The position numbers and the translations under genes are program-made. A stretch of DNA of 64,000 bases from Croceimicrobium hydrocarbonivorans (lineage in GTDB: Bacteria > Bacteroidota > Bacteroidia > Flavobacteriales > Schleiferiaceae). Location of the stretch: the NCBI RefSeq assembly GCF_014524565.1, contig NZ_CP060139.1, positions 620,001 to 684,000 of the forward strand, given 5' to 3'. This document shows positions 1 through 64,000 of this stretch, one piece after another. A model generated the notes under the pieces. The model made no database searches, was not told the DNA's origin, and worked only from the letters and a program-made list of their open reading frames with translations. Each line of letters opens with the position of its first letter. The first letter of the stretch is position 1.

Positions 1-3000
1 GGTAATGGAACTTCCATTTGGTCTGGCCCTTTCACAGTATGTACTCTTTGTACTACTCAATCTTTACCTTATTCTGAAAACTTCGATATTGGTTTAGGTT
101 GTTTTGTAGTAACTGATGGTGGTAACACCACAGACACCTGGATTCACGCCACTTCATCCAATACTACCACTACCACAACTGGTACTGCACTGGATGCTTC
201 TCCAGGTTGGATTGAAGCAGATTCAGATAATGCCGGTTCAGGTGCAATCACCATGGATGAAAATATCACCAGTGCTTATATCGATGCCGGAAGTATCACC
301 GGAACCTTATACTTGGAATTTGACCAGTTCTATCAGCACCTAGGATCAAATGCTGAAGTAGAAATCTGGGATGGAAATGCCTGGGTAAATGTGCTTACTC
401 AAAATTCAACTAATGTTGGTGCTTGGGGAAATCCAGATCATCAAAAGATTGACATTACTGCTTATGCCAATGACAGTCTTCAAGTACGTTTCGTATACAA
501 AGACAATGGCGTTTGGGCCTGGTGGTGGGTAATCGACAACGTTCTTGTACAAGAAGAACTTTGTGCCCGTTCAACCAACTTCACCGCAGCCTTTGTAACT
601 GCTGACTCAGTTGGTCTGGCTTGGACTCCAGGTGCAGGTAGCAACTTTGGCATCGAATATGGTCCTGCCGGATTCACCCCAGGTAGTGGTACTTTAACCA
701 GTACTTCTAATTCTTCAATTACTATTACTGGTTTATCACCACAAACCAGCTACGACTTCTACTTAATCGATACCTGTTCTGGTAGTATTGCCAGTTTACC
801 TGTATTCTTAAATGTAGCAACGGCTTGTGCTATCAGCACTCCTGCTGTATTGCCTTTAACCGAAGATTTCGAAAATTACAGTCAAGGTCCTACCTTCAAT
901 GGTACTACCGAGTACTTATGTAACCCTTCATACTACTGGTCCTTAAACCCATCCTCTGGTAATGGTCGCTTCCGCTTACAAGCTGGATCTACCTATTACA
1001 GAAGTGGTTTACAGGCCTTAACAGCGGATCACGATCCATTTGTTTCTACGCCTGAAACCAACAGTATGGTTATGACGGTAGATTTAAGCAATTACACTAC
1101 CGCTAATGGTATTGAATTGAGCTTCTACTGGATGCGTCATACTACTACCTCTCGCCCTGGCAACAAGGTGTATGCTCGTGGTAGCGCCTCTGACCCTTGG
1201 GTTGAATTAGCCAGCTTGAACAACTCTTTAAGCGGTGGTTTCGATTCCATTATCGGAATGGACATTGTAGCTCCATTAGGTCTTGTAGGTCAAACCGTTA
1301 GTGCTACTACTCAGATTCGCTTCGACCAGGAAGGTCAAAACGGATCCAGCTTCAGCAATACCTGCTGCGATGGCTATACTTTAGAAGACATTACCCTTGA
1401 GGCAGTAGCTTGTCCATTGCCTGGTGGATTAAACGTGAGTGGTGTATTTGACACTACTGCTACCTTAAATTGGGCCGGTGCTTCATCAGCATCCAACTTC
1501 CAATACTGGTTTGGTCCTGCTGGATTCTTCCAGGGAACTACCACTACCGGTGGGATTAAAGGCTTTAGCGCAAGCTCAGGAGTTGTTGTAGACACATTAA
1601 GTCAATTTACTTGCTACGAATTCCTGGTACGTACAGTATGTCAGCCTGGTGATACTTCTTCTTGGAGTGCTCCTTACCAATTCTGTACTCCTTGTAGCCC
1701 AATTAGTGCTCCTCATTCTGAGAACTGGGATGCCCTTACCTCGGCTTCAAAGGACCTTGGATGTTTCAGCTCTATCGAAGATCCTAGCTTAAACAGCTCC
1801 AACTTCTTAGGGGTTACCATCCAAAATAGTACCTTCTACAATCCTATTTCTACACCCAACTATGTAGAAATGGATAACTCATCCGCTACTTCAGCTCCAT
1901 TGCTTTTAGTATCTCCTCCAACTACCGACATGACTGCCGGTGATAAGCGAATTGTATTCTACAGTCGCGCTACTTTTGTGGGTACACCACCTCATAGTTT
2001 AATCGTAGGTACCATGGCAGATGGTAACAATGCTGCTACCTTCCATGGATTAGATACTATTTATCCGGATGGAAATGCATTTACTCGTTACGTAGTAAAC
2101 TTAACGACCGCTAATGGGTATAATGGTACGGATCAATACTTTGCGATTGCGCACGGTCAGGATGCTACCTTCTACACCATCTTAGTTGATGATGTTACCT
2201 ACGAGCAAATTCCTACCTGTCCTGAAGTAAGCAATCTCAAGACCTTACAGGTGGATAGCATGAATGCTATGGTAAGCTGGACTCCTTTCAGCGGAAGTAC
2301 AGGAAGCTTCCAGATTGAATATGGAACCGGAGCCTTCGGCTCATCTAGTAACAGCCGTGTGGTTGCTTCTAATGATACTACTACCATTACGGGTTTAACT
2401 CCAGGTACTAACTACTGTTTCTGGGTTCGCGAAATCTGTGCTCCTGGTGATACCAGTATCTGGATAGGCTCTGAATGCTTCAAAACGGAATGTTTAAGTA
2501 TTTCTGCTCCTTCACATGAAGATTGGGATGCTTTGGCTACCGGATTAGATTTAGGATGTTTTAATAAATACGAAGATCCTAGTTTGACCATAAGTGCTTT
2601 CCAGGGAGTTACCATTCAAACCGGTACCTTCAACCAGCCATTCTCTGCTCCTAATGTAGCTGAGTTGGATAATGGTAACATCGTGAATGATGATCTGATC
2701 TTGATCTCACCTCGCACCAATGACCTAAGTGCTTCGGATAAACGGATCCGTTTCTATGCCCGTACCACTACCACCTTCCAGAATCCTGAAATCGTAGTAG
2801 GCTCTATGAGCAATCCATTAGATAATAGCACTTTCAACGCTCTGGATACCATTCCATTGCAAACCGGTGCTATGGTAGAGTACATTGTTAACTTTAATGC
2901 TAGCAATGGTTACAATGGTACTGATAAGTACTTTGCGATTGCCCACGGCTTAACTGCTACTTTCCAAACTATTCTTATCGATGATATCTTCTACGAAGCA

Positions 3001-5247
3001 ATTCCAAGTTGTATTCGTCCTGATAGTCTGGATGTTACCAGCATCACCTCGAACAGCGCCAGTGTAAGCTGGACTAGTGCGAATGGTGGTTCTAGCTTTG
3101 AGTACGAATACGGAATCAATCCATTGGGCGATCCAGGTAACACGCGTACCACAATTTCTACCCCGGCCGCCACTTTAGCTGGCCTTACTCCTGGAACCGG
3201 ATACTGTGTTTGGGTGCGTGAAATTTGCTCGGCCACCGATACCAGTTTCTGGAGAGGACCATTCTGCTTCAGCACACTTTGTGCTCCTAGTAACCCTGCT
3301 CCTTACTATACCAATTTCGAAGGTATTACCATCGGTGTTGCAACTGGTACTCCTACAGGATGGGAAAACTGTTGGACACAAAACACAGTTACTGGTTCCC
3401 TGCATTGGGAATCAGAAGATGCCACTGGTGCAAACGAGAACAGTACTGGTACTGGTCCATTCTATGATGCTACTACTCCCAGTGTTACTGGTGGTACTTA
3501 TATGTACTTAGAAACTTCATCTACTGGTGGTCCTGCAGAGTTAATCTCTCCCCCCATCGACATTACAGGCTTAGCTAATCCTGAAGTTGAATATTGGTAC
3601 CACATGTTCGGAGCAACTATTAACCGTTTAGTAGTTTATGCTGAGGATAACCTTGGTGGTCGTACAGCTATTGACAGCTTAGTTGGTCAACAACAAACTG
3701 CGCAGTCTGATCCTTTCTGGCAACGGAATGTGAGTATTGCTAACCTGACTCCAGGTGTATACAAATTCGTATTCGAAGGACATATCGGTTCATCATTTAC
3801 CGGTGATATTTCTATCGACGAATTCCGTGTACAAGTTGGAGCAAGCTGTCCTCGTCCTACATTCTTAGTACAAACTGCTAAGAACTTAAATGATATCACA
3901 ATTGGTTGGACTGCTAATGGTACTGGTACCAGCTGGCAAATTGAATACGGTCCGGTTGGATTTACTCCTGGAAGCGGAACTTTATTGACTACTTCCAACA
4001 ATCCTGAAACCATCAACAGCCTTACCGCAGCTACTAATTATGATGTATATGTACGTGAGATTTGTGGTGCAGCAGATACCTCAGCTTGGACTGGTCCTTT
4101 AGTGGCTAGCACTGATATCTGTTTAGCCAGCAGCAAATGTTGGTTCGTATTCGATCTTAAAGACACCTTCGGTGACGGATGGAATGGTGGCGAAGTAACC
4201 ATTTACCAAAACGGTATCGAAGTAGGTAAGATGGGATCCAACTTTACCACTGGTACTTTATACAAAGACTCTATCCAATTATGTGACATGTTCCAAACTG
4301 CTGTAGCTCTTACTACCGCTGGTGGATGGCCAAGTGAAATTGGATTAGAAGTATTTGATCCTACCGGAGCAAGTGTTGGCAGTTATATTGCCAGTGGCAC
4401 AACTTCACAAGGTGATACTCTGGTAAGCTTCTTAGCAAGCTGTGCTGGTGCTCCTACTCCTTGTGCCATGCCAGATTCTATCTGGGCAACTTCCAATGTA
4501 AGTTGTGATGGTATTGAAGTAGACTGGAACAGCAATACTGGTGGTTCATTTATTGAATACGGTCCAGCTGGATTTACCCCTGGAACTGGTACTTTCACCG
4601 GTGTGGTAACCGCTCCATACCTGATCTCAAGCTTGAGCCCAGGTACAGCTTACGACATCTATGTTGCTGATACTTGTGGAACCAGCGATACTTCAAGCTT
4701 CAATATGGTAAGCACTTCTACTGCCTCTGGTCCATTACCAGTAGCTAGCTTCACTATTGACAGCGCGATTGTAGGTAACTCTTATGAGATCTATGTAGAT
4801 GCCTCTGCTTCTACTGATGCTGATACTTATGAGTGGAACTTCGGTAATGGTGTTACTTCCAGCAATGCTGCTGATACCATGGTATACTTAGGAAATGGTG
4901 GTTATACCGTAACCTTAGTAGTAAGCAATGCTTGTGGTAGCGATACCCTTACTTATCATATCAATGTGAATATTGGTATCGAAGAGAATCCTTTAGCCAA
5001 TAGCTTAAGTGTTTATCCTAACCCTGCTAACTCTATGGTGAACATCAACTTCACCGCTGTAAGCAGTGCCGATGCAGTAATTCGTTTAGTGGACGCTCAA
5101 GGCCGCGAGGTTATGAATGTTCAGGAACGTGCTGCCGGAGGAGAATTTAAGCGTGAACTGGATGTAAGCCAGCTCGCTTCAGGAATCTATATGATCGAAA
5201 TTCAATCCGGAGATCTGAAAGCACACCGTAGATTAAGTGTGAAATAA
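1..5247 (+). CDS. Giant T9SS-secreted adhesin-like multidomain protein, 5' end outside window
   Basis: The reading frame is open from base 1 and the start lies upstream, so only the C-terminal 1748 residues are visible. They alternate jelly-roll/MAM-like (cleaved-adhesin, choice-of-anchor-J type) domains with about seven fibronectin III repeats that share the motif IEYGPAGFTPG. FN3-like units lie near visible residues 187-278, 471-555, 738-825, 1002-1090, 1283-1370 and 1490-1575. A domain with a GDGWNGG motif is near 1375-1487, a PKD domain near 1580-1660, and a T9SS type A sorting tail (SVYPNPANS onward) at about 1666-1748. The tail predicts export by the type IX system and surface anchoring or release. 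The next gene is a paralog in tandem. The native ligand cannot be told from sequence; adhesion is inferred from the architecture. Confidence 0.9.
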   Translation, partial: GNGTSIWSGPFTVCTLCTTQSLPYSENFDIGLGCFVVTDGGNTTDTWIHATSSNTTTTTTGTALDASPGWIEADSDNAGSGAITMDENITSAYIDAGSITGTLYLEFDQFYQHLGSNAEVEIWDGNAWVNVLTQNSTNVGAWGNPDHQKIDITAYANDSLQVRFVYKDNGVWAWWWVIDNVLVQEELCARSTNFTAAFVTADSVGLAWTPGAGSNFGIEYGPAGFTPGSGTLTSTSNSSITITGLSPQTSYDFYLIDTCSGSIASLPVFLNVATACAISTPAVLPLTEDFENYSQGPTFNGTTEYLCNPSYYWSLNPSSGNGRFRLQAGSTYYRSGLQALTADHDPFVSTPETNSMVMTVDLSNYTTANGIELSFYWMRHTTTSRPGNKVYARGSASDPWVELASLNNSLSGGFDSIIGMDIVAPLGLVGQTVSATTQIRFDQEGQNGSSFSNTCCDGYTLEDITLEAVACPLPGGLNVSGVFDTTATLNWAGASSASNFQYWFGPAGFFQGTTTTGGIKGFSASSGVVVDTLSQFTCYEFLVRTVCQPGDTSSWSAPYQFCTPCSPISAPHSENWDALTSASKDLGCFSSIEDPSLNSSNFLGVTIQNSTFYNPISTPNYVEMDNSSATSAPLLLVSPPTTDMTAGDKRIVFYSRATFVGTPPHSLIVGTMADGNNAATFHGLDTIYPDGNAFTRYVVNLTTANGYNGTDQYFAIAHGQDATFYTILVDDVTYEQIPTCPEVSNLKTLQVDSMNAMVSWTPFSGSTGSFQIEYGTGAFGSSSNSRVVASNDTTTITGLTPGTNYCFWVREICAPGDTSIWIGSECFKTECLSISAPSHEDWDALATGLDLGCFNKYEDPSLTISAFQGVTIQTGTFNQPFSAPNVAELDNGNIVNDDLILISPRTNDLSASDKRIRFYARTTTTFQNPEIVVGSMSNPLDNSTFNALDTIPLQTGAMVEYIVNFNASNGYNGTDKYFAIAHGLTATFQTILIDDIFYEAIPSCIRPDSLDVTSITSNSASVSWTSANGGSSFEYEYGINPLGDPGNTRTTISTPAATLAGLTPGTGYCVWVREICSATDTSFWRGPFCFSTLCAPSNPAPYYTNFEGITIGVATGTPTGWENCWTQNTVTGSLHWESEDATGANENSTGTGPFYDATTPSVTGGTYMYLETSSTGGPAELISPPIDITGLANPEVEYWYHMFGATINRLVVYAEDNLGGRTAIDSLVGQQQTAQSDPFWQRNVSIANLTPGVYKFVFEGHIGSSFTGDISIDEFRVQVGASCPRPTFLVQTAKNLNDITIGWTANGTGTSWQIEYGPVGFTPGSGTLLTTSNNPETINSLTAATNYDVYVREICGAADTSAWTGPLVASTDICLASSKCWFVFDLKDTFGDGWNGGEVTIYQNGIEVGKMGSNFTTGTLYKDSIQLCDMFQTAVALTTAGGWPSEIGLEVFDPTGASVGSYIASGTTSQGDTLVSFLASCAGAPTPCAMPDSIWATSNVSCDGIEVDWNSNTGGSFIEYGPAGFTPGTGTFTGVVTAPYLISSLSPGTAYDIYVADTCGTSDTSSFNMVSTSTASGPLPVASFTIDSAIVGNSYEIYVDASASTDADTYEWNFGNGVTSSNAADTMVYLGNGGYTVTLVVSNACGSDTLTYHINVNIGIEENPLANSLSVYPNPANSMVNINFTAVSSADAVIRLVDAQGREVMNVQERAAGGEFKRELDVSQLASGIYMIEIQSGDLKAHRRLSVK

Positions 5248-5250
5248 GAT
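4726..5250 (+). repeat. Near-identical 3' block, copy 1 (partner 10833-11357)
   Basis: These 525 bases match 10833-11357 at a constant offset of 6107. I count about nine mismatches by eye, and none from 4999 to 5250. The block covers the PKD domain, the T9SS tail, the stop codon and three further bases. Just upstream the two genes drop to roughly 75% identity, and just downstream similarity is lost. This pattern suggests recent gene conversion or duplication of the secretion tail. Confidence 0.9.
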
Positions 5251-5269
5251 TCTTAGGAATTTCATAAAG

Positions 5270-5314
5270 AGCCCCCCTTGTTGCTTTTCAAGCTGCAAGG
5301 GGGGCTTTCTTTTT
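5270..5314 (+). terminator. Rho-independent terminator of the first adhesin gene
   Basis: An 11-bp GC-rich perfect stem (AGCCCCCCTTG at 5270-5280 with CAAGGGGGGCT at 5296-5306) is followed by a T-rich run to 5314. It lies 23 bases after the stop codon. The rest of the gap, 5315-5555, is very AT-rich. I see no gene and no clear TAnnTTTG promoter there, though the promoter of the next gene must lie in it. Confidence 0.9.
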
Positions 5315-5555
5315 AGTACAAAATTCATCTATCCAAAGCCCTAAAAACCCTTATATAAACTGGCCTTTACACAGCTATAAGGCCTATTAAATACCATCCA
5401 AAAAAAAACAAGATTTCACTAGCTAAAACCCTCTTTTCAAAAGTGTTATTACACCAGAGTTTTACTAATATTATTTTTAGCAAGCTTATAAAACAGTTAA
5501 ATTTCTCATTTTAAAAAGCTATTATTGTATAGTAAACTGTAATATCCCTAACTAG

Positions 5556-8500
5556 ATGAAAAGAGTACTACTAACCTTACTCCTCGTCAATCTTTGGCTA
5601 GGAGCGGCGGCTCAATGTCCACCAAGCTCTCCACTTTCAACTCCCTACACCGAAAATTTCGATTCTGAAATTGCAGGCTATCAGGCCACCTTCGGGAATT
5701 GTTATGTGGGAACTCGTTCTACAGCACCTCGCTGGGAATATGAAAGTAGCGGAACGGCAAATTCCGCTGGAACCGGCCCCCTGAATGATGCTTCAGGCAC
5801 CGGTATTTATGCTTACCTCGAAACTTCAGGAGGTGCATTAGGCGATACCGCCGGCTTAATTACCCCACCAATCGACCTGGTGGGATTAACAAACCCTGAA
5901 CTGCGCTTCCTGTACCACATGTTCGGTGCTACCATTGGTCAGCTCGACATCTATGTAAATGATGGCACTGGCTGGACGCTTGAGAGTTCAATTGTTGGTC
6001 AGCAACAAACAGGAGAAGGAGATTGCTGGCTACCATCAGCCGTTAGCTTATCTGCCTACTTTGGAGATACAGTACGTATCAAGTTTGTAGGTGAAAGAGG
6101 TAGCTCCTTTACTGGCGATATCTCCATTGATGAGATTACCGTCGATGAGGCCTTAAATTGCCCTGTTCCTGTAAATTTCCGTTGGTTAAGCAGCACTCCA
6201 AACGCAGCCATCTTAACTTTTGACGCTGTTGCTGCAGCAACCTCAGGCTACCGCGTTTATGTAGGTGCCCCAGGCTTTGATCCTGCTACAGTAACGCCTC
6301 AAACCTTTACGAACGACACTGTAACCCTAACCGGTTTAAGCGCCGCAACTACTTATGAGGCTTATGTTGAGTCGGATTGTGGTTCCAATGGTTTAAGTGG
6401 TACCATCTGTGCCATTACTTTCGAAACCAGCTGCGTTCCTTTCAACACTTATTATGCACGCGACTTTGAGTCTGATACGGATGGTGACGAACCACAGTGT
6501 TGGGTACAATACAATAACTACGATCTAAATGCATATGCCAGAACCGAAACGGTAACCAATGCATATAGTGGTAATAATGTCTTAGAGATCTTCAGTAGCT
6601 CTAATTTCTCCGCAGGTGACACCCTGATTTCAGTAAGTCCTGAATTCAGCGATATGACCAGCAACACTCGTCAGGTAAAATTCTATGTGAGCTCACAAGT
6701 AGCTAGCAATACCTTAATTGTAGGTACCTCTAATTCACAATTACCTGGCTCCGCATTTAATCCTATCGACACCATTACCTTAAGCACATCTTGGCAATTG
6801 GTTATTATCCCTTTAAATGCCTCTAGTGGCTATAATGGCTCAGATAAATATGTGGTTTTCCGTCATGGACTGGAAAATACCTTTAGCGATGTGTACATCG
6901 ATGATTTTGTATATGAAGCGATTCCAGCCTGTCCTCAATTAACTAATATCAGTTTAGATGCGGTTGGAATTACCACTGCTACCTTCAGCTATAACAGCAG
7001 CAGCAATCCTGTACAATACGAGTTTGGTCCTGTTGGCTATCAGCAGGGAACCGGAACGGTTGGCACCCTGCCCAGCAATACGGGTACCATTGGTGGTTTA
7101 AGTTCTGCCAATTGCTACGATGTTTACCTGCGTACTGATTGTACAAGCGGAGGTAATGGTACTTCTATCTGGTCTGGTCCTTTCACAGTATGCACTCTTT
7201 GCTTAACGCAGAGCTTACCTTATTCTGAAAACTTTGACATTGGCCTTGGATGTTTCATTGCTCAAGACGGTGGAACTACAACCGATACTTGGGTACATGC
7301 TACCTCCTCCACAACTACAACCAACCCCGCTGGATTGAATAGCTCCCCTGGATGGGTAGAGGCCGATTCTGATAATGCAGGTTCGGGTGCAGTTACCATG
7401 GATGAAAACTTATTGAGTCCTTATATCGATGCAGGTAATATCACTGGAACTTTATATCTGGAATTTGATCAATTCTACCAAAACCTTGGCTCTAATGCCA
7501 TAGTAGAAGTTTGGGATGGTAACAATTGGATTGGCCTATTGAACCAAACCGCCAATATTGGAGCCTTTGGAGCCCCAGATCATCAGAAAATCGATATTAC
7601 GGCTTATGCTAATGATAGCCTTCAAGTTCGTTTTGTTTACCAGGATAATGGCGCCTGGGCTTGGTGGTGGTTGATTGACAACGTTCTGATTCAAGAAGAA
7701 CTTTGTGCTCGTTCAACCAATTTCATGACCTCCTTCGCTACCTCCGACTCCTTAGGTCTTTCTTGGACCGCCGGATCAGGTACCAGCTTTAGCATTGAAT
7801 ATGGCCCTGCTGGATTTACTCCAGGTACCGGAACCATCGTAGGCACTACAAATTCCAGCATCACGATCACGGGTTTAAGTGCTCAAACCGCATATGACTT
7901 CTATCTGGTAGACAGCTGTTTTGGGGGTACCGCAAGCTTACCAGTGTTCCATTCTGCCAGTACCGCTTGTGCATTAACTACGGCGGCAGTTCTACCTCTT
8001 ATTGAGGGTTTTGAAAACTATTCTACCGGACCGGTATTCACGACCCCAGATCAATTATGTAATCCGAGCTATTCATGGACTATGAACCCGGTAGGAAACG
8101 GTCGCTTTGATCTACAAGCCGGAGCTACTTTCTACCGTAATGGACTACAAGCCATGACAGTGGGGCAATCTAGTTTCACCAATAATCTGGTGATTAATGA
8201 TTTAACCATGACGGTAGATCTTAGTAATTATACCACATCGCCTGGTATAACACTTAGCTTATACTACATGCGTCATACTGCTACCTCACGCCCTGGCAAT
8301 AAAATCTTTGCCCGTGGAAGCGTAGCTGACACCTGGGTGCAAATCGGTGTGATGAACTCTCCAAATGTTGGTTCGTATGACTCTATCATTGGGGTAGACA
8401 TCGTAGGCCCTCTTGCCGCTGCTGGTCAAACGGTGGGTGCTACCACTCAAATTCGCTTCGATCAAGAAGGTCAGAACGGTATTTTCAGCACTACATGTTG

Positions 8501-11354
8501 CGACGGTTATACGATAGATGATTTAGTTCTGGAGGCTGTTAGCTGCCCTAAACCCGGAAACCTGGCTGTAAGTAGCTTGTTTGACACAACCGCTACTCTA
8601 AATTGGGCCGGAACAGCTTCAAATTACCAGTACTGGTTTGGACCAGCAGGATTCTACCAAGGTACCTCAACCACTGCCGGAACCCAGGTAATGAGCAGCA
8701 GCTCAGGAATATTGATTGATACACTTAGTCAATTCACTTGCTACGAATTCTTAGTGCGCTCCGTATGTTCAGCAGGCGATAGTTCTGATTGGACGGGTCC
8801 TTTCCAATTTTGTACCCCATGTAGCCCTATCAGCGCTCCTTATTTTGAAGATTGGGATGCCTACACCTCGGCTACTAAAGATGTTGGCTGTTTTGGTATT
8901 GTAGAAGACGCCTCATTTAATGGTTCTACTTTCGATGGAGTAACCATTCAGGATTTAAGTTTCTACGCCCCTATCTCTACGCCTAACTATGTGGAAATAG
9001 ACAATGGCAGTGTAACCGGCTCACCATTAATCTTGGTTTCTCCTCCTACCACAGATTTAAATGGTGGTGACAAGCGTATTGAATTCTATGCGCGCAGCAC
9101 CTTTAATGCAACGCCACCTCATTCGCTGATCATCGGTACTATGAGCAATGGTAATGATGCGAGCACCTTCCATGCTATTGACACCATTTATCCTGATGGA
9201 GCTGCCTTTACTCAATACAATGTTGAGTTTACCGCGGCTAATGGATACAATGGCACCGACATGTTCTTTGGGCTAATGCACGGACAAGGATCTACCTTCA
9301 GTCCATTGCTGATTGATGATCTCATCTACGAAACCATTCCAACTTGTATTCGACCTTCAGACTTGCAATTGGATTCCGCAGATCTAAACATGTTGCATGT
9401 ATCCTGGACTTCTAATGGAGTTGGTAACTCTTGGGCGATTGAATATGGTCCGGTTGGATTTACTCCAGGAAATGGCACCACTATAATTGCCAACTCAAAT
9501 CCATTCACCATAAACAGCTTACAGGCCGCTACCTCTTATGATGTGTACATCCGTGAGATTTGTGCTCCTGGCGATACCAGTCGTATTGTTGGGCCAGAAA
9601 AAATGTCAACCACTGTTTGTGCTGCAACTAATCAATGCTGGTTCACTTATGACCTAATTGATGCCTTTGGCGATGGTTGGAATGGTGGTTTGGTAGAAAT
9701 CCGTCAGAACGGAGTTACGGTAGCTACCTTAGGACAGAACTTTACCGGTGGTAGTCTCTACTCCGACTCTGTTCTCTTATGTGATAACTTCCCAACTTCA
9801 ATTGTGGTAAGTAATACTGGTGGATGGCCCAGCGAAATGGGAATCATGTTCTTTACCCCCTGGGGTGATACACTTGTAAATTATGCCGCTACCGGCACTA
9901 CGAACCTGAACACCATTATGGGTACTTTCACAGCCCTTTGTACACCTCCAACCTGTGCTGCCCCAACCAACCTGGTACAAACCTCAGGTGGTTTAACAGA
10001 CATCGGCATGTCTTGGGTTTCAAATGGCCCAGGAACCAGCTTTGAGGTAGAGTATGGCTCTGTGGGACATACCGCCGGAACCGGTTCTATTCAAAGTAGC
10101 AATACCAATAGCGCGACTATAACTTCACTTATGTCGTCATCGAGCTATGATATCTATGTACGTGAAATTTGTGGACCAAACGACACCTCTGCATGGTACG
10201 GCCCGGTTAAGATGAATACCTCACTTTGTGCCGTGAGTCAACAATGTATTTTCCACTTCGACCTTACCGATTCCTTTGGTGATGGATGGAATGGCGCAGA
10301 AATCACAGTGTATCAAAATGGTATTGAAATCGGTAAACTTGGTTCCAACTTCACTGGTGGTACATTGTATCAAGATTCACTTTCCTTATGTGACTCCTTG
10401 CCTACTCAAATTGTATTGACTACCGGAGGTGGTTGGCCATCTGAAGTTGGATTCTTTGTATACAACCCACTTGGAGACACTTCAGCATTCTATTATGCCA
10501 GTGGCCTAACCGCACAAGGAGATACCATGGCTAACTTTATCGCCTATTGTACTGGTAGCCCTTCTACCCCATGTACCGCACCAGACTCAATCTGGGCTAC
10601 TACCAATGTAGCATGTGATGCCATCGAAGTAGATTGGAATAGCCATTCGGGTGGTTCATTGATCGAGTACGGTCCTGCTGGATTTACTCCGGGTACCGGT
10701 ACCCTAACGGGTGTAGTAACTGCCCCCTACTTGATTTCGAACTTGAACCCTGGTACTTCTTATGATGTATATGTAGCTGACACTTGTAGCAGCGATACTT
10801 CAGGCTTCACCATGAATAACTTCAGTACCGCTTCTGGTCCATTACCAGTAGCAAGCTTCACTATTGACAGCGCCATTGTAGGTAACTCCTATGAAATCTA
10901 TGTAGATGCCTCTGCTTCTACGGATGCTGATACTTATGAGTGGAACTTCGGTAATGGTGTTACTTCCAGCAATGCTGCTGATACCATGGTATACTTAGGA
11001 AATGGTGGTTATACCGTAACCTTAGTAGTAAGCAATGCTTGTGGTAGCGATACCCTTACTTACAATATCAATGTGAACATTGGTATCGAAGAGAATCCTT
11101 TAGCTAATAGCTTAAGTGTTTATCCTAACCCTGCTAACTCTATGGTGAACATCAACTTCACCGCTGTAAGCAGTGCCGATGCAGTAATTCGTTTAGTGGA
11201 CGCTCAAGGCCGCGAGGTTATGAATGTTCAGGAACGTGCTGCCGGAGGAGAATTTAAGCGTGAACTGGATGTAAGCCAGCTCGCTTCAGGAATCTATATG
11301 ATCGAAATTCAATCCGGAGATCTGAAAGCACACCGTAGATTAAGTGTGAAATAA
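5556..11354 (+). CDS. Giant T9SS-secreted adhesin-like multidomain protein (tandem paralog)
   Basis: This 1932-residue protein starts with a clear signal peptide (MKRVLLTLLLVNLWLGAAAQ), which supports the start at 5556. Domains in order: MAM-like 20-200, FN3 200-292, jelly-roll 292-455, FN3 455-545, jelly-roll 546-715, FN3 715-805, a jelly-roll-like segment 805-1000, FN3 1000-1085, jelly-roll 1090-1262, FN3 1262-1350, a GDGWNGG domain 1357-1465, FN3, a second GDGWNGG domain to about 1665, FN3, PKD about 1765-1850, and the T9SS tail 1855-1932. Domain boundaries are estimates. The architecture is a shuffled version of the upstream gene. Paired cysteines recur at domain edges. The predicted role is a secreted, cell-surface adhesin or structural protein; the ligand is unknown. 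Confidence 0.92.
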   Translation: MKRVLLTLLLVNLWLGAAAQCPPSSPLSTPYTENFDSEIAGYQATFGNCYVGTRSTAPRWEYESSGTANSAGTGPLNDASGTGIYAYLETSGGALGDTAGLITPPIDLVGLTNPELRFLYHMFGATIGQLDIYVNDGTGWTLESSIVGQQQTGEGDCWLPSAVSLSAYFGDTVRIKFVGERGSSFTGDISIDEITVDEALNCPVPVNFRWLSSTPNAAILTFDAVAAATSGYRVYVGAPGFDPATVTPQTFTNDTVTLTGLSAATTYEAYVESDCGSNGLSGTICAITFETSCVPFNTYYARDFESDTDGDEPQCWVQYNNYDLNAYARTETVTNAYSGNNVLEIFSSSNFSAGDTLISVSPEFSDMTSNTRQVKFYVSSQVASNTLIVGTSNSQLPGSAFNPIDTITLSTSWQLVIIPLNASSGYNGSDKYVVFRHGLENTFSDVYIDDFVYEAIPACPQLTNISLDAVGITTATFSYNSSSNPVQYEFGPVGYQQGTGTVGTLPSNTGTIGGLSSANCYDVYLRTDCTSGGNGTSIWSGPFTVCTLCLTQSLPYSENFDIGLGCFIAQDGGTTTDTWVHATSSTTTTNPAGLNSSPGWVEADSDNAGSGAVTMDENLLSPYIDAGNITGTLYLEFDQFYQNLGSNAIVEVWDGNNWIGLLNQTANIGAFGAPDHQKIDITAYANDSLQVRFVYQDNGAWAWWWLIDNVLIQEELCARSTNFMTSFATSDSLGLSWTAGSGTSFSIEYGPAGFTPGTGTIVGTTNSSITITGLSAQTAYDFYLVDSCFGGTASLPVFHSASTACALTTAAVLPLIEGFENYSTGPVFTTPDQLCNPSYSWTMNPVGNGRFDLQAGATFYRNGLQAMTVGQSSFTNNLVINDLTMTVDLSNYTTSPGITLSLYYMRHTATSRPGNKIFARGSVADTWVQIGVMNSPNVGSYDSIIGVDIVGPLAAAGQTVGATTQIRFDQEGQNGIFSTTCCDGYTIDDLVLEAVSCPKPGNLAVSSLFDTTATLNWAGTASNYQYWFGPAGFYQGTSTTAGTQVMSSSSGILIDTLSQFTCYEFLVRSVCSAGDSSDWTGPFQFCTPCSPISAPYFEDWDAYTSATKDVGCFGIVEDASFNGSTFDGVTIQDLSFYAPISTPNYVEIDNGSVTGSPLILVSPPTTDLNGGDKRIEFYARSTFNATPPHSLIIGTMSNGNDASTFHAIDTIYPDGAAFTQYNVEFTAANGYNGTDMFFGLMHGQGSTFSPLLIDDLIYETIPTCIRPSDLQLDSADLNMLHVSWTSNGVGNSWAIEYGPVGFTPGNGTTIIANSNPFTINSLQAATSYDVYIREICAPGDTSRIVGPEKMSTTVCAATNQCWFTYDLIDAFGDGWNGGLVEIRQNGVTVATLGQNFTGGSLYSDSVLLCDNFPTSIVVSNTGGWPSEMGIMFFTPWGDTLVNYAATGTTNLNTIMGTFTALCTPPTCAAPTNLVQTSGGLTDIGMSWVSNGPGTSFEVEYGSVGHTAGTGSIQSSNTNSATITSLMSSSSYDIYVREICGPNDTSAWYGPVKMNTSLCAVSQQCIFHFDLTDSFGDGWNGAEITVYQNGIEIGKLGSNFTGGTLYQDSLSLCDSLPTQIVLTTGGGWPSEVGFFVYNPLGDTSAFYYASGLTAQGDTMANFIAYCTGSPSTPCTAPDSIWATTNVACDAIEVDWNSHSGGSLIEYGPAGFTPGTGTLTGVVTAPYLISNLNPGTSYDVYVADTCSSDTSGFTMNNFSTASGPLPVASFTIDSAIVGNSYEIYVDASASTDADTYEWNFGNGVTSSNAADTMVYLGNGGYTVTLVVSNACGSDTLTYNINVNIGIEENPLANSLSVYPNPANSMVNINFTAVSSADAVIRLVDAQGREVMNVQERAAGGEFKRELDVSQLASGIYMIEIQSGDLKAHRRLSVK

Positions 11355-11357
11355 GAT
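10833..11357 (+). repeat. Near-identical 3' block, copy 2 (partner 4726-5250)
   Basis: This is the second copy of the 525-base block described at 4726. It covers the PKD domain and T9SS sorting tail. Most differences lie in its first 270 bases and are mostly synonymous third-position changes. The last 252 bases, including the stop codon, are identical. Confidence 0.9.
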
Positions 11358-11378
11358 CCAGATTTAGCAAATTAATTA

Positions 11379-11408
11379 AGCCCGGTACTTTGGTATCGGG
11401 CTTTTTTT
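11379..11408 (+). terminator. Rho-independent terminator of the second adhesin gene
   Basis: The stem pairs GCCCGGTAC with GTATCGGGC (one G-T wobble) around a TTTG loop and is followed by seven T residues. The 224 bases between this and the next terminator (11409-11632) hold no gene or promoter that I can support. Confidence 0.85.
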
Positions 11409-11632
11409 ATTCCCTTGTGGAATTCCTTATTGACTTATGAAAAGATTTGTAGAACCAGAATTAATAACAAAAAAGCTTGGATAAGGCTATATCCTGAGTC
11501 CTCCTGCATTATTTAACGATGTTCAAGGAATTCTATTAAAGACTATTGTTCAGTTTCAAATCAGGCCTAGAAAAGGGCGCTTTAATTTTAGTATATTAGG
11601 AGAAGCAAGAGGTTTCAGGATAGCCAATAAAA

Positions 11633-11663
11633 AAAGCCCCAATCTGCTAGCAGATGGGGCTTT
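11633..11663 (-). terminator. Terminator of the TonB receptor gene, potentially bidirectional
   Basis: The hairpin has the arms AAAGCCCC and GGGGCTTT around the perfect palindrome ATCTGCTAGCAGAT, with one bulged A. The minus strand continues into a run of seven T residues and the plus strand into another T-rich run. It lies 20 bases past the stop of the minus-strand receptor and faces the adhesin gene. Confidence 0.85.
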
Positions 11664-11682
11664 GTATTTTTTTTTTAGAAGC

Positions 11683-14382
11683 TTAGAAGCGGATGGTAAA
11701 TCCAGCATTAAAGTTTCTTGGAATTCCAAAGAATACCTCAGCATCATCTGCATCATGATCTCCATCGAAAGAATTGTACTGACTGTTATCAGTGGCATCT
11801 TGAATGTAGATAGTATTTAAAGCATTAAATACGTGAGCAAAAACGCTAACACTATAATCTTCAGTATTTAATGGAAGATCATAGTATAAGTGAAGGTCAA
11901 CTACACCGTAGTCAGGTACTTGCCAAGACTGAGTGCGATCTCCTTCATCCGTACGATCCATTGGGTTGAAGTTAGAATAGAAAGAAGTGTAATAGCGGTA
12001 GTCCACTTTAGCGGTTAAACCTTCGGTAATATCCACAGAACCGGAGATATAAGCTTGAGTTTGGGGAGCATCACCTACTTTAAGACCATTCACATATAAA
12101 TTGAAGGTGTTCTCCACGGCTGAACCGTTTTCGTAAGTGGTATAAGTAGCATTTACATCGCTGGTATATTCCCAGTTTCCGATAGAAGAACCGAAGTCGA
12201 AACGCAGTCCTTCAATGGGCTGATAAGAACCAGCTAATTCAACACCACTATGGTTCTGACCTAATCCGCCTAAGAAGATAAAGTCTTCGTCTCCATTCAT
12301 TAAGCGAACATTCTGGGTAATGGTACGATCCGTCCAGGTAGTATTGTAATAGTTTACAGTTAAACCGAATTTGTTACCAATATAGTAGCTAGCTCCAGCT
12401 TCGAAGATGCTCACTTTCTCGTTTTCAGGATTGTCATAAACTACCCCTGCACCATCATTGATTGCATAATCGAAAATAGGGTTACGGCTAATGTATCCAC
12501 CATTCACAAAGAAGTTGAAATTGCGGTTTACTTTATAAGCAGCACCGGCCTTCACCTGGAATCCTGGAAGATTATCAGTAGCAAGGTTTAAAGCATTACC
12601 GGTTCCATCATTTTGGAAATGGTCAGTATAATCATAAGAAACCACGGTATATCCGGCCATACCGAAAAGGTTCAATTTCTTGGTATCATAAACCGCTTGG
12701 GCGTATCCACCTAACCAGCTTACCTGATTGGTATTATCGTAAGCAATTTTATCACCTAAACCTTTCATAAACTGAGCATTGCTAGACTCGAAATCATTAC
12801 CGGTATAGGCGAAATAATCTCCACCTAAGAGATCACGCACTTCACGATAGTGATCGATTGAAGCCCAGCGATAATCCACACCGGCCTGAATATTCAAATT
12901 GCTGTTCACATTGTACATCAATTTTGAAATAGCACCCCAGGTTTGTTGCTTGTTAACCGAGTTACGGAGAATACCAGTAGAAGCATTTAAAGCACTATGG
13001 TAGGTTTGGTCGAAATTATCAGAGTTCTGAGCGATTTCTTTGTCCCACTGAATCACGCCCATTCCTTGATAACTATAGTCTGTACTTACAGATCCATAAG
13101 TACCAGTACCACCACCGGCACCACCTGACCAATAAACTACATTGCTCCAACGTAAATCTTTGTTGAAGGTATGGTACCAGTTCAAGTTAATTTGTGGCTT
13201 GTGGTAGTAGTTTTCGCGCTCCATAATATAATCTGAAGCGTAGCGCTGACCTAAATTGGTATTATACATAGCGTAGTACTGACGACCAGTATAAGAAGAA
13301 CTCACACCACCATAATTCTGGTTAAAGTCACGACCAGCTTCGCGGTAACGTTGGAAAGCCGCTTGATCATAGTCTTCCAAGTCGCTGGCATAGTCGTGGC
13401 TGTAGCGAGCGATGTTTTGGGCGTAGAGGTTTTGACCGTGAAGCTGTGGAGCACCTACGGCGTAAATCTCGAACTTATCATTGTCATCCATTTGATAAGA
13501 AGCTCCGAAATAGTAAGCCCAGGCATCTGTATAAGTTCCTTGGTAGAAACCGTCGCCTTGCTTGCGAACCAAGTTCAAAGAGAAGGCGAACTTTTCATTG
13601 AGCATACCAGAATTGTATCCGAAAGTAGATTTACGGAAACCAAAGCTACCTACCTCCTGACGGAAAGAAGTGGATTGAGCCTGACCAGCTGGATCAGTAA
13701 TAATGTTGATCGTACCACCAACTGAAGGAACGGAAATGTTTACCGGGCTAATACCACGTTGTACTTGAATGGAAGAAGAAGCATCTCCTAAACCATCCCA
13801 GTTAGACCAGTATACCCAGCCGTTCTCCATATCATTAACGGGAACCCCGTTAATCATTACAGCTACATTTCGTTGATCAAATCCACGAACATTGATTCGA
13901 GAATCTCCTGCACCACCACCTTGATTGGTAGAGTAAACAGAAGGAGTTACGTTCAATACATTAGGTAAGTCACGAGAACCCAAGTTTTGCACAATTTCCT
14001 TTTTGTCTAATTCCTGGAATACGAAAGGAGACTCTGCGGTTGTGCGAGAAGCAACAATTTCAACAGCGCTCAATTCATTGGAACCCGCCATCATCTTGAT
14101 GGTTCCCATTTCCAAATCGCCATTCGCCTTTAAGGTTTTGCTAATAGCTTGATAACCAATAAAGCTGATTTGAATGGTGAAATTGTGCTGAGGAATACGC
14201 AATTTAAATTTACCCTCGGCATCGGTTTGAGTACCCTGAGTTGTTCCAGAAATCACCACATTCGCCCCTGGCAATGGGCTACCATCGGCTCCGTCTACCA
14301 CGGTACCCGAAACAAAACTCTGTGCACTGGCCACGCCAGCAAACAGAAGCATCATCAAGATTGTCTTAATAGTTTTAAACAT
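11683..14382 (-). CDS. TonB-dependent outer membrane receptor
   Basis: The 899-residue protein starts with a signal peptide (MFKTIKTILMMLLFAGVASAQ). This is why I place the start at 14382; 30 extra in-frame upstream residues carry no signal. A carboxypeptidase-regulatory-like domain (about 22-105) is followed by a plug domain (about 120-250, with the RINVRGFDQRN and VMINGVPVNDMENG segments) and a long beta-barrel ending in F (FNAGFTIRF). The family imports ligands across the outer membrane using TonB energy. No SusD-like partner is adjacent, so it is not an obvious polysaccharide-utilisation SusC. The barrel is rich in Y/N/W. The substrate is unknown; iron-siderophore or a metal are family-level possibilities only. 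Confidence 0.9.
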   Translation of the reverse strand: MFKTIKTILMMLLFAGVASAQSFVSGTVVDGADGSPLPGANVVISGTTQGTQTDAEGKFKLRIPQHNFTIQISFIGYQAISKTLKANGDLEMGTIKMMAGSNELSAVEIVASRTTAESPFVFQELDKKEIVQNLGSRDLPNVLNVTPSVYSTNQGGGAGDSRINVRGFDQRNVAVMINGVPVNDMENGWVYWSNWDGLGDASSSIQVQRGISPVNISVPSVGGTINIITDPAGQAQSTSFRQEVGSFGFRKSTFGYNSGMLNEKFAFSLNLVRKQGDGFYQGTYTDAWAYYFGASYQMDDNDKFEIYAVGAPQLHGQNLYAQNIARYSHDYASDLEDYDQAAFQRYREAGRDFNQNYGGVSSSYTGRQYYAMYNTNLGQRYASDYIMERENYYHKPQINLNWYHTFNKDLRWSNVVYWSGGAGGGTGTYGSVSTDYSYQGMGVIQWDKEIAQNSDNFDQTYHSALNASTGILRNSVNKQQTWGAISKLMYNVNSNLNIQAGVDYRWASIDHYREVRDLLGGDYFAYTGNDFESSNAQFMKGLGDKIAYDNTNQVSWLGGYAQAVYDTKKLNLFGMAGYTVVSYDYTDHFQNDGTGNALNLATDNLPGFQVKAGAAYKVNRNFNFFVNGGYISRNPIFDYAINDGAGVVYDNPENEKVSIFEAGASYYIGNKFGLTVNYYNTTWTDRTITQNVRLMNGDEDFIFLGGLGQNHSGVELAGSYQPIEGLRFDFGSSIGNWEYTSDVNATYTTYENGSAVENTFNLYVNGLKVGDAPQTQAYISGSVDITEGLTAKVDYRYYTSFYSNFNPMDRTDEGDRTQSWQVPDYGVVDLHLYYDLPLNTEDYSVSVFAHVFNALNTIYIQDATDNSQYNSFDGDHDADDAEVFFGIPRNFNAGFTIRF

Positions 14383-14406
14383 GATTGGATTGTTTAGCAT
14401 TTCGAG

Positions 14407-14414
14407 CAAATGTA
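14407..14414 (-). promoter_or_regulatory. Candidate -7 box (TACATTTG) of the TonB receptor gene
   Basis: The minus strand reads TACATTTG, matching the Bacteroidota -7 consensus TAnnTTTG, 25 bases before the receptor start. No TTG is seen at the expected -33 distance, so support is partial. Confidence 0.4.
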
Positions 14415-14584
14415 GACGGGCCATATTCCCACGAGGTTGAGAATATTTTAAGCATGAATTACTAAAATCCAATAAATGTTAAAAGAGCGTTAATGCTAAC
14501 AAGATGTTCATATCCAGAAACTTAGACTGGACCCCAGAATGCGGATTATTTAACATTGATCTAAAGGCTACTTTATATAATTGC

Positions 14585-16753
14585 CTATTTGGAACGCGAA
14601 AGAAGAAATAGCCTCCAAAGGTCTTGGTGATACTGTGGATGAGCCTGGCTCCACTGATAGGCATTGCGATCCAGACCGGGGTCAAACAGTGCTTCAAGAC
14701 TCTCCAGCCTTTCCTTAGTCAAGATTTCATCTATCTCTAGAATTCCTTCTTTCAAGGCTTTTTGGCAATGCCGATAAATAGTGGAAACCGTTAAACTGCG
14801 TTTTTCTGCGATTGCTTCCGGTGATAAACCTGCTTCGATTAATCGATAGGTTTGTTTATAGGTCTCCCCTTTCTGATTCTTAGCTCCCTTAGCTTTAGGC
14901 AAATTGGGTTCCGGAACTTTAGCCTTTATTTCTTCCCATAATCGCGATTTGCTCAGGCTAGTATCTTCAAATTGCAAATCACCCTTTCCTTTTAAGAACT
15001 GCAATTGATCATTTAACTGAAATATTCTCAAATAGTACTGAAAGGCCTTTTGCGGAACTAGATCCATGGCCTCGAGTAATTGCTTAGTTCGCTTAAGCTG
15101 ACCGTATTCTCCTTTTAAACTTAGGACCTCTACTAACCAATCTTGCAGATGCGGGAGGAAATAAGCCCTGGCTTTGGCGAGTCTTTCCTCTAATTCCGCA
15201 CTTTGATCTGAATTCATCAAATCATATATCTGGCCTTGAAACTTGCGGGCATGTTTCATTAGTAACTCCAGATTCTTTTCCAATTGCTCAAATCGAGTAC
15301 TGAATCCCGTTTCTTTCAACTTGAGCTTCTCATAGTTATCCTGAAAGAAATCACGGTAGGAATAATACCAATCTTGCCAATCAAAGCATTCGAGTAAATA
15401 ATTCAATTGGTACTCACTTCGAGCCTGATCCAGACTAGCTAAGGTATCTAAGTCCTCATTCATGCGACTAAATTCCTGAGCCTCACGAGAAATCAAGAGG
15501 GCTGAACGTTGCAAGGGACTACTTAAATACAATCCTTCCAAACTTCGCAAGCGAGTTAAGGCCACATAGGCCTGCCCCGGGGCGAAGGCCTTACCCAAAT
15601 CGATCACCGCTTGGTCAAAACTCAAACCTTGACTTTTATGAATGGTAATCGCCCAGGCCAATCGCAAGGGAAACTGGGTGTATTGCCCCAATACCTCTTC
15701 CTCTAAATTTTGCTTGTCCTCATCCAGCTTATAGCGCGAGTTTTTCCAGGTGTCCAAAGGCACTTTAAAATGATCCTCATCTTCCATTTGGACCCAAATA
15801 GCCTCCTTATCCAACTCTGTTACTTCCGCTAATTTACCATTGTAGTATGCCCCTTCCTCACTATCGTTTTTAAGAAACATCACTCGGGCGCCTACTTTTA
15901 GCTTCAACTCATCGGAGGTCGGATAATTTCGCTCGGGAAAATCTCCCTGAACTTTGGCTGAATAGGTGTAAACCTGGCCTGCTAATTCATCCAATCGAGA
16001 TTGATTAATCTTTTGAGCTTGATGTCGATGTGTGACTAAATGGATTGCATCTTTCGGCACATCGTTTATACAACGTTCATTGAGCTTCGCCAAGTCCTCC
16101 TCTTCAATTCGATCATGCCGAATTTTATTGAGCAAGCTTACAAAAGCATCATCCTGCTGTCGGTAAACCTTTTGCAATTCCACCTGCACAAATCCGGATG
16201 CCTCTAAAGCTCGGGAATGGAAAAAATGCATGCCCTTATAATAGGCACTTAGTACCTGCCATTCATGGTCTGATACAATAGGTGGGAGTTGGTACAAATC
16301 CCCAATCATTAATAATTGGACCCCTCCAAAGGCTTTATTCTTACGCCTAGCTTGTCTTAATCTCTGATCAATAGCATCCAGTAAATCCGCCCGGCACATA
16401 CTTACTTCATCAATAACCAGCAGGTCAATACCCTGTAAGACTTGTTTTCTGGCCGCATTTAAGGGATGTCTGCGACTCAGAGCAGAGCGATCAAAAAAAT
16501 TCTGATTGGGATATTGCGTGGCTGAGCCCTCAGGTAAAAAGGAACCTAATGGAAATAAGAACTGAGAATGAATGGTTACCCCTCCTGCATTTAGTGCCGC
16601 TACCCCGGTTGGAGCCACTACGATAAAACTCTTGTGGCAATGTTCGGCCAATTCCCTCAAAAAGGTAGTTTTCCCGGTACCTGCCTTGCCGGTGAGAAAT
16701 ACATTACGGGAACTATAATTTAAAAACTGCTGGGCTATTTGAGCGGGATCCAC
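14585..16753 (-). CDS. PIF1/RecD-type ATP-dependent helicase with C-terminal HTH region
   Basis: The 722-residue superfamily 1 helicase has a Walker A motif GKAGTGKTT (residues 22-30), an APTGVAA motif (47-53), Walker B VIDEVS (about 113-118) and a late motif near ITIHKSQGLSFD with ALTRLRS, typical of PIF1/RecD-like enzymes. The last about 100 residues contain a helix-turn-helix-like stretch (LSPEAIAEKRSLTVSTIYRH), as in Bacteroidota helicases with an HTH_40 domain. The expected role is 5'-3' DNA unwinding in replication or repair. The start codon is GTG at 16753; there is no nearby ATG. It is divergent from the regulator at 16885. I see no terminator between its stop and the receptor start (14383-14584). 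Confidence 0.88.
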   Translation of the reverse strand: MDPAQIAQQFLNYSSRNVFLTGKAGTGKTTFLRELAEHCHKSFIVVAPTGVAALNAGGVTIHSQFLFPLGSFLPEGSATQYPNQNFFDRSALSRRHPLNAARKQVLQGIDLLVIDEVSMCRADLLDAIDQRLRQARRKNKAFGGVQLLMIGDLYQLPPIVSDHEWQVLSAYYKGMHFFHSRALEASGFVQVELQKVYRQQDDAFVSLLNKIRHDRIEEEDLAKLNERCINDVPKDAIHLVTHRHQAQKINQSRLDELAGQVYTYSAKVQGDFPERNYPTSDELKLKVGARVMFLKNDSEEGAYYNGKLAEVTELDKEAIWVQMEDEDHFKVPLDTWKNSRYKLDEDKQNLEEEVLGQYTQFPLRLAWAITIHKSQGLSFDQAVIDLGKAFAPGQAYVALTRLRSLEGLYLSSPLQRSALLISREAQEFSRMNEDLDTLASLDQARSEYQLNYLLECFDWQDWYYSYRDFFQDNYEKLKLKETGFSTRFEQLEKNLELLMKHARKFQGQIYDLMNSDQSAELEERLAKARAYFLPHLQDWLVEVLSLKGEYGQLKRTKQLLEAMDLVPQKAFQYYLRIFQLNDQLQFLKGKGDLQFEDTSLSKSRLWEEIKAKVPEPNLPKAKGAKNQKGETYKQTYRLIEAGLSPEAIAEKRSLTVSTIYRHCQKALKEGILEIDEILTKERLESLEALFDPGLDRNAYQWSQAHPQYHQDLWRLFLLSRSK

Positions 16754-16836
16754 GGTAAATTCTCAGATTTCCGGCAATTTAAAACATCCTGATTGAGCCA
16801 GCCATTTATAAGCATTTCAAAATCAGAAAATATTAT

Positions 16837-16854
16837 TTTCAATATTTATTGAAA
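16837..16854. promoter_or_regulatory. Palindromic operator candidate, copy 1
   Basis: TTTCAATA-TT-TATTGAAA is a perfect 8-bp inverted repeat with a 2-base spacer. Its right arm contains the TTG that serves as the -33 element of the regulator promoter. The same palindrome, one base different, recurs at 17398-17415 after the regulator gene. A MarR/GbsR-type dimer would bind such a site. Binding is inferred. Confidence 0.7.
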
Positions 16855-16880
16855 GTTCTGATATTTATTATATACATTTG
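16849..16880 (+). promoter_or_regulatory. Bacteroidota-type promoter of the GbsR-like regulator
   Basis: TTG at 16849-16851, a 21-bp spacer and TACATTTG at 16873-16880 match the TTG/TAnnTTTG architecture. The start codon at 16885 lies only five bases after the -7 box, so the transcript should be leaderless or nearly so. The -33 element sits in the palindrome, which suggests autorepression. Confidence 0.7.
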
Positions 16881-16884
16881 AACT

Positions 16885-17379
16885 ATGAAAAGCAGTGAAG
16901 CGAAAAAAGAATTTATTCAGGCATGGGGCAGCCTCGGCAGTAGCTGGGGAATTAACCGTACCATGTCTTCGATTCATGCTTTGCTTATGAGTAGTCCTAA
17001 GGCATTAAGCACCGAAGAAATTATGGAAGAGCTCCAAATTTCGAGAGGCAATGCCAATATGAATATTCGGGCTTTGATTGATTGGGGCTTAGTAAAAAAA
17101 CGCTTTATCCCTGGCGAAAGAAAAGAGTTCTTTGAAGCGGGAAAAGACATCTGGGAAATTGCTCGCCAAATTGCCTCCGAACGCAAACGTCGGGAATTAA
17201 GTCCCGTTTTAGAGGTGATAGGTCACCTTAAAGAAACCGAAGATCAAAGTGATCCGGAGTTCAGCGCTCTCTTAAAAGATATGCACGAATTTACCGCTAC
17301 CCTTACCAATGTTATGGATCGTTTCCAACAGAGCGATCGCAATTGGTTCTTCAAAAAACTAATCAAACTTATTAGCTAA
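16885..17379 (+). CDS. GbsR/MarR-family winged-helix transcriptional regulator
   Basis: This is a 164-residue DNA-binding protein. The N-terminal segment (FIQAWGSLGSSWGINRTMSSIHALL) and the winged-helix core (LSTEEIMEELQISRGNANMNIRALIDWGLV, residues about 40-72) are the hallmark of the GbsR-like branch of MarR regulators common in Bacteroidota. The C-terminal part is helical and probably dimerises. Matching palindromes lie in its own promoter and just after its stop, before three membrane-protein genes. I infer autoregulation and control of that operon. Ligand unknown. Members of this branch elsewhere respond to choline/osmolytes, but nothing here shows that. Confidence 0.88.
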   Translation: MKSSEAKKEFIQAWGSLGSSWGINRTMSSIHALLMSSPKALSTEEIMEELQISRGNANMNIRALIDWGLVKKRFIPGERKEFFEAGKDIWEIARQIASERKRRELSPVLEVIGHLKETEDQSDPEFSALLKDMHEFTATLTNVMDRFQQSDRNWFFKKLIKLIS

Positions 17380-17397
17380 TATTTTTTTCAATATATG

Positions 17398-17415
17398 TTT
17401 CAATATTTTTTGAAA
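17398..17415. promoter_or_regulatory. Palindromic operator candidate, copy 2
   Basis: TTTCAATATTTTTTGAAA differs from the palindrome at 16837 by one base. An extra half-site TTTCAATA lies at 17386-17393. The site ends 16 bases before the start of the first membrane-protein gene. No exact TAnnTTTG box is visible here, only a TATTTTTTG variant inside the palindrome. Confidence 0.65.
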
Positions 17416-17431
17416 GTTTAAAAACAACAAA

Positions 17432-17794
17432 ATGAACTGGCAATGGATTTACATCTTCCTTTATCTCCTGGCCGCGGTATGGATCATCTTCGCGGTAGGC
17501 AGCCACCTCTTTAGAAATGGAGCCCCTTTCCTAAAAACCCTATACCCTGAAAAAGATTTGGACCGCTTTATCAATCGCATGCTCCTAACCGGTTATTACC
17601 TTTTAAACCTAGGCTTCGCCATATATAACCTGGTCCAAAATGAAAGCATCGATAGCTGGGCTGATCTCATCAGGCTCTGGGCCGAAAACATTGGCCTCCT
17701 CTGCCTAATCTTAGGTAGCATCCATTACTCTAATCTCATCGTTCTCTACGCTATTTCAAACTCAAGTTTATCATCTCAAAATCCACAATCATGA
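17432..17794 (+). CDS. Small three-TM membrane protein, paralog of the next gene
   Basis: This is a 120-residue protein of unknown function. Hydrophobic helices lie near residues 5-24, 50-68 and 85-108. It shares a frame of motifs with the next protein: LFRNG versus LFKNG after helix 1, then NRMLLTGYYLLNLGFAIYNL versus NRLFETGFYLLNIGFALWIL. The two are therefore diverged duplicates that may form a heteromer. It follows the regulator by 52 bases with the second operator between them, and its stop overlaps the next start (ATGA), so translation is probably coupled. No catalytic motif is visible. Confidence 0.8.
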   Translation: MNWQWIYIFLYLLAAVWIIFAVGSHLFRNGAPFLKTLYPEKDLDRFINRMLLTGYYLLNLGFAIYNLVQNESIDSWADLIRLWAENIGLLCLILGSIHYSNLIVLYAISNSSLSSQNPQS

Positions 17795-18204
17795 CTCCTA
17801 TTATCGAAAACCCCGATTTCTATACCCTTTGGGCCTATGGTATTTCCATTCCTGTTACCGTAGCACTTACCATCTATGTTTCTCGAAAGCTCTTTAAAAA
17901 CGGTTTGGTTTATATGCGCGATATCTTTCACGGTCGTGAGGAATTAGCCCTAAGCACTAACCGCTTGTTTGAAACCGGTTTCTACCTTCTCAATATTGGC
18001 TTTGCACTCTGGATTCTGGAAATGCACTATCTCGACTCTACCCGCGATTTAGTAGAGTCTCTCAGTCAAAAAGTAGGTGGCTTTAGCATCTATTTAGGGG
18101 TAGTTCTCTTCCTCAATCTCTTCCTTTTCTTCAGAGGAAAAAAAGCGGCTCGAATTAATCGTGAGATTCGGGAACGTCAGCAGCAATTTAAGCCTCAAGT
18201 GTAA
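17791..18204 (+). CDS. Small three-TM membrane protein, paralog of the previous gene
   Basis: This is a 137-residue protein of unknown function with hydrophobic helices near 13-30, 65-83 and 97-114, and a basic C-terminal tail (KKAARINREIRERQQQ) likely to face the cytoplasm. It shares the LF(K/R)NG and TG(F/Y)YLLN(I/L)GFA motifs with the protein encoded just upstream. It overlaps that gene by four bases and is followed three bases later by another membrane-protein gene, so all three probably form one operon under the GbsR-like regulator. Confidence 0.8.
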   Translation: MTPIIENPDFYTLWAYGISIPVTVALTIYVSRKLFKNGLVYMRDIFHGREELALSTNRLFETGFYLLNIGFALWILEMHYLDSTRDLVESLSQKVGGFSIYLGVVLFLNLFLFFRGKKAARINREIRERQQQFKPQV

Positions 18205-18207
18205 ACC

Positions 18208-18972
18208 ATGATTAGCCCTGCTTCTCAAAATGAAAGGTTGGCCCGAAGATTTCGGGTCGCCCTTTCCTTTGTGGCCATGATCCTTTCCACTTTTATCACC
18301 GCCATTCTGAATCGCTTCATTCTTGCAGATAAAGAGGAAATCCTGATTGCCTATTTTCCTCTAATTGGAGGAGCCTTTGTCATTTTTACCTGGCTCATTT
18401 CTGTTTCCTGGCCACTTCTTCTGATTCCCACAAAGTCAGGCTTCTATCGAAAATGGAATGTGCTTTGGTATTCACTTTTGCATGCGGCCCTCATTGGCTT
18501 TAGCTTCTTTGGCGCACTTATTTTCGAGTCTGGCAATTTTGATCTCTTCTACTCCTCTCTGCTTGGTGGACTTTTCACAGGGCTTATTTTTAAAGGTCTA
18601 TTGGAGTGGAACGCTTTGCAGGACTTACTAAACAAGTCTCCCCGATTGCGCTTTACCGCCCTACTCGCTCCTGTGCTATTCTGCTTTTTGTATTACTGGG
18701 CCTTTCCCCATATCAGTCCACAAGCGGCATTCCCCTATATGCCCAAAGAAATACAGCGGGAAATTTTCCTCAGGGAACTCATTCATTTAAAACCAGGTCA
18801 AAGCCTGGATAAATTATATCAGGAACTCCCTTACCGAAATTCCCAAGAAACGGTGGATAGCCTGGGTATACTTTACAATGACCTTCAATTGGGGAAGGAT
18901 ATGATTCATTTTGAAACCCATAATAACACCTTAGTAAAACTGGAGATTAGCAAACAAAAAAAAGCCCGCTAA
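18208..18972 (+). CDS. Multi-pass membrane protein of unknown function
   Basis: The 254-residue protein has hydrophobic segments near residues 15-35, 45-75, 85-105, 112-130 and 148-165, then a soluble C-terminal part of about 80 residues (from YMPKEIQREI) ending KKKAR. It is the third membrane gene of the regulator-linked operon, three bases after its neighbour. Nothing in it identifies a family. The last codons lie inside the hairpin that terminates the convergent icmF transcript. Confidence 0.75.
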   Translation: MISPASQNERLARRFRVALSFVAMILSTFITAILNRFILADKEEILIAYFPLIGGAFVIFTWLISVSWPLLLIPTKSGFYRKWNVLWYSLLHAALIGFSFFGALIFESGNFDLFYSSLLGGLFTGLIFKGLLEWNALQDLLNKSPRLRFTALLAPVLFCFLYYWAFPHISPQAAFPYMPKEIQREIFLRELIHLKPGQSLDKLYQELPYRNSQETVDSLGILYNDLQLGKDMIHFETHNNTLVKLEISKQKKAR

Positions 18973-18980
18973 TGCGGGCT
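18956..18980 (-). terminator. icmF terminator lying inside the 3' end of the opposing gene
   Basis: The stem AGCCCGC/GCGGGCT (18963-18980) has a TAAT loop that holds the stop codon of the plus-strand gene. On the minus strand it is followed by a run of seven T residues, so it should end icmF transcription. Confidence 0.8.
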
Positions 18981-19005
18981 CTAGATAATAGTCGATAATC
19001 CTTTC

Positions 19006-22000
19006 TTACATATTTCTGCGGTACTGTCCACCTACCTCAAATAAGGCAGTAGTAATCTGTCCCAGACTACAGAACTTAGTAGCTTCCATCAATACCTCGA
19101 ACATATTCTCATTATTGATAGCCGCTTGTTGCAATTTCGATAACCAGATTTTTGCCTGATCTGCATTGCGCTCATGCAATTCATTCAGGTTTTGAATCTG
19201 CTGCTCCTTCTCTTCCTTGGTGGCACGAATTACCTCTCCTGGAGTAGTGGTTGGAGATCCTTCTGAACTCAAGAAAGTATTCACCCCGATAATGGGCATT
19301 TCGCCATTATGCTTCAAGGTTTCGTAGTACAAGCTTTCTTCCTGGATTTTACCGCGCTGATACATGGTTTCCATGGCGCCTAATACGCCTCCCCTTTCGG
19401 TAATACGATCAAATTCGCTCAATACCGCTTCTTCAACCAAATCAGTTAAATCTTCAATAATGAAGCTTCCTTGAATCGGATTTTCATTTTTCGCTAATCC
19501 CAATTCCTTGTTGATAATCAACTGAATGGCCATGGCCCGACGAACACTTTCCTCGGTAGGAGTAGTAATGGCCTCATCATAAGCATTGGTATGCAGTGAA
19601 TTACAGTTATCATAAATCGCGTACAGGGCCTGTAAGGTGGTACGGATATCATTAAACTGAATTTCCTGTGCATGGAGCGATCTACCTGAGGTTTGAATGT
19701 GATACTTCAACATTTGAGCACGAGAATTTGCCCCGTACTTATGCTTTAAGGCCTTAGACCATATCCGACGAGCTGCACGCCCGATTACGGCATATTCAGG
19801 ATCAATTCCATTACTGAAGAAGAAACTCAAGTTTGGGCCGAAATCGTTAATGTCCATACCCCGACTTAAATAGTACTCTACATAGGTAAAGCCATTGGCC
19901 AAGGTGAAGGCCAATTGGGTAATCGGATTGGCACCGGCCTCAGCAATGTGGTAGCCAGAGATGGATACCGAATAGAAATTCCGAACCTTATTATTGATGA
20001 AGCTTTCTTGCACATCACCCATCAGCCTTAAGGCAAATTCGGTGGAGAATATACAGGTGTTCTGAGCTTGATCTTCTTTTAAGATATCCGCTTGCACCGT
20101 ACCTCTAACCACGGATAAGGTCTTGGCTCGAATGCCAGCATACACCTCAGGATCTAATACCTGATCGCCCGTAAGGCCTAGAAGCATTAATCCCAGACCA
20201 TTATTGCCTTTTGGCAGATGACCTTTTACCGCTACTCCAGAAAGTACATTTTCTTCAATACGATCCTTGGGACTGTTTTTAGGAAGTCCTTCGTAAAATG
20301 GTCGGCTTATACCCTGATCATCGTAAAGTTCCTTAAACTTGGCCTCTACCTGAGCTTCCAAGCCATTTTCGCGAATGTAAATTTCACATTGCTGGTCAAC
20401 GGCAGCATTCATAAAGAAAGCCAAAAGCATGGGCGCCGGACCATTAATGGTCATACTTACGGAAGTAGTAGGCTCACTTAAATTAAAGCCGGAATACAGT
20501 TTTTTAGCATCCGATAAATTACAGATACTTACCCCTGAGTTACCAATCTTCCCGTAAATATCCGGACGGTAATCCGGATCATTACCATATAAAGTAACCG
20601 AGTCGAAGGCGGTACTTAATCGAGCGGCCGGCATATCCTGACTCACATAGTGGAATCGACGGTTAGTACGCTCAGGACCTCCTTCTCCAGCAAACATTCG
20701 GGTAGGATCTTCTCCGGTTCTTTTAAAAGGATAGATGCCCGCGGTATAAGGGAATTCTCCGGGAACATTTTCCTGAAGATTCCAGCTTAATAGATCGCCC
20801 CAAGCCTGATAGCGTGGCAGTGAAACCTTTGGAATCATATTATGAGAGAGAGATTCTGTATGAGTTTCAATGCGGATTTCCTTTCCACGAACGCTAAAGG
20901 AGTACACCTCATCTTTATAGCGCTTCACTTTGGATTCCCAAGCCTTAATGATATCCCAATTATGGGGATCCAAATCCTTCTTGATCTCCTGGAATTTATC
21001 CACTAACTCCTTTAAGGTACCCTCTGTATCTACTGTAGCGTGTTCATCTGCCAGTAAATTAGGACCGCCAAAGCTGAGTATTGCCTGATATAATCCATAA
21101 AGCTTCTGGGCCACTTCCGCTTCTTTCTGCACCTTTTGATCGTAGCCGCGGTTGTTTTCTGAAATTTCGGATAGGTAGCGCGTGCGATTGGGTGGGATGA
21201 TGTAAATCTTCTCACTCATTTCACCACTGCTCTTGAAGTCGCTTTTTAAGTGCTTAGCGCCCGCTTTTTCTACCAATGCATCCATTATAGCACGATAGAG
21301 AGCATTGGTTCCCGGATCGTTAAACTGGCTAGCTATGCTACCAAATACCGGCATATCATCTGGGTCTTTATCCCAAAGGTTATGGTTGCGCTGGTACTGC
21401 TTCTTCACATCGCGCAAAGCATCCAGTGCTCCTCGCTTATCAAATTTGTTTAGAGCAATCAGATCGGCAAAATCGAGCATATCGATTTTCTCCAATTGGG
21501 TAGCGGCTCCATATTCAGGAGTCATCACATACAATGAAACATCGCTGTGTTCCAAAATCTCAGTATCACTTTGTCCGATACCTGAAGTTTCCAATACGAT
21601 TAAATCGTAGTCAGCCGCTTTTAAAATATTAATAGCCTCCTGCACATGTTTACTCAATGCCAAATTACTTTGACGAGTAGCTAGGGAGCGCATATAAACG
21701 CGGTCATTACGAATGGCATTCATACGAATACGGTCGCCCAATAAAGCACCTCCGGTTTTCCGCTTGGAAGGGTCTACCGATACAATGGCCATGGTTTTTT
21801 CTGGATGGTCCATCAAGAAGCGACGTACCAATTCATCCACCAGAGAACTCTTACCTGCACCACCGGTTCCAGTAATTCCCAATACGGGGCTTTTCGATTC
21901 TGCTGCTAATTGATCTACTTGATCCAATACATCACGATGTAGATCCATATTGTTTTCTGCAGCGGAAATAAGGCGGGCAATATCCGGTTTCGATTGACTC

Positions 22001-22476
22001 TTAAGATGATTTAATTCACCATTAAGCTTTGTTCCGGTGGGGAAATCGCATTGTTGGATCATATCATTGATCATGCCTTGCAATCCTAAGGCACGGCCAT
22101 CATCCGGAGAATAGATACGGTCAATTCCGTATTCGTGCAATTCTTTGATTTCTTCGGGTAGAATTACTCCACCGCCACCACCAAATATCTTGATATGTGG
22201 CGCACCTTTCTCCTTCAGGAGATCGTGCATGTACTTGAAATATTCGATATGTCCACCTTGATAGGAAGTCATGGCAATAGCCTGTGCATCTTCTTGAATA
22301 GCGGTATTCACCACTTCTTCAACCGAGCGATCGTGGCCTAAATGGATTACTTCACAGCCGGTAGCTTGAATAATCCGTCGCATAATATTGATAGCTGCAT
22401 CATGACCATCAAATAATGAGGCCGCAGTTACAATGCGAACTTTGTTTTTAGGAGTATATGGAGCAATGTCTTGCAT
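19006..22476 (-). CDS. icmF: Fused isobutyryl-CoA mutase (IcmF-type): B12 domain, G-protein chaperone, mutase
   Basis: This 1156-residue fusion has three parts. The cobalamin-binding domain (about 12-145) has DGHDAA at 23-28, with H25 as the expected lower cobalt ligand, and a GGGGG segment near 99-103. The MeaB-like GTPase domain has a P-loop GTGGAGKS at 203-210. The acyl-CoA mutase TIM barrel fills roughly 560-1100. Length and order match IcmF, which interconverts isobutyryl-CoA and n-butyryl-CoA (some members act on pivalyl- or isovaleryl-CoA) using adenosylcobalamin and reactivates itself through the GTPase domain. A classical methylmalonyl-CoA mutase subunit is encoded at 63297, so this is a separate enzyme. 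Confidence 0.92.
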
Positions 22477-22496
22477 AGCGCATTTTTTGAGTAGCG

Positions 22497-22504
22497 CAAA
22501 TTTA
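22497..22504 (-). promoter_or_regulatory. Candidate -7 box (TAAATTTG) of icmF
   Basis: The minus strand reads TAAATTTG, a match to TAnnTTTG, 20 bases before the icmF ATG. No TTG is seen at the usual -33 distance. Confidence 0.4.
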
Positions 22505-22562
22505 ATAAAGCAAGGGGGAGCAGCATCATACTTATTGAAACATCGCTTTTGCTCATGAGCGC

Positions 22563-22592
22563 TTGCTATTCTTGAGTTCCCTGCTACCTTTG
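22563..22592 (+). promoter_or_regulatory. Bacteroidota-type promoter of the small secreted protein
   Basis: TTG at 22563-22565, a 19-bp spacer and TACCTTTG at 22585-22592 give a full match to the TTG/TAnnTTTG pattern. The box lies inside the longest possible reading frame, which rules out the upstream TTG start and supports the ATG at 22608. Confidence 0.65.
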
Positions 22593-22607
22593 AGAAAAAT
22601 TCGAGGC

Positions 22608-23021
22608 ATGCGTGTTTGGCTTTTAGTCTTTCTTCTCCTGGGTTTAGGCCTAAAAGGACAAGAAAGACAGGTAATTCCTATTGAAACCTTTCCTATAAAT
22701 GCGAAGGTGCTGTTCACCTTGCAAGGCACAGACGATCGTGCGGTTCTACGCATAGAAAAAGTAGATCCTAACCCCTATGGAATTGAAATTGGTGATACGC
22801 TTCTATTCACCTTTTATTGGAGCACACAGGCTGTTAAGAGTGATTTAGCCACCTTCCCAGGTGTGGGTGCGGGTGATGAAATTAGCGTTCGGATCAGTGT
22901 AAAGCGCAGCCCATTAAATGGCAGTTATCAATACACTGCTTATCATTATAAAAACCGATCTCGGCTTAAGCCTGAAGCAAATAGGCAGGAAGCTCTGACC
23001 AATGACGAATCTCCAAAGTAG
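22608..23021 (+). CDS. Small secreted protein of unknown function
   Basis: The 137-residue protein begins with a signal peptide ([18 protein letters not shown]). The mature part looks beta-rich ([29 protein letters not shown] style strands) and resembles no family I recognise. A longer frame starts at 22563, but the promoter -7 box lies within it, so I start at 22608. It is divergent from icmF. Its last 56 bases overlap the 3' end of the convergent HAD phosphatase gene, so the two transcripts would be antisense there. Confidence 0.7.
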
Positions 23022-23673
23022 GTTTCTCATTATGGCTTTCCCCTTGGGGATTATAATAAACCTGGTCTATTCCCGTATTGCGGGCGCCTAATATATCCAC
23101 TTGGAGATTATCACCTATCATCAGGGAATTCTTTCGATTGGCACCGGCCTCTTTTAATGCACTTACAAAAATCTTGGACTCGGGCTTATTAACCCCCAAG
23201 GTATCGCTGCACATTAAAACTTCAAAAAATGGCGCCAAGCCACTACCCTGCAATTTCACTTTTTGGGTTTCTTCAAAGCCATTGGTAATGATATGCATAG
23301 TAAAATGCTCTTTCAATTCGCTTAACATCTCTAAGGTACCTGGCATTAAGGCCGTTTTTTGGGGAGCCAGGCTCATATACTCCTCTTCAAATTTAGCGAT
23401 GACCAGCTCGTCTAAGGGTCCAAAACTGTGAAAGGCCTTTTGGAAACGTTGATGGCGTAATTCCGCTTTGCTCACTTTTCCTTCGCGATACAATTTCCAA
23501 AGGGCATCATTAATTTGATAATAGGCCTTTAAGAAATCCTGTACCGGCGCATTAAGCTGATGCTCCAAATCATAGCGTTGGTATAAATCCAGCAATGCTT
23601 CTTGCGAATTGGTTTCGAAGTCCCAAAGGGTGTGATCTAAATCAAAAAAGAGATGTTGGTATTTGCTTTTCAT
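22966..23673 (-). CDS. YjjG-family HAD (pyrimidine) nucleotidase
   Basis: The 235-residue HAD hydrolase has motif I FDLDHTLWDF (10-19; both catalytic Asp present), motif II around IITNGFEE, the motif III lysine in NKPESKIF, and motif IV GDN..DI.GA. The DHTLWDF signature and a helical cap from about residue 20 are typical of the YjjG/YfnB noncanonical pyrimidine nucleotidases, which dephosphorylate 5'-nucleotides. It overlaps the upstream GNAT-like gene by four bases (ATGA), so it is the last gene of a minus-strand operon with radC and a deacetylase. Confidence 0.85.
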   Translation of the reverse strand: MKSKYQHLFFDLDHTLWDFETNSQEALLDLYQRYDLEHQLNAPVQDFLKAYYQINDALWKLYREGKVSKAELRHQRFQKAFHSFGPLDELVIAKFEEEYMSLAPQKTALMPGTLEMLSELKEHFTMHIITNGFEETQKVKLQGSGLAPFFEVLMCSDTLGVNKPESKIFVSALKEAGANRKNSLMIGDNLQVDILGARNTGIDQVYYNPQGESHNEKPTLEIRHWSELPAYLLQA

Positions 23674-24590
23674 CGGCGAAAGCTGGACAAAGGCCAGGGT
23701 AAACGGTTTAAATACAAACGAGGATATTGAACTTCCTGCGCACCAAAAGAGGCATAAAAACGCGCCAATCCTGCTTGCTTCGATCCTTCAAAATCCAGGA
23801 TCTTAAATTTCTCGGAATGGAAGATTATATACTCATTAATTAAATGCGCCATGGCATTGGAGTTTTTCCCATAGTCTGAAGTAGCGGAAAAAAGGAAAAT
23901 GCTTCGCTCGCGATACTGCAAGAAAAAAGCCCCTGCCACTAATTGATTAGGACCACCATAAAGGGTATAAATCTGAGCAAGGCCCTTATGCATTAATTGA
24001 AAGAGCAATTTTTTAAAATCACGATAAAAGGCTTCCGGCAGTTTTAATTCCTCACCTTGATTTTCGCGAAAGAGCTTGAGTAAAACATCCGGTCCATCGT
24101 TTTCAAATAACTCAAAATTCTCCTTGGAGCTTTTCTTGAGCTTACGCCGAAGATTGGTGTTAAAGCCCTGGTAGATCTTTTCGTAGGAGCGCCCCATTTC
24201 CAAGAGCAAATTGGGCTGGGCTTGAAATTGCCAACTGGTTTTGGAGTTGATCTCCAATTTCTGGCCTTCATTGAGGTAGATATCCGCAAAGCGAACTTGT
24301 CGTGATAATTCGGCTAAAAAGGAAGCGATTACCTCATCACTTAATTCCTTCTTGCTGTAAATTCCTAATTGTTGGATGCCATAGGGACGGTAATAATATT
24401 TCTGCCCCCATTTACGGCGATAGGGCAAGGGCCAAACGGCATCGTAATCGTCGAGAACCAAGCATTCCCACTGCTCACATACTGAATTGAGATACCAGGA
24501 ATGTGCATAGGGCAAACTGGAGGCATCTCTTTGTACACAGCTATCGTACTTTTTTAAGTCGAGATAAGATTGCGAGCGCAACTGAATCAT
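23670..24590 (-). CDS. FemAB/GNAT-like acyltransferase
   Basis: The 306-residue protein resembles FemAB-like or BioF2-like GNAT proteins: a central LLLEMGRSYEKIYQGFNTNLRRKLKKS segment, followed by VAGAFFLQYRERSIFLFSATSDYGKNSNAMAHLINEYI and a DFEGSKQAGLARFYASFGA block, which are typical of acyltransferases acting on cell-wall or polysaccharide precursors. It overlaps both neighbours by four bases. With a polysaccharide-deacetylase-like gene directly upstream, a role in modifying a surface glycan is likely but not shown. Confidence 0.7.
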   Translation of the reverse strand: MIQLRSQSYLDLKKYDSCVQRDASSLPYAHSWYLNSVCEQWECLVLDDYDAVWPLPYRRKWGQKYYYRPYGIQQLGIYSKKELSDEVIASFLAELSRQVRFADIYLNEGQKLEINSKTSWQFQAQPNLLLEMGRSYEKIYQGFNTNLRRKLKKSSKENFELFENDGPDVLLKLFRENQGEELKLPEAFYRDFKKLLFQLMHKGLAQIYTLYGGPNQLVAGAFFLQYRERSIFLFSATSDYGKNSNAMAHLINEYIIFHSEKFKILDFEGSKQAGLARFYASFGAQEVQYPRLYLNRLPWPLSSFRR

Positions 24591-25891
24591 ACTGCCGCTT
24601 TCACCATTTTTTCGAAAATCTCATTCCAGCCTTCCCATTCCGCTTCTTTCTCACTATAAATACGATTATGCCAAATAGGAATTAGCTCACCACCATATTT
24701 ACGATAGGTTTCGATATAGTATTCAATAATGGGCCAGGCATCGGCTGGCTTTTGCTTGAGATAATAAATAAAGGTGCCATCCATAAAAGGAAAGGGATGA
24801 ATAAGCAGTGGGGTTTCAATCTCCTGCTCCAAATCGTAAAAACGAAAGGGGGTACAAATTCCAGCTCTAAAGCCGTGCTCCGAGGCATAGCCCATGGAAT
24901 AATCATCCGTTAATTCCAATTGTAAAAGATTCCGATAGGTACTAGGGAATTTGAGTTTTAGGAAATGCTGGCGACTCTTGGTAATGTCCTTTTTCAGTAC
25001 TCTTTGCAAGGCTGTTATTTCTTCTTCCAGCCAATCGTAATTATCATTAGAACGGTAAGAAGGATGAATGCCCATTTCGCAGAAATCTGCTATTCCCTTC
25101 AAATAGCGTTGCAAGCGGGTACTATAGCGAGTGAGACTACGGTCGTATTGGCCCATTCGCCCAAATAAGGCAAAGTATATAGTTTGGAATTTATACTTCT
25201 CCTGTAAAGAGAGTACAAAATCGAAGGTATCAAATGGATCCTTCTCCCCTATAAAAATACAACGACTGCGGGCCAGTACTCTTCTGAAATTTAGAGATAT
25301 AATATCCTGAAGATAGCCTCCCAAAGCTCTAAAGATACCTTTCCCTAAAAAGGCCGCTGCATTATCAATATCTACCGAATTGTAAAACTGATACTGGGGT
25401 TTCTTAAACTCAATACTGGGGTTTTGCTCTTTGAGAAGATCGGCAATTATTTCGGCCCAGGCATTAACCAGAGGAATGGATAAGGCATCTATTTTATAGA
25501 GAATAGACTCTTGGGCTGGAAAACGCAAATGCTCATCCGGTATAAAAGGCATATACTCCTCATAGCGACTCACCAAATAAAAGGAGGCAGCTAAAGGATC
25601 GAAAGGTAAATGAGATTGCTGAGAGCTTTGAAACAGAGTTGGCACTCCCTTGTATTGCCCTGGTTTAAGCTCTTGTTCGGAAATATCGGTTTCAAACAAA
25701 AGATGAGCGCACTGCAAATAAATTCCACTCTGCAAGAAATCTCTTGAGTAGTTGATTTTCGGTAAAGTGGATAGAAGATATTCCTCTTTATCATGAGTAA
25801 AACGCAATTCGAGGCCCAGCAAATTCTGGAATACAAGTCGCGCTACATAGCGTATACGCGGGCTCATTGCGGTGGTGTATAAGAGGATCAT
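24587..25891 (-). CDS. Polysaccharide deacetylase-like protein (DUF7033 type)
   Basis: The 434-residue protein has an N-terminal region of about 130 residues of the type that precedes polysaccharide deacetylases in Bacteroidota, with FDPLAASFYLVSRYEEY, then a NodB-like half. Visible marks are NSVDIDNA (likely motif with metal-binding Asp), MGIHPSYRSND (motif with His) and LIHPFPFMDGT late. There is no signal peptide, so it probably acts in the cytoplasm. It lies 28 bases after radC and overlaps the next gene by four bases. The substrate is unknown. Confidence 0.72.
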   Translation of the reverse strand: MILLYTTAMSPRIRYVARLVFQNLLGLELRFTHDKEEYLLSTLPKINYSRDFLQSGIYLQCAHLLFETDISEQELKPGQYKGVPTLFQSSQQSHLPFDPLAASFYLVSRYEEYMPFIPDEHLRFPAQESILYKIDALSIPLVNAWAEIIADLLKEQNPSIEFKKPQYQFYNSVDIDNAAAFLGKGIFRALGGYLQDIISLNFRRVLARSRCIFIGEKDPFDTFDFVLSLQEKYKFQTIYFALFGRMGQYDRSLTRYSTRLQRYLKGIADFCEMGIHPSYRSNDNYDWLEEEITALQRVLKKDITKSRQHFLKLKFPSTYRNLLQLELTDDYSMGYASEHGFRAGICTPFRFYDLEQEIETPLLIHPFPFMDGTFIYYLKQKPADAWPIIEYYIETYRKYGGELIPIWHNRIYSEKEAEWEGWNEIFEKMVKAAV

Positions 25892-25919
25892 GCAGCAAAG
25901 ATAAGGAGGTGATTATGGA

Positions 25920-26618
25920 TTAAAGCTCCCCCTCATCACTATAACTGAAATATCCTGATTCGGTTATGATCAAGTGATCTAAAACCTTAATAACCAATAA
26001 TTCGCCGGCGGCTTTCATTTGTTGAGTTAAGCGATCATCTGAAGCACTGGGACGGAGTGCTCCGCTAGGATGATTATGAGCCAGAATAATCCCAGTGCTC
26101 TGCAATCTCAAGGCAATCTGAAACACCTCACGAGGATCAGCGGTGGTGCCACTTAAGCCTCCTTTACTAATACGCTGTTGAGCTAAGACCTGATTGCGAT
26201 TATTGAGAAAAAGGACCCAAAATTCTTCATGCCTTAAATCCGACAATTTCGATTTAAGTACAGAATAAGCATCTGAGCTTGAGGATACCATTTTTCTTTG
26301 CAGGGCGCCTGCCAATTCGCGGCGCCTGCCTAATTCGAGCGCTGCTTGCAATCGCACTGCTTTGGCCGGTCCCACTCCTTCGAAGCCTTCAAGATCATCT
26401 ATGCTCAAGCGTGAAAACTCCAAAAGATTATGGCTCACCGATTCTAATATATGGCGTGAAATATCTAGGGCCGATTGCCCGGTTTTTCCACTACCCATTA
26501 ATATACTGAGTAGCTCAGCATCGCTTAATGCAGATGGGCCCTTGTTAATCATTTTAGCTCTGGGCTGATCATCTTCCGACCAATCTTTAATTGCACGACC
26601 ATAAACGGAGCTGCCCAT
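25920..26618 (-). CDS. radC: RadC-family JAB/MPN-domain protein
   Basis: The 232-residue protein is full length for the family. An N-terminal helix-hairpin-helix-like region (DDLEGFEGVGPAKAVRLQAALELGRR, about 74-100) precedes the MPN+/JAB metalloprotease-like domain, with HNHPSG and a downstream S/D pair (SASDDRL) forming the JAMM motif. It was once called a DNA repair protein; its biochemical role remains unclear. It is the first gene of a minus-strand operon with the deacetylase-like, GNAT-like and HAD genes. It is separated from the upstream YceI gene by a terminator. Confidence 0.9.
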   Translation of the reverse strand: MGSSVYGRAIKDWSEDDQPRAKMINKGPSALSDAELLSILMGSGKTGQSALDISRHILESVSHNLLEFSRLSIDDLEGFEGVGPAKAVRLQAALELGRRRELAGALQRKMVSSSSDAYSVLKSKLSDLRHEEFWVLFLNNRNQVLAQQRISKGGLSGTTADPREVFQIALRLQSTGIILAHNHPSGALRPSASDDRLTQQMKAAGELLVIKVLDHLIITESGYFSYSDEGEL

Positions 26619-26634
26619 ATCTTTTGTCCGAAAA

Positions 26635-26665
26635 TAAAAAAGGCCCCTGTGATAACAGAGGCCTT
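26635..26665 (-). terminator. Terminator of the YceI lipoprotein gene
   Basis: On the minus strand the stem AAGGCC..CTGT/ACAG..GGCCTT has a four-base loop and one internal C/A mismatch, and is followed by a run of T residues. It lies about 22 bases past the YceI stop and just before the radC start. Confidence 0.8.
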
Positions 26666-26686
26666 ATATATTTAAGAAACGCTTTT

Positions 26687-27373
26687 TTAGCTCTTTGCTC
26701 CCTGAATATTCAGGTTCAATTCAATGCTGTTGTCGATAGCTTCTTCTTTAGCGATATCTGCAAATTGTGCAAAAGAAGTAGAACGGAAACGAACGTTCCA
26801 CTGGCTACGATCGATGATTACTTTAGTTGCGGATAGGCTAACATTATTATCATCAACACTTACTTTAGCTCCGAAGGTAATGCTCTTGGTAATACCACGT
26901 AAGGTAAGGTTACCGGTTACATTGTGAGTAGCTCCAGATTCGGCACCAGCATCAGCAGGACTTACTTCGGTAATAACGAAAGTAGCAGTAGGGAAAGAGT
27001 CAACCGCAAAAAAGTCAGGGCTCTTTAAGTGTCCTTCCAATTTAGCACGGTACTCATCACTTTCAACGTCAGAATTCTGGATAGAATTCATGTCGATAGT
27101 GAACTCACCACCTACTAATTGACCTTCTTTTACTTTAAACTCACCTTCAGTCACTTGGATTACACCAGTGTGCTCACTGTTAGAATAAGTTTTGTAACCT
27201 CTCCAGCTAATTTCATCAGCGTCGGTTAATGCAGCATAAGTAACAGCTTCAGCAGATTTTGTTTCATCTACTTGTTTTGCGTCTTCAGCTTGAACATTGG
27301 CCTCAGGTGCATTATTACAAGCCACCATGCTAGCTGCTACGCTCAATGCAAAGATTTGTTTAGCGATTTTCAT
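26687..27373 (-). CDS. YceI-family lipoprotein
   Basis: The 228-residue protein has a lipoprotein signal peptide (MKIAKQIFALSVAASMVAC, lipobox SMVAC with the Cys at 19), then a YceI-like lipocalin-fold domain from about residue 45 (ISWRGYKTYSNSEHTGVIQV near the start, GNLTLRGITKSITFGA and IDRSQWNVRF later). The family binds polyisoprenoid-like lipids and often acts in the periplasm or envelope stress. A longer frame to 27457 exists, but the promoter lies inside it, so I start at 27373. It is a single-gene unit with its own promoter and terminator. Confidence 0.88.
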   Translation of the reverse strand: MKIAKQIFALSVAASMVACNNAPEANVQAEDAKQVDETKSAEAVTYAALTDADEISWRGYKTYSNSEHTGVIQVTEGEFKVKEGQLVGGEFTIDMNSIQNSDVESDEYRAKLEGHLKSPDFFAVDSFPTATFVITEVSPADAGAESGATHNVTGNLTLRGITKSITFGAKVSVDDNNVSLSATKVIIDRSQWNVRFRSTSFAQFADIAKEEAIDNSIELNLNIQGAKS

Positions 27374-27411
27374 TTTTGATCTTTTTTTGAAATTGATGTT
27401 TAAACACTGAA

Positions 27412-27441
27412 CAAAAGTACAACAGAGAAATAACCTAGCAA
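27412..27441 (-). promoter_or_regulatory. Bacteroidota-type promoter of the YceI gene
   Basis: On the minus strand TTG (27441-27439), a 19-bp spacer and TACTTTTG (27419-27412) match the TTG/TAnnTTTG pattern. This predicts a leader of about 30 bases and excludes the upstream start codon. Confidence 0.7.
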
Positions 27442-27471
27442 TAGCTAGCTTGTTCATTTTTAAAAAAAATT

Positions 27472-27942
27472 TTAGGGCTCTTGCACTTGCTCTTCAATCA
27501 AGCGCTTTTGATAGAAGAATGCAGGGATCAGAAGCATCATTAGTACCGGATTCATTACCAGTCGATGTAAATGCCCGATTAATGAACTGAAGCCAACAGG
27601 CTGAGATAGATACAGCCATAAATAAATAGGAACCAGGATAAACAAACCAAACATCAGCACAAAAAGTGCAAAGCGAACATAGCGTCCTTGCGGAAAGAGT
27701 GCACTGATAAGAGCCATGGCAAAAAGGTCGTTCAAAAGGTATCGGATTACCTTATTAACGGAAAAGACCCTGGGATCGACTTCAATAAAATCACTGCTAT
27801 AGTTCAATTCCTGTGGAGCCTTGCCTTGAAATAAATGGTAGAAATCCAGATAATGCTGAAAGAAATAAACCAGGAATAATCCTAAACAACCTACCAACAG
27901 GAGTAAAAGTCTTTTTGGACTTCTCAGGATCTGCCTAAGCAT
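27472..27942 (-). CDS. XrtF-associated membrane protein (exosortase F system)
   Basis: The 156-residue membrane protein (start at ATG 27942; 13 residues longer if the start at 27981 is used) has four hydrophobic helices near 12-32, 75-90, 97-120 and 130-147. It directly follows xrtF, and its start overlaps the xrtF stop by eight bases (ATGCTTAG). This position and shape match the exosortase F system-associated protein seen next to xrtF in Flavobacteriia. Its biochemical function is not known. Confidence 0.7.
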   Translation of the reverse strand: MLRQILRSPKRLLLLLVGCLGLFLVYFFQHYLDFYHLFQGKAPQELNYSSDFIEVDPRVFSVNKVIRYLLNDLFAMALISALFPQGRYVRFALFVLMFGLFILVPIYLWLYLSQPVGFSSLIGHLHRLVMNPVLMMLLIPAFFYQKRLIEEQVQEP

Positions 27943-28522
27943 CTTTCTCCGATTTTTTGGCGAGGCTTCGGCTCTTACCATTCCAATGCATGACCCAGAA
28001 ATACCATAGAATCAATATGGCCAGGTATAATACAGCCGTAAAGCCATACTTATGAAAGAAGTGAAATCCCTTTCCATCAAAATCCACATTCAGCACGCTC
28101 AGTAGCATAAGACGCCCCAAATTGGCAAAGTGAATAAAGAGCAATCCGGCTGGGATAAACAAAAGTGTATTCAAAAACTTTCCGCCAAAGCCAATCACAA
28201 AAGCGACGAAGAGTATCATGATGTTAATACCATTACAACCTTCTTCCACTGAAATGGCATAGGTTCTATCCAGCCAAAGGCTATCATAGGTTTGTTCGGC
28301 ATTCTCTTCCCGTGCTAGGTGGTCGTTCTGCACCACTTCTGAATCATATCCAAACATTCCTGCTGTTCCGGCACATTGATAGGTAACCCAGCGGGTAATA
28401 GGGTCAAGCTTTTCCTGAAGATCGTAATTGGATATATAATAGCCGTACAAGCCACTGCCCACCAGGTAAATACTGATAAACTTGATCAGAAATAAAATGG
28501 TAGGTTTAAATTCCTTCCACAT
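27935..28522 (-). CDS. xrtF: Exosortase family protein XrtF
   Basis: The 195-residue membrane protease/transpeptidase-like protein has hydrophobic helices near 8-30, 98-118, 121-145 and 162-182. The segment VEEGCNGIN (Cys near residue 96) holds the exosortase catalytic Cys, NLGRLMLLS supplies the conserved Arg, and HFFHKYGF supplies the conserved His. The family cleaves a C-terminal sorting signal (PEP-CTERM-like) and transfers the protein to the envelope. It shares one base with the upstream RemB-like gene (TGATG). No PEP-CTERM-like substrate was noticed in this window. Confidence 0.88.
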   Translation of the reverse strand: MWKEFKPTILFLIKFISIYLVGSGLYGYYISNYDLQEKLDPITRWVTYQCAGTAGMFGYDSEVVQNDHLAREENAEQTYDSLWLDRTYAISVEEGCNGINIMILFVAFVIGFGGKFLNTLLFIPAGLLFIHFANLGRLMLLSVLNVDFDGKGFHFFHKYGFTAVLYLAILILWYFWVMHWNGKSRSLAKKSEKDA

Positions 28523-30114
28523 CAGAGATCGTAATAGGAATTATACAAATCAGTTCTTAAACCAAAGATAAATAACAAGCTCTGCCCTTCCAGCATCGGT
28601 GAAACCGTATTTCCCAGTTCGGTTTCGAAACTGCGAAACCTAAAACCCGTTTCAAGCTTTAATCCACTGGCTGGATTTACCACATAAGCTACCCTGAAAT
28701 TGAGGAAAAAGTAATCGCCTTTTGCACCTTGTGCAATCTGATTCCCTTCATCCTGCATGCGGCTTTCATAGCTCTGGTAAACATCCGAACCCCAGTTCTC
28801 ACCCTTTGGGTCATTGCCTCGTATGCCATAGCTAAGATGTAGTTCCCCTTCCCAGCGAGCCTTCTTGTAAATATTTTGAAATACCAGCTCATGAAAATTC
28901 GCCCCCCAAGGATGCGCCAATGGGCTACCATAATGGGCATAATTAGTGAGTACTACCCGATGTGAATAGGTATAAGGTCTGGCAGCATTGTACTCCAGCC
29001 TTTGAAAAAGTCCCTTTACTCCCCAGGCATCGTAGTCCTTAAATCCGAGTTGCCAACCGTATTTATTCACCCAACTACCTTCACCAGCGGTTATGGAAGA
29101 CAGTTGAAATTCATCCAGAATAAATTGACCGTAGATCATTCGGGCCTTATTGAACTTATAGGAAGTCTGCAATCCCATTAGAGCATTTCCACCACGGGAA
29201 CCCACGGCAAACTCAACTGGGCGATAAAAAACGATGGGGTTAAAAAAACTGGCATCTAATCCTTGCAGCTGATTGGTATCCCCGTATACGATCGATTCAA
29301 ACAGACCTAAATTCCAACGATCATTAATTGCGATACTCAGTAAATGGCTGCTCAAGTACTTTTTAGCCAGGATGCCTTCATTGACCTGGGCTTCCTTTCG
29401 GGTATCGTACAATTGAGCCCAGAGGTTTACATACTTAAACTTCCAAACATTAGTCTCAATTCTAAAAAAGGGATAGCTAAAACTGGCATCCGACAATAGC
29501 ATGGATCGATATCCTTCACCAAAGAAGTTACGTCCCTGACCTGCCGTAAAGGTGAAATACTTATTGGCTTGATAGGATAACTCCCCGGTGAAAAAACTAT
29601 AATCATAGCCCCCTGCCCCAAAAGGACGAGTTAAAGATCCTTGTCCAGGTATCACCCTTCTCAATTGAGCATAGTTCGAGATGTAAGTAGGAAAACGTGC
29701 CTGATTTTCTAAGAAAGTGGAATAGAAACTGAACTTCTGACCTATTCGACCTTCGAGTATAAAACCACGGGTATTGATGAAACGATAATCAGCATTCTCC
29801 TCATAGCCGTATTGGAAATTTACTAAGGGATCTATACTGAAGGAATAATCTTGATCACTAACGGTGATGAGCCTTTCCTGCCATAGCTTTCGATGCCACC
29901 AGCCCTTTTCAGTCCGAACCTTTTTAAGCTCATTGGAAATTCCCAATTGAAGTCGGTTAAAAGGGCGAATGCCGGTATGAAAAACAGAATCTTGCGCATA
30001 CAAGCGACTATCTTCTGTTAAGTGATTAAAATTATTAAGATGACGAAACTGATATTGTGCTGAGAGTAGACCAGGAAAGGCCAATACTAATAGCAGCCTA
30101 AGGGCTAATCTCAT
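28522..30114 (-). CDS. Outer membrane beta-barrel protein, RemB/Wzi-like
   Basis: The 530-residue protein has a signal peptide (MRLALRLLLVLAFPGLLSAQ). The rest is rich in aromatic beta strands and ends with a hydrophobic/aromatic strand. Segments such as GRNFFGEGYRSMLLSD, FFNPIVFYRPVEF and ARPYTYSHRVVLTNYAHYGSPLAHPWGANF resemble the capsule-assembly Wzi-like barrels and the gliding-associated RemB of Flavobacterium. It is in an operon between a nucleotide-sugar dehydratase (four-base overlap) and xrtF (one-base overlap), which supports a role in surface glycan or adhesin display. The RemB assignment is from memory of the family. Confidence 0.75.
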   Translation of the reverse strand: MRLALRLLLVLAFPGLLSAQYQFRHLNNFNHLTEDSRLYAQDSVFHTGIRPFNRLQLGISNELKKVRTEKGWWHRKLWQERLITVSDQDYSFSIDPLVNFQYGYEENADYRFINTRGFILEGRIGQKFSFYSTFLENQARFPTYISNYAQLRRVIPGQGSLTRPFGAGGYDYSFFTGELSYQANKYFTFTAGQGRNFFGEGYRSMLLSDASFSYPFFRIETNVWKFKYVNLWAQLYDTRKEAQVNEGILAKKYLSSHLLSIAINDRWNLGLFESIVYGDTNQLQGLDASFFNPIVFYRPVEFAVGSRGGNALMGLQTSYKFNKARMIYGQFILDEFQLSSITAGEGSWVNKYGWQLGFKDYDAWGVKGLFQRLEYNAARPYTYSHRVVLTNYAHYGSPLAHPWGANFHELVFQNIYKKARWEGELHLSYGIRGNDPKGENWGSDVYQSYESRMQDEGNQIAQGAKGDYFFLNFRVAYVVNPASGLKLETGFRFRSFETELGNTVSPMLEGQSLLFIFGLRTDLYNSYYDL

Positions 30115-32048
30115 TTTAAAGCGGTCTTGAGGTCAAGACTTTCGAATACTGAGTTTTTACTGATGTATTCTGGAACCACTGATTTTAAAGCCCGAACCAA
30201 TTCCAGATTATCACTGCCTTGATGCGCAGCTCCCAAACGATCTAAGGCAAGAAGCAACTGTGAATAATTCAAGGTTTGCGTCTGGGCAATCATGATCTTC
30301 TTATGGTGGGTAGGTAAGGTATTTTCTTTACCAGTAAGAAGCTCTTCGTATAACTTCTCTCCAGGCCTTAAACCCACTTCTACAATTTCGATGTCTTTAC
30401 CCAAATCCAATCCCGAAAGCTTCACCATTTTCTTGGCGAGATCATAAATCTTTACGGATTCGCCCATATCAAATACAAATATCTCACCTCCACGGCCCAT
30501 GCAACCTGCTTCTAAAACCAGATTACAGGCCTCAGGAATAGTCATGAAATAACGGGTAATCTCTCTGTGTGTAACTGTAATAGGACCTCCTTTTGCAATC
30601 TGACGGCGGAATACCGGAATAACCGAACCATTAGATCCCAATACATTCCCAAAGCGAGTAGTGATAAACTGTGTTCCTTTACCTTCTACCTTCTTTCCTA
30701 AACTTTGGGTATACAGTTCTGCAGTTCGCTTAGTAGCACCCATTACATTAGTAGGGTTTACCGCTTTATCGGTACTTACCATCACGAATTTCTCCGCATT
30801 GAACTCAACGGCCAGATCAGCCACGTTCTTGGTACCTAAAACATTAACCCCAACCGCTTCATAAGGATTGTCCTCCATAAGAGGTACATGCTTATAGGCA
30901 GCAGCATGAAATACAATATTGGGTTTAAACACATCAAAGATTCTGCGCATCCGGCTAAAATCTCGCACATCGCCAATTACACAATTCGCTATATCTGCGA
31001 AATTTTTGAATTTACCTTTCAGCTCCAGTTCCAGTTCATATAAAGCAGACTCCGCCTGATCTAAAAGAACTACTTGCTCAGGTTGGTAATGTAAACACTG
31101 ACGTACAATTTCGCTACCGATAGATCCAGCCGCTCCCGTTACAAGGATTCTTTTACCTCGTAATTCACGGCTAATATTTTCGCTATCCAGTACAATCGGA
31201 TCACGTTCTAATAGATCCTCAATACGAACTGGCTTAATCTGCTTAGTACTTAGTTCCCCTTGAATCCAACTACTAACTGGCGGTACTACCTTCACCTGCA
31301 AGTTTTGTTGCAAGCACTGATCTACAATTTGATTGCGGCGAGCATTGGGAAGTGCTGATTGAATAGAGATAATCACCTGATCTACCAGGTTTTTCTCTAA
31401 ATGACCTATAGAGAAAGCCTTTTCATTGGAAATAATTGGAATTCCCTCAATCGACTTACCCACCTTACTGGGATTATCATCAATGAAATTCACAATCTGG
31501 TATTCCCGACTGGTATCGTGGAATAAAGTATTCTTGGTAATTATACCTGATGCTCCGGCCCCATAGATCATTACCCGAGTAGCCTTAACCTCATGAGAGG
31601 TTTGAAAGCGTGCATAGAGTAATTTGACTAAAAATCGTGTTCCAATCAGAATCACCACATTCAATAAAAAGTGGATTAACAAAATGGAATTAGATACCGC
31701 TAAAAAATCGCTAAAGGGCTGAAAGAAATTAAGACTTAAGGTGGAGAGGGCTCCGAGTATAATTACTGCAATAAAGGAACCTTTGAAAATATTCCAAGCA
31801 TCACTAACCCCCGTATGGCGAATTACACCAATATGGGATCGAGCTATTGCAAATCCGATTAGATACGCACAGGCAATTACGGGAATCTTATCACCGATGA
31901 TTCCCTTGGGAATATCGAGATACTCAAAGTTGAAACGGAGAATGACAGAGGCAACATAGGTACCAATGACAATAAATAAATCGAAGACAAGAACTATCCA
32001 TCTGGAGAGAAACCGATCCGAATTCCGTAGGATAAACTTCCTAATCAT
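30111..32048 (-). CDS. Membrane-bound nucleotide-sugar 4,6-dehydratase (CapD/WbpM/PglF-like)
   Basis: The 645-residue protein has four N-terminal transmembrane helices (about 15-35, 48-66, 85-105, 113-137), a Rossmann-like region (MIYGAGASGIITK near 155) and a C-terminal extended SDR domain (VTGAAGSIGSEIVRQ near 290; AAYKHVPLMEDNP). Family members dehydrate UDP-GlcNAc to the 4-keto-6-deoxy sugar, the first step to rare surface sugars. The catalytic motif reads STDKAVNPTNVMGATKR, where a plain SDR would have a YxxxK tyrosine; the large WbpM-type enzymes often have Met in that place. It heads the operon with remB-like, xrtF and the XrtF-associated gene. Confidence 0.88.
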   Translation of the reverse strand: MIRKFILRNSDRFLSRWIVLVFDLFIVIGTYVASVILRFNFEYLDIPKGIIGDKIPVIACAYLIGFAIARSHIGVIRHTGVSDAWNIFKGSFIAVIILGALSTLSLNFFQPFSDFLAVSNSILLIHFLLNVVILIGTRFLVKLLYARFQTSHEVKATRVMIYGAGASGIITKNTLFHDTSREYQIVNFIDDNPSKVGKSIEGIPIISNEKAFSIGHLEKNLVDQVIISIQSALPNARRNQIVDQCLQQNLQVKVVPPVSSWIQGELSTKQIKPVRIEDLLERDPIVLDSENISRELRGKRILVTGAAGSIGSEIVRQCLHYQPEQVVLLDQAESALYELELELKGKFKNFADIANCVIGDVRDFSRMRRIFDVFKPNIVFHAAAYKHVPLMEDNPYEAVGVNVLGTKNVADLAVEFNAEKFVMVSTDKAVNPTNVMGATKRTAELYTQSLGKKVEGKGTQFITTRFGNVLGSNGSVIPVFRRQIAKGGPITVTHREITRYFMTIPEACNLVLEAGCMGRGGEIFVFDMGESVKIYDLAKKMVKLSGLDLGKDIEIVEVGLRPGEKLYEELLTGKENTLPTHHKKIMIAQTQTLNYSQLLLALDRLGAAHQGSDNLELVRALKSVVPEYISKNSVFESLDLKTALK

Positions 32049-32092
32049 AGGCTTGGCCGTTAATTTCTAATCTCCTTTCCCCTAACCGAGGT

Positions 32093-32100
32093 CAAAGGTA
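32093..32100 (-). promoter_or_regulatory. Candidate -7 box (TACCTTTG) of the dehydratase-xrtF operon
   Basis: The minus strand reads TACCTTTG, an exact match to TAnnTTTG, 45 bases before the dehydratase start. No TTG is seen at the expected distance upstream. Confidence 0.45.
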
Positions 32101-32261
32101 GGAAAAAAAATAAGCTTCTCCTTGGTTCCACGCTTGATTCAGAATATTTCACACTAATACAATCCATAGCTCTGAAAACTTAAAACAAGCTTAACTGCGG
32201 CTTATTTAGTAGTCAATATTAGACTACTCCAAGGTTTAGGTTTTGCCAGCAAAATTACTAA

Positions 32262-33440
32262 TCAATTGACTAAAATGTGGTCTTTATTTTCAAGTTCTAC
32301 TTCAAAAAAGTACTGACTTAAAATCGACTTATAACTATAGCCTCTTTTGCTCATTTCAATAGCTCCGTCTTGCGAAAGACCAACCCCATGACCAAAACCC
32401 TTGCCTTTTAATAGCACATCTTCTCCGTCTAATTCAACTGTGAAATAAGTTGAACGAAGCTTAAAATCATGTCTAACAGTGGTAAGCTTTAGACTCTTTC
32501 CTTTGTATGTGAAGTTCTTTTGTCTTTCCTTTTGTTCAAAGTTCAATAAGGCCTTTTGCAATTCTGCATCATTCTTAACGCCAAACATCCTCGCGAAATA
32601 GGAAAAGAAACGCTGCGAATTAATTCTTTTCTCCCATGAATAAGATCCAACCCCAATGCTGAAACTGTCGATTTTCGACTTTAACTCGGGCACTGGCTTT
32701 AGCCATACATCTTCTGAGTTTACCGTCATCCCACCGCTGTTCGCATGAAAAACACTAAGGACCAAACTGCAATCTTTGTTCACCAATATCGTATCATGAG
32801 TCGCAGCAACTGCTTTAAGAATTAAATCCCGATGGGTATAATGAGCCTTAGAAAAGTACACTTGCGAACTCACATCATCCTTTAGATTATAGCCTTCGGC
32901 TTCATGCTTACCCAGGTTACGTAGAGCAAAAGTCCGTGCTAAAACCGCCTGTGCTTTAAAGAATTCCAATTCTGGAACATGGCCCGCTTCACTTTCTACC
33001 ACTCCAGCAACGTAATGCTCCAGGTTAACGATGTTAACGATCTGCATTTGCCCACCGCGAACCAAGGCCCGTACGCCACCAAAATAGCTGCGGTTGCGCT
33101 TATTAGCGGTAATTCTGAATTGATGCAAGCTATCTACTCCTTCGAAATACAGACCTTCAAACTCACCTAAGCTTTCATCGCCAAGCTTTAATTGCAGCCT
33201 TTTGCCTTTTACTGAAACCACAAAGGTGCGTGAAGGATCCTTAGGGTAAATATCATAGATCGTATCCAAAACCGATCCATCCGAATGCAAAGCCAACAAT
33301 TTAAATTTGGCACTATCCGGGGTTATCAGAAAGCGTTGAATCGCCTGATCAGAATACAGTCTAACTTTTAAATCTAATGCTTCAGCCTTCGTGAAAGCCA
33401 GCATTAGAAGTACCCACACTAAAAACCTATGCACTCGCAT
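32262..33440 (-). CDS. SpoIID/LytB-domain secreted protein
   Basis: The 392-residue protein has a signal peptide (MRVHRFLVWVLLMLAFTKAEA). The SpoIID/LytB core runs from about residue 125: IVNLEHYVAGVVESEAGHVPELEFFKAQAVLARTFAL, SGGMT, and the C-terminal GKGFGHGVGLSQDGA motif. SpoIID of Bacillus is a peptidoglycan lytic transglycosylase; in Gram-negatives the domain occurs in cell-wall amidase enhancers and related proteins. A role in periplasmic peptidoglycan turnover is therefore plausible. It overlaps the end of lpxB by 14 bases and is the last gene of the surE-lpxB operon. Confidence 0.85.
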   Translation of the reverse strand: MRVHRFLVWVLLMLAFTKAEALDLKVRLYSDQAIQRFLITPDSAKFKLLALHSDGSVLDTIYDIYPKDPSRTFVVSVKGKRLQLKLGDESLGEFEGLYFEGVDSLHQFRITANKRNRSYFGGVRALVRGGQMQIVNIVNLEHYVAGVVESEAGHVPELEFFKAQAVLARTFALRNLGKHEAEGYNLKDDVSSQVYFSKAHYTHRDLILKAVAATHDTILVNKDCSLVLSVFHANSGGMTVNSEDVWLKPVPELKSKIDSFSIGVGSYSWEKRINSQRFFSYFARMFGVKNDAELQKALLNFEQKERQKNFTYKGKSLKLTTVRHDFKLRSTYFTVELDGEDVLLKGKGFGHGVGLSQDGAIEMSKRGYSYKSILSQYFFEVELENKDHILVN

Positions 33441-34536
33441 ACTCTATTACTTCCTCCGCGGCTCTCTCTGAAGCCCCAGCTCCCCCGAGCTTTTCCTTTA
33501 GTTCCTTATAATCCGCCAAAATTGCCGAGCGGCTATCTTCCTTCAAACAATTCTGCAATTCAGCCTTTAGACGATCTTCCCTAAAATCATGCTGAATTAA
33601 TTCAGTAACCACTTCCCGATTCATCACCAGATTTACCAATGAGATATAATCAATCTTCACCAGGCGCTTGGCAATCTCATAACTAATGCGTGATCCTTTA
33701 TAACATACCACCTCCGGCACTTCAAACAAAGCGGTTTCCAAAGTAGCCGTTCCAGATGTCACCAAAGCAGCATCGGCGATTTCCAGAATTTCATAGGTCT
33801 TTCCGAAAATGATCGGCAGATTCTTGCGAGCACTCACCTCTTCATAAAAAGCTAAATCCTGAGAAGGAGCACCTGCTACAACCCAGTTAAGCCCCATGGA
33901 CTCTACCGTCTTGATCATTAAAGGAAGCATGGCTCGAATTTCCTGCTTACGACTGCCCGGCAATAAGGCTATCAATGGAGATTCGCCTAATCCCAGGCTT
34001 GCTCTTCTTTCAGCCGGATTAAAGTCCGGACGATTCTGAATAGCATCTAATAATGGATGTCCCACAAAGGAAACCTCCATATCAAAACGCTGGTAAAATT
34101 CCTTTTCGAAGGGTAAGATGGTCAACATTAAGCCTACATCTCGCTTAATCTTATGAACCCTACTTTGCTTCCAGGCCCAAATTTGAGGAGAAATATAGTA
34201 GACCACCTTTATGCCTTTCTGCCTGGCATATTCAGCAATTCGCATATTGAAGCCCGGATAATCGATGAGGATCAAAACATCCGGATTATAGCTATCAATA
34301 TCCGCTTTACAAAAGCTAAGATTTCGCAAAATGGTGCGAAGGTTCATCAACACTTCCACAAAGCCCATAAAGGCCAAATCACGATAGTGCTTAACTAAAT
34401 GAGCGCCCTGGGCCTCCATAAGGTCTCCACCCCAAGCACGAATTTCTGCCTGCGGATCCTTCTTATTTAAGGCTTTGATTAAATTACTTCCATGGAGATC
34501 GCCACTGGCCTCCCCTGCAATGATATAGTACTTCAA
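33427..34536 (-). CDS. lpxB: Lipid-A-disaccharide synthase
   Basis: The 369-residue GT19 glycosyltransferase starts with the canonical MKYYIIAGEASGDLHGSNL. It contains YISPQIWAWKQSRVHKIKRDVG and FVGHPLLDA, then ALLPGSRKQEI and TSGTATLETALF, all standard for LpxB. It joins UDP-2,3-diacylglucosamine with lipid X at the inner membrane to form the lipid A disaccharide. The start codon is TTG (34536), chosen because the protein begins exactly where homologs do. It lies 66 bases after a small membrane gene and overlaps the spoIID-like gene. Confidence 0.95.
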   Translation of the reverse strand: MKYYIIAGEASGDLHGSNLIKALNKKDPQAEIRAWGGDLMEAQGAHLVKHYRDLAFMGFVEVLMNLRTILRNLSFCKADIDSYNPDVLILIDYPGFNMRIAEYARQKGIKVVYYISPQIWAWKQSRVHKIKRDVGLMLTILPFEKEFYQRFDMEVSFVGHPLLDAIQNRPDFNPAERRASLGLGESPLIALLPGSRKQEIRAMLPLMIKTVESMGLNWVVAGAPSQDLAFYEEVSARKNLPIIFGKTYEILEIADAALVTSGTATLETALFEVPEVVCYKGSRISYEIAKRLVKIDYISLVNLVMNREVVTELIQHDFREDRLKAELQNCLKEDSRSAILADYKELKEKLGGAGASERAAEEVIEYASA

Positions 34537-34602
34537 GTAGAGCTCAATTTGGACCCAAAATTACGGATCTGTTTTACTGACTTTCAAAGGGTTCAGAAAA
34601 CT

Positions 34603-34890
34603 TTACAACAAGAATCTGTAGATAAACACCGCAGCTAAGAGCAGCATGGTGGCACTTATTAAACCACGACCAAAATCCTCATTTTCAAAACGAAGCGCTA
34701 CAAAAAACAAGGCAGCATTGGGCAACATGGTGATGGTCATCAATTGCATATTTAAATGCTTAACCTCACTAAAATCAAATCGCTGAATCGCCATAAGTTC
34801 GGGTCGGAACTGAGCGATCAAATACATACTTAAAAGAGGTACCAGCAAACCCGTTATAAAGCCGGCAATCAGAGTCCCTTTAGATTTCAT
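34603..34890 (-). CDS. Small three-TM membrane protein
   Basis: The 95-residue protein has hydrophobic helices near 7-26, 50-66 and 76-93, with the charged stretch FRPELMAIQRFDFSEVKH between helices 1 and 2. It lies 31 bases after surE and 66 before lpxB, on the same strand. Similar small membrane proteins sit between surE and lpxB in related genomes as far as I recall, but the function is unknown. Confidence 0.7.
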   Translation of the reverse strand: MKSKGTLIAGFITGLLVPLLSMYLIAQFRPELMAIQRFDFSEVKHLNMQLMTITMLPNAALFFVALRFENEDFGRGLISATMLLLAAVFIYRFLL

Positions 34891-34921
34891 ACTACTAAAA
34901 CGTGTTTTTCGGAGACTAGTA

Positions 34922-35692
34922 TTAAAGCTCCCAGGAGACTAATCGATTTAAATGCTCATGCGCGGTTAAATCACTTTTAACCGGCACCACGCTGATATAG
35001 TAATCAGCCAGGGCTTGCTCATCATGATCTTTGGCCGCATCATAATTCACAAACTTTCCAGTTAGCCAATAATAATTACGATCGCGAGGATCTTTGCGCG
35101 AATCAAATTCTTCTTCCCAATTACCGCGCGACTGACGGGTCATCTTAATTCCCTTATAAGGCTCCCCCGTAAATTTTGGGATATTCACATTCAAGACCAC
35201 ATCTTGAGGTAAGCCTTCCGCTAAAACCTTAGCCGCAATTTTCTTGATATAAGGTAAGGCCGGTTTAAAATCGGCATCCCAGGCAAAGTCGCACAGTGAA
35301 AAGCCAATCGAAGGAATTCCTTCCAGGCAACCTTCCATGGCGGCCGACATGGTTCCGCTATATATAACATTGATGGAGGCATTACTACCATGGTTTATTC
35401 CACTTACCACCAAATCAGGTTTACGATCTAAAACCACATTCACTGCCAACTTGACGCAGTCTACCGGTGTACCGCTGCAGCTGTATTCACTTTGCGGACC
35501 TTCATCAATTCGAATTGGATCACAGCGTAAAATACCCGTAATAGTTATTGCATGCCCCATTCCACTTTGAGGACTATCCGGTGCTACCACCACTACATCC
35601 CCCAATTCATTCATCACCTTAATCAAATTGCGAATACCGGGGGCCGTAATTCCATCGTCATTACAAACCAGAATCAAGGGTTTTTCTGCCAT
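34922..35692 (-). CDS. surE: 5'/3'-nucleotidase SurE
   Basis: The 256-residue protein has the SurE signature at the N-terminus (ILVCNDDGITAPGI, with the metal-binding DD at 11-12), a further APDSPQSGMGHAIT block and SGTPVDCVKLA, then SGINHGSNAS near 100. It hydrolyses nucleoside monophosphates (and short polyphosphate in some species) in the cytoplasm. The length fits the family. It is first in a minus operon with the small membrane protein, lpxB and the spoIID-like gene. Confidence 0.94.
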   Translation of the reverse strand: MAEKPLILVCNDDGITAPGIRNLIKVMNELGDVVVVAPDSPQSGMGHAITITGILRCDPIRIDEGPQSEYSCSGTPVDCVKLAVNVVLDRKPDLVVSGINHGSNASINVIYSGTMSAAMEGCLEGIPSIGFSLCDFAWDADFKPALPYIKKIAAKVLAEGLPQDVVLNVNIPKFTGEPYKGIKMTRQSRGNWEEEFDSRKDPRDRNYYWLTGKFVNYDAAKDHDEQALADYYISVVPVKSDLTAHEHLNRLVSWEL

Positions 35693-35708
35693 TTCTTCAA
35701 ATTATACC

Positions 35709-35716
35709 CAAAGCTA
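35709..35716 (-). promoter_or_regulatory. Candidate -7 box (TAGCTTTG) of the surE-lpxB operon
   Basis: The minus strand reads TAGCTTTG, an exact TAnnTTTG match, 17 bases before the surE ATG in the 84-base divergent gap. The -33 element is not clear. Confidence 0.45.
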
Positions 35717-35776
35717 TTACTATTCATTAAACCGGGCATAGGCTTTGCACATTAAGCTCTTATAAATTGAACTAAA

Positions 35777-36466
35777 ATGTACTGGATAATAATTATTGGC
35801 TTCATGTTCATCGGCTTTCTAGTGCAGAACCGCCTGAGAGCTAAATTTCAGAAATACAGCCAAATCAGCTTGCACAATGGCCTAAGTGGTAGAGAAATCG
35901 CAGAGCAAATGTTACATGATCATGGCATCTACGATGTTCAGGTAATCTCCACGCCTGGTCAATTAACCGACCACTACAACCCCAAGAACAAAACGGTAAA
36001 CTTAAGTGACTGGGTTTTCGATCAACGCTCGGTAGCTGCAGCAGCAGTTGCAGCCCATGAGGTTGGCCATGCCGTTCAACATGCTAAAGCATATAGCTGG
36101 TTAAGTTTCCGTTCTGCCATGGTTCCTATTGTAAGTTTCAGCTCCCGGATTATGCAATACATTTTTATTGCTATGCTCTTGGGAGCCTTTGTTGTTAACA
36201 TGTTCCCTTTCGAATATGTTATCTATACTATGATTGCCTTGCAAGCCACCATCACCCTATTTAGTGTGGTAACCCTACCGGTAGAATACGATGCCAGCAA
36301 TCGAGCCCTGGCTTGGATGCAACAAAAAGGTATAACTGGTCATGGAGAACATGCCATGGCTAAAGATGCACTAAACTCTGCCGCCAATACCTATGTGGTG
36401 GGAGCCTTAGCTTCTATTACGCAATTGGCCTACTACCTCTCCTTTTTAGGAGGCGGCGATGATTAA
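35777..36466 (+). CDS. Membrane zinc metallopeptidase (YugP-like)
   Basis: The 229-residue protein has a first TM helix at residues 1-16, then the zinc-binding motif AAHEVGHAVQHAKAY (HEVGH about 94-98), and further hydrophobic helices near 116-136, 140-160 and 205-225. The layout matches the neutral zinc metallopeptidase family Zn_peptidase_2 (YugP type). The family's physiological substrate is not known. It is divergent from surE, and a strong terminator follows. Confidence 0.88.
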   Translation: MYWIIIIGFMFIGFLVQNRLRAKFQKYSQISLHNGLSGREIAEQMLHDHGIYDVQVISTPGQLTDHYNPKNKTVNLSDWVFDQRSVAAAAVAAHEVGHAVQHAKAYSWLSFRSAMVPIVSFSSRIMQYIFIAMLLGAFVVNMFPFEYVIYTMIALQATITLFSVVTLPVEYDASNRALAWMQQKGITGHGEHAMAKDALNSAANTYVVGALASITQLAYYLSFLGGGDD

Positions 36467-36487
36467 GTTTTATTATTTCTATTTATG

Positions 36488-36515
36488 AGCCATCCTACGG
36501 GGTGGCTTTTTTTTT
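36488..36515 (+). terminator. Rho-independent terminator of the zinc peptidase gene
   Basis: AGCCATCC and GGGTGGCT pair around TACG (one T-G wobble), followed by eight T residues. It lies 22 bases past the stop codon. A GC-rich cassette begins immediately after the T run. Confidence 0.85.
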
Positions 36516-36662
36516 GGGCGGCATGCGGGCTATCCACTCCAAATCCTCGGTCTGGTGCTAGCATCCGCAAGGTCTTGCGGGGCCTTAGTCCCTGCGGCTC
36601 CTCATCCTGCGGCTGCATCAGCCCCAGTCCTGCGGGTTTTCCGTTTCTATCCCGGCCGCGGA
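36516..36662. repeat. GC-rich intergenic cassette, probable dispersed repeat
   Basis: These about 147 bases are strikingly GC-rich next to AT-rich flanks. They begin GGGCGGCATGCGGGCTATCC and end near CTATCCCGGCCGCGG, so CTATCC occurs at both ends. Inside are a perfect 7-bp hairpin (CCGCAAG/CTTGCGG at 36565-36580) and three copies of CCTGCGG (36591, 36606, 36629). I recall similar GGGCGGCATGCGGGCTATCC elements behind terminators in other Flavobacteriia, but could not check this. No coding function is likely. Confidence 0.55.
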
Positions 36663-36675
36663 AATCATCTTTTTC

Positions 36676-36709
36676 AACTAAAATTTTAGTTTCAACTATA
36701 TTTTTAGTT
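36676..36709. promoter_or_regulatory. Tandem palindromic operators before blaI
   Basis: AACTAAAATTTTAGTT (36676-36691) is a perfect 16-bp palindrome, and AACTATATTTTTAGTT (36694-36709) repeats it with a few changes, 18 bases centre to centre. They cover the expected promoter (a weak TTTATTTG -7-like box follows at 36708-36715) and end 21 bases before the blaI ATG. They are the natural binding site for the BlaI-like repressor. Binding is inferred. Confidence 0.6.
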
Positions 36710-36730
36710 TATTTGTATCAAATTGCTAGC

Positions 36731-37105
36731 ATGACTTTAAAAGAATTAACTAAAGCTGAAGAAGAAATCATGCATTTCTTATGGCAACTCGAAGCCGCCA
36801 GCGTAAAAGAAATCATTGCCGAAATGGATATACCCAAACCTGCCGTCAATACTGTTTCTACCATCGTGCGCATTTTGGAGCAAAAAGGCTTTGTAGACCA
36901 TCGCCCCCTAGGCAGAGGCTATCAATATTTTCCTCTTATCAGTAAAGAGGAATATCAAAAGTTCTCCATGAATAAACTCATGAAGTCCTATTTCGGCGGA
37001 AGCCTCAGTAAAATGGTGAGCTTCTTTGTAGAAAAGGAAAAGCTAGACAGCAATGAACTGGATGATATTCTCAAGATCATTGAGAAAAATCGCAAGCAAT
37101 CATGA
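36731..37105 (+). CDS. BlaI/MecI-family transcriptional repressor
   Basis: The 124-residue protein has the BlaI winged-helix: LTKAEEEIMHFLWQLEAASVKEIIAEM (6-32), then KPAVNTVSTIVRILEQKGFVDHRPLGRGYQYFPLIS. The family binds palindromic DNA as a dimer and is inactivated by cleavage triggered by a BlaR1-like sensor. I start at ATG 36731; a longer open frame runs upstream through the GC-rich cassette and the operators but does not look like protein. It overlaps the M56 peptidase gene by four bases (ATGA). Confidence 0.9.
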   Translation: MTLKELTKAEEEIMHFLWQLEAASVKEIIAEMDIPKPAVNTVSTIVRILEQKGFVDHRPLGRGYQYFPLISKEEYQKFSMNKLMKSYFGGSLSKMVSFFVEKEKLDSNELDDILKIIEKNRKQS

Positions 37106-38403
37106 TACTCAGCATTCTATATTATTTGCTCTTCAGCGGTCTTTTTTACTTGCTCTATCGACTGCTTTTTGCCCGTCTAAGCTTCCATCGGTTGAATCGC
37201 ATTCTATTACTGCTTCTCCCCTTAACTGCCCTGTCGATCGCCTTAATTGCTCCAAAATTTAGTTTAAGCCTCAGTCCAGAAAGCCTACCCGTTTGGCAAT
37301 TGCCCGAAATCCAAATTGAAGGCCAAAGAATTAACCTTCAAGAAGCAGCGCAGCGCCAAATCCCTTCTACCTGGACCCTCATTTATTTATTAGGCATCAG
37401 CTTATCGCTCATCTATTTTGCATCGGGCCTATTCCAATTACGGCGCATCTTAAAAGCCTCTGAAGTACAGGATAGGGAGTCCTACAAACTGTATTGGACT
37501 TCGGCTATCTCTTCAGCCTTTTGCTTTGGTCCATATATCTTCCTACCGCTCTCCTTCAAGGACCGAGAGGATTTAGCCTTGATTATCGAACATGAAATCC
37601 GTCATCAAAAAATGGCGCATGTTTGGGACCGTCTCTATTATAAAGTCTTAAATACCCTATTGTGGTTCGATCCCTTTCTACATGCCATGGCCCGAGAACT
37701 GCGCCAGGTACATGAGTACGAAGTGGATGCCGACCTTATTCAAAATCAAAATATTGAAGATTATGCGCATACGCTGCTCCGCAGCACCCTGGGTGCCGAC
37801 CTTAAATTTCCGGAAAAGGCCCTCGCTCCCAGTCCTTTTTTTAATTCATCCTTAATTAAATCCCGAATTACCATGATGTATTCAAATCAAAGTCAGCCCT
37901 GGCGTAAAGCTTTATACACCCTAGTTCTCCCATTGGCCATTAGCATGAGTCTTTTCGCTTGTAATAAAACTGATGACTCCAATGCAGCGGTAGTCACCAA
38001 AGTAGAAGAAAAGAGTTTAGACCTAGCCGAGGTTGATGAACTGCCTATTGCAGGAAACTGTAGTGAAGCCTCCAGTGCTGAAGATCGCAAAGCCTGCGTT
38101 TTTCAAACCATTTCTGAGCATATCATTAACAACTTCACTTATCCAGAATTGGCCAAATCCGAAGGCTTAGAAGGTAAAATCTTTGTAGCCTTTGTTATTG
38201 AGAAAAATGGTAGCATCAACGAAGTAGAAATTGTGCGTAGCCTAAGTACCAGTTCCGAAGCGGAAGAAAGCGCTCGAGAACAAGCTGAAACGCAAGCCAA
38301 ATCATTGATTGCAAGCATTCCAAGCTTTACCGCCCCGGCTAAAAAAAATCAGGAAGCGGTACGTTTAAAAATGATCATTCCAATTCAACTGAAATTGAAA
38401 TGA
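37102..38403 (+). CDS. BlaR1-like M56 sensor peptidase with TonB-type C-terminal domain
   Basis: The 433-residue membrane protein has helices near 4-24, 35-52, 93-112 and about 274-288. The M56 zinc motif HEIRH lies near residue 174, with the third ligand Glu probably in VHEYEVDADL. After the last helix (SMSLFACNKT) comes a periplasmic part of about 145 residues. It ends in a TonB-type domain (FTYPELAKSEGLEGKIFVAFVIEKNGSINEVEIVRS) in place of the penicillin-binding domain of BlaR1. This layout is common in Bacteroidota blaI-linked sensors. The signal sensed is unknown. No beta-lactamase gene is adjacent. Confidence 0.88.
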   Translation: MILSILYYLLFSGLFYLLYRLLFARLSFHRLNRILLLLLPLTALSIALIAPKFSLSLSPESLPVWQLPEIQIEGQRINLQEAAQRQIPSTWTLIYLLGISLSLIYFASGLFQLRRILKASEVQDRESYKLYWTSAISSAFCFGPYIFLPLSFKDREDLALIIEHEIRHQKMAHVWDRLYYKVLNTLLWFDPFLHAMARELRQVHEYEVDADLIQNQNIEDYAHTLLRSTLGADLKFPEKALAPSPFFNSSLIKSRITMMYSNQSQPWRKALYTLVLPLAISMSLFACNKTDDSNAAVVTKVEEKSLDLAEVDELPIAGNCSEASSAEDRKACVFQTISEHIINNFTYPELAKSEGLEGKIFVAFVIEKNGSINEVEIVRSLSTSSEAEESAREQAETQAKSLIASIPSFTAPAKKNQEAVRLKMIIPIQLKLK

Positions 38404-38430
38404 ACTGGATGTCTTAACATCTTACAATCA

Positions 38431-38460
38431 AAAAAGCCCGACCTAATGGTCGGGCTTTTT
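38431..38460. terminator. Bidirectional terminator between blaR1-like gene and rpoC operon
   Basis: A perfect 13-bp stem, AAAAAGCCCGACC/GGTCGGGCTTTTT around TAAT, has T runs on both strands. It closes the plus-strand blaI/blaR1 operon and the minus-strand rpoBC operon. Confidence 0.88.
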
Positions 38461-38489
38461 AATTCTATTCCTATTTCGTTTAATCCGAT

Positions 38490-38828
38490 TTAGGCTTGTC
38501 CTTGAGGTCCTCCAAAATTCATGGGAAAGGTCTGTGATTCCATATCACGAATTTCTCCGTGTTGGGCTTCGTAGCGAGCGATATTATCGCCAAGGGCGCG
38601 TAATAATCGCTTTGCGTGCTGGGGAGTTAAAACTACCCGCGACTTCACTTTTGCCTTAGGCACACCAGGCATAACCCGGATAAAGTCCACTACAAATTCA
38701 CTGGGTGAGTGATTAATGATCGCCAGATTGGAATACTGTCCTTCCGCAATCTCCTCACTCAATTCCACATTAATTTGCCCTTCCTGGGCTTGGGCTTGCA
38801 TTGAAGCCTTATTAGAATCCTCAGCCAT
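38490..38828 (-). CDS. DUF3467 domain protein
   Basis: The 112-residue protein of unknown function is conserved in Bacteroidota. The central part (QYSNLAIINHSPSEFVVDFIRVMPGVPKAKVKSRVVLTPQHAKRLLRAL) is the DUF3467 core. There is no signal or TM segment, so it is cytoplasmic. It starts three bases after the rpoC stop and ends before the shared terminator, so it should be co-transcribed with rpoB and rpoC. That linkage suggests a role near transcription or growth, but this is inference. Confidence 0.88.
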   Translation of the reverse strand: MAEDSNKASMQAQAQEGQINVELSEEIAEGQYSNLAIINHSPSEFVVDFIRVMPGVPKAKVKSRVVLTPQHAKRLLRALGDNIARYEAQHGEIRDMESQTFPMNFGGPQGQA

Positions 38829-38831
38829 GAT

Positions 38832-41800
38832 TTAAACTTTTTCTTCTACGTTCAAATCCTGGATGGACTTCAATTTCTCATACTCTTCTTTAGAGCCTAC
38901 GATAATACGCTCGTACTCCTTCATACCGGTACCGGCAGGAATCTTATGACCTACGATCACATTTTCCTTCAGACCTTCAAGGAAGTCACGCTTACCGTTC
39001 ACTGCAGCTTCGTTCAGCACCTTAGTGGTTTCCTGGAAGGAAGCAGCAGAGATAAAGCTCTTCGTTTGTAGAGATGCACGGGTAATACCTTGCAATACGG
39101 GTTTAGCGGTAGCTGGATTAGCATCACGCGCTTCTACCAATTGCTTGTCGGCACGACGCAATAATGAGTTTTCATCACGTAAACGACGAGCAGTAATAAT
39201 CTGACCTGCTTGTAAGGTATCAGATTCACCTGCATCCACTACTACCTTCTTATCGAAGATCCAGTCGTTTTGCTCAATAAAGTCATTCTTGTGTACCAGG
39301 CTTTTCTCTAAGAACAGGGTATCACCTGGATCTTGGATATCTACCTTACGCATCATCTGACGAACGATAGTTTCGAAGTGCTTATCGTTAATCTTCACAC
39401 CCTGTAAGCGGTATACCTCTTGAATTTCATTCACCAAGTATTCCTGTACACGATTTGGTCCTTGGATAGCGAGGATATCCGCTGGAGTAATAGCCCCTTC
39501 TGAAAGTGGCATACCTGCACGAACATAATCATTCTCCTGTACCAGAATCTGCTTACTTAAGTTGATCAGATACTTCTTCAATTCACCGGTACGGCTCTCT
39601 ACGATAATCTCGCGGTTACCACGCTTAATCTTACCATAAGATACCACACCATCGATTTCAGATACAACTGCAGGGTTAGATGGGTTACGTGCTTCAAATA
39701 ATTCGGTTACACGTGGCAGACCACCGGTAATATCACCTGCTTTCGCAGATTTACGTGGAATCTTAACCAGTGTTTTACCCGATTTAATGCTATCGCCATC
39801 TTCCACAATAATGTGGGCTCCTACAGGTAGGGTATAATGCTTCAACTCATTTCCTTCTTTGTCAAGAATGGCAATGGTTGGAATCATTTTCTTGTTACGA
39901 GTTTCTGAGATTACTTTCTCCATGAAACCTGTTTGCTCGTCAATCTCTACTCGATAAGTAAAGCCTTGCTCAATGTCAGCAAACTTAATGGTACCCGAAA
40001 TTTCGGAGATAATAACCGCGTTAAATGGATCCCATTGGCATACCACATCGCCCTTATTAATTTTATCTCCATCTTGTCTGTGCAAGAATGAACCGTAAGG
40101 CACATTGCTTGTCATCAAGTTGATACCGGTCTTATTGTCTACCAAGCGGAATTCACCAGTACGACCAATTACGATATCCACAGGGTTTCCTTCGTTATCC
40201 TCACCTTTTACAGTACGAACATCTTCCAGAACTACAGTACCATCAAATTTGGCTTTGATCGAAGATTCTTCCGAAACGTTACCCGCGGTACCCCCTACGT
40301 GGAAAGTACGCAGTGTAAGCTGTGTTCCTGGTTCTCCAATCGACTGTGCAGCAATTACACCTACAGCCTCACCCATTTGAACTTTCTTACCAGTCGCTAA
40401 GTTTCTACCATAACATTTGGCACAAATACCGCGCTTGCTCTCACAAGTAAGTGCAGAACGTACTTCTACCATTTGGATTGGAGATTCCTCAATACGACGA
40501 GCTTCATCTTCCGAAATCATAGCTCCAGACTTCACATACACTTCGTTGGTGATCGGATCAACCACATCATGTAAAGAAGTACGACCGATAATACGATCGA
40601 ATAATGGTTCTACAACCTCTTCGTTTTTCTTAAGAGCAGTTACTTCTAATCCACGTAAGGTATCGCAATCCTCTTCGGTGATAATCACATCCTGAGCTAC
40701 GTCTACCAAACGACGAGTTAAGTAACCTGCATCCGCAGTTTTCAATGCGGTATCCGCCAAACCTTTACGGGCACCGTGAGTAGAGATAAAGTACTCGAGA
40801 ATTGACAAACCTTCTTTAAAGTTCGCAATAATCGGGTTCTCGATAATCTCACCACCTGAGGAACCAGATTTCTGAGGTTTAGCCATCAGACCACGCATAC
40901 CGGAAAGCTGACGAATCTGCTCTTTAGATCCCCGTGCTCCGGAGTCGAGCATCATGTAGATTGGGTTAAAACCTTGACGATCCGAAGACAGGTAGTGCAT
41001 GGCACGCTCGGTAAGACGAGCATTGGTGTTGGTCCATACGTCAATTACCTGGTTGTAACGTTCGTTGTTGGTAATAAGACCCATATTATAAGATCCTAAG
41101 ATCTCTTCAATCTGAGACTCTGCATTGCTTACCAGCTCGTCTTTCTCTTGTGGGATAATGATATCACCTAAGGAGAAGGATAAACCACCACGGAATGCAG
41201 TCATAAACCCAAGTTGCTTGATATTATCCAGGAAGTCTGCAGTGGTAGGCACGTCAGTTGCTTTCAGGATATCGGAAATAATTCCGCGTAAAGCTTTCTT
41301 GGTTAATACTTCGTTGATATAACCTACATTCTCAGGTACCACCTTATTAAAGAGGATACGACCGAAAGAGGTCTCAATCACTTTGTATTTCAATTCGCCG
41401 TCCTCTTCTACGCGAGCACGAACACGAACTTTAGCGTTCAATTCTACACGACCTTCGTTGAAAGCGATTTCCGCTTCTTCAGCCGAGTAGAAAGTTAGAC
41501 CTTCACCTTTTACAGTAAGGGTCTCATCACTTACACGCATCTTGGTCATGTAGTACAGACCCAAAACCATGTCCTGAGAAGGTACAGTAATCGGAGATCC
41601 GTTTGCTGGGTTCAAGATGTTGTGAGAAGCCAACATTAACATTTGTGCTTCTAAAACAGCCGCTGAACCTAAAGGTAAGTGAACCGCCATCTGGTCACCA
41701 TCGAAATCCGCGTTAAATGCGGTACAGGCTAATGGGTGTAATTGAATAGCCTTACCCTCAATCATCTTAGGCTGGAAAGCCTGAATACCTAAACGGTGAA

Positions 41801-43142
41801 GAGTTGGGGCCCGGTTTAATAATACCGGATGACCTTTCATTACGTTCTCCAAAATATCCCATACAACTGGCTCGCGCTTGTCGATGATCTTCTTGGCCGA
41901 TTTTACGGTTTTTACAATACCGCGCTCAATCAGCTTACGAACGATAAATGGCTTATACAGTTCTGCGGCCATATCTTTTGGAAGACCACATTCATGCAAT
42001 TTCATTTCAGGACCTACAACGATAACCGAACGAGCGGAGTAATCCACACGCTTACCGAGTAAGTTCTGACGGAAACGACCTTGCTTACCTTTCAATGAAT
42101 CAGAAAGAGATTTCAAGGCACGGTTGTTATCCGTTTTAACTGCAGATGCCTTACGAGTGTTATCGAAAAGTGAATCTACAGCTTCCTGCAACATCCGTTT
42201 CTCGTTGCGAAGAATCACCTCAGGAGCTTTAATCTCCATTAAGCGCTTCAAACGGTTGTTACGGATAATTACCCGACGGTATAAATCGTTCAAGTCAGAA
42301 GTAGCGAAACGACCACCATCCAAAGGAACTAATGGACGTAATTCGGGTGGAATTACCGGAACTACTTTCACTACCATCCACTCCGGACGGTTCTCGATAC
42401 GGGTATTGGCATCACGGAAAGCTTCTACAACAACCAGACGTTTTAAAGCTTCTTGCTTACGTTGCTGAGAAGTTTCAGTATTGGCTTTATTCCGCAATTG
42501 GTATGAAAGTGAATCCAAATCCAAACGACTTAATAAGTCGATCAAGGCTTCACCACCCATTTTGGCGATGAATTTATTGGGGTCGCTTTCTTCTAAATAT
42601 TGGTTTTCTACCGGAAGGCGCTCCAATGCATCCAGGTATTCCTCTTCAGTAAGGAATTCCATGTAAGTCATGGGGCTACCATCTTCCTTAGTAGCGTTAC
42701 CAGCTTGGATAACTACATAACGCTCGTAGTAGATGATCATCTCCAACTTCTTGGTAGGCAAGCCGAGGAGATAACCAATTTTATTAGGTAATGATTTGAA
42801 GTACCAGATATGAGCTACTGGTACTACCAAGTTGATGTGACCTACGCGCTCGCGACGTACCTTTTTCTCGGTAACTTCCACACCGCAACGATCACAAACG
42901 ATTCCTTTATATCGAATACGCTTGTACTTTCCACAGGCACACTCATAATCTTTTACTGGACCGAAAATACGCTCACAGAAAAGACCATCGCGCTCTGGTT
43001 TGTGCGTACGATAGTTAATGGTTTCAGGTTTGAGCACCTCCCCGAAAGAACGCTCCAACAAGTACTCGGGCGAAGCCAAGCTGATGGTAATGCTCTTAAA
43101 GGCGGAGTTGAATGTGCTTTTATCGTTTTTCCTCAATGACAT
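38832..43142 (-). CDS. rpoC: DNA-directed RNA polymerase subunit beta'
   Basis: The 1436-residue protein is the beta' subunit of RNA polymerase. The N-terminus carries the zinc-binding Cys cluster ([23 protein letters not shown], about 66-90) and the active site has the invariant NADFDGDQM motif with the three Mg-binding Asp near residue 470. The second zinc site ([13 protein letters not shown]) and the trigger-loop region ([25 protein letters not shown]) are present. The length is normal for Bacteroidota. It lies 25 bases after rpoB. Confidence 0.97.
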
Positions 43143-43167
43143 CTTCCAGGAATTAAATTCGTACTAA

Positions 43168-46100
43168 TTAATCGAGGGTAACTTTCAGTCCCAATCCATT
43201 CAGTTCATGCAACAATACGTTGAAAGACTCCGGAATTCCGGGCTCTGGCATTGCATCACCACGAACGATGGTTTCGTAAGTCTTGGCACGTCCAACAACG
43301 TCGTCCGACTTAACAGTTAGGATCTCGCGCAGGATATTGGAAGCACCGAAGGCCTCAAGTGCCCAAACCTCCATTTCTCCGAAACGCTGACCTCCAAACT
43401 GAGCTTTACCACCCAATGGCTGTTGTGTAATGAGGGAGTAAGGTCCAATAGAACGAGCGTGCATTTTGTCGTCGATCATGTGACCTAATTTGATCATATA
43501 GATCACCCCTACGGTAGCCGCCTGGTGGAAACGCTCTCCGGTACCACCATCATACAGGTGGGTATGTCCGAAGCGTGGAACTCCAGCCTCATCAGTGTAT
43601 TTATTGATCTCGTCTAAGCTGGCACCATCGAAAATCGGAGTAGCAAATTTGCGACCCAAGCGTTTTCCGGCCCATCCTAATACGGTCTCATAAATCTGAC
43701 CGATGTTCATCCGTGAAGGTACACCCAATGGATTCAGTACGATATCTACCGGAGTACCGTCTTCGAGGAATGGCATATCCTCTTGACGTACAATACGTGC
43801 TACAATACCTTTGTTACCGTGACGACCTGCCATCTTATCACCTACTTTCAGCTTACGCTTTTTAGCGATATAAACTTTGGCCATTTTCACAATACCTGAA
43901 GGTAATTCGTCTCCCACGCTAATGGTAAACTTCTGACGCTTGTAAGCACCCAGGTAATCGTTGTACTTAATTTTAAAGTTGTGCAACAAGGTTGCGATCA
44001 ACTCATTTTTATCAGTATCGGTAGTCCAAACTCCACCAGTCACACGAGTATAATCATCGATTCCGTTTAGAATCTTCTGAGTAAACTTGGTTCCTTTTGG
44101 AATTACTACTTCATTCAGATCGTTTTCAACACCCTGACTGGTTTTACCAGCAACCAGGATTGAAAGTTTTTCGAGGAATTTCTGACGCAGTACTTCAACT
44201 TGCATGTTGAATTCCTGATCTAATTTCTCGATCTCTTCTTTGTCTTGTAAACGAGTCTTTTTGTCTTTACGAGCTAAGGCAAAGAGCTTCTTGTCAATCA
44301 CCACACCATTCAATGAAGGTGAAGCTTTCAAAGAGGCATCCTTAACATCACCGGCTTTATCACCGAAGATTGCACGTAATAATTTCTCTTCTGGAGTAGG
44401 ATCAGATTCACCTTTAGGCGTAATCTTACCAATCAGAATATCGCCAGGCTTCACTTCAGCCCCGATGCGGATTAAACCGTTTTCATCAAGATCTTTAGTA
44501 GCTTCCTCACTTACGTTAGGAATATCGGCGGTTAGTTCTTCTACTCCCAATTTGGTATCACGAACATCTAGAGTGTATTCGTCGATATGCAAAGAGGTGA
44601 AGACATCATCGCGGGCAACGCGCTCTGAAATTACAATCGCATCCTCAAAGTTGTAACCTTTCCAAGGCATGAAGGCTACCAACATATTACGTCCAAGTGC
44701 TAATTCACCGCTTTCGGTAGCATAACCCTCACATAATACCTGGCCTTCTGATACCCGCTCACCTTTCTTAACGATCGGTTGGATATTGATACAAGTACTT
44801 TGGTTTGTCTTACGGAATTTTACCAGGTTGTAAGTTTTGAAGTCATCTTCAAAGCTCACCAGGCGCTCTTCTTCCGTACGATCGTAATTGATAATAATCT
44901 TTTGAGCATCTACATACTCTACTACACCGTCGCCTTCAGCATTAACAAGAACACGGCTATCACGAGCCACGCGCTTCTCAAGACCGGTTCCTACGATAGG
45001 AGCCTCGGGACGAAGTAATGGAACAGCCTGACGCATCATGTTTGATCCCATCAAGGCACGGTTCGCATCATCATGCTCCAAGAAAGGAATCAAAGAAGCG
45101 GAAATGGAGGCAATCTGGTTAGGAGCCACGTCCATATAATCCACTTTCTCAGGCTCTACCAAAGGATAGTCAGCTTCATCACGAACCTTAACTCGGTCGT
45201 TCACAAACTCACCGCTGTCCTTAACAGGTGCATTGGCCTGAGCAATTACCTTCTGTTCTTCTTCTTCAGCACTTAAGTAAATAGGATCCTGAGCGAAATC
45301 AATCTTACCTTCTTTAACTTCACGGTAAGGAGTTTCCAAGAAGCCCATTTTGTTCACCTTGGCGTAAACCGACATAGAAGAAATCAAACCAATGTTTGGT
45401 CCTTCCGGAGTTTCAATCGGACACAAACGACCATAGTGGGTGTAGTGTACGTCTCGAACCTCAAAACCGGCACGCTCACGAGAAAGACCACCAGGTCCTA
45501 ATGCAGAAAGACGACGCTTGTGCGTAACCTCTGCCAGAGGGTTGGTTTGGTCCATGAACTGAGACAACTGGTTGGTACCGAAGAAAGAGTTGATTACTGA
45601 AGAAAGAGTCTTCGCGTTAATCAAATCGATCGGAGTAAATACCTCATTGTCACGAACGTTCATCCGTTCTTTAATAGTACGAGCCATACGAGCAAGACCT
45701 ACACCAAACTGGTTAGACATTTGCTCACCTACGGTACGTACACGACGGTTACTCAAGTGATCGATATCATCAATTTCTGCTTTAGAGTTGATCAATTCGA
45801 TCAAGTATTTTACAATACTGAGAATATCTTCTTTAGTTAATACCTGAACATCGCTTTCGATTTCCAGACCTAACTTCTTATTAATTCGGTAACGCCCTAC
45901 TTCACCTAAGCTATAACGTTGCTCAGAGAAGAAGAGCTTATCGATAATACCACGGGCAGTTTCCTCGTCTGGCGGCTCCGCATTCCGCAGTTGACGATAG
46001 ATGTGCTCCACTGCTTCTTTCTCAGAGTTAGTGGGGTCCTTTTGTAAGGTATTATGGATAATAGCATATTCTGAAGCTTCGATGTCCTCTTTGTGCAGAA

Positions 46101-46962
46101 GGATAGTTTGCACATCAGCATCGAGAATTTCTTCGATATGCTCTTTTTCAAGGATGGTATCACGATCGAGTACAACTTCGTTACGCTCGATAGAAACTAC
46201 TTCACCTGTATCTTCATCTACGAAATCCTCAATCCAGGTTTTAAGCACACGAGCCGCCAATTTGCGACCAGCCACTTTCTTCAAACCTGTTTTGGTAACC
46301 TTAACTTCTTCAGCAAGGTCGAAGATTTCAAGAATATCTTTATCACGCTCGTAGCCAATTGCACGCAAGAGGGTAGTAAGCGGTAATTTCTTTTTACGAT
46401 CAATGTAGGCATACATCACCGAGTTGATATCGGTGGCGAATTCGATCCATGATCCTTTGAAAGGAATTACACGAGCCGAATATAATTTGGTACCATTAGC
46501 ATGATAGCTTTGACCAAAGAATACGCCAGGAGAACGGTGTAACTGAGAAACAATAACTCGCTCTGCACCATTCACAACGAAGGTACCACGAGGGGTCATA
46601 TAAGGGATTGTTCCTAAGTAAACGTCCTGCACGATAGTTTCGAAATCCTCGTGCTCAGGATCTGTACAGTACAGTTTCAGACGAGCCTTCAGTGGAACAC
46701 TGAAAGTAAGTCCGCGCTCTATACACTCTTCTTCAGAGTAGCGGGGAGGATCGATAAAGTAATCGATAAACTCCAGTACGAATTGATTACGCGAGTCGGT
46801 AATCGGAAAATTTTCAGAAAAGGTTCGGAATAAACCTTCATCAGCTCGATCGGCCGCCTTGGTTTCCAACTGGAAGAAGTCTTTAAAAGACTGAATCTGA
46901 ATAGCCAGAAAATCGGGGTAATCGAAATGATTCTTGATGGATGCAAAATTGACTCTTTCCAT
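43168..46962 (-). CDS. rpoB: DNA-directed RNA polymerase subunit beta
   Basis: The beta subunit has 1264 residues from ATG 46962, or 1273 if the in-frame TTG at 46989 is used; homologs start a few residues before the ERxNFAS motif, so both are possible. The rifampicin-binding cluster region ([47 protein letters not shown]) is intact and looks wild type, with S, D, H and S at the usual resistance positions. The conserved GFNFEDAI-like block appears as GYNFEDAIV. The C-terminus has [24 protein letters not shown]. It follows rplL after a 100-base hairpin-bearing gap. Confidence 0.97.
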
Positions 46963-47020
46963 TCCTATTGCGGGTACCGGGTTACTCAAAATGCGGATAT
47001 AAATTATACAAACACAAAAG

Positions 47021-47058
47021 GGTTAAGGTCTATTGGGGCTTTCCCAAAGACCTTAACC
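47021..47058 (-). promoter_or_regulatory. Strong hairpin between rplL and rpoB (attenuator or RNase III site candidate)
   Basis: GGTTAAGGTCT pairs perfectly with AGACCTTAACC and continues inside with TTGGG/CCCAA, giving 16 bp with a single mismatched A/A. On the minus strand only CTTTTGTG follows, so termination should be partial. E. coli also has an attenuator and an RNase III site in the rplL-rpoB gap, which balance ribosomal and polymerase genes. Confidence 0.6.
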
Positions 47059-47090
47059 TTAATAATTTAGCCTCGGGGGCTATAGGGTGC

Positions 47091-47468
47091 TTACTTGATT
47101 TCTACCTCAGCACCAGCTTCTTCAAGCTGAGACTTCAAAGCTTCGGCTTCGTCTTTAGCAACACCTTCTTTCAAAGGCTTAGGAGCTTCGTCTACGAGAG
47201 CTTTAGCTTCTTTAAGTCCTAATCCGGTTAATTCTTTAACCAATTTTACAACGGCTAATTTAGAACCACCAGCAGCTTTAAGGATTACGTCGAATTCGGT
47301 TTTCTCTTCAGCACCGCCTTCGTCTCCTGCAGCAGCAGGACCAGCAACAGCAACAGCTGCAGCAGCAGGCTCGATACCGTATTCTTCTTTCAGGTAGTCA
47401 GCTAATTCGCTTACTTCTTTAACGGTAAGATTTACTAACTGATCTCCTAATTCTTTAATGTCTGCCAT
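47091..47468 (-). CDS. rplL: 50S ribosomal protein L7/L12
   Basis: The 125-residue protein has the typical N-terminal dimerisation domain, an Ala-rich hinge ([20 protein letters not shown]) and the C-terminal domain ([45 protein letters not shown]). It forms the ribosome stalk that recruits translation factors. It is 62 bases after rplJ. Confidence 0.97.
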
Positions 47469-47530
47469 TTTTAGAATCTTTAAAAAATTTAATTACAACA
47501 CTTAATATATGGAAGCTGAGTGCGTACTCA

Positions 47531-48055
47531 TTAAGCTGCGCGCTCCTCTAAGGTCTTTAAAAGACCAGCCAATTTGCCACCGGCACCATTCAGGCCGCTG
47601 ATAACATTCTTGGCAGGAGATTGCAGTAGAGCGATGATATCGGCAACCAATTCGTCTTTGCTCTTAAGTGAGCTCAGTACTTCTAATTGATCATCACCAA
47701 TAAATACCGCTTCTTGGATGAAGGCTCCTTTGATAACAGGTTTGCTCTGTTTCTTTTTACGCATATCCTTGATCAAACGAGCAGGTGCATTACCGGCTTC
47801 GGCGAACATGATACTTGTAGAACCTTTCAAAGTTGGATACAATGCTTCGAAATCTTTAGAGCTACGCTCCATAGCTTTCTTAAGCAAGGTGTTCTTAACC
47901 ACGTTTAAACTGATACCTGCTTTGTAGCAAGTACGACGAAGGTTGCTGGTTTGTTCAGCGTTTAATCCTTCGATATCAGTAATATAAAGTACATCAGAGT
48001 TCTCGAGACGCTCTAATAATACTTCAATTTCTTTATTCTTTTCTTCGCGAGTCAT
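47531..48055 (-). CDS. rplJ: 50S ribosomal protein L10
   Basis: The 174-residue stalk base protein has a conserved N-terminal domain (LYITDIEGLNAEQTSNLRRTCYKAGISLNVVKNTLLKKA) and a C-terminal helix (LAGLLKTLEERA) that binds L7/L12 dimers. It lies 17 bases after rplA, so there is no room for a long L10 autoregulatory leader directly in front of it, unlike E. coli. Confidence 0.96.
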   Translation of the reverse strand: MTREEKNKEIEVLLERLENSDVLYITDIEGLNAEQTSNLRRTCYKAGISLNVVKNTLLKKAMERSSKDFEALYPTLKGSTSIMFAEAGNAPARLIKDMRKKKQSKPVIKGAFIQEAVFIGDDQLEVLSSLKSKDELVADIIALLQSPAKNVISGLNGAGGKLAGLLKTLEERAA

Positions 48056-48072
48056 TTCTCAAAAATTAGGAA

Positions 48073-48765
48073 TTAGGAAACGGACTTTGCATCAATGCTG
48101 ATACCTGGGCTCATAGTACTGCTCAGAGTAATACTCTTCACGTAAGTACCTTTAGATGCGGTAGGCTTCATACGGATCAAAGTTTTGATCAGCTCTTCAG
48201 CATTTTCTTTGATCTTGTCAGCTTCGAAAGACGCTTTACCAATACCAGCGTGGATGATTCCGTAACGATCTACTTTAAAGTCGATCTTACCTGCTTTCAC
48301 CTCATTAACCGCTTTTGCAACGTCCATAGTTACAGTACCAGTCTTAGGGTTAGGCATCAAACCACGTGGACCTAAAACACGACCTAAAGGACCAATTTTA
48401 CCCATTACACTAGGCATGGTAATGATCACATCTACGTCGGTCCAGCCTCCTTTGATCTTGTCAATGTACTCGTCTAAACCTACGTAATCTGCACCTGCTT
48501 CTTTAGCTTCAGCTTCCTTATCGGGAGTTACTAATGCTAATACAGTTACATCTTTACCGGTTCCATGAGGAAGGGTTACAACCCCACGTACCATTTGGTT
48601 AGCTTTACGAGGATCTACGCCTAAACGAACTGCCAAATCTACTGAGGCGTCGAAATTAGCGGTAGAGATTTCCTTTACGATAGCACTGGCTTCGGTCAAA
48701 GAATAGGATTTCTTACGATCGAAGGCTTCCAATGCCACTTTACGTTTCTTACTTACTGTTGCCAT
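48073..48765 (-). CDS. rplA: 50S ribosomal protein L1
   Basis: The 230-residue L1 stalk protein has the signature [30 protein letters not shown] and the motif [16 protein letters not shown]. In other bacteria L1 represses its own L11-L1 operon by binding the leader RNA. It follows rplK after 13 bases. Confidence 0.97.
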
Positions 48766-48778
48766 CTTTAGAATCGCT

Positions 48779-49216
48779 TTAGAAAGGCTTTGGGCCAGTT
48801 ACTGTTAAACCCATACTGCGCGCTGTACCAGCAACCATGCTCATAGCTGATTCGATGGTAAAGGCGTTCAGATCGGCCATTTTATCTTCTGCGATAGCAC
48901 GTACCTGATCCCAGCTTACTTTACCTACCTTTTGAAGGTTAGATTGCTGTGAACCTTTCTTGATCTTAGCTGCCTCCATTAATTGAACGGCGGCGGGAGG
49001 AGTCTTAATAACAAAGTCGAAAGACTTGTCAGAATATACGGTAATAACAACCGGAAGAACCTTCCCTTGCTTATCTTGTGTACGCGCATTAAACTGCTTA
49101 CAGAACTCCATGATGTTAACCCCTTTCGCACCAAGCGCGGGACCAACGGGAGGAGAAGGGTTAGCAGCACCTCCACGAACCTGGAGTTTAATAAGTGCAC
49201 TTACTTCTTTAGCCAT
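48779..49216 (-). CDS. rplK: 50S ribosomal protein L11
   Basis: The 145-residue protein starts at ATG 49216 ([20 protein letters not shown]), matching homologs; 17 extra upstream in-frame residues are not part of it. The signature [22 protein letters not shown] is intact. The C-terminus has [13 protein letters not shown]11 forms the GTPase-associated centre with 23S rRNA. It lies 85 bases after nusG. Confidence 0.96.
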
Positions 49217-49301
49217 TGTTCTATTTATCTTTAAAAAATCAAAATAAGTGGGTTGGAAGCTTCCCACCGGGTAATTACCCTATTTTGAGCTCACAATTTT
49301 A

Positions 49302-49853
49302 TTAACTCTCTTTCTCAACCTGCATGTAAGACAACTCTAAAGGAGTTTTACGGCCAAAGATTTTAACCATAACCTCCAATTTACGTTTGTCTTCATACAC
49401 CTTCTCAATGGTTCCATTAAATCCATTAAATGGACCATCAATAACTTTAACCGTTTCGCCAACGATATAAGGAATGTTGATTTTCTCTTCGGTTTCAGAA
49501 AGCTCATCCACCTTACCTAACATTCGATTTACTTCGCTCTGACGCAATGGCACAGGATCACCACCTTTGGTTTCTCCTAAAAAGCCGATAACCCCCTGTA
49601 CGTTTTTAATGGTGTGCACCATTTCACCGCCCAGGTTGGCCTCAATCATAATATATCCAGGAAAGTAATTTCTTTCCTTGCTGATCTTCTTTCCGTTGCG
49701 GATCTGGAATACTTTCTCGGTAGGTACAAGTATTTGTCCTAAATAATCTTGCAAACCGGCGTATTCGATCTCACTTTCTATGTAAGACTTAATCTTATTC
49801 TCCTGCCCGGAAATTGCGCGAACAACGTACCATTTCTTTCCACTATCGCTCAT
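49302..49853 (-). CDS. nusG: Transcription termination/antitermination factor NusG
   Basis: The 183-residue protein has the NGN domain (WYVVRAISGQENKIKSYIES at the start, NYFPGYIMIEANL in the middle) and a C-terminal KOW domain (VGETVKVIDGPFNGFNGTIEKV). It links RNA polymerase to the ribosome or Rho. It is nine bases after secE, as in most bacteria. Confidence 0.96.
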   Translation of the reverse strand: MSDSGKKWYVVRAISGQENKIKSYIESEIEYAGLQDYLGQILVPTEKVFQIRNGKKISKERNYFPGYIMIEANLGGEMVHTIKNVQGVIGFLGETKGGDPVPLRQSEVNRMLGKVDELSETEEKINIPYIVGETVKVIDGPFNGFNGTIEKVYEDKRKLEVMVKIFGRKTPLELSYMQVEKES

Positions 49854-49862
49854 AAGGGCTGC

Positions 49863-50054
49863 TTAGAATGCTTCGTAAATCGTCTTTAAAATAGCGCTGA
49901 TACTTTTATCCATCGCCGCAATAACCAGGGAAATAATTACTGAAGATACTGCTACCAAAACTGAAGTTTTCTGCAGATCTGACCAAGTAGGCCAGCTGGT
50001 TTTCTGAACCAGTTCCTCGTATGATTCCTGGAAGTAAGATTTTACTTTACTCAT
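49863..50054 (-). CDS. secE: Preprotein translocase subunit SecE
   Basis: The 63-residue single-TM form has the cytoplasmic amphipathic helix ESYEELVQKTSWPTWSDLQKTS and one TM helix (about 31-48), as in most non-enterobacterial SecE. It stabilises SecY. It sits between tRNA-Trp and nusG. Confidence 0.94.
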   Translation of the reverse strand: MSKVKSYFQESYEELVQKTSWPTWSDLQKTSVLVAVSSVIISLVIAAMDKSISAILKTIYEAF

Positions 50055-50068
50055 TCCTTAAGTCTTTG

Positions 50069-50141
50069 CACGGGTGGTAAGGATCGAACTCACGACCTTC
50101 GGTTTTGGAGACCGCTGCTCTACCAGCTGAGCTACACCCGT
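50069..50141 (-). tRNA. tRNA-Trp (anticodon CCA)
   Basis: The minus strand folds as a 73-base cloverleaf: acceptor ACGGGTG/CACCCGT, D arm GCTCAGCTGGTAGAGC, anticodon loop CTCCAAA, T arm with GAGTTCGATCC, discriminator G. CCA is not encoded. The bottom pair of the anticodon stem is a G/A mismatch. It lies between tuf and secE. Confidence 0.95.
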
Positions 50142-50151
50142 ATTTAGTGAG

Positions 50152-50185
50152 AAAGGTATCTCGGCTAGGAGGCCGAGACACCTTT
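50152..50185 (-). promoter_or_regulatory. Hairpin between tuf and tRNA-Trp
   Basis: The arms AAAGGT-TCTCGGC and GCCGAGA-ACCTTT pair over 13 bp with one A/C mismatch and a six-base loop. The following minus-strand sequence (CTCACTAAATA) has no real T run. It may be a weak terminator after tuf or a processing site that frees tRNA-Trp. Confidence 0.5.
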
Positions 50186-50211
50186 TACTCAAATTTATTT
50201 CTACCGAGTAA

Positions 50212-51399
50212 TTACTCGATAATATCAGTTACCTGACCAGCACCTACGGTACGACCACCCTCACGGATAGCGAAACGCAGACCTTTGTTGATAGCTACAG
50301 GAGCGATCAATTCAACGTGGATAGTCAAGTTATCACCAGGCATTACCATTTCGGTACCTTCTGGTAATTGAATTTCACCAGTTACGTCAGTAGTACGTAA
50401 GTAGAACTGAGGACGGTAGTTGTTGTGGAAAGGAGTGTGACGACCACCTTCTTCTTTCTTCAAGATATACACCTCAGCTTTGAATTTCTTGTGAGGAGTA
50501 ATTGAACCTGGCTTGCAGATTACCATACCACGACGGATATCTTTTTTCTCGATACCACGTAATAAGATACCTACGTTATCACCAGCTTCACCGCGATCTA
50601 AGATCTTACGGAACATCTCAACACCAGTAATAGTAGAGGTTAATTTCTCGTCACCGAATCCGATAATGTCTACAGCATCACCAGTGTTAGCAACACCAGT
50701 TTCGATACGACCGGTAGCAACAGTACCACGACCAGTAATAGAGAATACGTCCTCGATAGGCATCAAGAATGGCTTCTCGTTGTCGCGCTCTGGCTCCTCG
50801 ATCCAAGTATCACAAGCGTTCATCAACTCCATTACAGTGTCTACCCATTTAGGCTCATTGTTCAATGCACCTAAAGCAGAACCTGAAATTACAGGAGTCT
50901 CGTCGCCGTCATATTCGTAGAAAGAAAGAAGTTCACGAACTTCCATCTCAACTAATTCTAATAATTCTTCGTCGTCTACCATATCCACTTTGTTGAGGAA
51001 TACAACAATACGTGGAATACCTACCTGACGACCAAGCAGGATGTGCTCACGAGTTTGTGGCATGGGACCATCAGTAGCAGCAACTACTAAGATAGCACCA
51101 TCCATCTGAGCAGCACCAGTTACCATGTTCTTTACGTAGTCGGCGTGACCGGGACAGTCTACGTGAGCATAGTGACGGTTAGCAGTTTCGTACTCTACGT
51201 GAGCAGAGTTAATAGTGATACCACGCTCTTTTTCTTCAGGAGCGTTGTCGATAGAATCAAAATCACGCTTTTCGGAAAAACCAGCATTAGCCAAAACGTT
51301 AGTGATGGCGGCAGTCAGAGTGGTCTTACCGTGGTCAACGTGTCCGATAGTACCGATGTTTAAGTGCGGTTTAGAACGAACAAAAGTTTCCTTTGCCAT
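50212..51399 (-). CDS. tuf: Elongation factor Tu
   Basis: The 395-residue GTPase starts at ATG 51399 ([27 protein letters not shown]). G1 GHVDHGKT, G3 DCPGHADY and G4 NKVD are all present, followed by domains 2 and 3. It delivers aminoacyl-tRNA to the ribosome. Four tRNA genes lie upstream and tRNA-Trp downstream in the same direction. The 21 residues upstream of the chosen start belong to the leader before tRNA-Thr. Confidence 0.97.
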
Positions 51400-51466
51400 G
51401 GTTTGTGTCTTAAAAATTAAAACTTTGCAACATATATAAGCGAGACCACCTTGGTCTTTCACTTAG

Positions 51467-51538
51467 AGCCAATGAGGGGATTTGAACCCCTGACCTCTTC
51501 CTTACCAAGGAAACGCTCTACCCCTGAGCTACATCGGC
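51467..51538 (-). tRNA. tRNA-Thr (anticodon GGT)
   Basis: 72-base cloverleaf on the minus strand: acceptor GCCGATG/CATTGGC (one G-T pair), D arm GCTCAGGGGTAGAGC, anticodon loop TTGGTAA, T arm with GGTTCAAATCC, discriminator T, no encoded CCA. It equals the thrT position in the E. coli thrU-tyrU-glyT-thrT-tufB cluster. Confidence 0.96.
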
Positions 51539-51605
51539 TTATGGAACTATATTCCACAAAAAGAAAGGCACAGCAGTATATCACCACCGTGACCTTTCTA
51601 TTTAG

Positions 51606-51679
51606 AGCGGGAAACGGGATTCGAACCCGCGACCCTCAGCTTGGAAGGCTGATGCTCTAGCCAGCTGAGCTACTCCCGC
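51606..51679 (-). tRNA. tRNA-Gly (anticodon TCC)
   Basis: 74-base cloverleaf: acceptor GCGGGAG/TTCCCGC, D arm GCTCAGCTGGCTAGAGC, anticodon loop CTTCCAA, T arm GGGTTCGAATCCC, discriminator T. It corresponds to glyT of the E. coli cluster. Confidence 0.96.
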
Positions 51680-51701
51680 CTAAACAATTTGGTCTACATG
51701 G

Positions 51702-51783
51702 TGGGGAGAGCAGGATTCGAACCTGCGAAGGTAAAACCAACAGATTTACAGTCTGTCCTCGTTGGCCGCTTGAGTATCTCCCC
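51702..51783 (-). tRNA. tRNA-Tyr (anticodon GTA)
   Basis: 82-base class II tRNA: acceptor GGGGAGA/TCTCCCC, anticodon loop CTGTAAA, a long variable arm, T arm CAGGTTCGAATCCTG, discriminator A. It corresponds to tyrU of the E. coli cluster. Confidence 0.96.
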
Positions 51784-51832
51784 AAAATCATTAATAAAAG
51801 AACTTTTTAAGCGCTTACCTAAAAAAATTCAG

Positions 51833-51906
51833 AGCCTGTGGAGGGATTCGAACCCCCGACCAGCTGATTACAAATCAGCTGCTCTGGCCAACTGAGCTAC
51901 ACAGGC
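51833..51906 (-). tRNA. tRNA-Thr (anticodon TGT)
   Basis: 74-base cloverleaf: acceptor GCCTGTG/CACAGGC, D arm GCTCAGTTGGCCAGAGC, anticodon loop TTTGTAA, T arm GGGGTTCGAATCCC, discriminator T. It is the first gene after the promoter at 51957-51986 and corresponds to thrU of the E. coli cluster. Confidence 0.96.
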
Positions 51907-51920
51907 TTTTAAACGCTCCT

Positions 51921-51956
51921 CTATATAAAAGAACAGCCCGTTTTTGAAACGGACTG
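51921..51956 (-). terminator. Terminator-like hairpin after hpf, abutting the tRNA-tuf promoter
   Basis: CAGCCCGTTT (51934-51943) pairs with AAACGGACTG (51947-51956) with one mismatch, and a T-rich run follows on the minus strand. It can end the xerC-hpf transcript. It directly adjoins the -7 box at 51957-51964, so the tuf-operon transcript would start inside or just after it. Confidence 0.6.
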
Positions 51957-51986
51957 CAAATGTAAGATGTTTTTTGATTGCCACAA
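51957..51986 (-). promoter_or_regulatory. Bacteroidota-type promoter of the tRNA-tuf operon
   Basis: On the minus strand TTG (51986-51984), a 19-bp spacer and TACATTTG (51964-51957) give a full match to TTG/TAnnTTTG. It lies about 51 bases upstream of tRNA-Thr(TGT). Confidence 0.75.
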
Positions 51987-52004
51987 TAGGCAAGAAAGAA
52001 ATTT

Positions 52005-52310
52005 TTACGAAGCCACCATTCGGGGCTTATCTTTATGCTTGATTAACTGTCTGCGTAAGGCCTCAGTAGCCATATCCGCTGCTGCCTCAAAGGAGCGATT
52101 CAACTTCTTAACCACCAGTTCATGTCCGGGTATATGTAGCTTAATTTCAACCTCTTTATTCTCTTTTGAGGAAGTATTCACCACTTTTAGATACACCTCT
52201 CCATTAATAATGCTGTCATTAAACAACTCTAATTTATCCAATTTACCTTGGATGAAATCGATCAATTTCACATCTGCGGTGAAATTTACAGACTGAAAGG
52301 TAGCTTTCAT
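52005..52310 (-). CDS. hpf: Ribosome hibernation-promoting factor (short HPF/YfiA type)
   Basis: The 101-residue protein has the HPF/RaiA fold: [25 protein letters not shown] at the N-terminus, then strands EVYLKVVN and [16 protein letters not shown], and the final helix [18 protein letters not shown]. It lacks the C-terminal dimerisation domain of long HPF. The family binds the decoding centre and inactivates ribosomes in stationary phase. It overlaps xerC by four bases (ATGA). Confidence 0.9.
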
Positions 52311-53215
52311 ATGTCATCAGATTTTGCGGCTCGTGGATGAGCCTGATTATACAACAATTTCAGACGGTCAATGGAATTGTGCGTATAAACTTGGGTCGCT
52401 GCTAATGATGAATGGCCTAATAATTCTTTTACAGAATTCAAATCGGCACCCCTGTTTAGCAAATGACTGGCAAATGAATGCCGTAGCACGTGTGGACTCT
52501 TCTTGTCCACTCCACTGACTAAACTAAGATAGGCATTTACCGAATTGTAAACAAGCTTTGGATAGAGCTTTTTCCCCTTCTGTGTAAGGAATACAGGCGC
52601 AGCGTGACTTTGCTCCCCGAAGCTCGAACGATGATGATTTAAATAAAAGTTCAGACGCTTTTTCAATTCCGAGGTAATGGGAATCTCACGCTCCTTACTC
52701 CCCTTCCCCATCACCTTAATATAAGAAGACTCCAAACGCAAATCTTCCAACCTCAGGTTTATCAATTCACTCAAGCGAAGACCACATTGATAAAAGAGAT
52801 CTAGTATTAAGGATTGGGTAAACATCCAATAGTCCTCTTCATCGATATCTAATGATAATAAAGCCAGCATATCCTCTTCCGGAACCACCCTTAAAAGTTT
52901 CCTTGGAGGTTTAGGTACGGCAATTTGCGCGGCCACATTACTCTTAACCTGACCTTGACGCAGTAAATACTTATAAAAGGATCTTAGCGCACTCAGCTTT
53001 CGCTTGATGGAGGTACGGGCTAAATCTTGCTCTACCATATGCACCACCCAAGAACGGATCATACTATGGTGGACTTCACGCAAATCCTCCTCTTCAAACT
53101 CTTCCTTAATAAACTCTTCAAATAAGGATAGGTCCTTTGAATAAGCCAAAAGAGTATGTTCAGAAAAGCGTTTCTGAAAATGGAGATAGTCCAAAAATTG
53201 CTGAGTATAGGACAT
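52307..53215 (-). CDS. Tyrosine recombinase XerC/XerD
   Basis: The 302-residue protein has an N-terminal core-binding domain ([25 protein letters not shown]) and a catalytic domain with Arg in [41 protein letters not shown] (H-x-x-R and the later H) and the nucleophile Tyr in ATQVYTHNS. It resolves chromosome dimers. I start at ATG 53215 ([11 protein letters not shown]). The start codon directly follows the T run of the rpsU terminator. It is translationally coupled to hpf. XerC versus XerD cannot be settled here. Confidence 0.9.
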
Positions 53216-53254
53216 AAAAAAGCAAGGGAATGTAAATATATACAAACCCTTGCT
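53215..53254 (-). terminator. Hairpin with T run between rpsU and xerC
   Basis: AGCAAGGG (53221-53228) pairs with CCCTTGCT (53247-53254) over an 18-base loop, and a run of six T follows on the minus strand, directly against the xerC ATG. It probably terminates rpsU partially, with read-through feeding xerC-hpf. Confidence 0.7.
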
Positions 53255-53283
53255 GAAATATTACGTATCAGAATACGGGAGTC

Positions 53284-53475
53284 CTACTCCTCTTCCTGAC
53301 GGATCTGCTGAATGTAGGCAGCCTTGATGATCTCTTTGCGACGAGCCACTGATGGCTTTACGAATTGCTTGCGGGAACGAATCTCTTTCATCACCCCAGT
53401 GCGATCGTATTTACGCTTGTAACGCTTTAACGCGCGATCGATAGACTCACCTTCTTTTACGGAAATAACTAACAT
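53284..53475 (-). CDS. rpsU: 30S ribosomal protein S21
   Basis: The 63-residue protein starts MLVISVKEGESIDRALKRYKRKYDRTGVM, with the basic C-terminal helix RRKEIIKAAYIQQIRQ. S21 acts near the anti-Shine-Dalgarno end of 16S rRNA; in Bacteroidota it is part of the reason Shine-Dalgarno sites are little used. It has its own promoter at 53502-53530. Confidence 0.95.
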   Translation of the reverse strand: MLVISVKEGESIDRALKRYKRKYDRTGVMKEIRSRKQFVKPSVARRKEIIKAAYIQQIRQEEE

Positions 53476-53501
53476 TCTTCGCTTTTAATTTTTTCGGGCT
53501 G

Positions 53502-53530
53502 CAAATATAGCCATTAATTCATACTTACAA
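53502..53530 (-). promoter_or_regulatory. Bacteroidota-type promoter of rpsU
   Basis: On the minus strand TTG (53530-53528), an 18-bp spacer and TATATTTG (53509-53502) match TTG/TAnnTTTG. The leader to the ATG would be about 20 bases. Confidence 0.7.
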
Positions 53531-53533
53531 AGC

Positions 53534-54703
53534 TTATTTCATCAATTCTCGGGAAATCACCAACTTTTGAATTTCAGTGGTTCCTTCTCCAATGGTGCAA
53601 AGCTTTACATCACGGTAAAACTTCTCTACCGGGAAGTCTTTGGTAAAGCCATACCCGCCAAAAATTTGCACTGCTTCGTTACAGGCTTTTACTGCTACTT
53701 CCGAGCTGTACATTTTTGCCTTGGCTCCAGCCACTGTCACCTTCTGATTCTTGTTCTTTAAATCACAAGCCTGGAAAGTCAATAATTCGGCAGCCTCCAA
53801 TTGAGTGGCCATCTCCGCCAACTTAAAGCTTACGCCCTGGAATTTTGAAATAGGCTTTCCAAATTGCTCGCGCTCTTTGGAATATTTAACTGCTGCTTCC
53901 AATGCGCCAAAGCCGGTACCTAAGGACAGCGCCGCAATCGAAATCCGACCTCCATCTAAGATTTTCATAGCCTGGATAAATCCGTCTCCTTCTTCACCCA
54001 GCATATTAGCATGGGGAACGCGACAGTTTTCAAAAATAAGCTCCGCTGTTTCGGAAGCGCGCATTCCCAACTTGTTTTCCTTTCGTCCTCCGCGGAATCC
54101 GGGAGTACCTTTTTCAATAACGAAAGCCGACATCCCATGGGAGTCTCCTTTCTCACCGGTCCGCACAATTACCACCGCTACATCGCCACTAATGGCATGG
54201 GTAATAAAATTCTTCGAACCATTAATCACCCAGTCATCTCCATCACGCACTGCAACGGTATTCATACCCCCCGCATCGCTACCGGTTCCAACCTCAGTAA
54301 GACCCCAAGCACCAATAAACTCAGCGGTAGCCAATTTGGGTAAATACTTGCGTTTTTGCTCTTCATTACCAAAGGTTAATATATGATTGGTGCATAAAGA
54401 ATTATGCGCTGCCATGCTTAAGCCAATCGAAGGATCAACCTTAGAGAGTTCTTTGATGGCTGTTACATATTCATAATATCCTAAACCTGAACCACCATAT
54501 TCTTCGGGTACTAATACCCCCATTAAGCCCAAATGGCCTAATTCTTTAAAGATGTGAATAGGGAATTCCTGACTTTCGTCCCAGGTCATAATATTTGGAC
54601 GAATATGTTGCTCAGCAAAATCACGAACTGATTCCGCGATCATTTTTTGGGTTTCGGTTTGGGCAAAATCTAGGCCCACCGAAGGGTTTGCAAGTGTATC
54701 CAT
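53534..54703 (-). CDS. Acyl-CoA dehydrogenase
   Basis: The 389-residue flavoenzyme has the standard N-terminal helical, middle beta and C-terminal helical parts. The middle has WGLTEVGTGSDAGGM (FAD/substrate contact) and NGSKNFITHA. The C-terminus has IFGGYGFTKDFPVEKFYRDVKLCTIGEGTTEIQKLVISRE, where the Glu before GTTEIQ is at the catalytic base position of short-chain and butyryl-CoA dehydrogenases. It oxidises an acyl-CoA to the 2-enoyl-CoA; chain length is not certain. The start is eight bases after the HHH gene stop. Confidence 0.92.
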   Translation of the reverse strand: MDTLANPSVGLDFAQTETQKMIAESVRDFAEQHIRPNIMTWDESQEFPIHIFKELGHLGLMGVLVPEEYGGSGLGYYEYVTAIKELSKVDPSIGLSMAAHNSLCTNHILTFGNEEQKRKYLPKLATAEFIGAWGLTEVGTGSDAGGMNTVAVRDGDDWVINGSKNFITHAISGDVAVVIVRTGEKGDSHGMSAFVIEKGTPGFRGGRKENKLGMRASETAELIFENCRVPHANMLGEEGDGFIQAMKILDGGRISIAALSLGTGFGALEAAVKYSKEREQFGKPISKFQGVSFKLAEMATQLEAAELLTFQACDLKNKNQKVTVAGAKAKMYSSEVAVKACNEAVQIFGGYGFTKDFPVEKFYRDVKLCTIGEGTTEIQKLVISRELMK

Positions 54704-54711
54704 GCGGTGCT

Positions 54712-55800
54712 TTAATTAGAGAGGTTTGCGGCATTCGTGCCCTTTTGAGACACTTTCAAATACGGTGCAAGTTTACTGAATAATACGGCATCGACCAATT
54801 CGATGTTCTTGAGCTCATCCACCGATTTAAATGCCCGTACCTGTTCCCGAAAGTCAATAATACTGCGGGCTAGGTAATAGTTAATGTAGGGATGGCCTTG
54901 TAAGCTTTCCATCGAATCGTAATTCAAACTCAGTTGCTTAGGAGCAACGTTAAAAAGAAGATAAAGTTCCAATTGATCTAGGGAAAGGCTGTCAATTAAA
55001 TGATGATCCAGCAATTGTGCTATACTGTGAAAACCTCCCAGGCGCTGTCGCCATTCCAAAATTCTTTGCGCTCTAAATGGCCCGATCCCTGGTAAAACCA
55101 GCAGCTGGAGCGAATCAGCTAGATTAATTTCTACTGCTACCGGCTCCAATCTCATTGGAATGCTGTCTTGCCCCTCTTTTTCTAAACCTATTATATAAGC
55201 ATGAAGATTTCGAGCCAATGCCGAATCTATGGTATAGACCTTATATATATCATTCCGACTTTGAAAGGGCCGGTACTTTTCCCGAAAGGATATAATTCCA
55301 CGCGATGCTGAACTTGGTAAACCCATTGCCAATAATTCATCCTGGCTTACCTCATTAGGATTGAAAAAATGCAGCTTCAAGGTGTAGGTACTTTCCTCAT
55401 TTTTCCCCGAACCAGCTTCAGGCCTCACTTTTACATGTTCTATTACCTGAGCTATCCAACTGCTATCTAAAGCATAAAGACGATGTAAATCCTCTGGTCT
55501 ACGAAAACGACCTCCCTTTTCCAAGTAATTCTTCCATACCTGAATTTGTGATGGTTTTAGACCCAAATCTGCTAATTGCATCGAATCAGGCTGATTAGGA
55601 TCAAAATTACTCAAAGCTTTTTCAAACCTTAATGCTGCAGCCTCCTCCTCTTGCCGCCAGCTTAATTTTATAGCCTCAACTTCACTTTCACTATAATGAC
55701 TCTCAGGTGGAAACCAGGTATAATAATTCCAATCCAATACCGACAGAATCAAAAGGATCACCAAGAGAAAAATCAAAGCCCTTTCTGTGCTGGGATACAT
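54712..55800 (-). CDS. Membrane-anchored helix-hairpin-helix protein (ComEA-like domains)
   Basis: The 362-residue protein has one N-terminal TM helix (9-26) and then repeated helix-hairpin-helix units: about 78-125 (LGLKPSQIQVWKNYLEKGGRFRRPEDLHRLYAL), 155-205 (LLAMGLPSSASRGIISFREKYRPFQSRNDIYKVYTI), 225-285 (INLADSLQLLVLPGIGPFRAQRILEWRQRLGGF) and 310-350 (YLARSIIDFREQVRAFKSVDEL). The units resemble ComEA, which binds DNA at the envelope. No other competence gene is in view, so uptake of DNA is only one option. It is upstream of the acyl-CoA dehydrogenase on the same strand. Confidence 0.82.
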   Translation of the reverse strand: MYPSTERALIFLLVILLILSVLDWNYYTWFPPESHYSESEVEAIKLSWRQEEEAAALRFEKALSNFDPNQPDSMQLADLGLKPSQIQVWKNYLEKGGRFRRPEDLHRLYALDSSWIAQVIEHVKVRPEAGSGKNEESTYTLKLHFFNPNEVSQDELLAMGLPSSASRGIISFREKYRPFQSRNDIYKVYTIDSALARNLHAYIIGLEKEGQDSIPMRLEPVAVEINLADSLQLLVLPGIGPFRAQRILEWRQRLGGFHSIAQLLDHHLIDSLSLDQLELYLLFNVAPKQLSLNYDSMESLQGHPYINYYLARSIIDFREQVRAFKSVDELKNIELVDAVLFSKLAPYLKVSQKGTNAANLSN

Positions 55801-55949
55801 CTTTTTAGGACAAAGAATTCAGAATCCAATGAAGCCTGCAAATCCTAAGTATTTAAAAAGCATTTATAAACCTTTTATCCGCTAGTGACTTATTTTACTA
55901 ACTGCCATTTTTTTGCGATACTTGTGGCTTCTAAAAACATCAGCAATAC

Positions 55950-57743
55950 ATGCGTAAAGGATTAGTTCTTCTACTTAGCCTGATCAGTTTGGGTGCAATC
56001 GCCCAGGGAAATCTGAAAATCGACAATTTTGAAATCAGCAACCCCTCTTCCGAGATTAACGACGGAAGGGCTTCTGTAAGCGTTAGTGGTGGAATGGCCC
56101 CCTACCATTTTAAGTGGAGTAATCAAGGTACCGACACCCTATCTCGCACTTCTAACGGATTGGTAGAAGGCATGTCACATTCCTTGATCATTACCGACGC
56201 TGCTGGTAATAGCATCGAGCAAGATTTTAAAATTCCTTCAGAATCCATTGCTGAGAGTTTAAATGGAACCATGAAACCGGTGGTAGATGGAATCGCCACA
56301 GTAATTTTCTGGGACCCTTTCTATGCTTTAGGTCTTTACGACAATCGCGTAATCAATGACGATGGCGTTTTAGCCAAACATCCCAATGGAGATGTTCGCA
56401 CCAATAGTATTCCCTTCATTGTAATCTGGCTCATCTTCGGAGCCATCTTCTTTACCATCCGCATGGGTTTTGTAAACTTCTGGGGATGGCGTCACTCTAT
56501 CAAATTAGTGCGCGGTAAATACGATGAAGAAGATGCTCCGGGAGAGGTAACTCACTTCCAAGCCTTGGCTACTGCTGTTAGTGCCACCGTAGGTTTAGGA
56601 AATATTGCCGGGGTAGCGGTTGCTATTTCTGTGGGTGGACCAGGAGCCACTTTCTGGTTAATTGTTGTGGGCCTATTAAGCATGGCTTCCAAATTCACCG
56701 AATGTACCCTTGGGGTAAAATACCGTGATATTGGCGAAGATGGTGTAGTAGAAGGTGGTCCGATGCGCTATCTACGTAAAGGCCTTGCCAACAAAGGAAT
56801 GGCTGGCCTTGGTAAAACTTTAGCGGTGGTATTTGCCGTACTGGCCATCGGCGCAAGCTTTGGTGGTGGAAATATGTTCCAGGCCAATCAAGCCTTTGAA
56901 ATCCTCTCCGGAGAATTTGCTTTCATGGAAGGGAAAGGCAGCATCTTCGGATTTGTTTTAGCCATTTTAGTGGGCGCCGTAATTTTAGGTGGTATTAAAT
57001 CTATTGCCAAGGTTACCGAGAAGATCGTACCCTTTATGGCTGGTCTATATATCATTGCAGCCTTAGTGATCATCTTCCGTAATTTCGGGAATATTGGTGA
57101 GGCCTTCGCCTTGATTATTGATGGTGCCTTTAAGCCCTCTGCCATGCTGGGTGGTTTTATTGGTGTAATGATTCAAGGGGTACGTCGTGCCGCCTTCTCT
57201 AATGAAGCTGGTGTAGGTAGTGCCGCAATTGCCCACTCCGCCGCCAAAACTAAACATGCCGTAAGCGAAGGTTTTGTGGCCCTTTTAGAGCCCTTTATCG
57301 ACACCGTTGTGGTATGTACTCTTACTGCCTTAGTATTGATCTTCACCGGATATTATGACGATGGTGGTATGGGTGGAGCCCAATTAACTTCTCAAGCCTT
57401 TGGAAGCGTGATTTCTTGGTTCCCCTATGTTTTAGTAATCGCAATTTTCCTTTTTGCTTTCTCTACTATGATCAGCTGGAGTTATTACGGTTTACGCGCC
57501 TGGACTTTCCTTTTTGGTCGTAGCCAGATGACCGAGATTATCTACAAAGTAATCTTCTGTGTGTTCATCATTATCGGATCCAGCGTAAGCTTGGGAGCGG
57601 TACTCGACTTCTCGGATATGATGATTTTAGCCATGGCCTTCCCTAATATCATCGGCTTATTATTGCTGAGTGGCGAGGTGCGTGCTGAGCTAAAAGACTA
57701 TTGGAGTAAAATCAAAAAAGGAGAAATTCTGAATACCAAATAA
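55950..57743 (+). CDS. Sodium:alanine symporter (AGCS family) with N-terminal SprB-like extracellular domain
   Basis: The 597-residue transporter has the AGCS core from about residue 150 to 590 ([68 protein letters not shown]), with about ten TM helices. It imports alanine or glycine with sodium. Unusually, it begins with a signal peptide ([20 protein letters not shown]) and a domain of about 75 residues ([24 protein letters not shown]) that resembles SprB repeats of gliding adhesins. The start at 55950 is supported by the signal peptide. It is divergent from the HHH gene. Confidence 0.9.
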
Positions 57744-57761
57744 GCGGTCCAATATTCAGTT

Positions 57762-57769
57762 TAACTTTG
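57762..57769 (+). promoter_or_regulatory. Candidate -7 box (TAACTTTG) of the ABC transporter gene
   Basis: TAACTTTG matches TAnnTTTG and lies 18 bases before the ATG at 57788, in the 44-base gap after the symporter gene. No -33 TTG is visible at the usual distance. Confidence 0.4.
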
Positions 57770-57787
57770 CCGCCCAGAATTTGATTC

Positions 57788-59566
57788 ATGGCGGAAGAGA
57801 AGAAAAAACGAAAGGGCATTAGTAAAGCAGCCCTTAAAAAATCATTTCGACTATATAAATACGTTAAGCCTTATCGTGGTGAGTTTGCGATTGGCTTAAT
57901 ATTCTTAGTGCTGAGTTCTGCTGCGAACCTTGCTTTCCCGAAGTATTTAGGTGATCTAGTAGACGCCACTAAATCCGAGGATATCTTCGAAAAGATTAAT
58001 GAGATCATCCTCATCTTAGCCATCATTTTAGTGGCTCAAGCGGTGGTCTCCTTCTTTCGGGTATTGCTCTTTGTAAATGTAACCCAGAAGACCCTCGCTA
58101 ATCTTCGCCAAGAAACATACCAGCATCTAATTCAGTTACCCATCAGCTTCTTTAACCGCAAAAGAGTGGGTGAATTAAATAGTCGTATTTCTTCAGACAT
58201 CTCTTTACTACAGGAAACCTTTACCACTACCCTAGCCGAATTTATTCGTCAGATCATAGTGATCTTTGGTGGTATCACCATCCTCTTAGTGACTTCTCCG
58301 CAATTAACTTTCTTCATGTTAATGGTGGTGCCACTAGTAATTGTATTGGCGGTTTTCTTCGGCCGATTCATTCGCAGCTATGCTAAGAAAATGCAGAATG
58401 AAGTAGCAGATTCAAACACTATTGTAGAGGAAACTTTGCAAGGTATTTTTAATGTAAAGGCCTATGCCAATGAGTTCTTCGAAATTGCTCGTTATCGCAA
58501 GCGTACTGATGAAGTTGCCCGCCTGGGGATGAAAGGTGGTCTTTATCGCGGAGCCTTCAGTTCATTTATGGTACTAGGTATGTTTGGCGCCATGGTGGCA
58601 GTGATTTGGCAAGGGGTAAACCTGATGGCCAATAATGAACTGCAACCGGGCGAATTAATGAGCTTCCTCTTTTACACGGCCTTTATTGGTGGCTCAATCG
58701 GTGGTTTAGCCAGCGTTTATGCAAACCTGCAAAAGGCTATTGGAGCCACAGAGGCTCTTATGGATATTTTTGATGAGGGTAAAGAAGAATTACAAGCTAA
58801 AGAAGATCGTGAGCCTCTTCCGAATTTCAAAGGCGAATTTGAACTCAAAAACCTTAGCTTCAGCTATCCCAATCGTCCTGATACCAAGGTGCTGAATAAT
58901 CTAAGCTTCGAGGTTAAAGCCGGTGAGCAAATTGCAGTGGTTGGTCCCAGTGGAGCAGGTAAATCTACTCTAGTTTCGATGATCCTCAATTTCTACCAGC
59001 CCGAAAGTGGTGAACTGCTTTTTGACGGACGTCCAGCTACCGACTACCAGCTTTCTGCCCTTCGCGATCATATGGCCGTTGTACCTCAAGATGTATTCCT
59101 CTTTGGAGGTAGTATTCGCGAGAACATTAGTTATGGCAAGCCAGGAGCCAGTGAGGAAGAAATTATTGAAGCCGCCCAAAAAGCCAATGCCTGGAGCTTT
59201 ATTCAAGAATTTCCTGAAGGCCTCGATACTTTGGTAGGTGAACGTGGGGTGCAATTATCCGGCGGCCAACGCCAGAGAGTGGCCATTGCGCGTGCTATTT
59301 TAAAAGATCCTCGAATTCTGATTTTAGATGAAGCAACCTCCGCTCTGGATTCGGAAAGTGAACGCTTGGTGCAAGATGCCCTTGATCACCTAATGAAAGG
59401 ACGTACTTCCTTGGTTATTGCGCATCGTTTAGCAACAGTGCGCGCTGCCGATCGTATTCTGGTTATGGATCATGGCGAATTAGTGGAAATGGGTACTCAC
59501 GAAGAACTTATCCAAAAAGAGGATGGTATTTATCAAAATCTAAGTCAGCTACAGTTCAACACTTAA
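57788..59566 (+). CDS. ABC exporter, fused permease and ATPase (MsbA-like)
   Basis: The 592-residue half-transporter has six TM helices (about 35-330) and an ATPase domain with Walker A GPSGAGKST near 389, Q-loop VPQDVFLFGG, signature LSGGQRQRVAIARA, Walker B ILILDEATSALD and the switch His in IAHRL. It works as a homodimer or with a partner. Half-transporters of this shape include MsbA (lipid A flipping) and multidrug or peptide exporters; the substrate is not determined here. Confidence 0.93.
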   Translation: MAEEKKKRKGISKAALKKSFRLYKYVKPYRGEFAIGLIFLVLSSAANLAFPKYLGDLVDATKSEDIFEKINEIILILAIILVAQAVVSFFRVLLFVNVTQKTLANLRQETYQHLIQLPISFFNRKRVGELNSRISSDISLLQETFTTTLAEFIRQIIVIFGGITILLVTSPQLTFFMLMVVPLVIVLAVFFGRFIRSYAKKMQNEVADSNTIVEETLQGIFNVKAYANEFFEIARYRKRTDEVARLGMKGGLYRGAFSSFMVLGMFGAMVAVIWQGVNLMANNELQPGELMSFLFYTAFIGGSIGGLASVYANLQKAIGATEALMDIFDEGKEELQAKEDREPLPNFKGEFELKNLSFSYPNRPDTKVLNNLSFEVKAGEQIAVVGPSGAGKSTLVSMILNFYQPESGELLFDGRPATDYQLSALRDHMAVVPQDVFLFGGSIRENISYGKPGASEEEIIEAAQKANAWSFIQEFPEGLDTLVGERGVQLSGGQRQRVAIARAILKDPRILILDEATSALDSESERLVQDALDHLMKGRTSLVIAHRLATVRAADRILVMDHGELVEMGTHEELIQKEDGIYQNLSQLQFNT

Positions 59567-59647
59567 TCTGTATCCAGAACCAAACAATCTTTCTTGTCTT
59601 CCCTAACTATCGTCTAAAGTCCCTTGTCACCAACTACTAGCGACAAG

Positions 59648-59693
59648 CTACCAACTACCAACTACCAACTACCAACTACCAACTACCAACTAC
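59648..59693 (+). repeat. Heptanucleotide tandem repeat (CTACCAA)n
   Basis: Six perfect copies of CTACCAA plus a partial copy form a short tandem array. It lies in the 201-base gap between the ABC exporter and the divIC-like gene, preceded by an imperfect relative (CCAACTACTAG). Such heptamers are prone to length change. No coding or promoter role is shown. Confidence 0.9.
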
Positions 59694-59756
59694 TATTAAA
59701 CAGCCCCCTGTTCGTTTCTTGGCTTTCGCCGAATACGCACTAATACTGCTTTAGTT

Positions 59757-59764
59757 TACATTTG
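59757..59764 (+). promoter_or_regulatory. Candidate -7 box (TACATTTG) of the divIC-like gene
   Basis: TACATTTG matches TAnnTTTG and is identical to the box before the GbsR-like gene. The ATG follows three bases later at 59768, which implies a leaderless transcript. No clear -33 element was found. Confidence 0.4.
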
Positions 59765-59767
59765 AAT

Positions 59768-60094
59768 ATGCGTCAATTCTGGGAAAATCTACGTCATCGT
59801 ACCTGGTTCAAAATCCTGAGCAATCGCTTTGTATTAAGCTTGATTGTATTTGGAGTTTGGATGAGTTTTCTGGATGTAAACTCCTGGCTCATTCATCGCG
59901 AACTCAATCAGGAAATCGATGATCTGCAAACCAGTATTCGCTACTACGAGGAGGAAATTAAAAAAGATGAAGCGCAGTTAGAGCAACTCAATTCCGGACC
60001 CGAAAACCTGGAAAAATTTGCCCGAGAACAATACTACCTCAGTGCACCAGGCGAAGAAATTTACCTCATCGAAATTCCTAAAAAGGAAGATTAG
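59768..60094 (+). CDS. FtsB/DivIC-type septum formation protein
   Basis: The 108-residue bitopic protein has one TM helix near 18-38 and a coiled coil near 45-85 (NQEIDDLQTSIRYYEEEIKKDEAQLEQL), followed by NLEKFAREQYYLSAPGEEIYLIE, typical of the FtsB/DivIC family. Its partner would be FtsL in the divisome. I start at ATG 59768, because the TTG at 59762 lies in the -7 box. Confidence 0.85.
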   Translation: MRQFWENLRHRTWFKILSNRFVLSLIVFGVWMSFLDVNSWLIHRELNQEIDDLQTSIRYYEEEIKKDEAQLEQLNSGPENLEKFAREQYYLSAPGEEIYLIEIPKKED

Positions 60095-60156
60095 CTTCTA
60101 AAGGGCTCGCTCTCACTTATATTCTGCTTCGTACCTTAGGCTCAAACAAGCCAAAC

Positions 60157-63100
60157 ATGAATCTAAGGAAAGTCCGCCTATGCCTATTAGGGCTGGGGCT
60201 CATTCTGTTCTATGCCCCCTTACAGGCTCAAATCGACAGTGTTTATTTACAAAGTCTGGAATGGCGAAATATTGGTCCCTGGCGAGGCGGTCGTTCTTGC
60301 GCTGTGACTGGCGTTCCCGGGCAGGCCAATCTCTTTTATTTTGGCAGTACCGGCGGTGGGGTTTGGCGAACTACTGATGCCGGAAACAGCTGGGAGAACA
60401 TTTCCGATGGCTATTTCGGAGGAAGCATAGGAGCCATCGCCATAGCACCCAGTGATCCAAATGTTATATATGTTGGTCAAGGGGAAGAAACCGTTCGCGG
60501 GAATGTGAGTTCCGGCTTTGGAATGTGGAAAAGCCTCGATGCCGGAAAAACCTGGCAGTTCATCGGTTTAATGGAAAGTCGTCATATTACCCGCATCCGG
60601 GTACACCCTAAAAATCCAGACATCGTTTATGCCGCTGTGCTCGGAAATCTCTATCGAGATACCGAAGAAAGAGGAGTGTATAAATCAATCGATGGAGGGA
60701 AAAGCTGGCAGCGAATCTTATTTTCCGATGCAGGCAGTGGTGCCATTGACTTGCTTATCGACCCTCAAAATTATCGTACCATATATGCCAGTACCTGGAC
60801 CATCCGCAGAACTCCCTATTCCTTATCCAGTGGAGGTTCTGGATCTAAATTGTGGAAAAGCACGGATGAAGGTCAAAATTGGCAAGAGCTATCCAGCAAA
60901 GAAGGCTTTCCTCAAGGACTAAAAGGAATTATCGGCATTGCCGTTTCTCCAGTGAACAATCAAAGAGTTTGGGCCCAAGTAGAGAATGAACCGGATGGTG
61001 GATTATACCGCAGTGAAGACGGAGGCCAAAGTTGGAAGCAAGTGAATAATCAGCGGGCCTTACGCCAAAGAGCATGGTACTATACCCGCATTTATGCCCA
61101 CCCTACCGATATCGATCAATTATATGTGATGAATGTACGCTACCATCATTCCAAGGATGGCGGTAAAAGCTTTACTCCTCATAATGCACCCCATGGCGAT
61201 CACCATGATTTATGGATTGATCCCACTGCTCCGGAGCGCATGATTATCGGTGATGATGGCGGAGCACAAATTAGCTTCGATGGCGGTCAAAACTGGACTA
61301 CCTACTACAATCAACCGACCGCTCAATTCTATAGAGTTAAGGTAGATAATCATTTCCCTTTCCGGATTTATGGCGCCCAACAAGACAATAGCTCCATACG
61401 CATCAAACACAGAAGCGACGGGGCCTTTATCACCGAGAATGATTGGGAAGAAACCGCCGGTGGAGAAGCTGGTCATCACGCTATTTACCCTGCCGATGAA
61501 GACATTGTATTCGGTGGCGAATACGGTGGCTTTATGATGCGCTTGAACCATCGTACCCATGAAATTCAAGCTACCAATGTTTGGCCTAATAATCCACTCG
61601 GGCATGGTGTGGAAAACATGAAATACCGCTTCCAATGGAATTATCCCATGTTCTTTTCGAAACACGAGCCCGAATTGCTTTATGCCTTTAGCAATCATGT
61701 GCATCGCAGCAAGGATTTGGGTCGCAGTTGGGAAACTATTTCCGGTGACTTAACTACCAATGACAGTACGAAACAAGGTCCATCCGGCGGCCCCATCACC
61801 AAAGACAATACGGCAGTTGAATACTATTGTACCATTTTCGCTGCTGCCGAATCCATATTGGAAGCCGGCGTGCTGTGGACCGGTAGTGATGATGGCAAGG
61901 TGCATATCAGCAGAGACCACGGAAAAAACTGGCAGGAGGTAACACCTAAGGACCTCCCTCCTTTTACCCAAATAAATAGCATGGAGGCCGATCCATTTAA
62001 TGCCGGTGGACTTTATTTGGCCGGAACACGCTACAAATGGGGCGATTTTAGTCCCTACCTCTACTACAGCTCCAATTATGGTAAAAGCTGGAAGCGAATT
62101 GATAAAGGCATTGATCGCAATCATTTTAGTCGGGTAATTCGCTGTGATCCCCATCAGGAGGGATTGCTATTCGTTGGTACTGAGTATGGCCTTTACCTTT
62201 CGGTGGATGGTGGTCAGCATTGGCAAGCGTTTCAAAATAACCTGGCCCAGAGTCCCATTACTGATCTGGCCATTAAAGACCAGCATCTAATTGCCGCCAC
62301 CCAAGGGCGAGGATTTTGGATTTTGGACGATATCGGTCCCCTGTATGAAATGAAACCCGGCTTTAAAAGCAGCGAACATTTCTACCATCCTAAAGACAGC
62401 TATTTGATGCAGGCGGGATATGGTGGCAAATCCAAGAGCGCGGGGGAAAATCACCCCAATGGAGCCATCTTCAATTATTATTTGGAAGCTATCGATTCAA
62501 GCTTCGACTATCAGTGGTTGATATCGGATTCTGAAGGGAATCTCATTCGGAAGTTCAGCTCACAATCCAAAGACAAGCAAGAAAATTGGAAACCAGAAGC
62601 CGGGGCCCATCGCTTTGTTTGGGACATGCGCTTAAAAGGCTTCGAGCCCTTAGAAGGCATGATACTTTGGTTCGTACTGCGTAATGGTCCCTATGCCCTA
62701 CCTGGTAATTATAAGGCGCAATTGATCACTCCCGCAGATACCTTGACTCAAGATCTAGTACTGGTTTTGGATCCGCGCGTTTCAAGCGGAATGCCCGAAT
62801 TAAAGGCCCAGCAAGAATTCATGCTTCGGATTCGTGATGGTTTGGATAGCACTAATCAATGCATCCAAGAAATTCGCAGTTTGAGAGGTGATTTGCAAAG
62901 AGCCCAAGAACGAGTGGAAGATTCTGCACTTCTTTCGAAAATCCAAAATTTATTGGATCGCAGTGAGGCCATTGAAAAGGCACTCTATCAAACTCAAAAC
63001 CGCAGTCCACAAGACCCTTTAAATTTCCCTATTCGACTCAATAACAAGTACGGACATTTAGGAGCCTTGGCGGGAATTGGTTTTCAAGCACCTACGCAAG

Positions 63101-63234
63101 CCATGTTAGGCGTTGAAGCCGAACTTAATCAAGCCATTAATGAGCAATTGCAAGAATGGAATGCCTTGAAAAAGGAAGTCGCCAGCCTGAATGCTGAATT
63201 AAGGGCCAGTGAATTTGAAATTTTAAAGTGGTAA
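60157..63234 (+). CDS. Secreted BNR/sortilin-like beta-propeller protein
   Basis: The 1025-residue protein has a signal peptide (MNLRKVRLCLLGLGLILFYAPLQAQ). Repeated BNR/Asp-box motifs (STGGGVWRTTDAGNSW, GMWKSLDAGKTW, GVYKSIDGGKSW, GLYRSEDGGQSW, HHSKDGGKSF, ISRDHGKNW, YLSVDGGQHW) form two propeller domains within about 30-720. It resembles the VPS10/sortilin-like and glycosyl-hydrolase-like propeller proteins common in Bacteroidota. The C-terminal 300 residues include a coiled-coil-like region. There is no T9SS tail. The function is unknown; binding or hydrolysis of extracellular polymers is an option only. Confidence 0.88.
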   Translation: MNLRKVRLCLLGLGLILFYAPLQAQIDSVYLQSLEWRNIGPWRGGRSCAVTGVPGQANLFYFGSTGGGVWRTTDAGNSWENISDGYFGGSIGAIAIAPSDPNVIYVGQGEETVRGNVSSGFGMWKSLDAGKTWQFIGLMESRHITRIRVHPKNPDIVYAAVLGNLYRDTEERGVYKSIDGGKSWQRILFSDAGSGAIDLLIDPQNYRTIYASTWTIRRTPYSLSSGGSGSKLWKSTDEGQNWQELSSKEGFPQGLKGIIGIAVSPVNNQRVWAQVENEPDGGLYRSEDGGQSWKQVNNQRALRQRAWYYTRIYAHPTDIDQLYVMNVRYHHSKDGGKSFTPHNAPHGDHHDLWIDPTAPERMIIGDDGGAQISFDGGQNWTTYYNQPTAQFYRVKVDNHFPFRIYGAQQDNSSIRIKHRSDGAFITENDWEETAGGEAGHHAIYPADEDIVFGGEYGGFMMRLNHRTHEIQATNVWPNNPLGHGVENMKYRFQWNYPMFFSKHEPELLYAFSNHVHRSKDLGRSWETISGDLTTNDSTKQGPSGGPITKDNTAVEYYCTIFAAAESILEAGVLWTGSDDGKVHISRDHGKNWQEVTPKDLPPFTQINSMEADPFNAGGLYLAGTRYKWGDFSPYLYYSSNYGKSWKRIDKGIDRNHFSRVIRCDPHQEGLLFVGTEYGLYLSVDGGQHWQAFQNNLAQSPITDLAIKDQHLIAATQGRGFWILDDIGPLYEMKPGFKSSEHFYHPKDSYLMQAGYGGKSKSAGENHPNGAIFNYYLEAIDSSFDYQWLISDSEGNLIRKFSSQSKDKQENWKPEAGAHRFVWDMRLKGFEPLEGMILWFVLRNGPYALPGNYKAQLITPADTLTQDLVLVLDPRVSSGMPELKAQQEFMLRIRDGLDSTNQCIQEIRSLRGDLQRAQERVEDSALLSKIQNLLDRSEAIEKALYQTQNRSPQDPLNFPIRLNNKYGHLGALAGIGFQAPTQAMLGVEAELNQAINEQLQEWNALKKEVASLNAELRASEFEILKW

Positions 63235-63296
63235 ACTGACAATTGTCCATAAGTCAAACGAGCAATATTTAAGACCTTTGTGTAAATTTTTAGACC

Positions 63297-64000
63297 ATGT
63301 CTGAAACCAAGCTGTTTTCGGAATTCTCGGCCAGTACGGAAGCCGAGTGGAAAGCAAAAATTGAAAAAGACCTCCGTGGCAAAGCCTATGAAGAGCTAGT
63401 GCGGATGAGTCCGGATGGAATTCCCATTCAACCAATCTATAGTACAGAAAGTACCGAAATCCATCAACAAGCTTTAAAGGAGCATCCCAAATGGGACAAT
63501 GTGATTGAGATCTTAGTTCTGGATGCCGAGAAAGCTAATGAGGAAGCCTTGAATTATCTAAATCGCGGCGCTACTTCCCTCCTCTTTTATCTACCCGGAA
63601 AGGTTGATTTGAAAACCTTGTTGAAGGACATTCAATTGGAATACATCTGCAGCAATTTTGTGATTGAAGGACATACAGAGTATTACCGCGATTCCTTCCA
63701 ACAACTAATAGCTGAAAGAGCTTTGGATGAGGAAGAATTAGAAGGAAGCTTCAATTTTGATCCCCTGGAAAACCTAGCTCGCACTGGGAATTGGTTTCAG
63801 AACGAGGAAAGCGATTTCCAAGCTTTACAAGCCTTACAGCAAGCTGAGTTTAAAGGCATGCGCAGTTTGGCTATTAATGCCAATCTGTTTGCTAATGCCG
63901 GAGCCAGTCCTGCCCAGCAAATTGGTATTGCCCTGTCTATGGCTTACGAATATGTGTATCGCTTGGACCTAAAAAACAGTCGTGGCTTTTGGATCAATTT
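63297..64000 (+). CDS. mutA: Methylmalonyl-CoA mutase small subunit, 3' end outside window
   Basis: The frame opens at ATG 63297 and runs off the window after 234 codons without a stop. It begins MSETKLFSEFSASTEAEWK and continues IEKDLRGKAYEELV, the typical start of the small (beta) subunit of methylmalonyl-CoA mutase in Bacteroidota. A later segment QQIGIALSMAYEYVYRL fits its mutase-like barrel. It pairs with the catalytic B12-binding large subunit, whose gene is expected just downstream. The pathway converts succinyl-CoA and methylmalonyl-CoA. Confidence 0.88.
   Translation, partial: MSETKLFSEFSASTEAEWKAKIEKDLRGKAYEELVRMSPDGIPIQPIYSTESTEIHQQALKEHPKWDNVIEILVLDAEKANEEALNYLNRGATSLLFYLPGKVDLKTLLKDIQLEYICSNFVIEGHTEYYRDSFQQLIAERALDEEELEGSFNFDPLENLARTGNWFQNEESDFQALQALQQAEFKGMRSLAINANLFANAGASPAQQIGIALSMAYEYVYRLDLKNSRGFWIN

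Follow-up and report, generated by a model that had tools for sequence, protein, structure and literature searches.

The locus analysed here raises the question of whether two palindromes around the gene of a GbsR-like regulator (R), one in the regulator promoter and the other directly in front of three membrane-protein genes, make up one autoregulated switch, and how such a switch would work. The original prediction had proposed this arrangement from the letters of the DNA. We have followed it through the window, that is, the whole 64,000-nucleotide stretch of DNA that was analysed, the rest of the genome, and relatives in the same phylum.

Layout of the locus

The features of the locus are collected in Table 1. 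The letters of both palindromes match exactly at the positions where they had been predicted. The first one overlaps the -33 TTG with the -7 box behind it, and the regulator and the three downstream open reading frames agree with the earlier description. Operator 2 starts 18 nt past the stop codon of R, and the reading frames of genes A and B share 4 bases. An extra half-site in the gap after R had also been noted, and it is present in the window, but it is not generally conserved: TTTCA is found 8-16 nt before site 2 in only 9 of 57 loci, which removes it as a conserved third operator half.

Table 1. Predicted and observed features of the R locus (positions in the window)
Feature	Position	Strand	Remarks
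Operator 1 (predicted), TTTCAATATTTATTGAAA	16837..16854	.	exact; spans the -33 region of the regulator promoter
Predicted promoter P1	16849..16880	+	TTG 16849-16851 inside operator 1, 21-nt spacer, -7 box TACATTTG 16873-16880
Regulator R	16885..17379	+	164 aa, GbsR/MarR-type winged-helix protein
Gap from R stop to operator 2	17380..17397	+	T-tract 17382-17388; half-site TTTCAATA 17386-17393
Operator 2 (predicted), TTTCAATATTTTTTGAAA	17398..17415	.	exact; between R stop and operon start
Gene A	17432..17794	+	120-aa membrane protein, paralogue of B
Gene B	17791..18204	+	137-aa membrane protein, three long helices predicted
Gene C	18208..18972	+	254-aa membrane protein, lineage-specific

Divergent to R, the minus strand encodes a PIF1/RecD2-like helicase with a C-terminal HTH_40 domain (14585-16753), which also adjoins R in relatives (cluster C7, 8 loci including the window). 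On the other side, a single minus-strand gene (19006-22476) encodes a protein with B12-binding, MeaB GTPase and methylmalonyl-CoA mutase domains, a set that we take to be that of the fused IcmF-type mutases. Where gene C and the mutase gene converge (18961-18982), a GC-rich hairpin with a minus-strand T-run is likely a terminator.

The palindrome pair in the window and the genome

A search of the window for the palindrome pattern, allowing up to 3 mismatches, gives four strand matches, all of which are the two sites; 100 shuffled versions of the window gave a mean of 0.56 matches and at most 3. The strict form TTTCAAN6TTGAAA occurs at two places in the 4,035,598-base genome, both at this locus, and its reversed-pattern control at none. 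The pair is beyond chance. The looser TTTCAN8TGAAA is found genome-wide at 19 places versus 10 in the control, and a search for TTTCAATATTTWTTGAAA allowing as many as 3 mismatches yields 38 strand matches versus 6, the next-best places having 2 mismatches. Three such 2-mismatch places to the 18-mer (G000:C1:2432896, 3149452 and 3156613; L005-L007) are possible weak sites. Inspection of 8 of the 17 other loose-motif places, on either strand, found a TAnnTTTG box at the P1 distance in none of them.

In the genomes of relatives, the AT-cored form TTTCAW8TGAAA is present in 22 of 26, with 0-5 places in each and 0-2 in controls. Three Flavobacterium-like genomes (G025, G093 and G325) have 4-5 places versus 1-2 in their controls, and distal targets of R may exist in the relatives' genomes; the one extra place that was inspected (in G328) sits between two ordinary enzyme genes. 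It is noted that the window's own genome encodes a second, distant GbsR-like regulator (30% identity) at G000:C1:2055997-2056395 (L002). No strict palindrome lies there, and a neighbouring open reading frame resembles, by eye, an outer-membrane efflux protein.

Family of the regulator and type of its operator

The best solved relative of R is Mj223 (1ku9_A; phmmer 1.7e-17), the template used for GbsR. A Foldseek search with the predicted structure of R (pLDDT 88.9) also leads to 1ku9, at 3.6e-10, and R shares with Mj223 a winged-helix N-terminal domain and a helical C-terminal part. The assignment of R as GbsR-like is thus upheld by sequence and by predicted fold. With CudC, the choline-regulator model of NCBIfam, R scores 46.6 bits, far under the equivalog cut-off of 218, and with Pfam MarR_2 26.8 bits, the gathering score being 27. 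The aromatic cage for choline or betaine is described as absent outside the osmostress group in the part of the family survey available to us (PMC6207618).

The operator can be compared with that of CydE, a GbsR-type repressor. The published footprint, as given in the accessible text of that report, is TATTTCAGAAATTTCTGAAAGTTCA (PMC6096048); it contains TTTCAGAAATTTCTGAAA and fits TTTCA-N8-TGAAA with zero mismatches. Homologues of R are also carried on plasmids (171 records, each <60% identity). Among five that were sampled, three precede cydD, one precedes cytochrome bd oxidase genes and one lies in an unannotated record; in each of the three that precede cydD, TTTCAN8TGAAA lies 39-42 bp upstream of the start, and neither of the others has the motif. 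By the CydE footprint and the plasmid motif, at least one GbsR-type regulator that has been tested uses this type of operator, and relatives of R have it in front of them. Site 1 of the window carries the TTTCA-N8-TGAAA upstream of the regulator that would mark a CydE/CioR subgroup, a trait generalised from CydE, the window and three of the five plasmid homologues. The cytochrome bd or cydDC neighbourhood of that subgroup is not seen, the neighbours in the window being the helicase and the three membrane genes. We propose to place R in a branch of GbsR/CydE-type repressors that is found in Bacteroidota.

Conservation of both sites in relatives

To obtain relatives, a 23-protein alignment of R was searched against a GTDB-based collection, and the best 80 of 584 relatives were kept; this sample is weighted to Chryseobacterium and Chitinophaga, and its counts are not independent events. 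A site was scored up to 130 bp before the R start where at least 100 bp of upstream sequence was present, and up to 170 bp past the stop where at least 150 bp of downstream sequence was present. Among these best 80 of 584 relatives, TTTCAN8TGAAA is found upstream of R in 68 of 79 loci, behind the R stop in 56 of 78, and at both places together in 54 of 77, while dinucleotide-shuffled controls yield means of 0.15 loci for the upstream zone and 0.2 for the downstream zone. Because the regulators in the sample are 49-85% identical to R, the conservation of the sites does not merely reflect recency. Both-site loci span 15 genera, counted by eye from record titles, including Chitinophaga, Mucilaginibacter, Chryseobacterium, Tenacibaculum, Rufibacter, Fulvivirga and Roseivirga. 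Two of them are Chitinophaga pinensis (L233), where a TIGR01777 gene comes next, and Mucilaginibacter gossypii (L192), where an A/B gene does. Across the phylum, R was found in 93 of 296 sampled genomes (E <= 1e-15), the other 203 being without it. Of 40 loci taken from these 93 genomes by R similarity, almost all with one of the better matches to R, 35 carry site 1 and 26 carry both sites; this second set may share species with the 80-relative sample.

Gene B was found in 12 of 39 genomes searched, the window's own included. All 11 relatives with B (L044-L054) carry TTTCAN8TGAAA both before and behind R. The original prediction had named as its phylogenetic test that the palindromes be kept where the operon is kept, and both this set and the 54 of 77 both-site loci agree with it. 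Nor is the system local, as the relatives show: it recurs across many genera, and its gene set varies.

Association of site 2 with the downstream module

The presence of site 2 goes together with the presence of the module. Where site 2 is present (up to 1 mismatch), a core module gene starts within 1.8 kb in 54 of 58 loci; where it is absent, this holds for 5 of 20, the other 15 having none (Fisher p = 1e-8 over 78 loci, the relatives not being independent). With genes called by tblastn the same table reads 53/58 versus 5/20 (p = 4e-8). The exceptions are 5 of 59 module-bearing loci that lack site 2 and 4 of 58 site-2 loci that lack a core module gene. One of these four, L208, does carry an A/B gene by tblastn. 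Some module-less loci still have site 1, for example L186 and L187 (titled Lewinella). A reverse search with B alone found R, or at least its end, no more than about 1.5 kb away in 17 of 20 loci, drawn from 42 genomes with B; in two of the three remaining loci (L123 and L134) R is encoded further upstream in the same genomes. In a family seen in two genomes (f42; L117:5464-7416 and L119), a gene for 1-deoxy-D-xylulose-5-phosphate synthase replaces the module after R and site 1.

Genes of the module

Gene A was recovered with B as the query at 30% identity, and likewise in alignments A2 and A3; judged by their sequences, A and B are paralogues of one three-helix membrane family. The family has no Pfam or NCBIfam assignment over cut-off, and residues N57, Y65 and G70 are invariant across 42 of its sequences. 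The model of B consists of three long helices (pLDDT 85.7) and has no match in the PDB with E <= 0.001. Relatives of gene C (cluster C17) were seen at L044 and L045 only, among 52 loci clustered. The predicted three-gene module holds as three open reading frames, with the A/B paralogue pair as its core and the third gene, C, as a lineage-specific part. A defence or phage origin of A, B and C was considered and dropped, PADLOC giving no match and PHROG a single weak one.

The contents of the putative operons were counted in 71 loci with more than 3 kb of downstream sequence, from the best 80 of 584 relatives, each cluster being named from one representative. A TIGR01777 reductase cluster is present in 40 of the 71 loci, A/B in 30, a DCC oxidoreductase in 25, SRPBCC in 20, DUF2071 in 19 (an upper bound, as this cluster includes two short proteins, 104 and 107 aa long) and a desaturase in 5. 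Out of 55 further operon proteins without a label, 26 were scanned with Pfam, chosen partly for a methyltransferase-like or membrane-protein look, and 5 of these are methyltransferases. The genome under study encodes a TIGR01777 protein elsewhere, outside this operon. Since the module includes reductase, desaturase, methyltransferase and similar clusters, a change in membrane lipid or redox state is suggested. That the module would adjust the cell membrane in this way in response to a signal is a tentative reading, to which we give rather less than even weight.

Promoter geometry at site 1 and the region of site 2

In 53 of 70 loci P1 has the form TTG-N19-TAnnTTTG, with the TTG provided by the right half-site TTGAAA; TAnnTTTG lies 33-35 nt from the start of site 1 in 53 of 70 loci and 36 nt from it in the window. 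TTG together with TAnnTTTG is the promoter form of Bacteroidetes, and the six fixed bases of TAHHTTTG are nearly invariant in F. johnsoniae (PMC6847099). The -7 box ends 4 nt before the ATG of R (16873-16885), with similar spacing in relatives that have site 1 about 46 bp upstream. Based on this geometry of P1, where site 1 is about 46 bp upstream, the R transcript may start at or next to the ATG, and the mRNA may be leaderless.

Near site 2, none of 57 loci has TAHHTTTG in the 300 bp preceding the site or the 60 bp following it, and 1 of 57 has it further up. This is weak evidence, because a canonical -7 box turned up in just 6 of 91 control gaps, ordinary ones of 40-100 bp between codirectional genes; a canonical second promoter was set aside with this limit on the test. 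Position 12 of site 2 is C in 74% of the relatives and breaks the symmetry, so the -33-type TTG is usually lost there; the window retains it. A T-tract precedes site 2, with T at -12 and -11 in 53 of 56 loci, whether site 2 lies <30 nt from the R stop (36/37) or >=30 nt (17/19). The distance from the tract to site 2 is therefore fixed, however far away the R stop lies. The next open reading frame begins 2-43 nt behind site 2 in 45 of 57 loci.

Hairpins before the T-tract are strong in Chryseobacterium and some other genera and nearly missing in the window (-0.5 kcal/mol). That a terminator generally separates R from site 2 was rejected, strong hairpins being restricted to some genera. Looping between the two operators was likewise unsupported: the sites are 553-645 bp apart, with no 10-11 bp periodicity (vector lengths 0.07-0.15, n = 56) and hence no helical phasing.

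Proposed mechanism and alternatives

Very probably, R binds both sites and represses itself and the operon; comparison among relatives supports the single autoregulated GbsR-like switch that had been predicted for R and the membrane operon. In the proposed mechanism, R, presumably as a dimer, would bind TTTCA-N8-TGAAA at two places. At operator 1, judging from the position of the site, R would repress itself by covering the -33 element in its promoter. At operator 2, between its own stop codon and the operon, it would hold back the membrane genes, possibly as a roadblock to RNA polymerase reading through from the R gene, as for GbsR of B. subtilis, perhaps assisted by the T-tract just before the operator. 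A ligand would then free R from both sites, and A, B and C would be switched on together.

The mode of action at operator 2 is the most finely balanced part of this mechanism. As no canonical promoter is seen nearby, a roadblock is the likeliest mode, and we rate its chance at about one half. The main competitor, a substantial possibility though somewhat short of even, is that operator 2 overlaps a separate, non-canonical operon promoter and that R blocks the access of RNA polymerase at both promoters. The T-tract at -13..-10 would serve as the -33 element and TA(C/T)TGAAA, 19 nt further on, as a degenerate form of the -7 element. This would account for T at -12/-11 being tied to site 2 at any distance from the R stop, and the 19-nt spacing equals that of P1; the short distance to the next open reading frame and the hairpins that precede the T-tract in several genera point the same way, and in Chryseobacterium a terminator-like hairpin at this position would argue for a separate promoter there. 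However, TACTGAAA does not fit TAHHTTTG, the box that is nearly invariant in F. johnsoniae (PMC6847099), and site 2 exceeds site 1 only slightly in the frequency of TA at the proposed -7 place. The roadblock is slightly favoured over such an unusual second promoter.

Alternatives that change the role of R itself, or of the palindromes, fare much worse. MarR-type proteins include activators, as the available part of the family survey states (PMC6207618), and R could activate the operon instead of repressing it; yet the characterised GbsR-type regulators are repressors in the portions of the reports at hand (PMC6207618, PMC11837568, PMC6096048), and site 1 covers the -33 element, which makes activation improbable. 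It is more improbable still that another regulator binds the palindromes and that R is a bystander: the link between R and the palindromes does come from sequence comparison, but the motif accompanies R across many genera, often even without the module, and equals the footprint reported for the GbsR-type CydE in the accessible text (PMC6096048). Palindromes that are chance AT-rich sequence would suit the AT-rich gaps and the loose matches elsewhere in the genome, but against the shuffle and reversed-pattern controls and the conservation of both sites in relatives we consider this negligible.

Comparison with known systems

The available text on CydE of Alishewanella sp. WH16-1 describes a regulator that is of GbsR type like R and that, as is proposed for R, acts at its own promoter and has two binding sites, one of them with TTTCA-N8-TGAAA followed by GTTC as in the window (PMC6096048). 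In contrast to R, CydE has cytochrome bd genes under its control and is freed by sulfate; its second site differs in sequence, and the two sites lie together in the promoter region. GbsR and OpcR of B. subtilis belong to the same family as R; in the part of that report consulted, the OpcR operator over the -35 element resembles site 1, and the GbsR operator past the start site possibly resembles site 2, the roadblock there having been deduced from operator position and mutations (PMC7396694). Unlike R, these two act on choline and osmoprotectant genes, and the GbsR half-sites are 4 bp apart, compared with 8 bp between TTTCA and TGAAA here (PMC7396694). CioR of Chromobacterium violaceum is encoded, as R would be, by the first gene of a co-transcribed operon, which it represses; its operon differs in encoding cytochrome bd, and the accessible portion of the report does not name an internal operator (PMC11837568).

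The 2018 survey of the GbsR family includes a Bacteroidetes group for which, in the part available, gene neighbourhoods gave no consistent picture, and to which no process was assigned (PMC6207618). That group shares phylum and family with R, and the conserved layout with two operators and the recurring set of genes can now be placed beside it. Literature searches by motif letters, family and domain names found no description of the operon; most subscription papers are outside their coverage. The locus is thus a genuine and conserved, probably autoregulated, switch of a known regulator family, in which the layout is new and the target set undescribed in the literature searched. We tentatively, and with less than even confidence, extend this to a multi-genus Bacteroidota circuit, in which a GbsR-type repressor would use the same operator twice per transcription unit, at its own promoter and as a read-through gate behind its stop codon, in front of an undescribed membrane-adaptation operon of interchangeable genes (A/B, TIGR01777 reductase, DCC oxidoreductase, SRPBCC, DUF2071, desaturase or methyltransferase). 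With these results, the Bacteroidetes GbsR group gains a defined operator and target set, together with named species for testing, and the shared operator links this Bacteroidota group with the proteobacterial CydE group.
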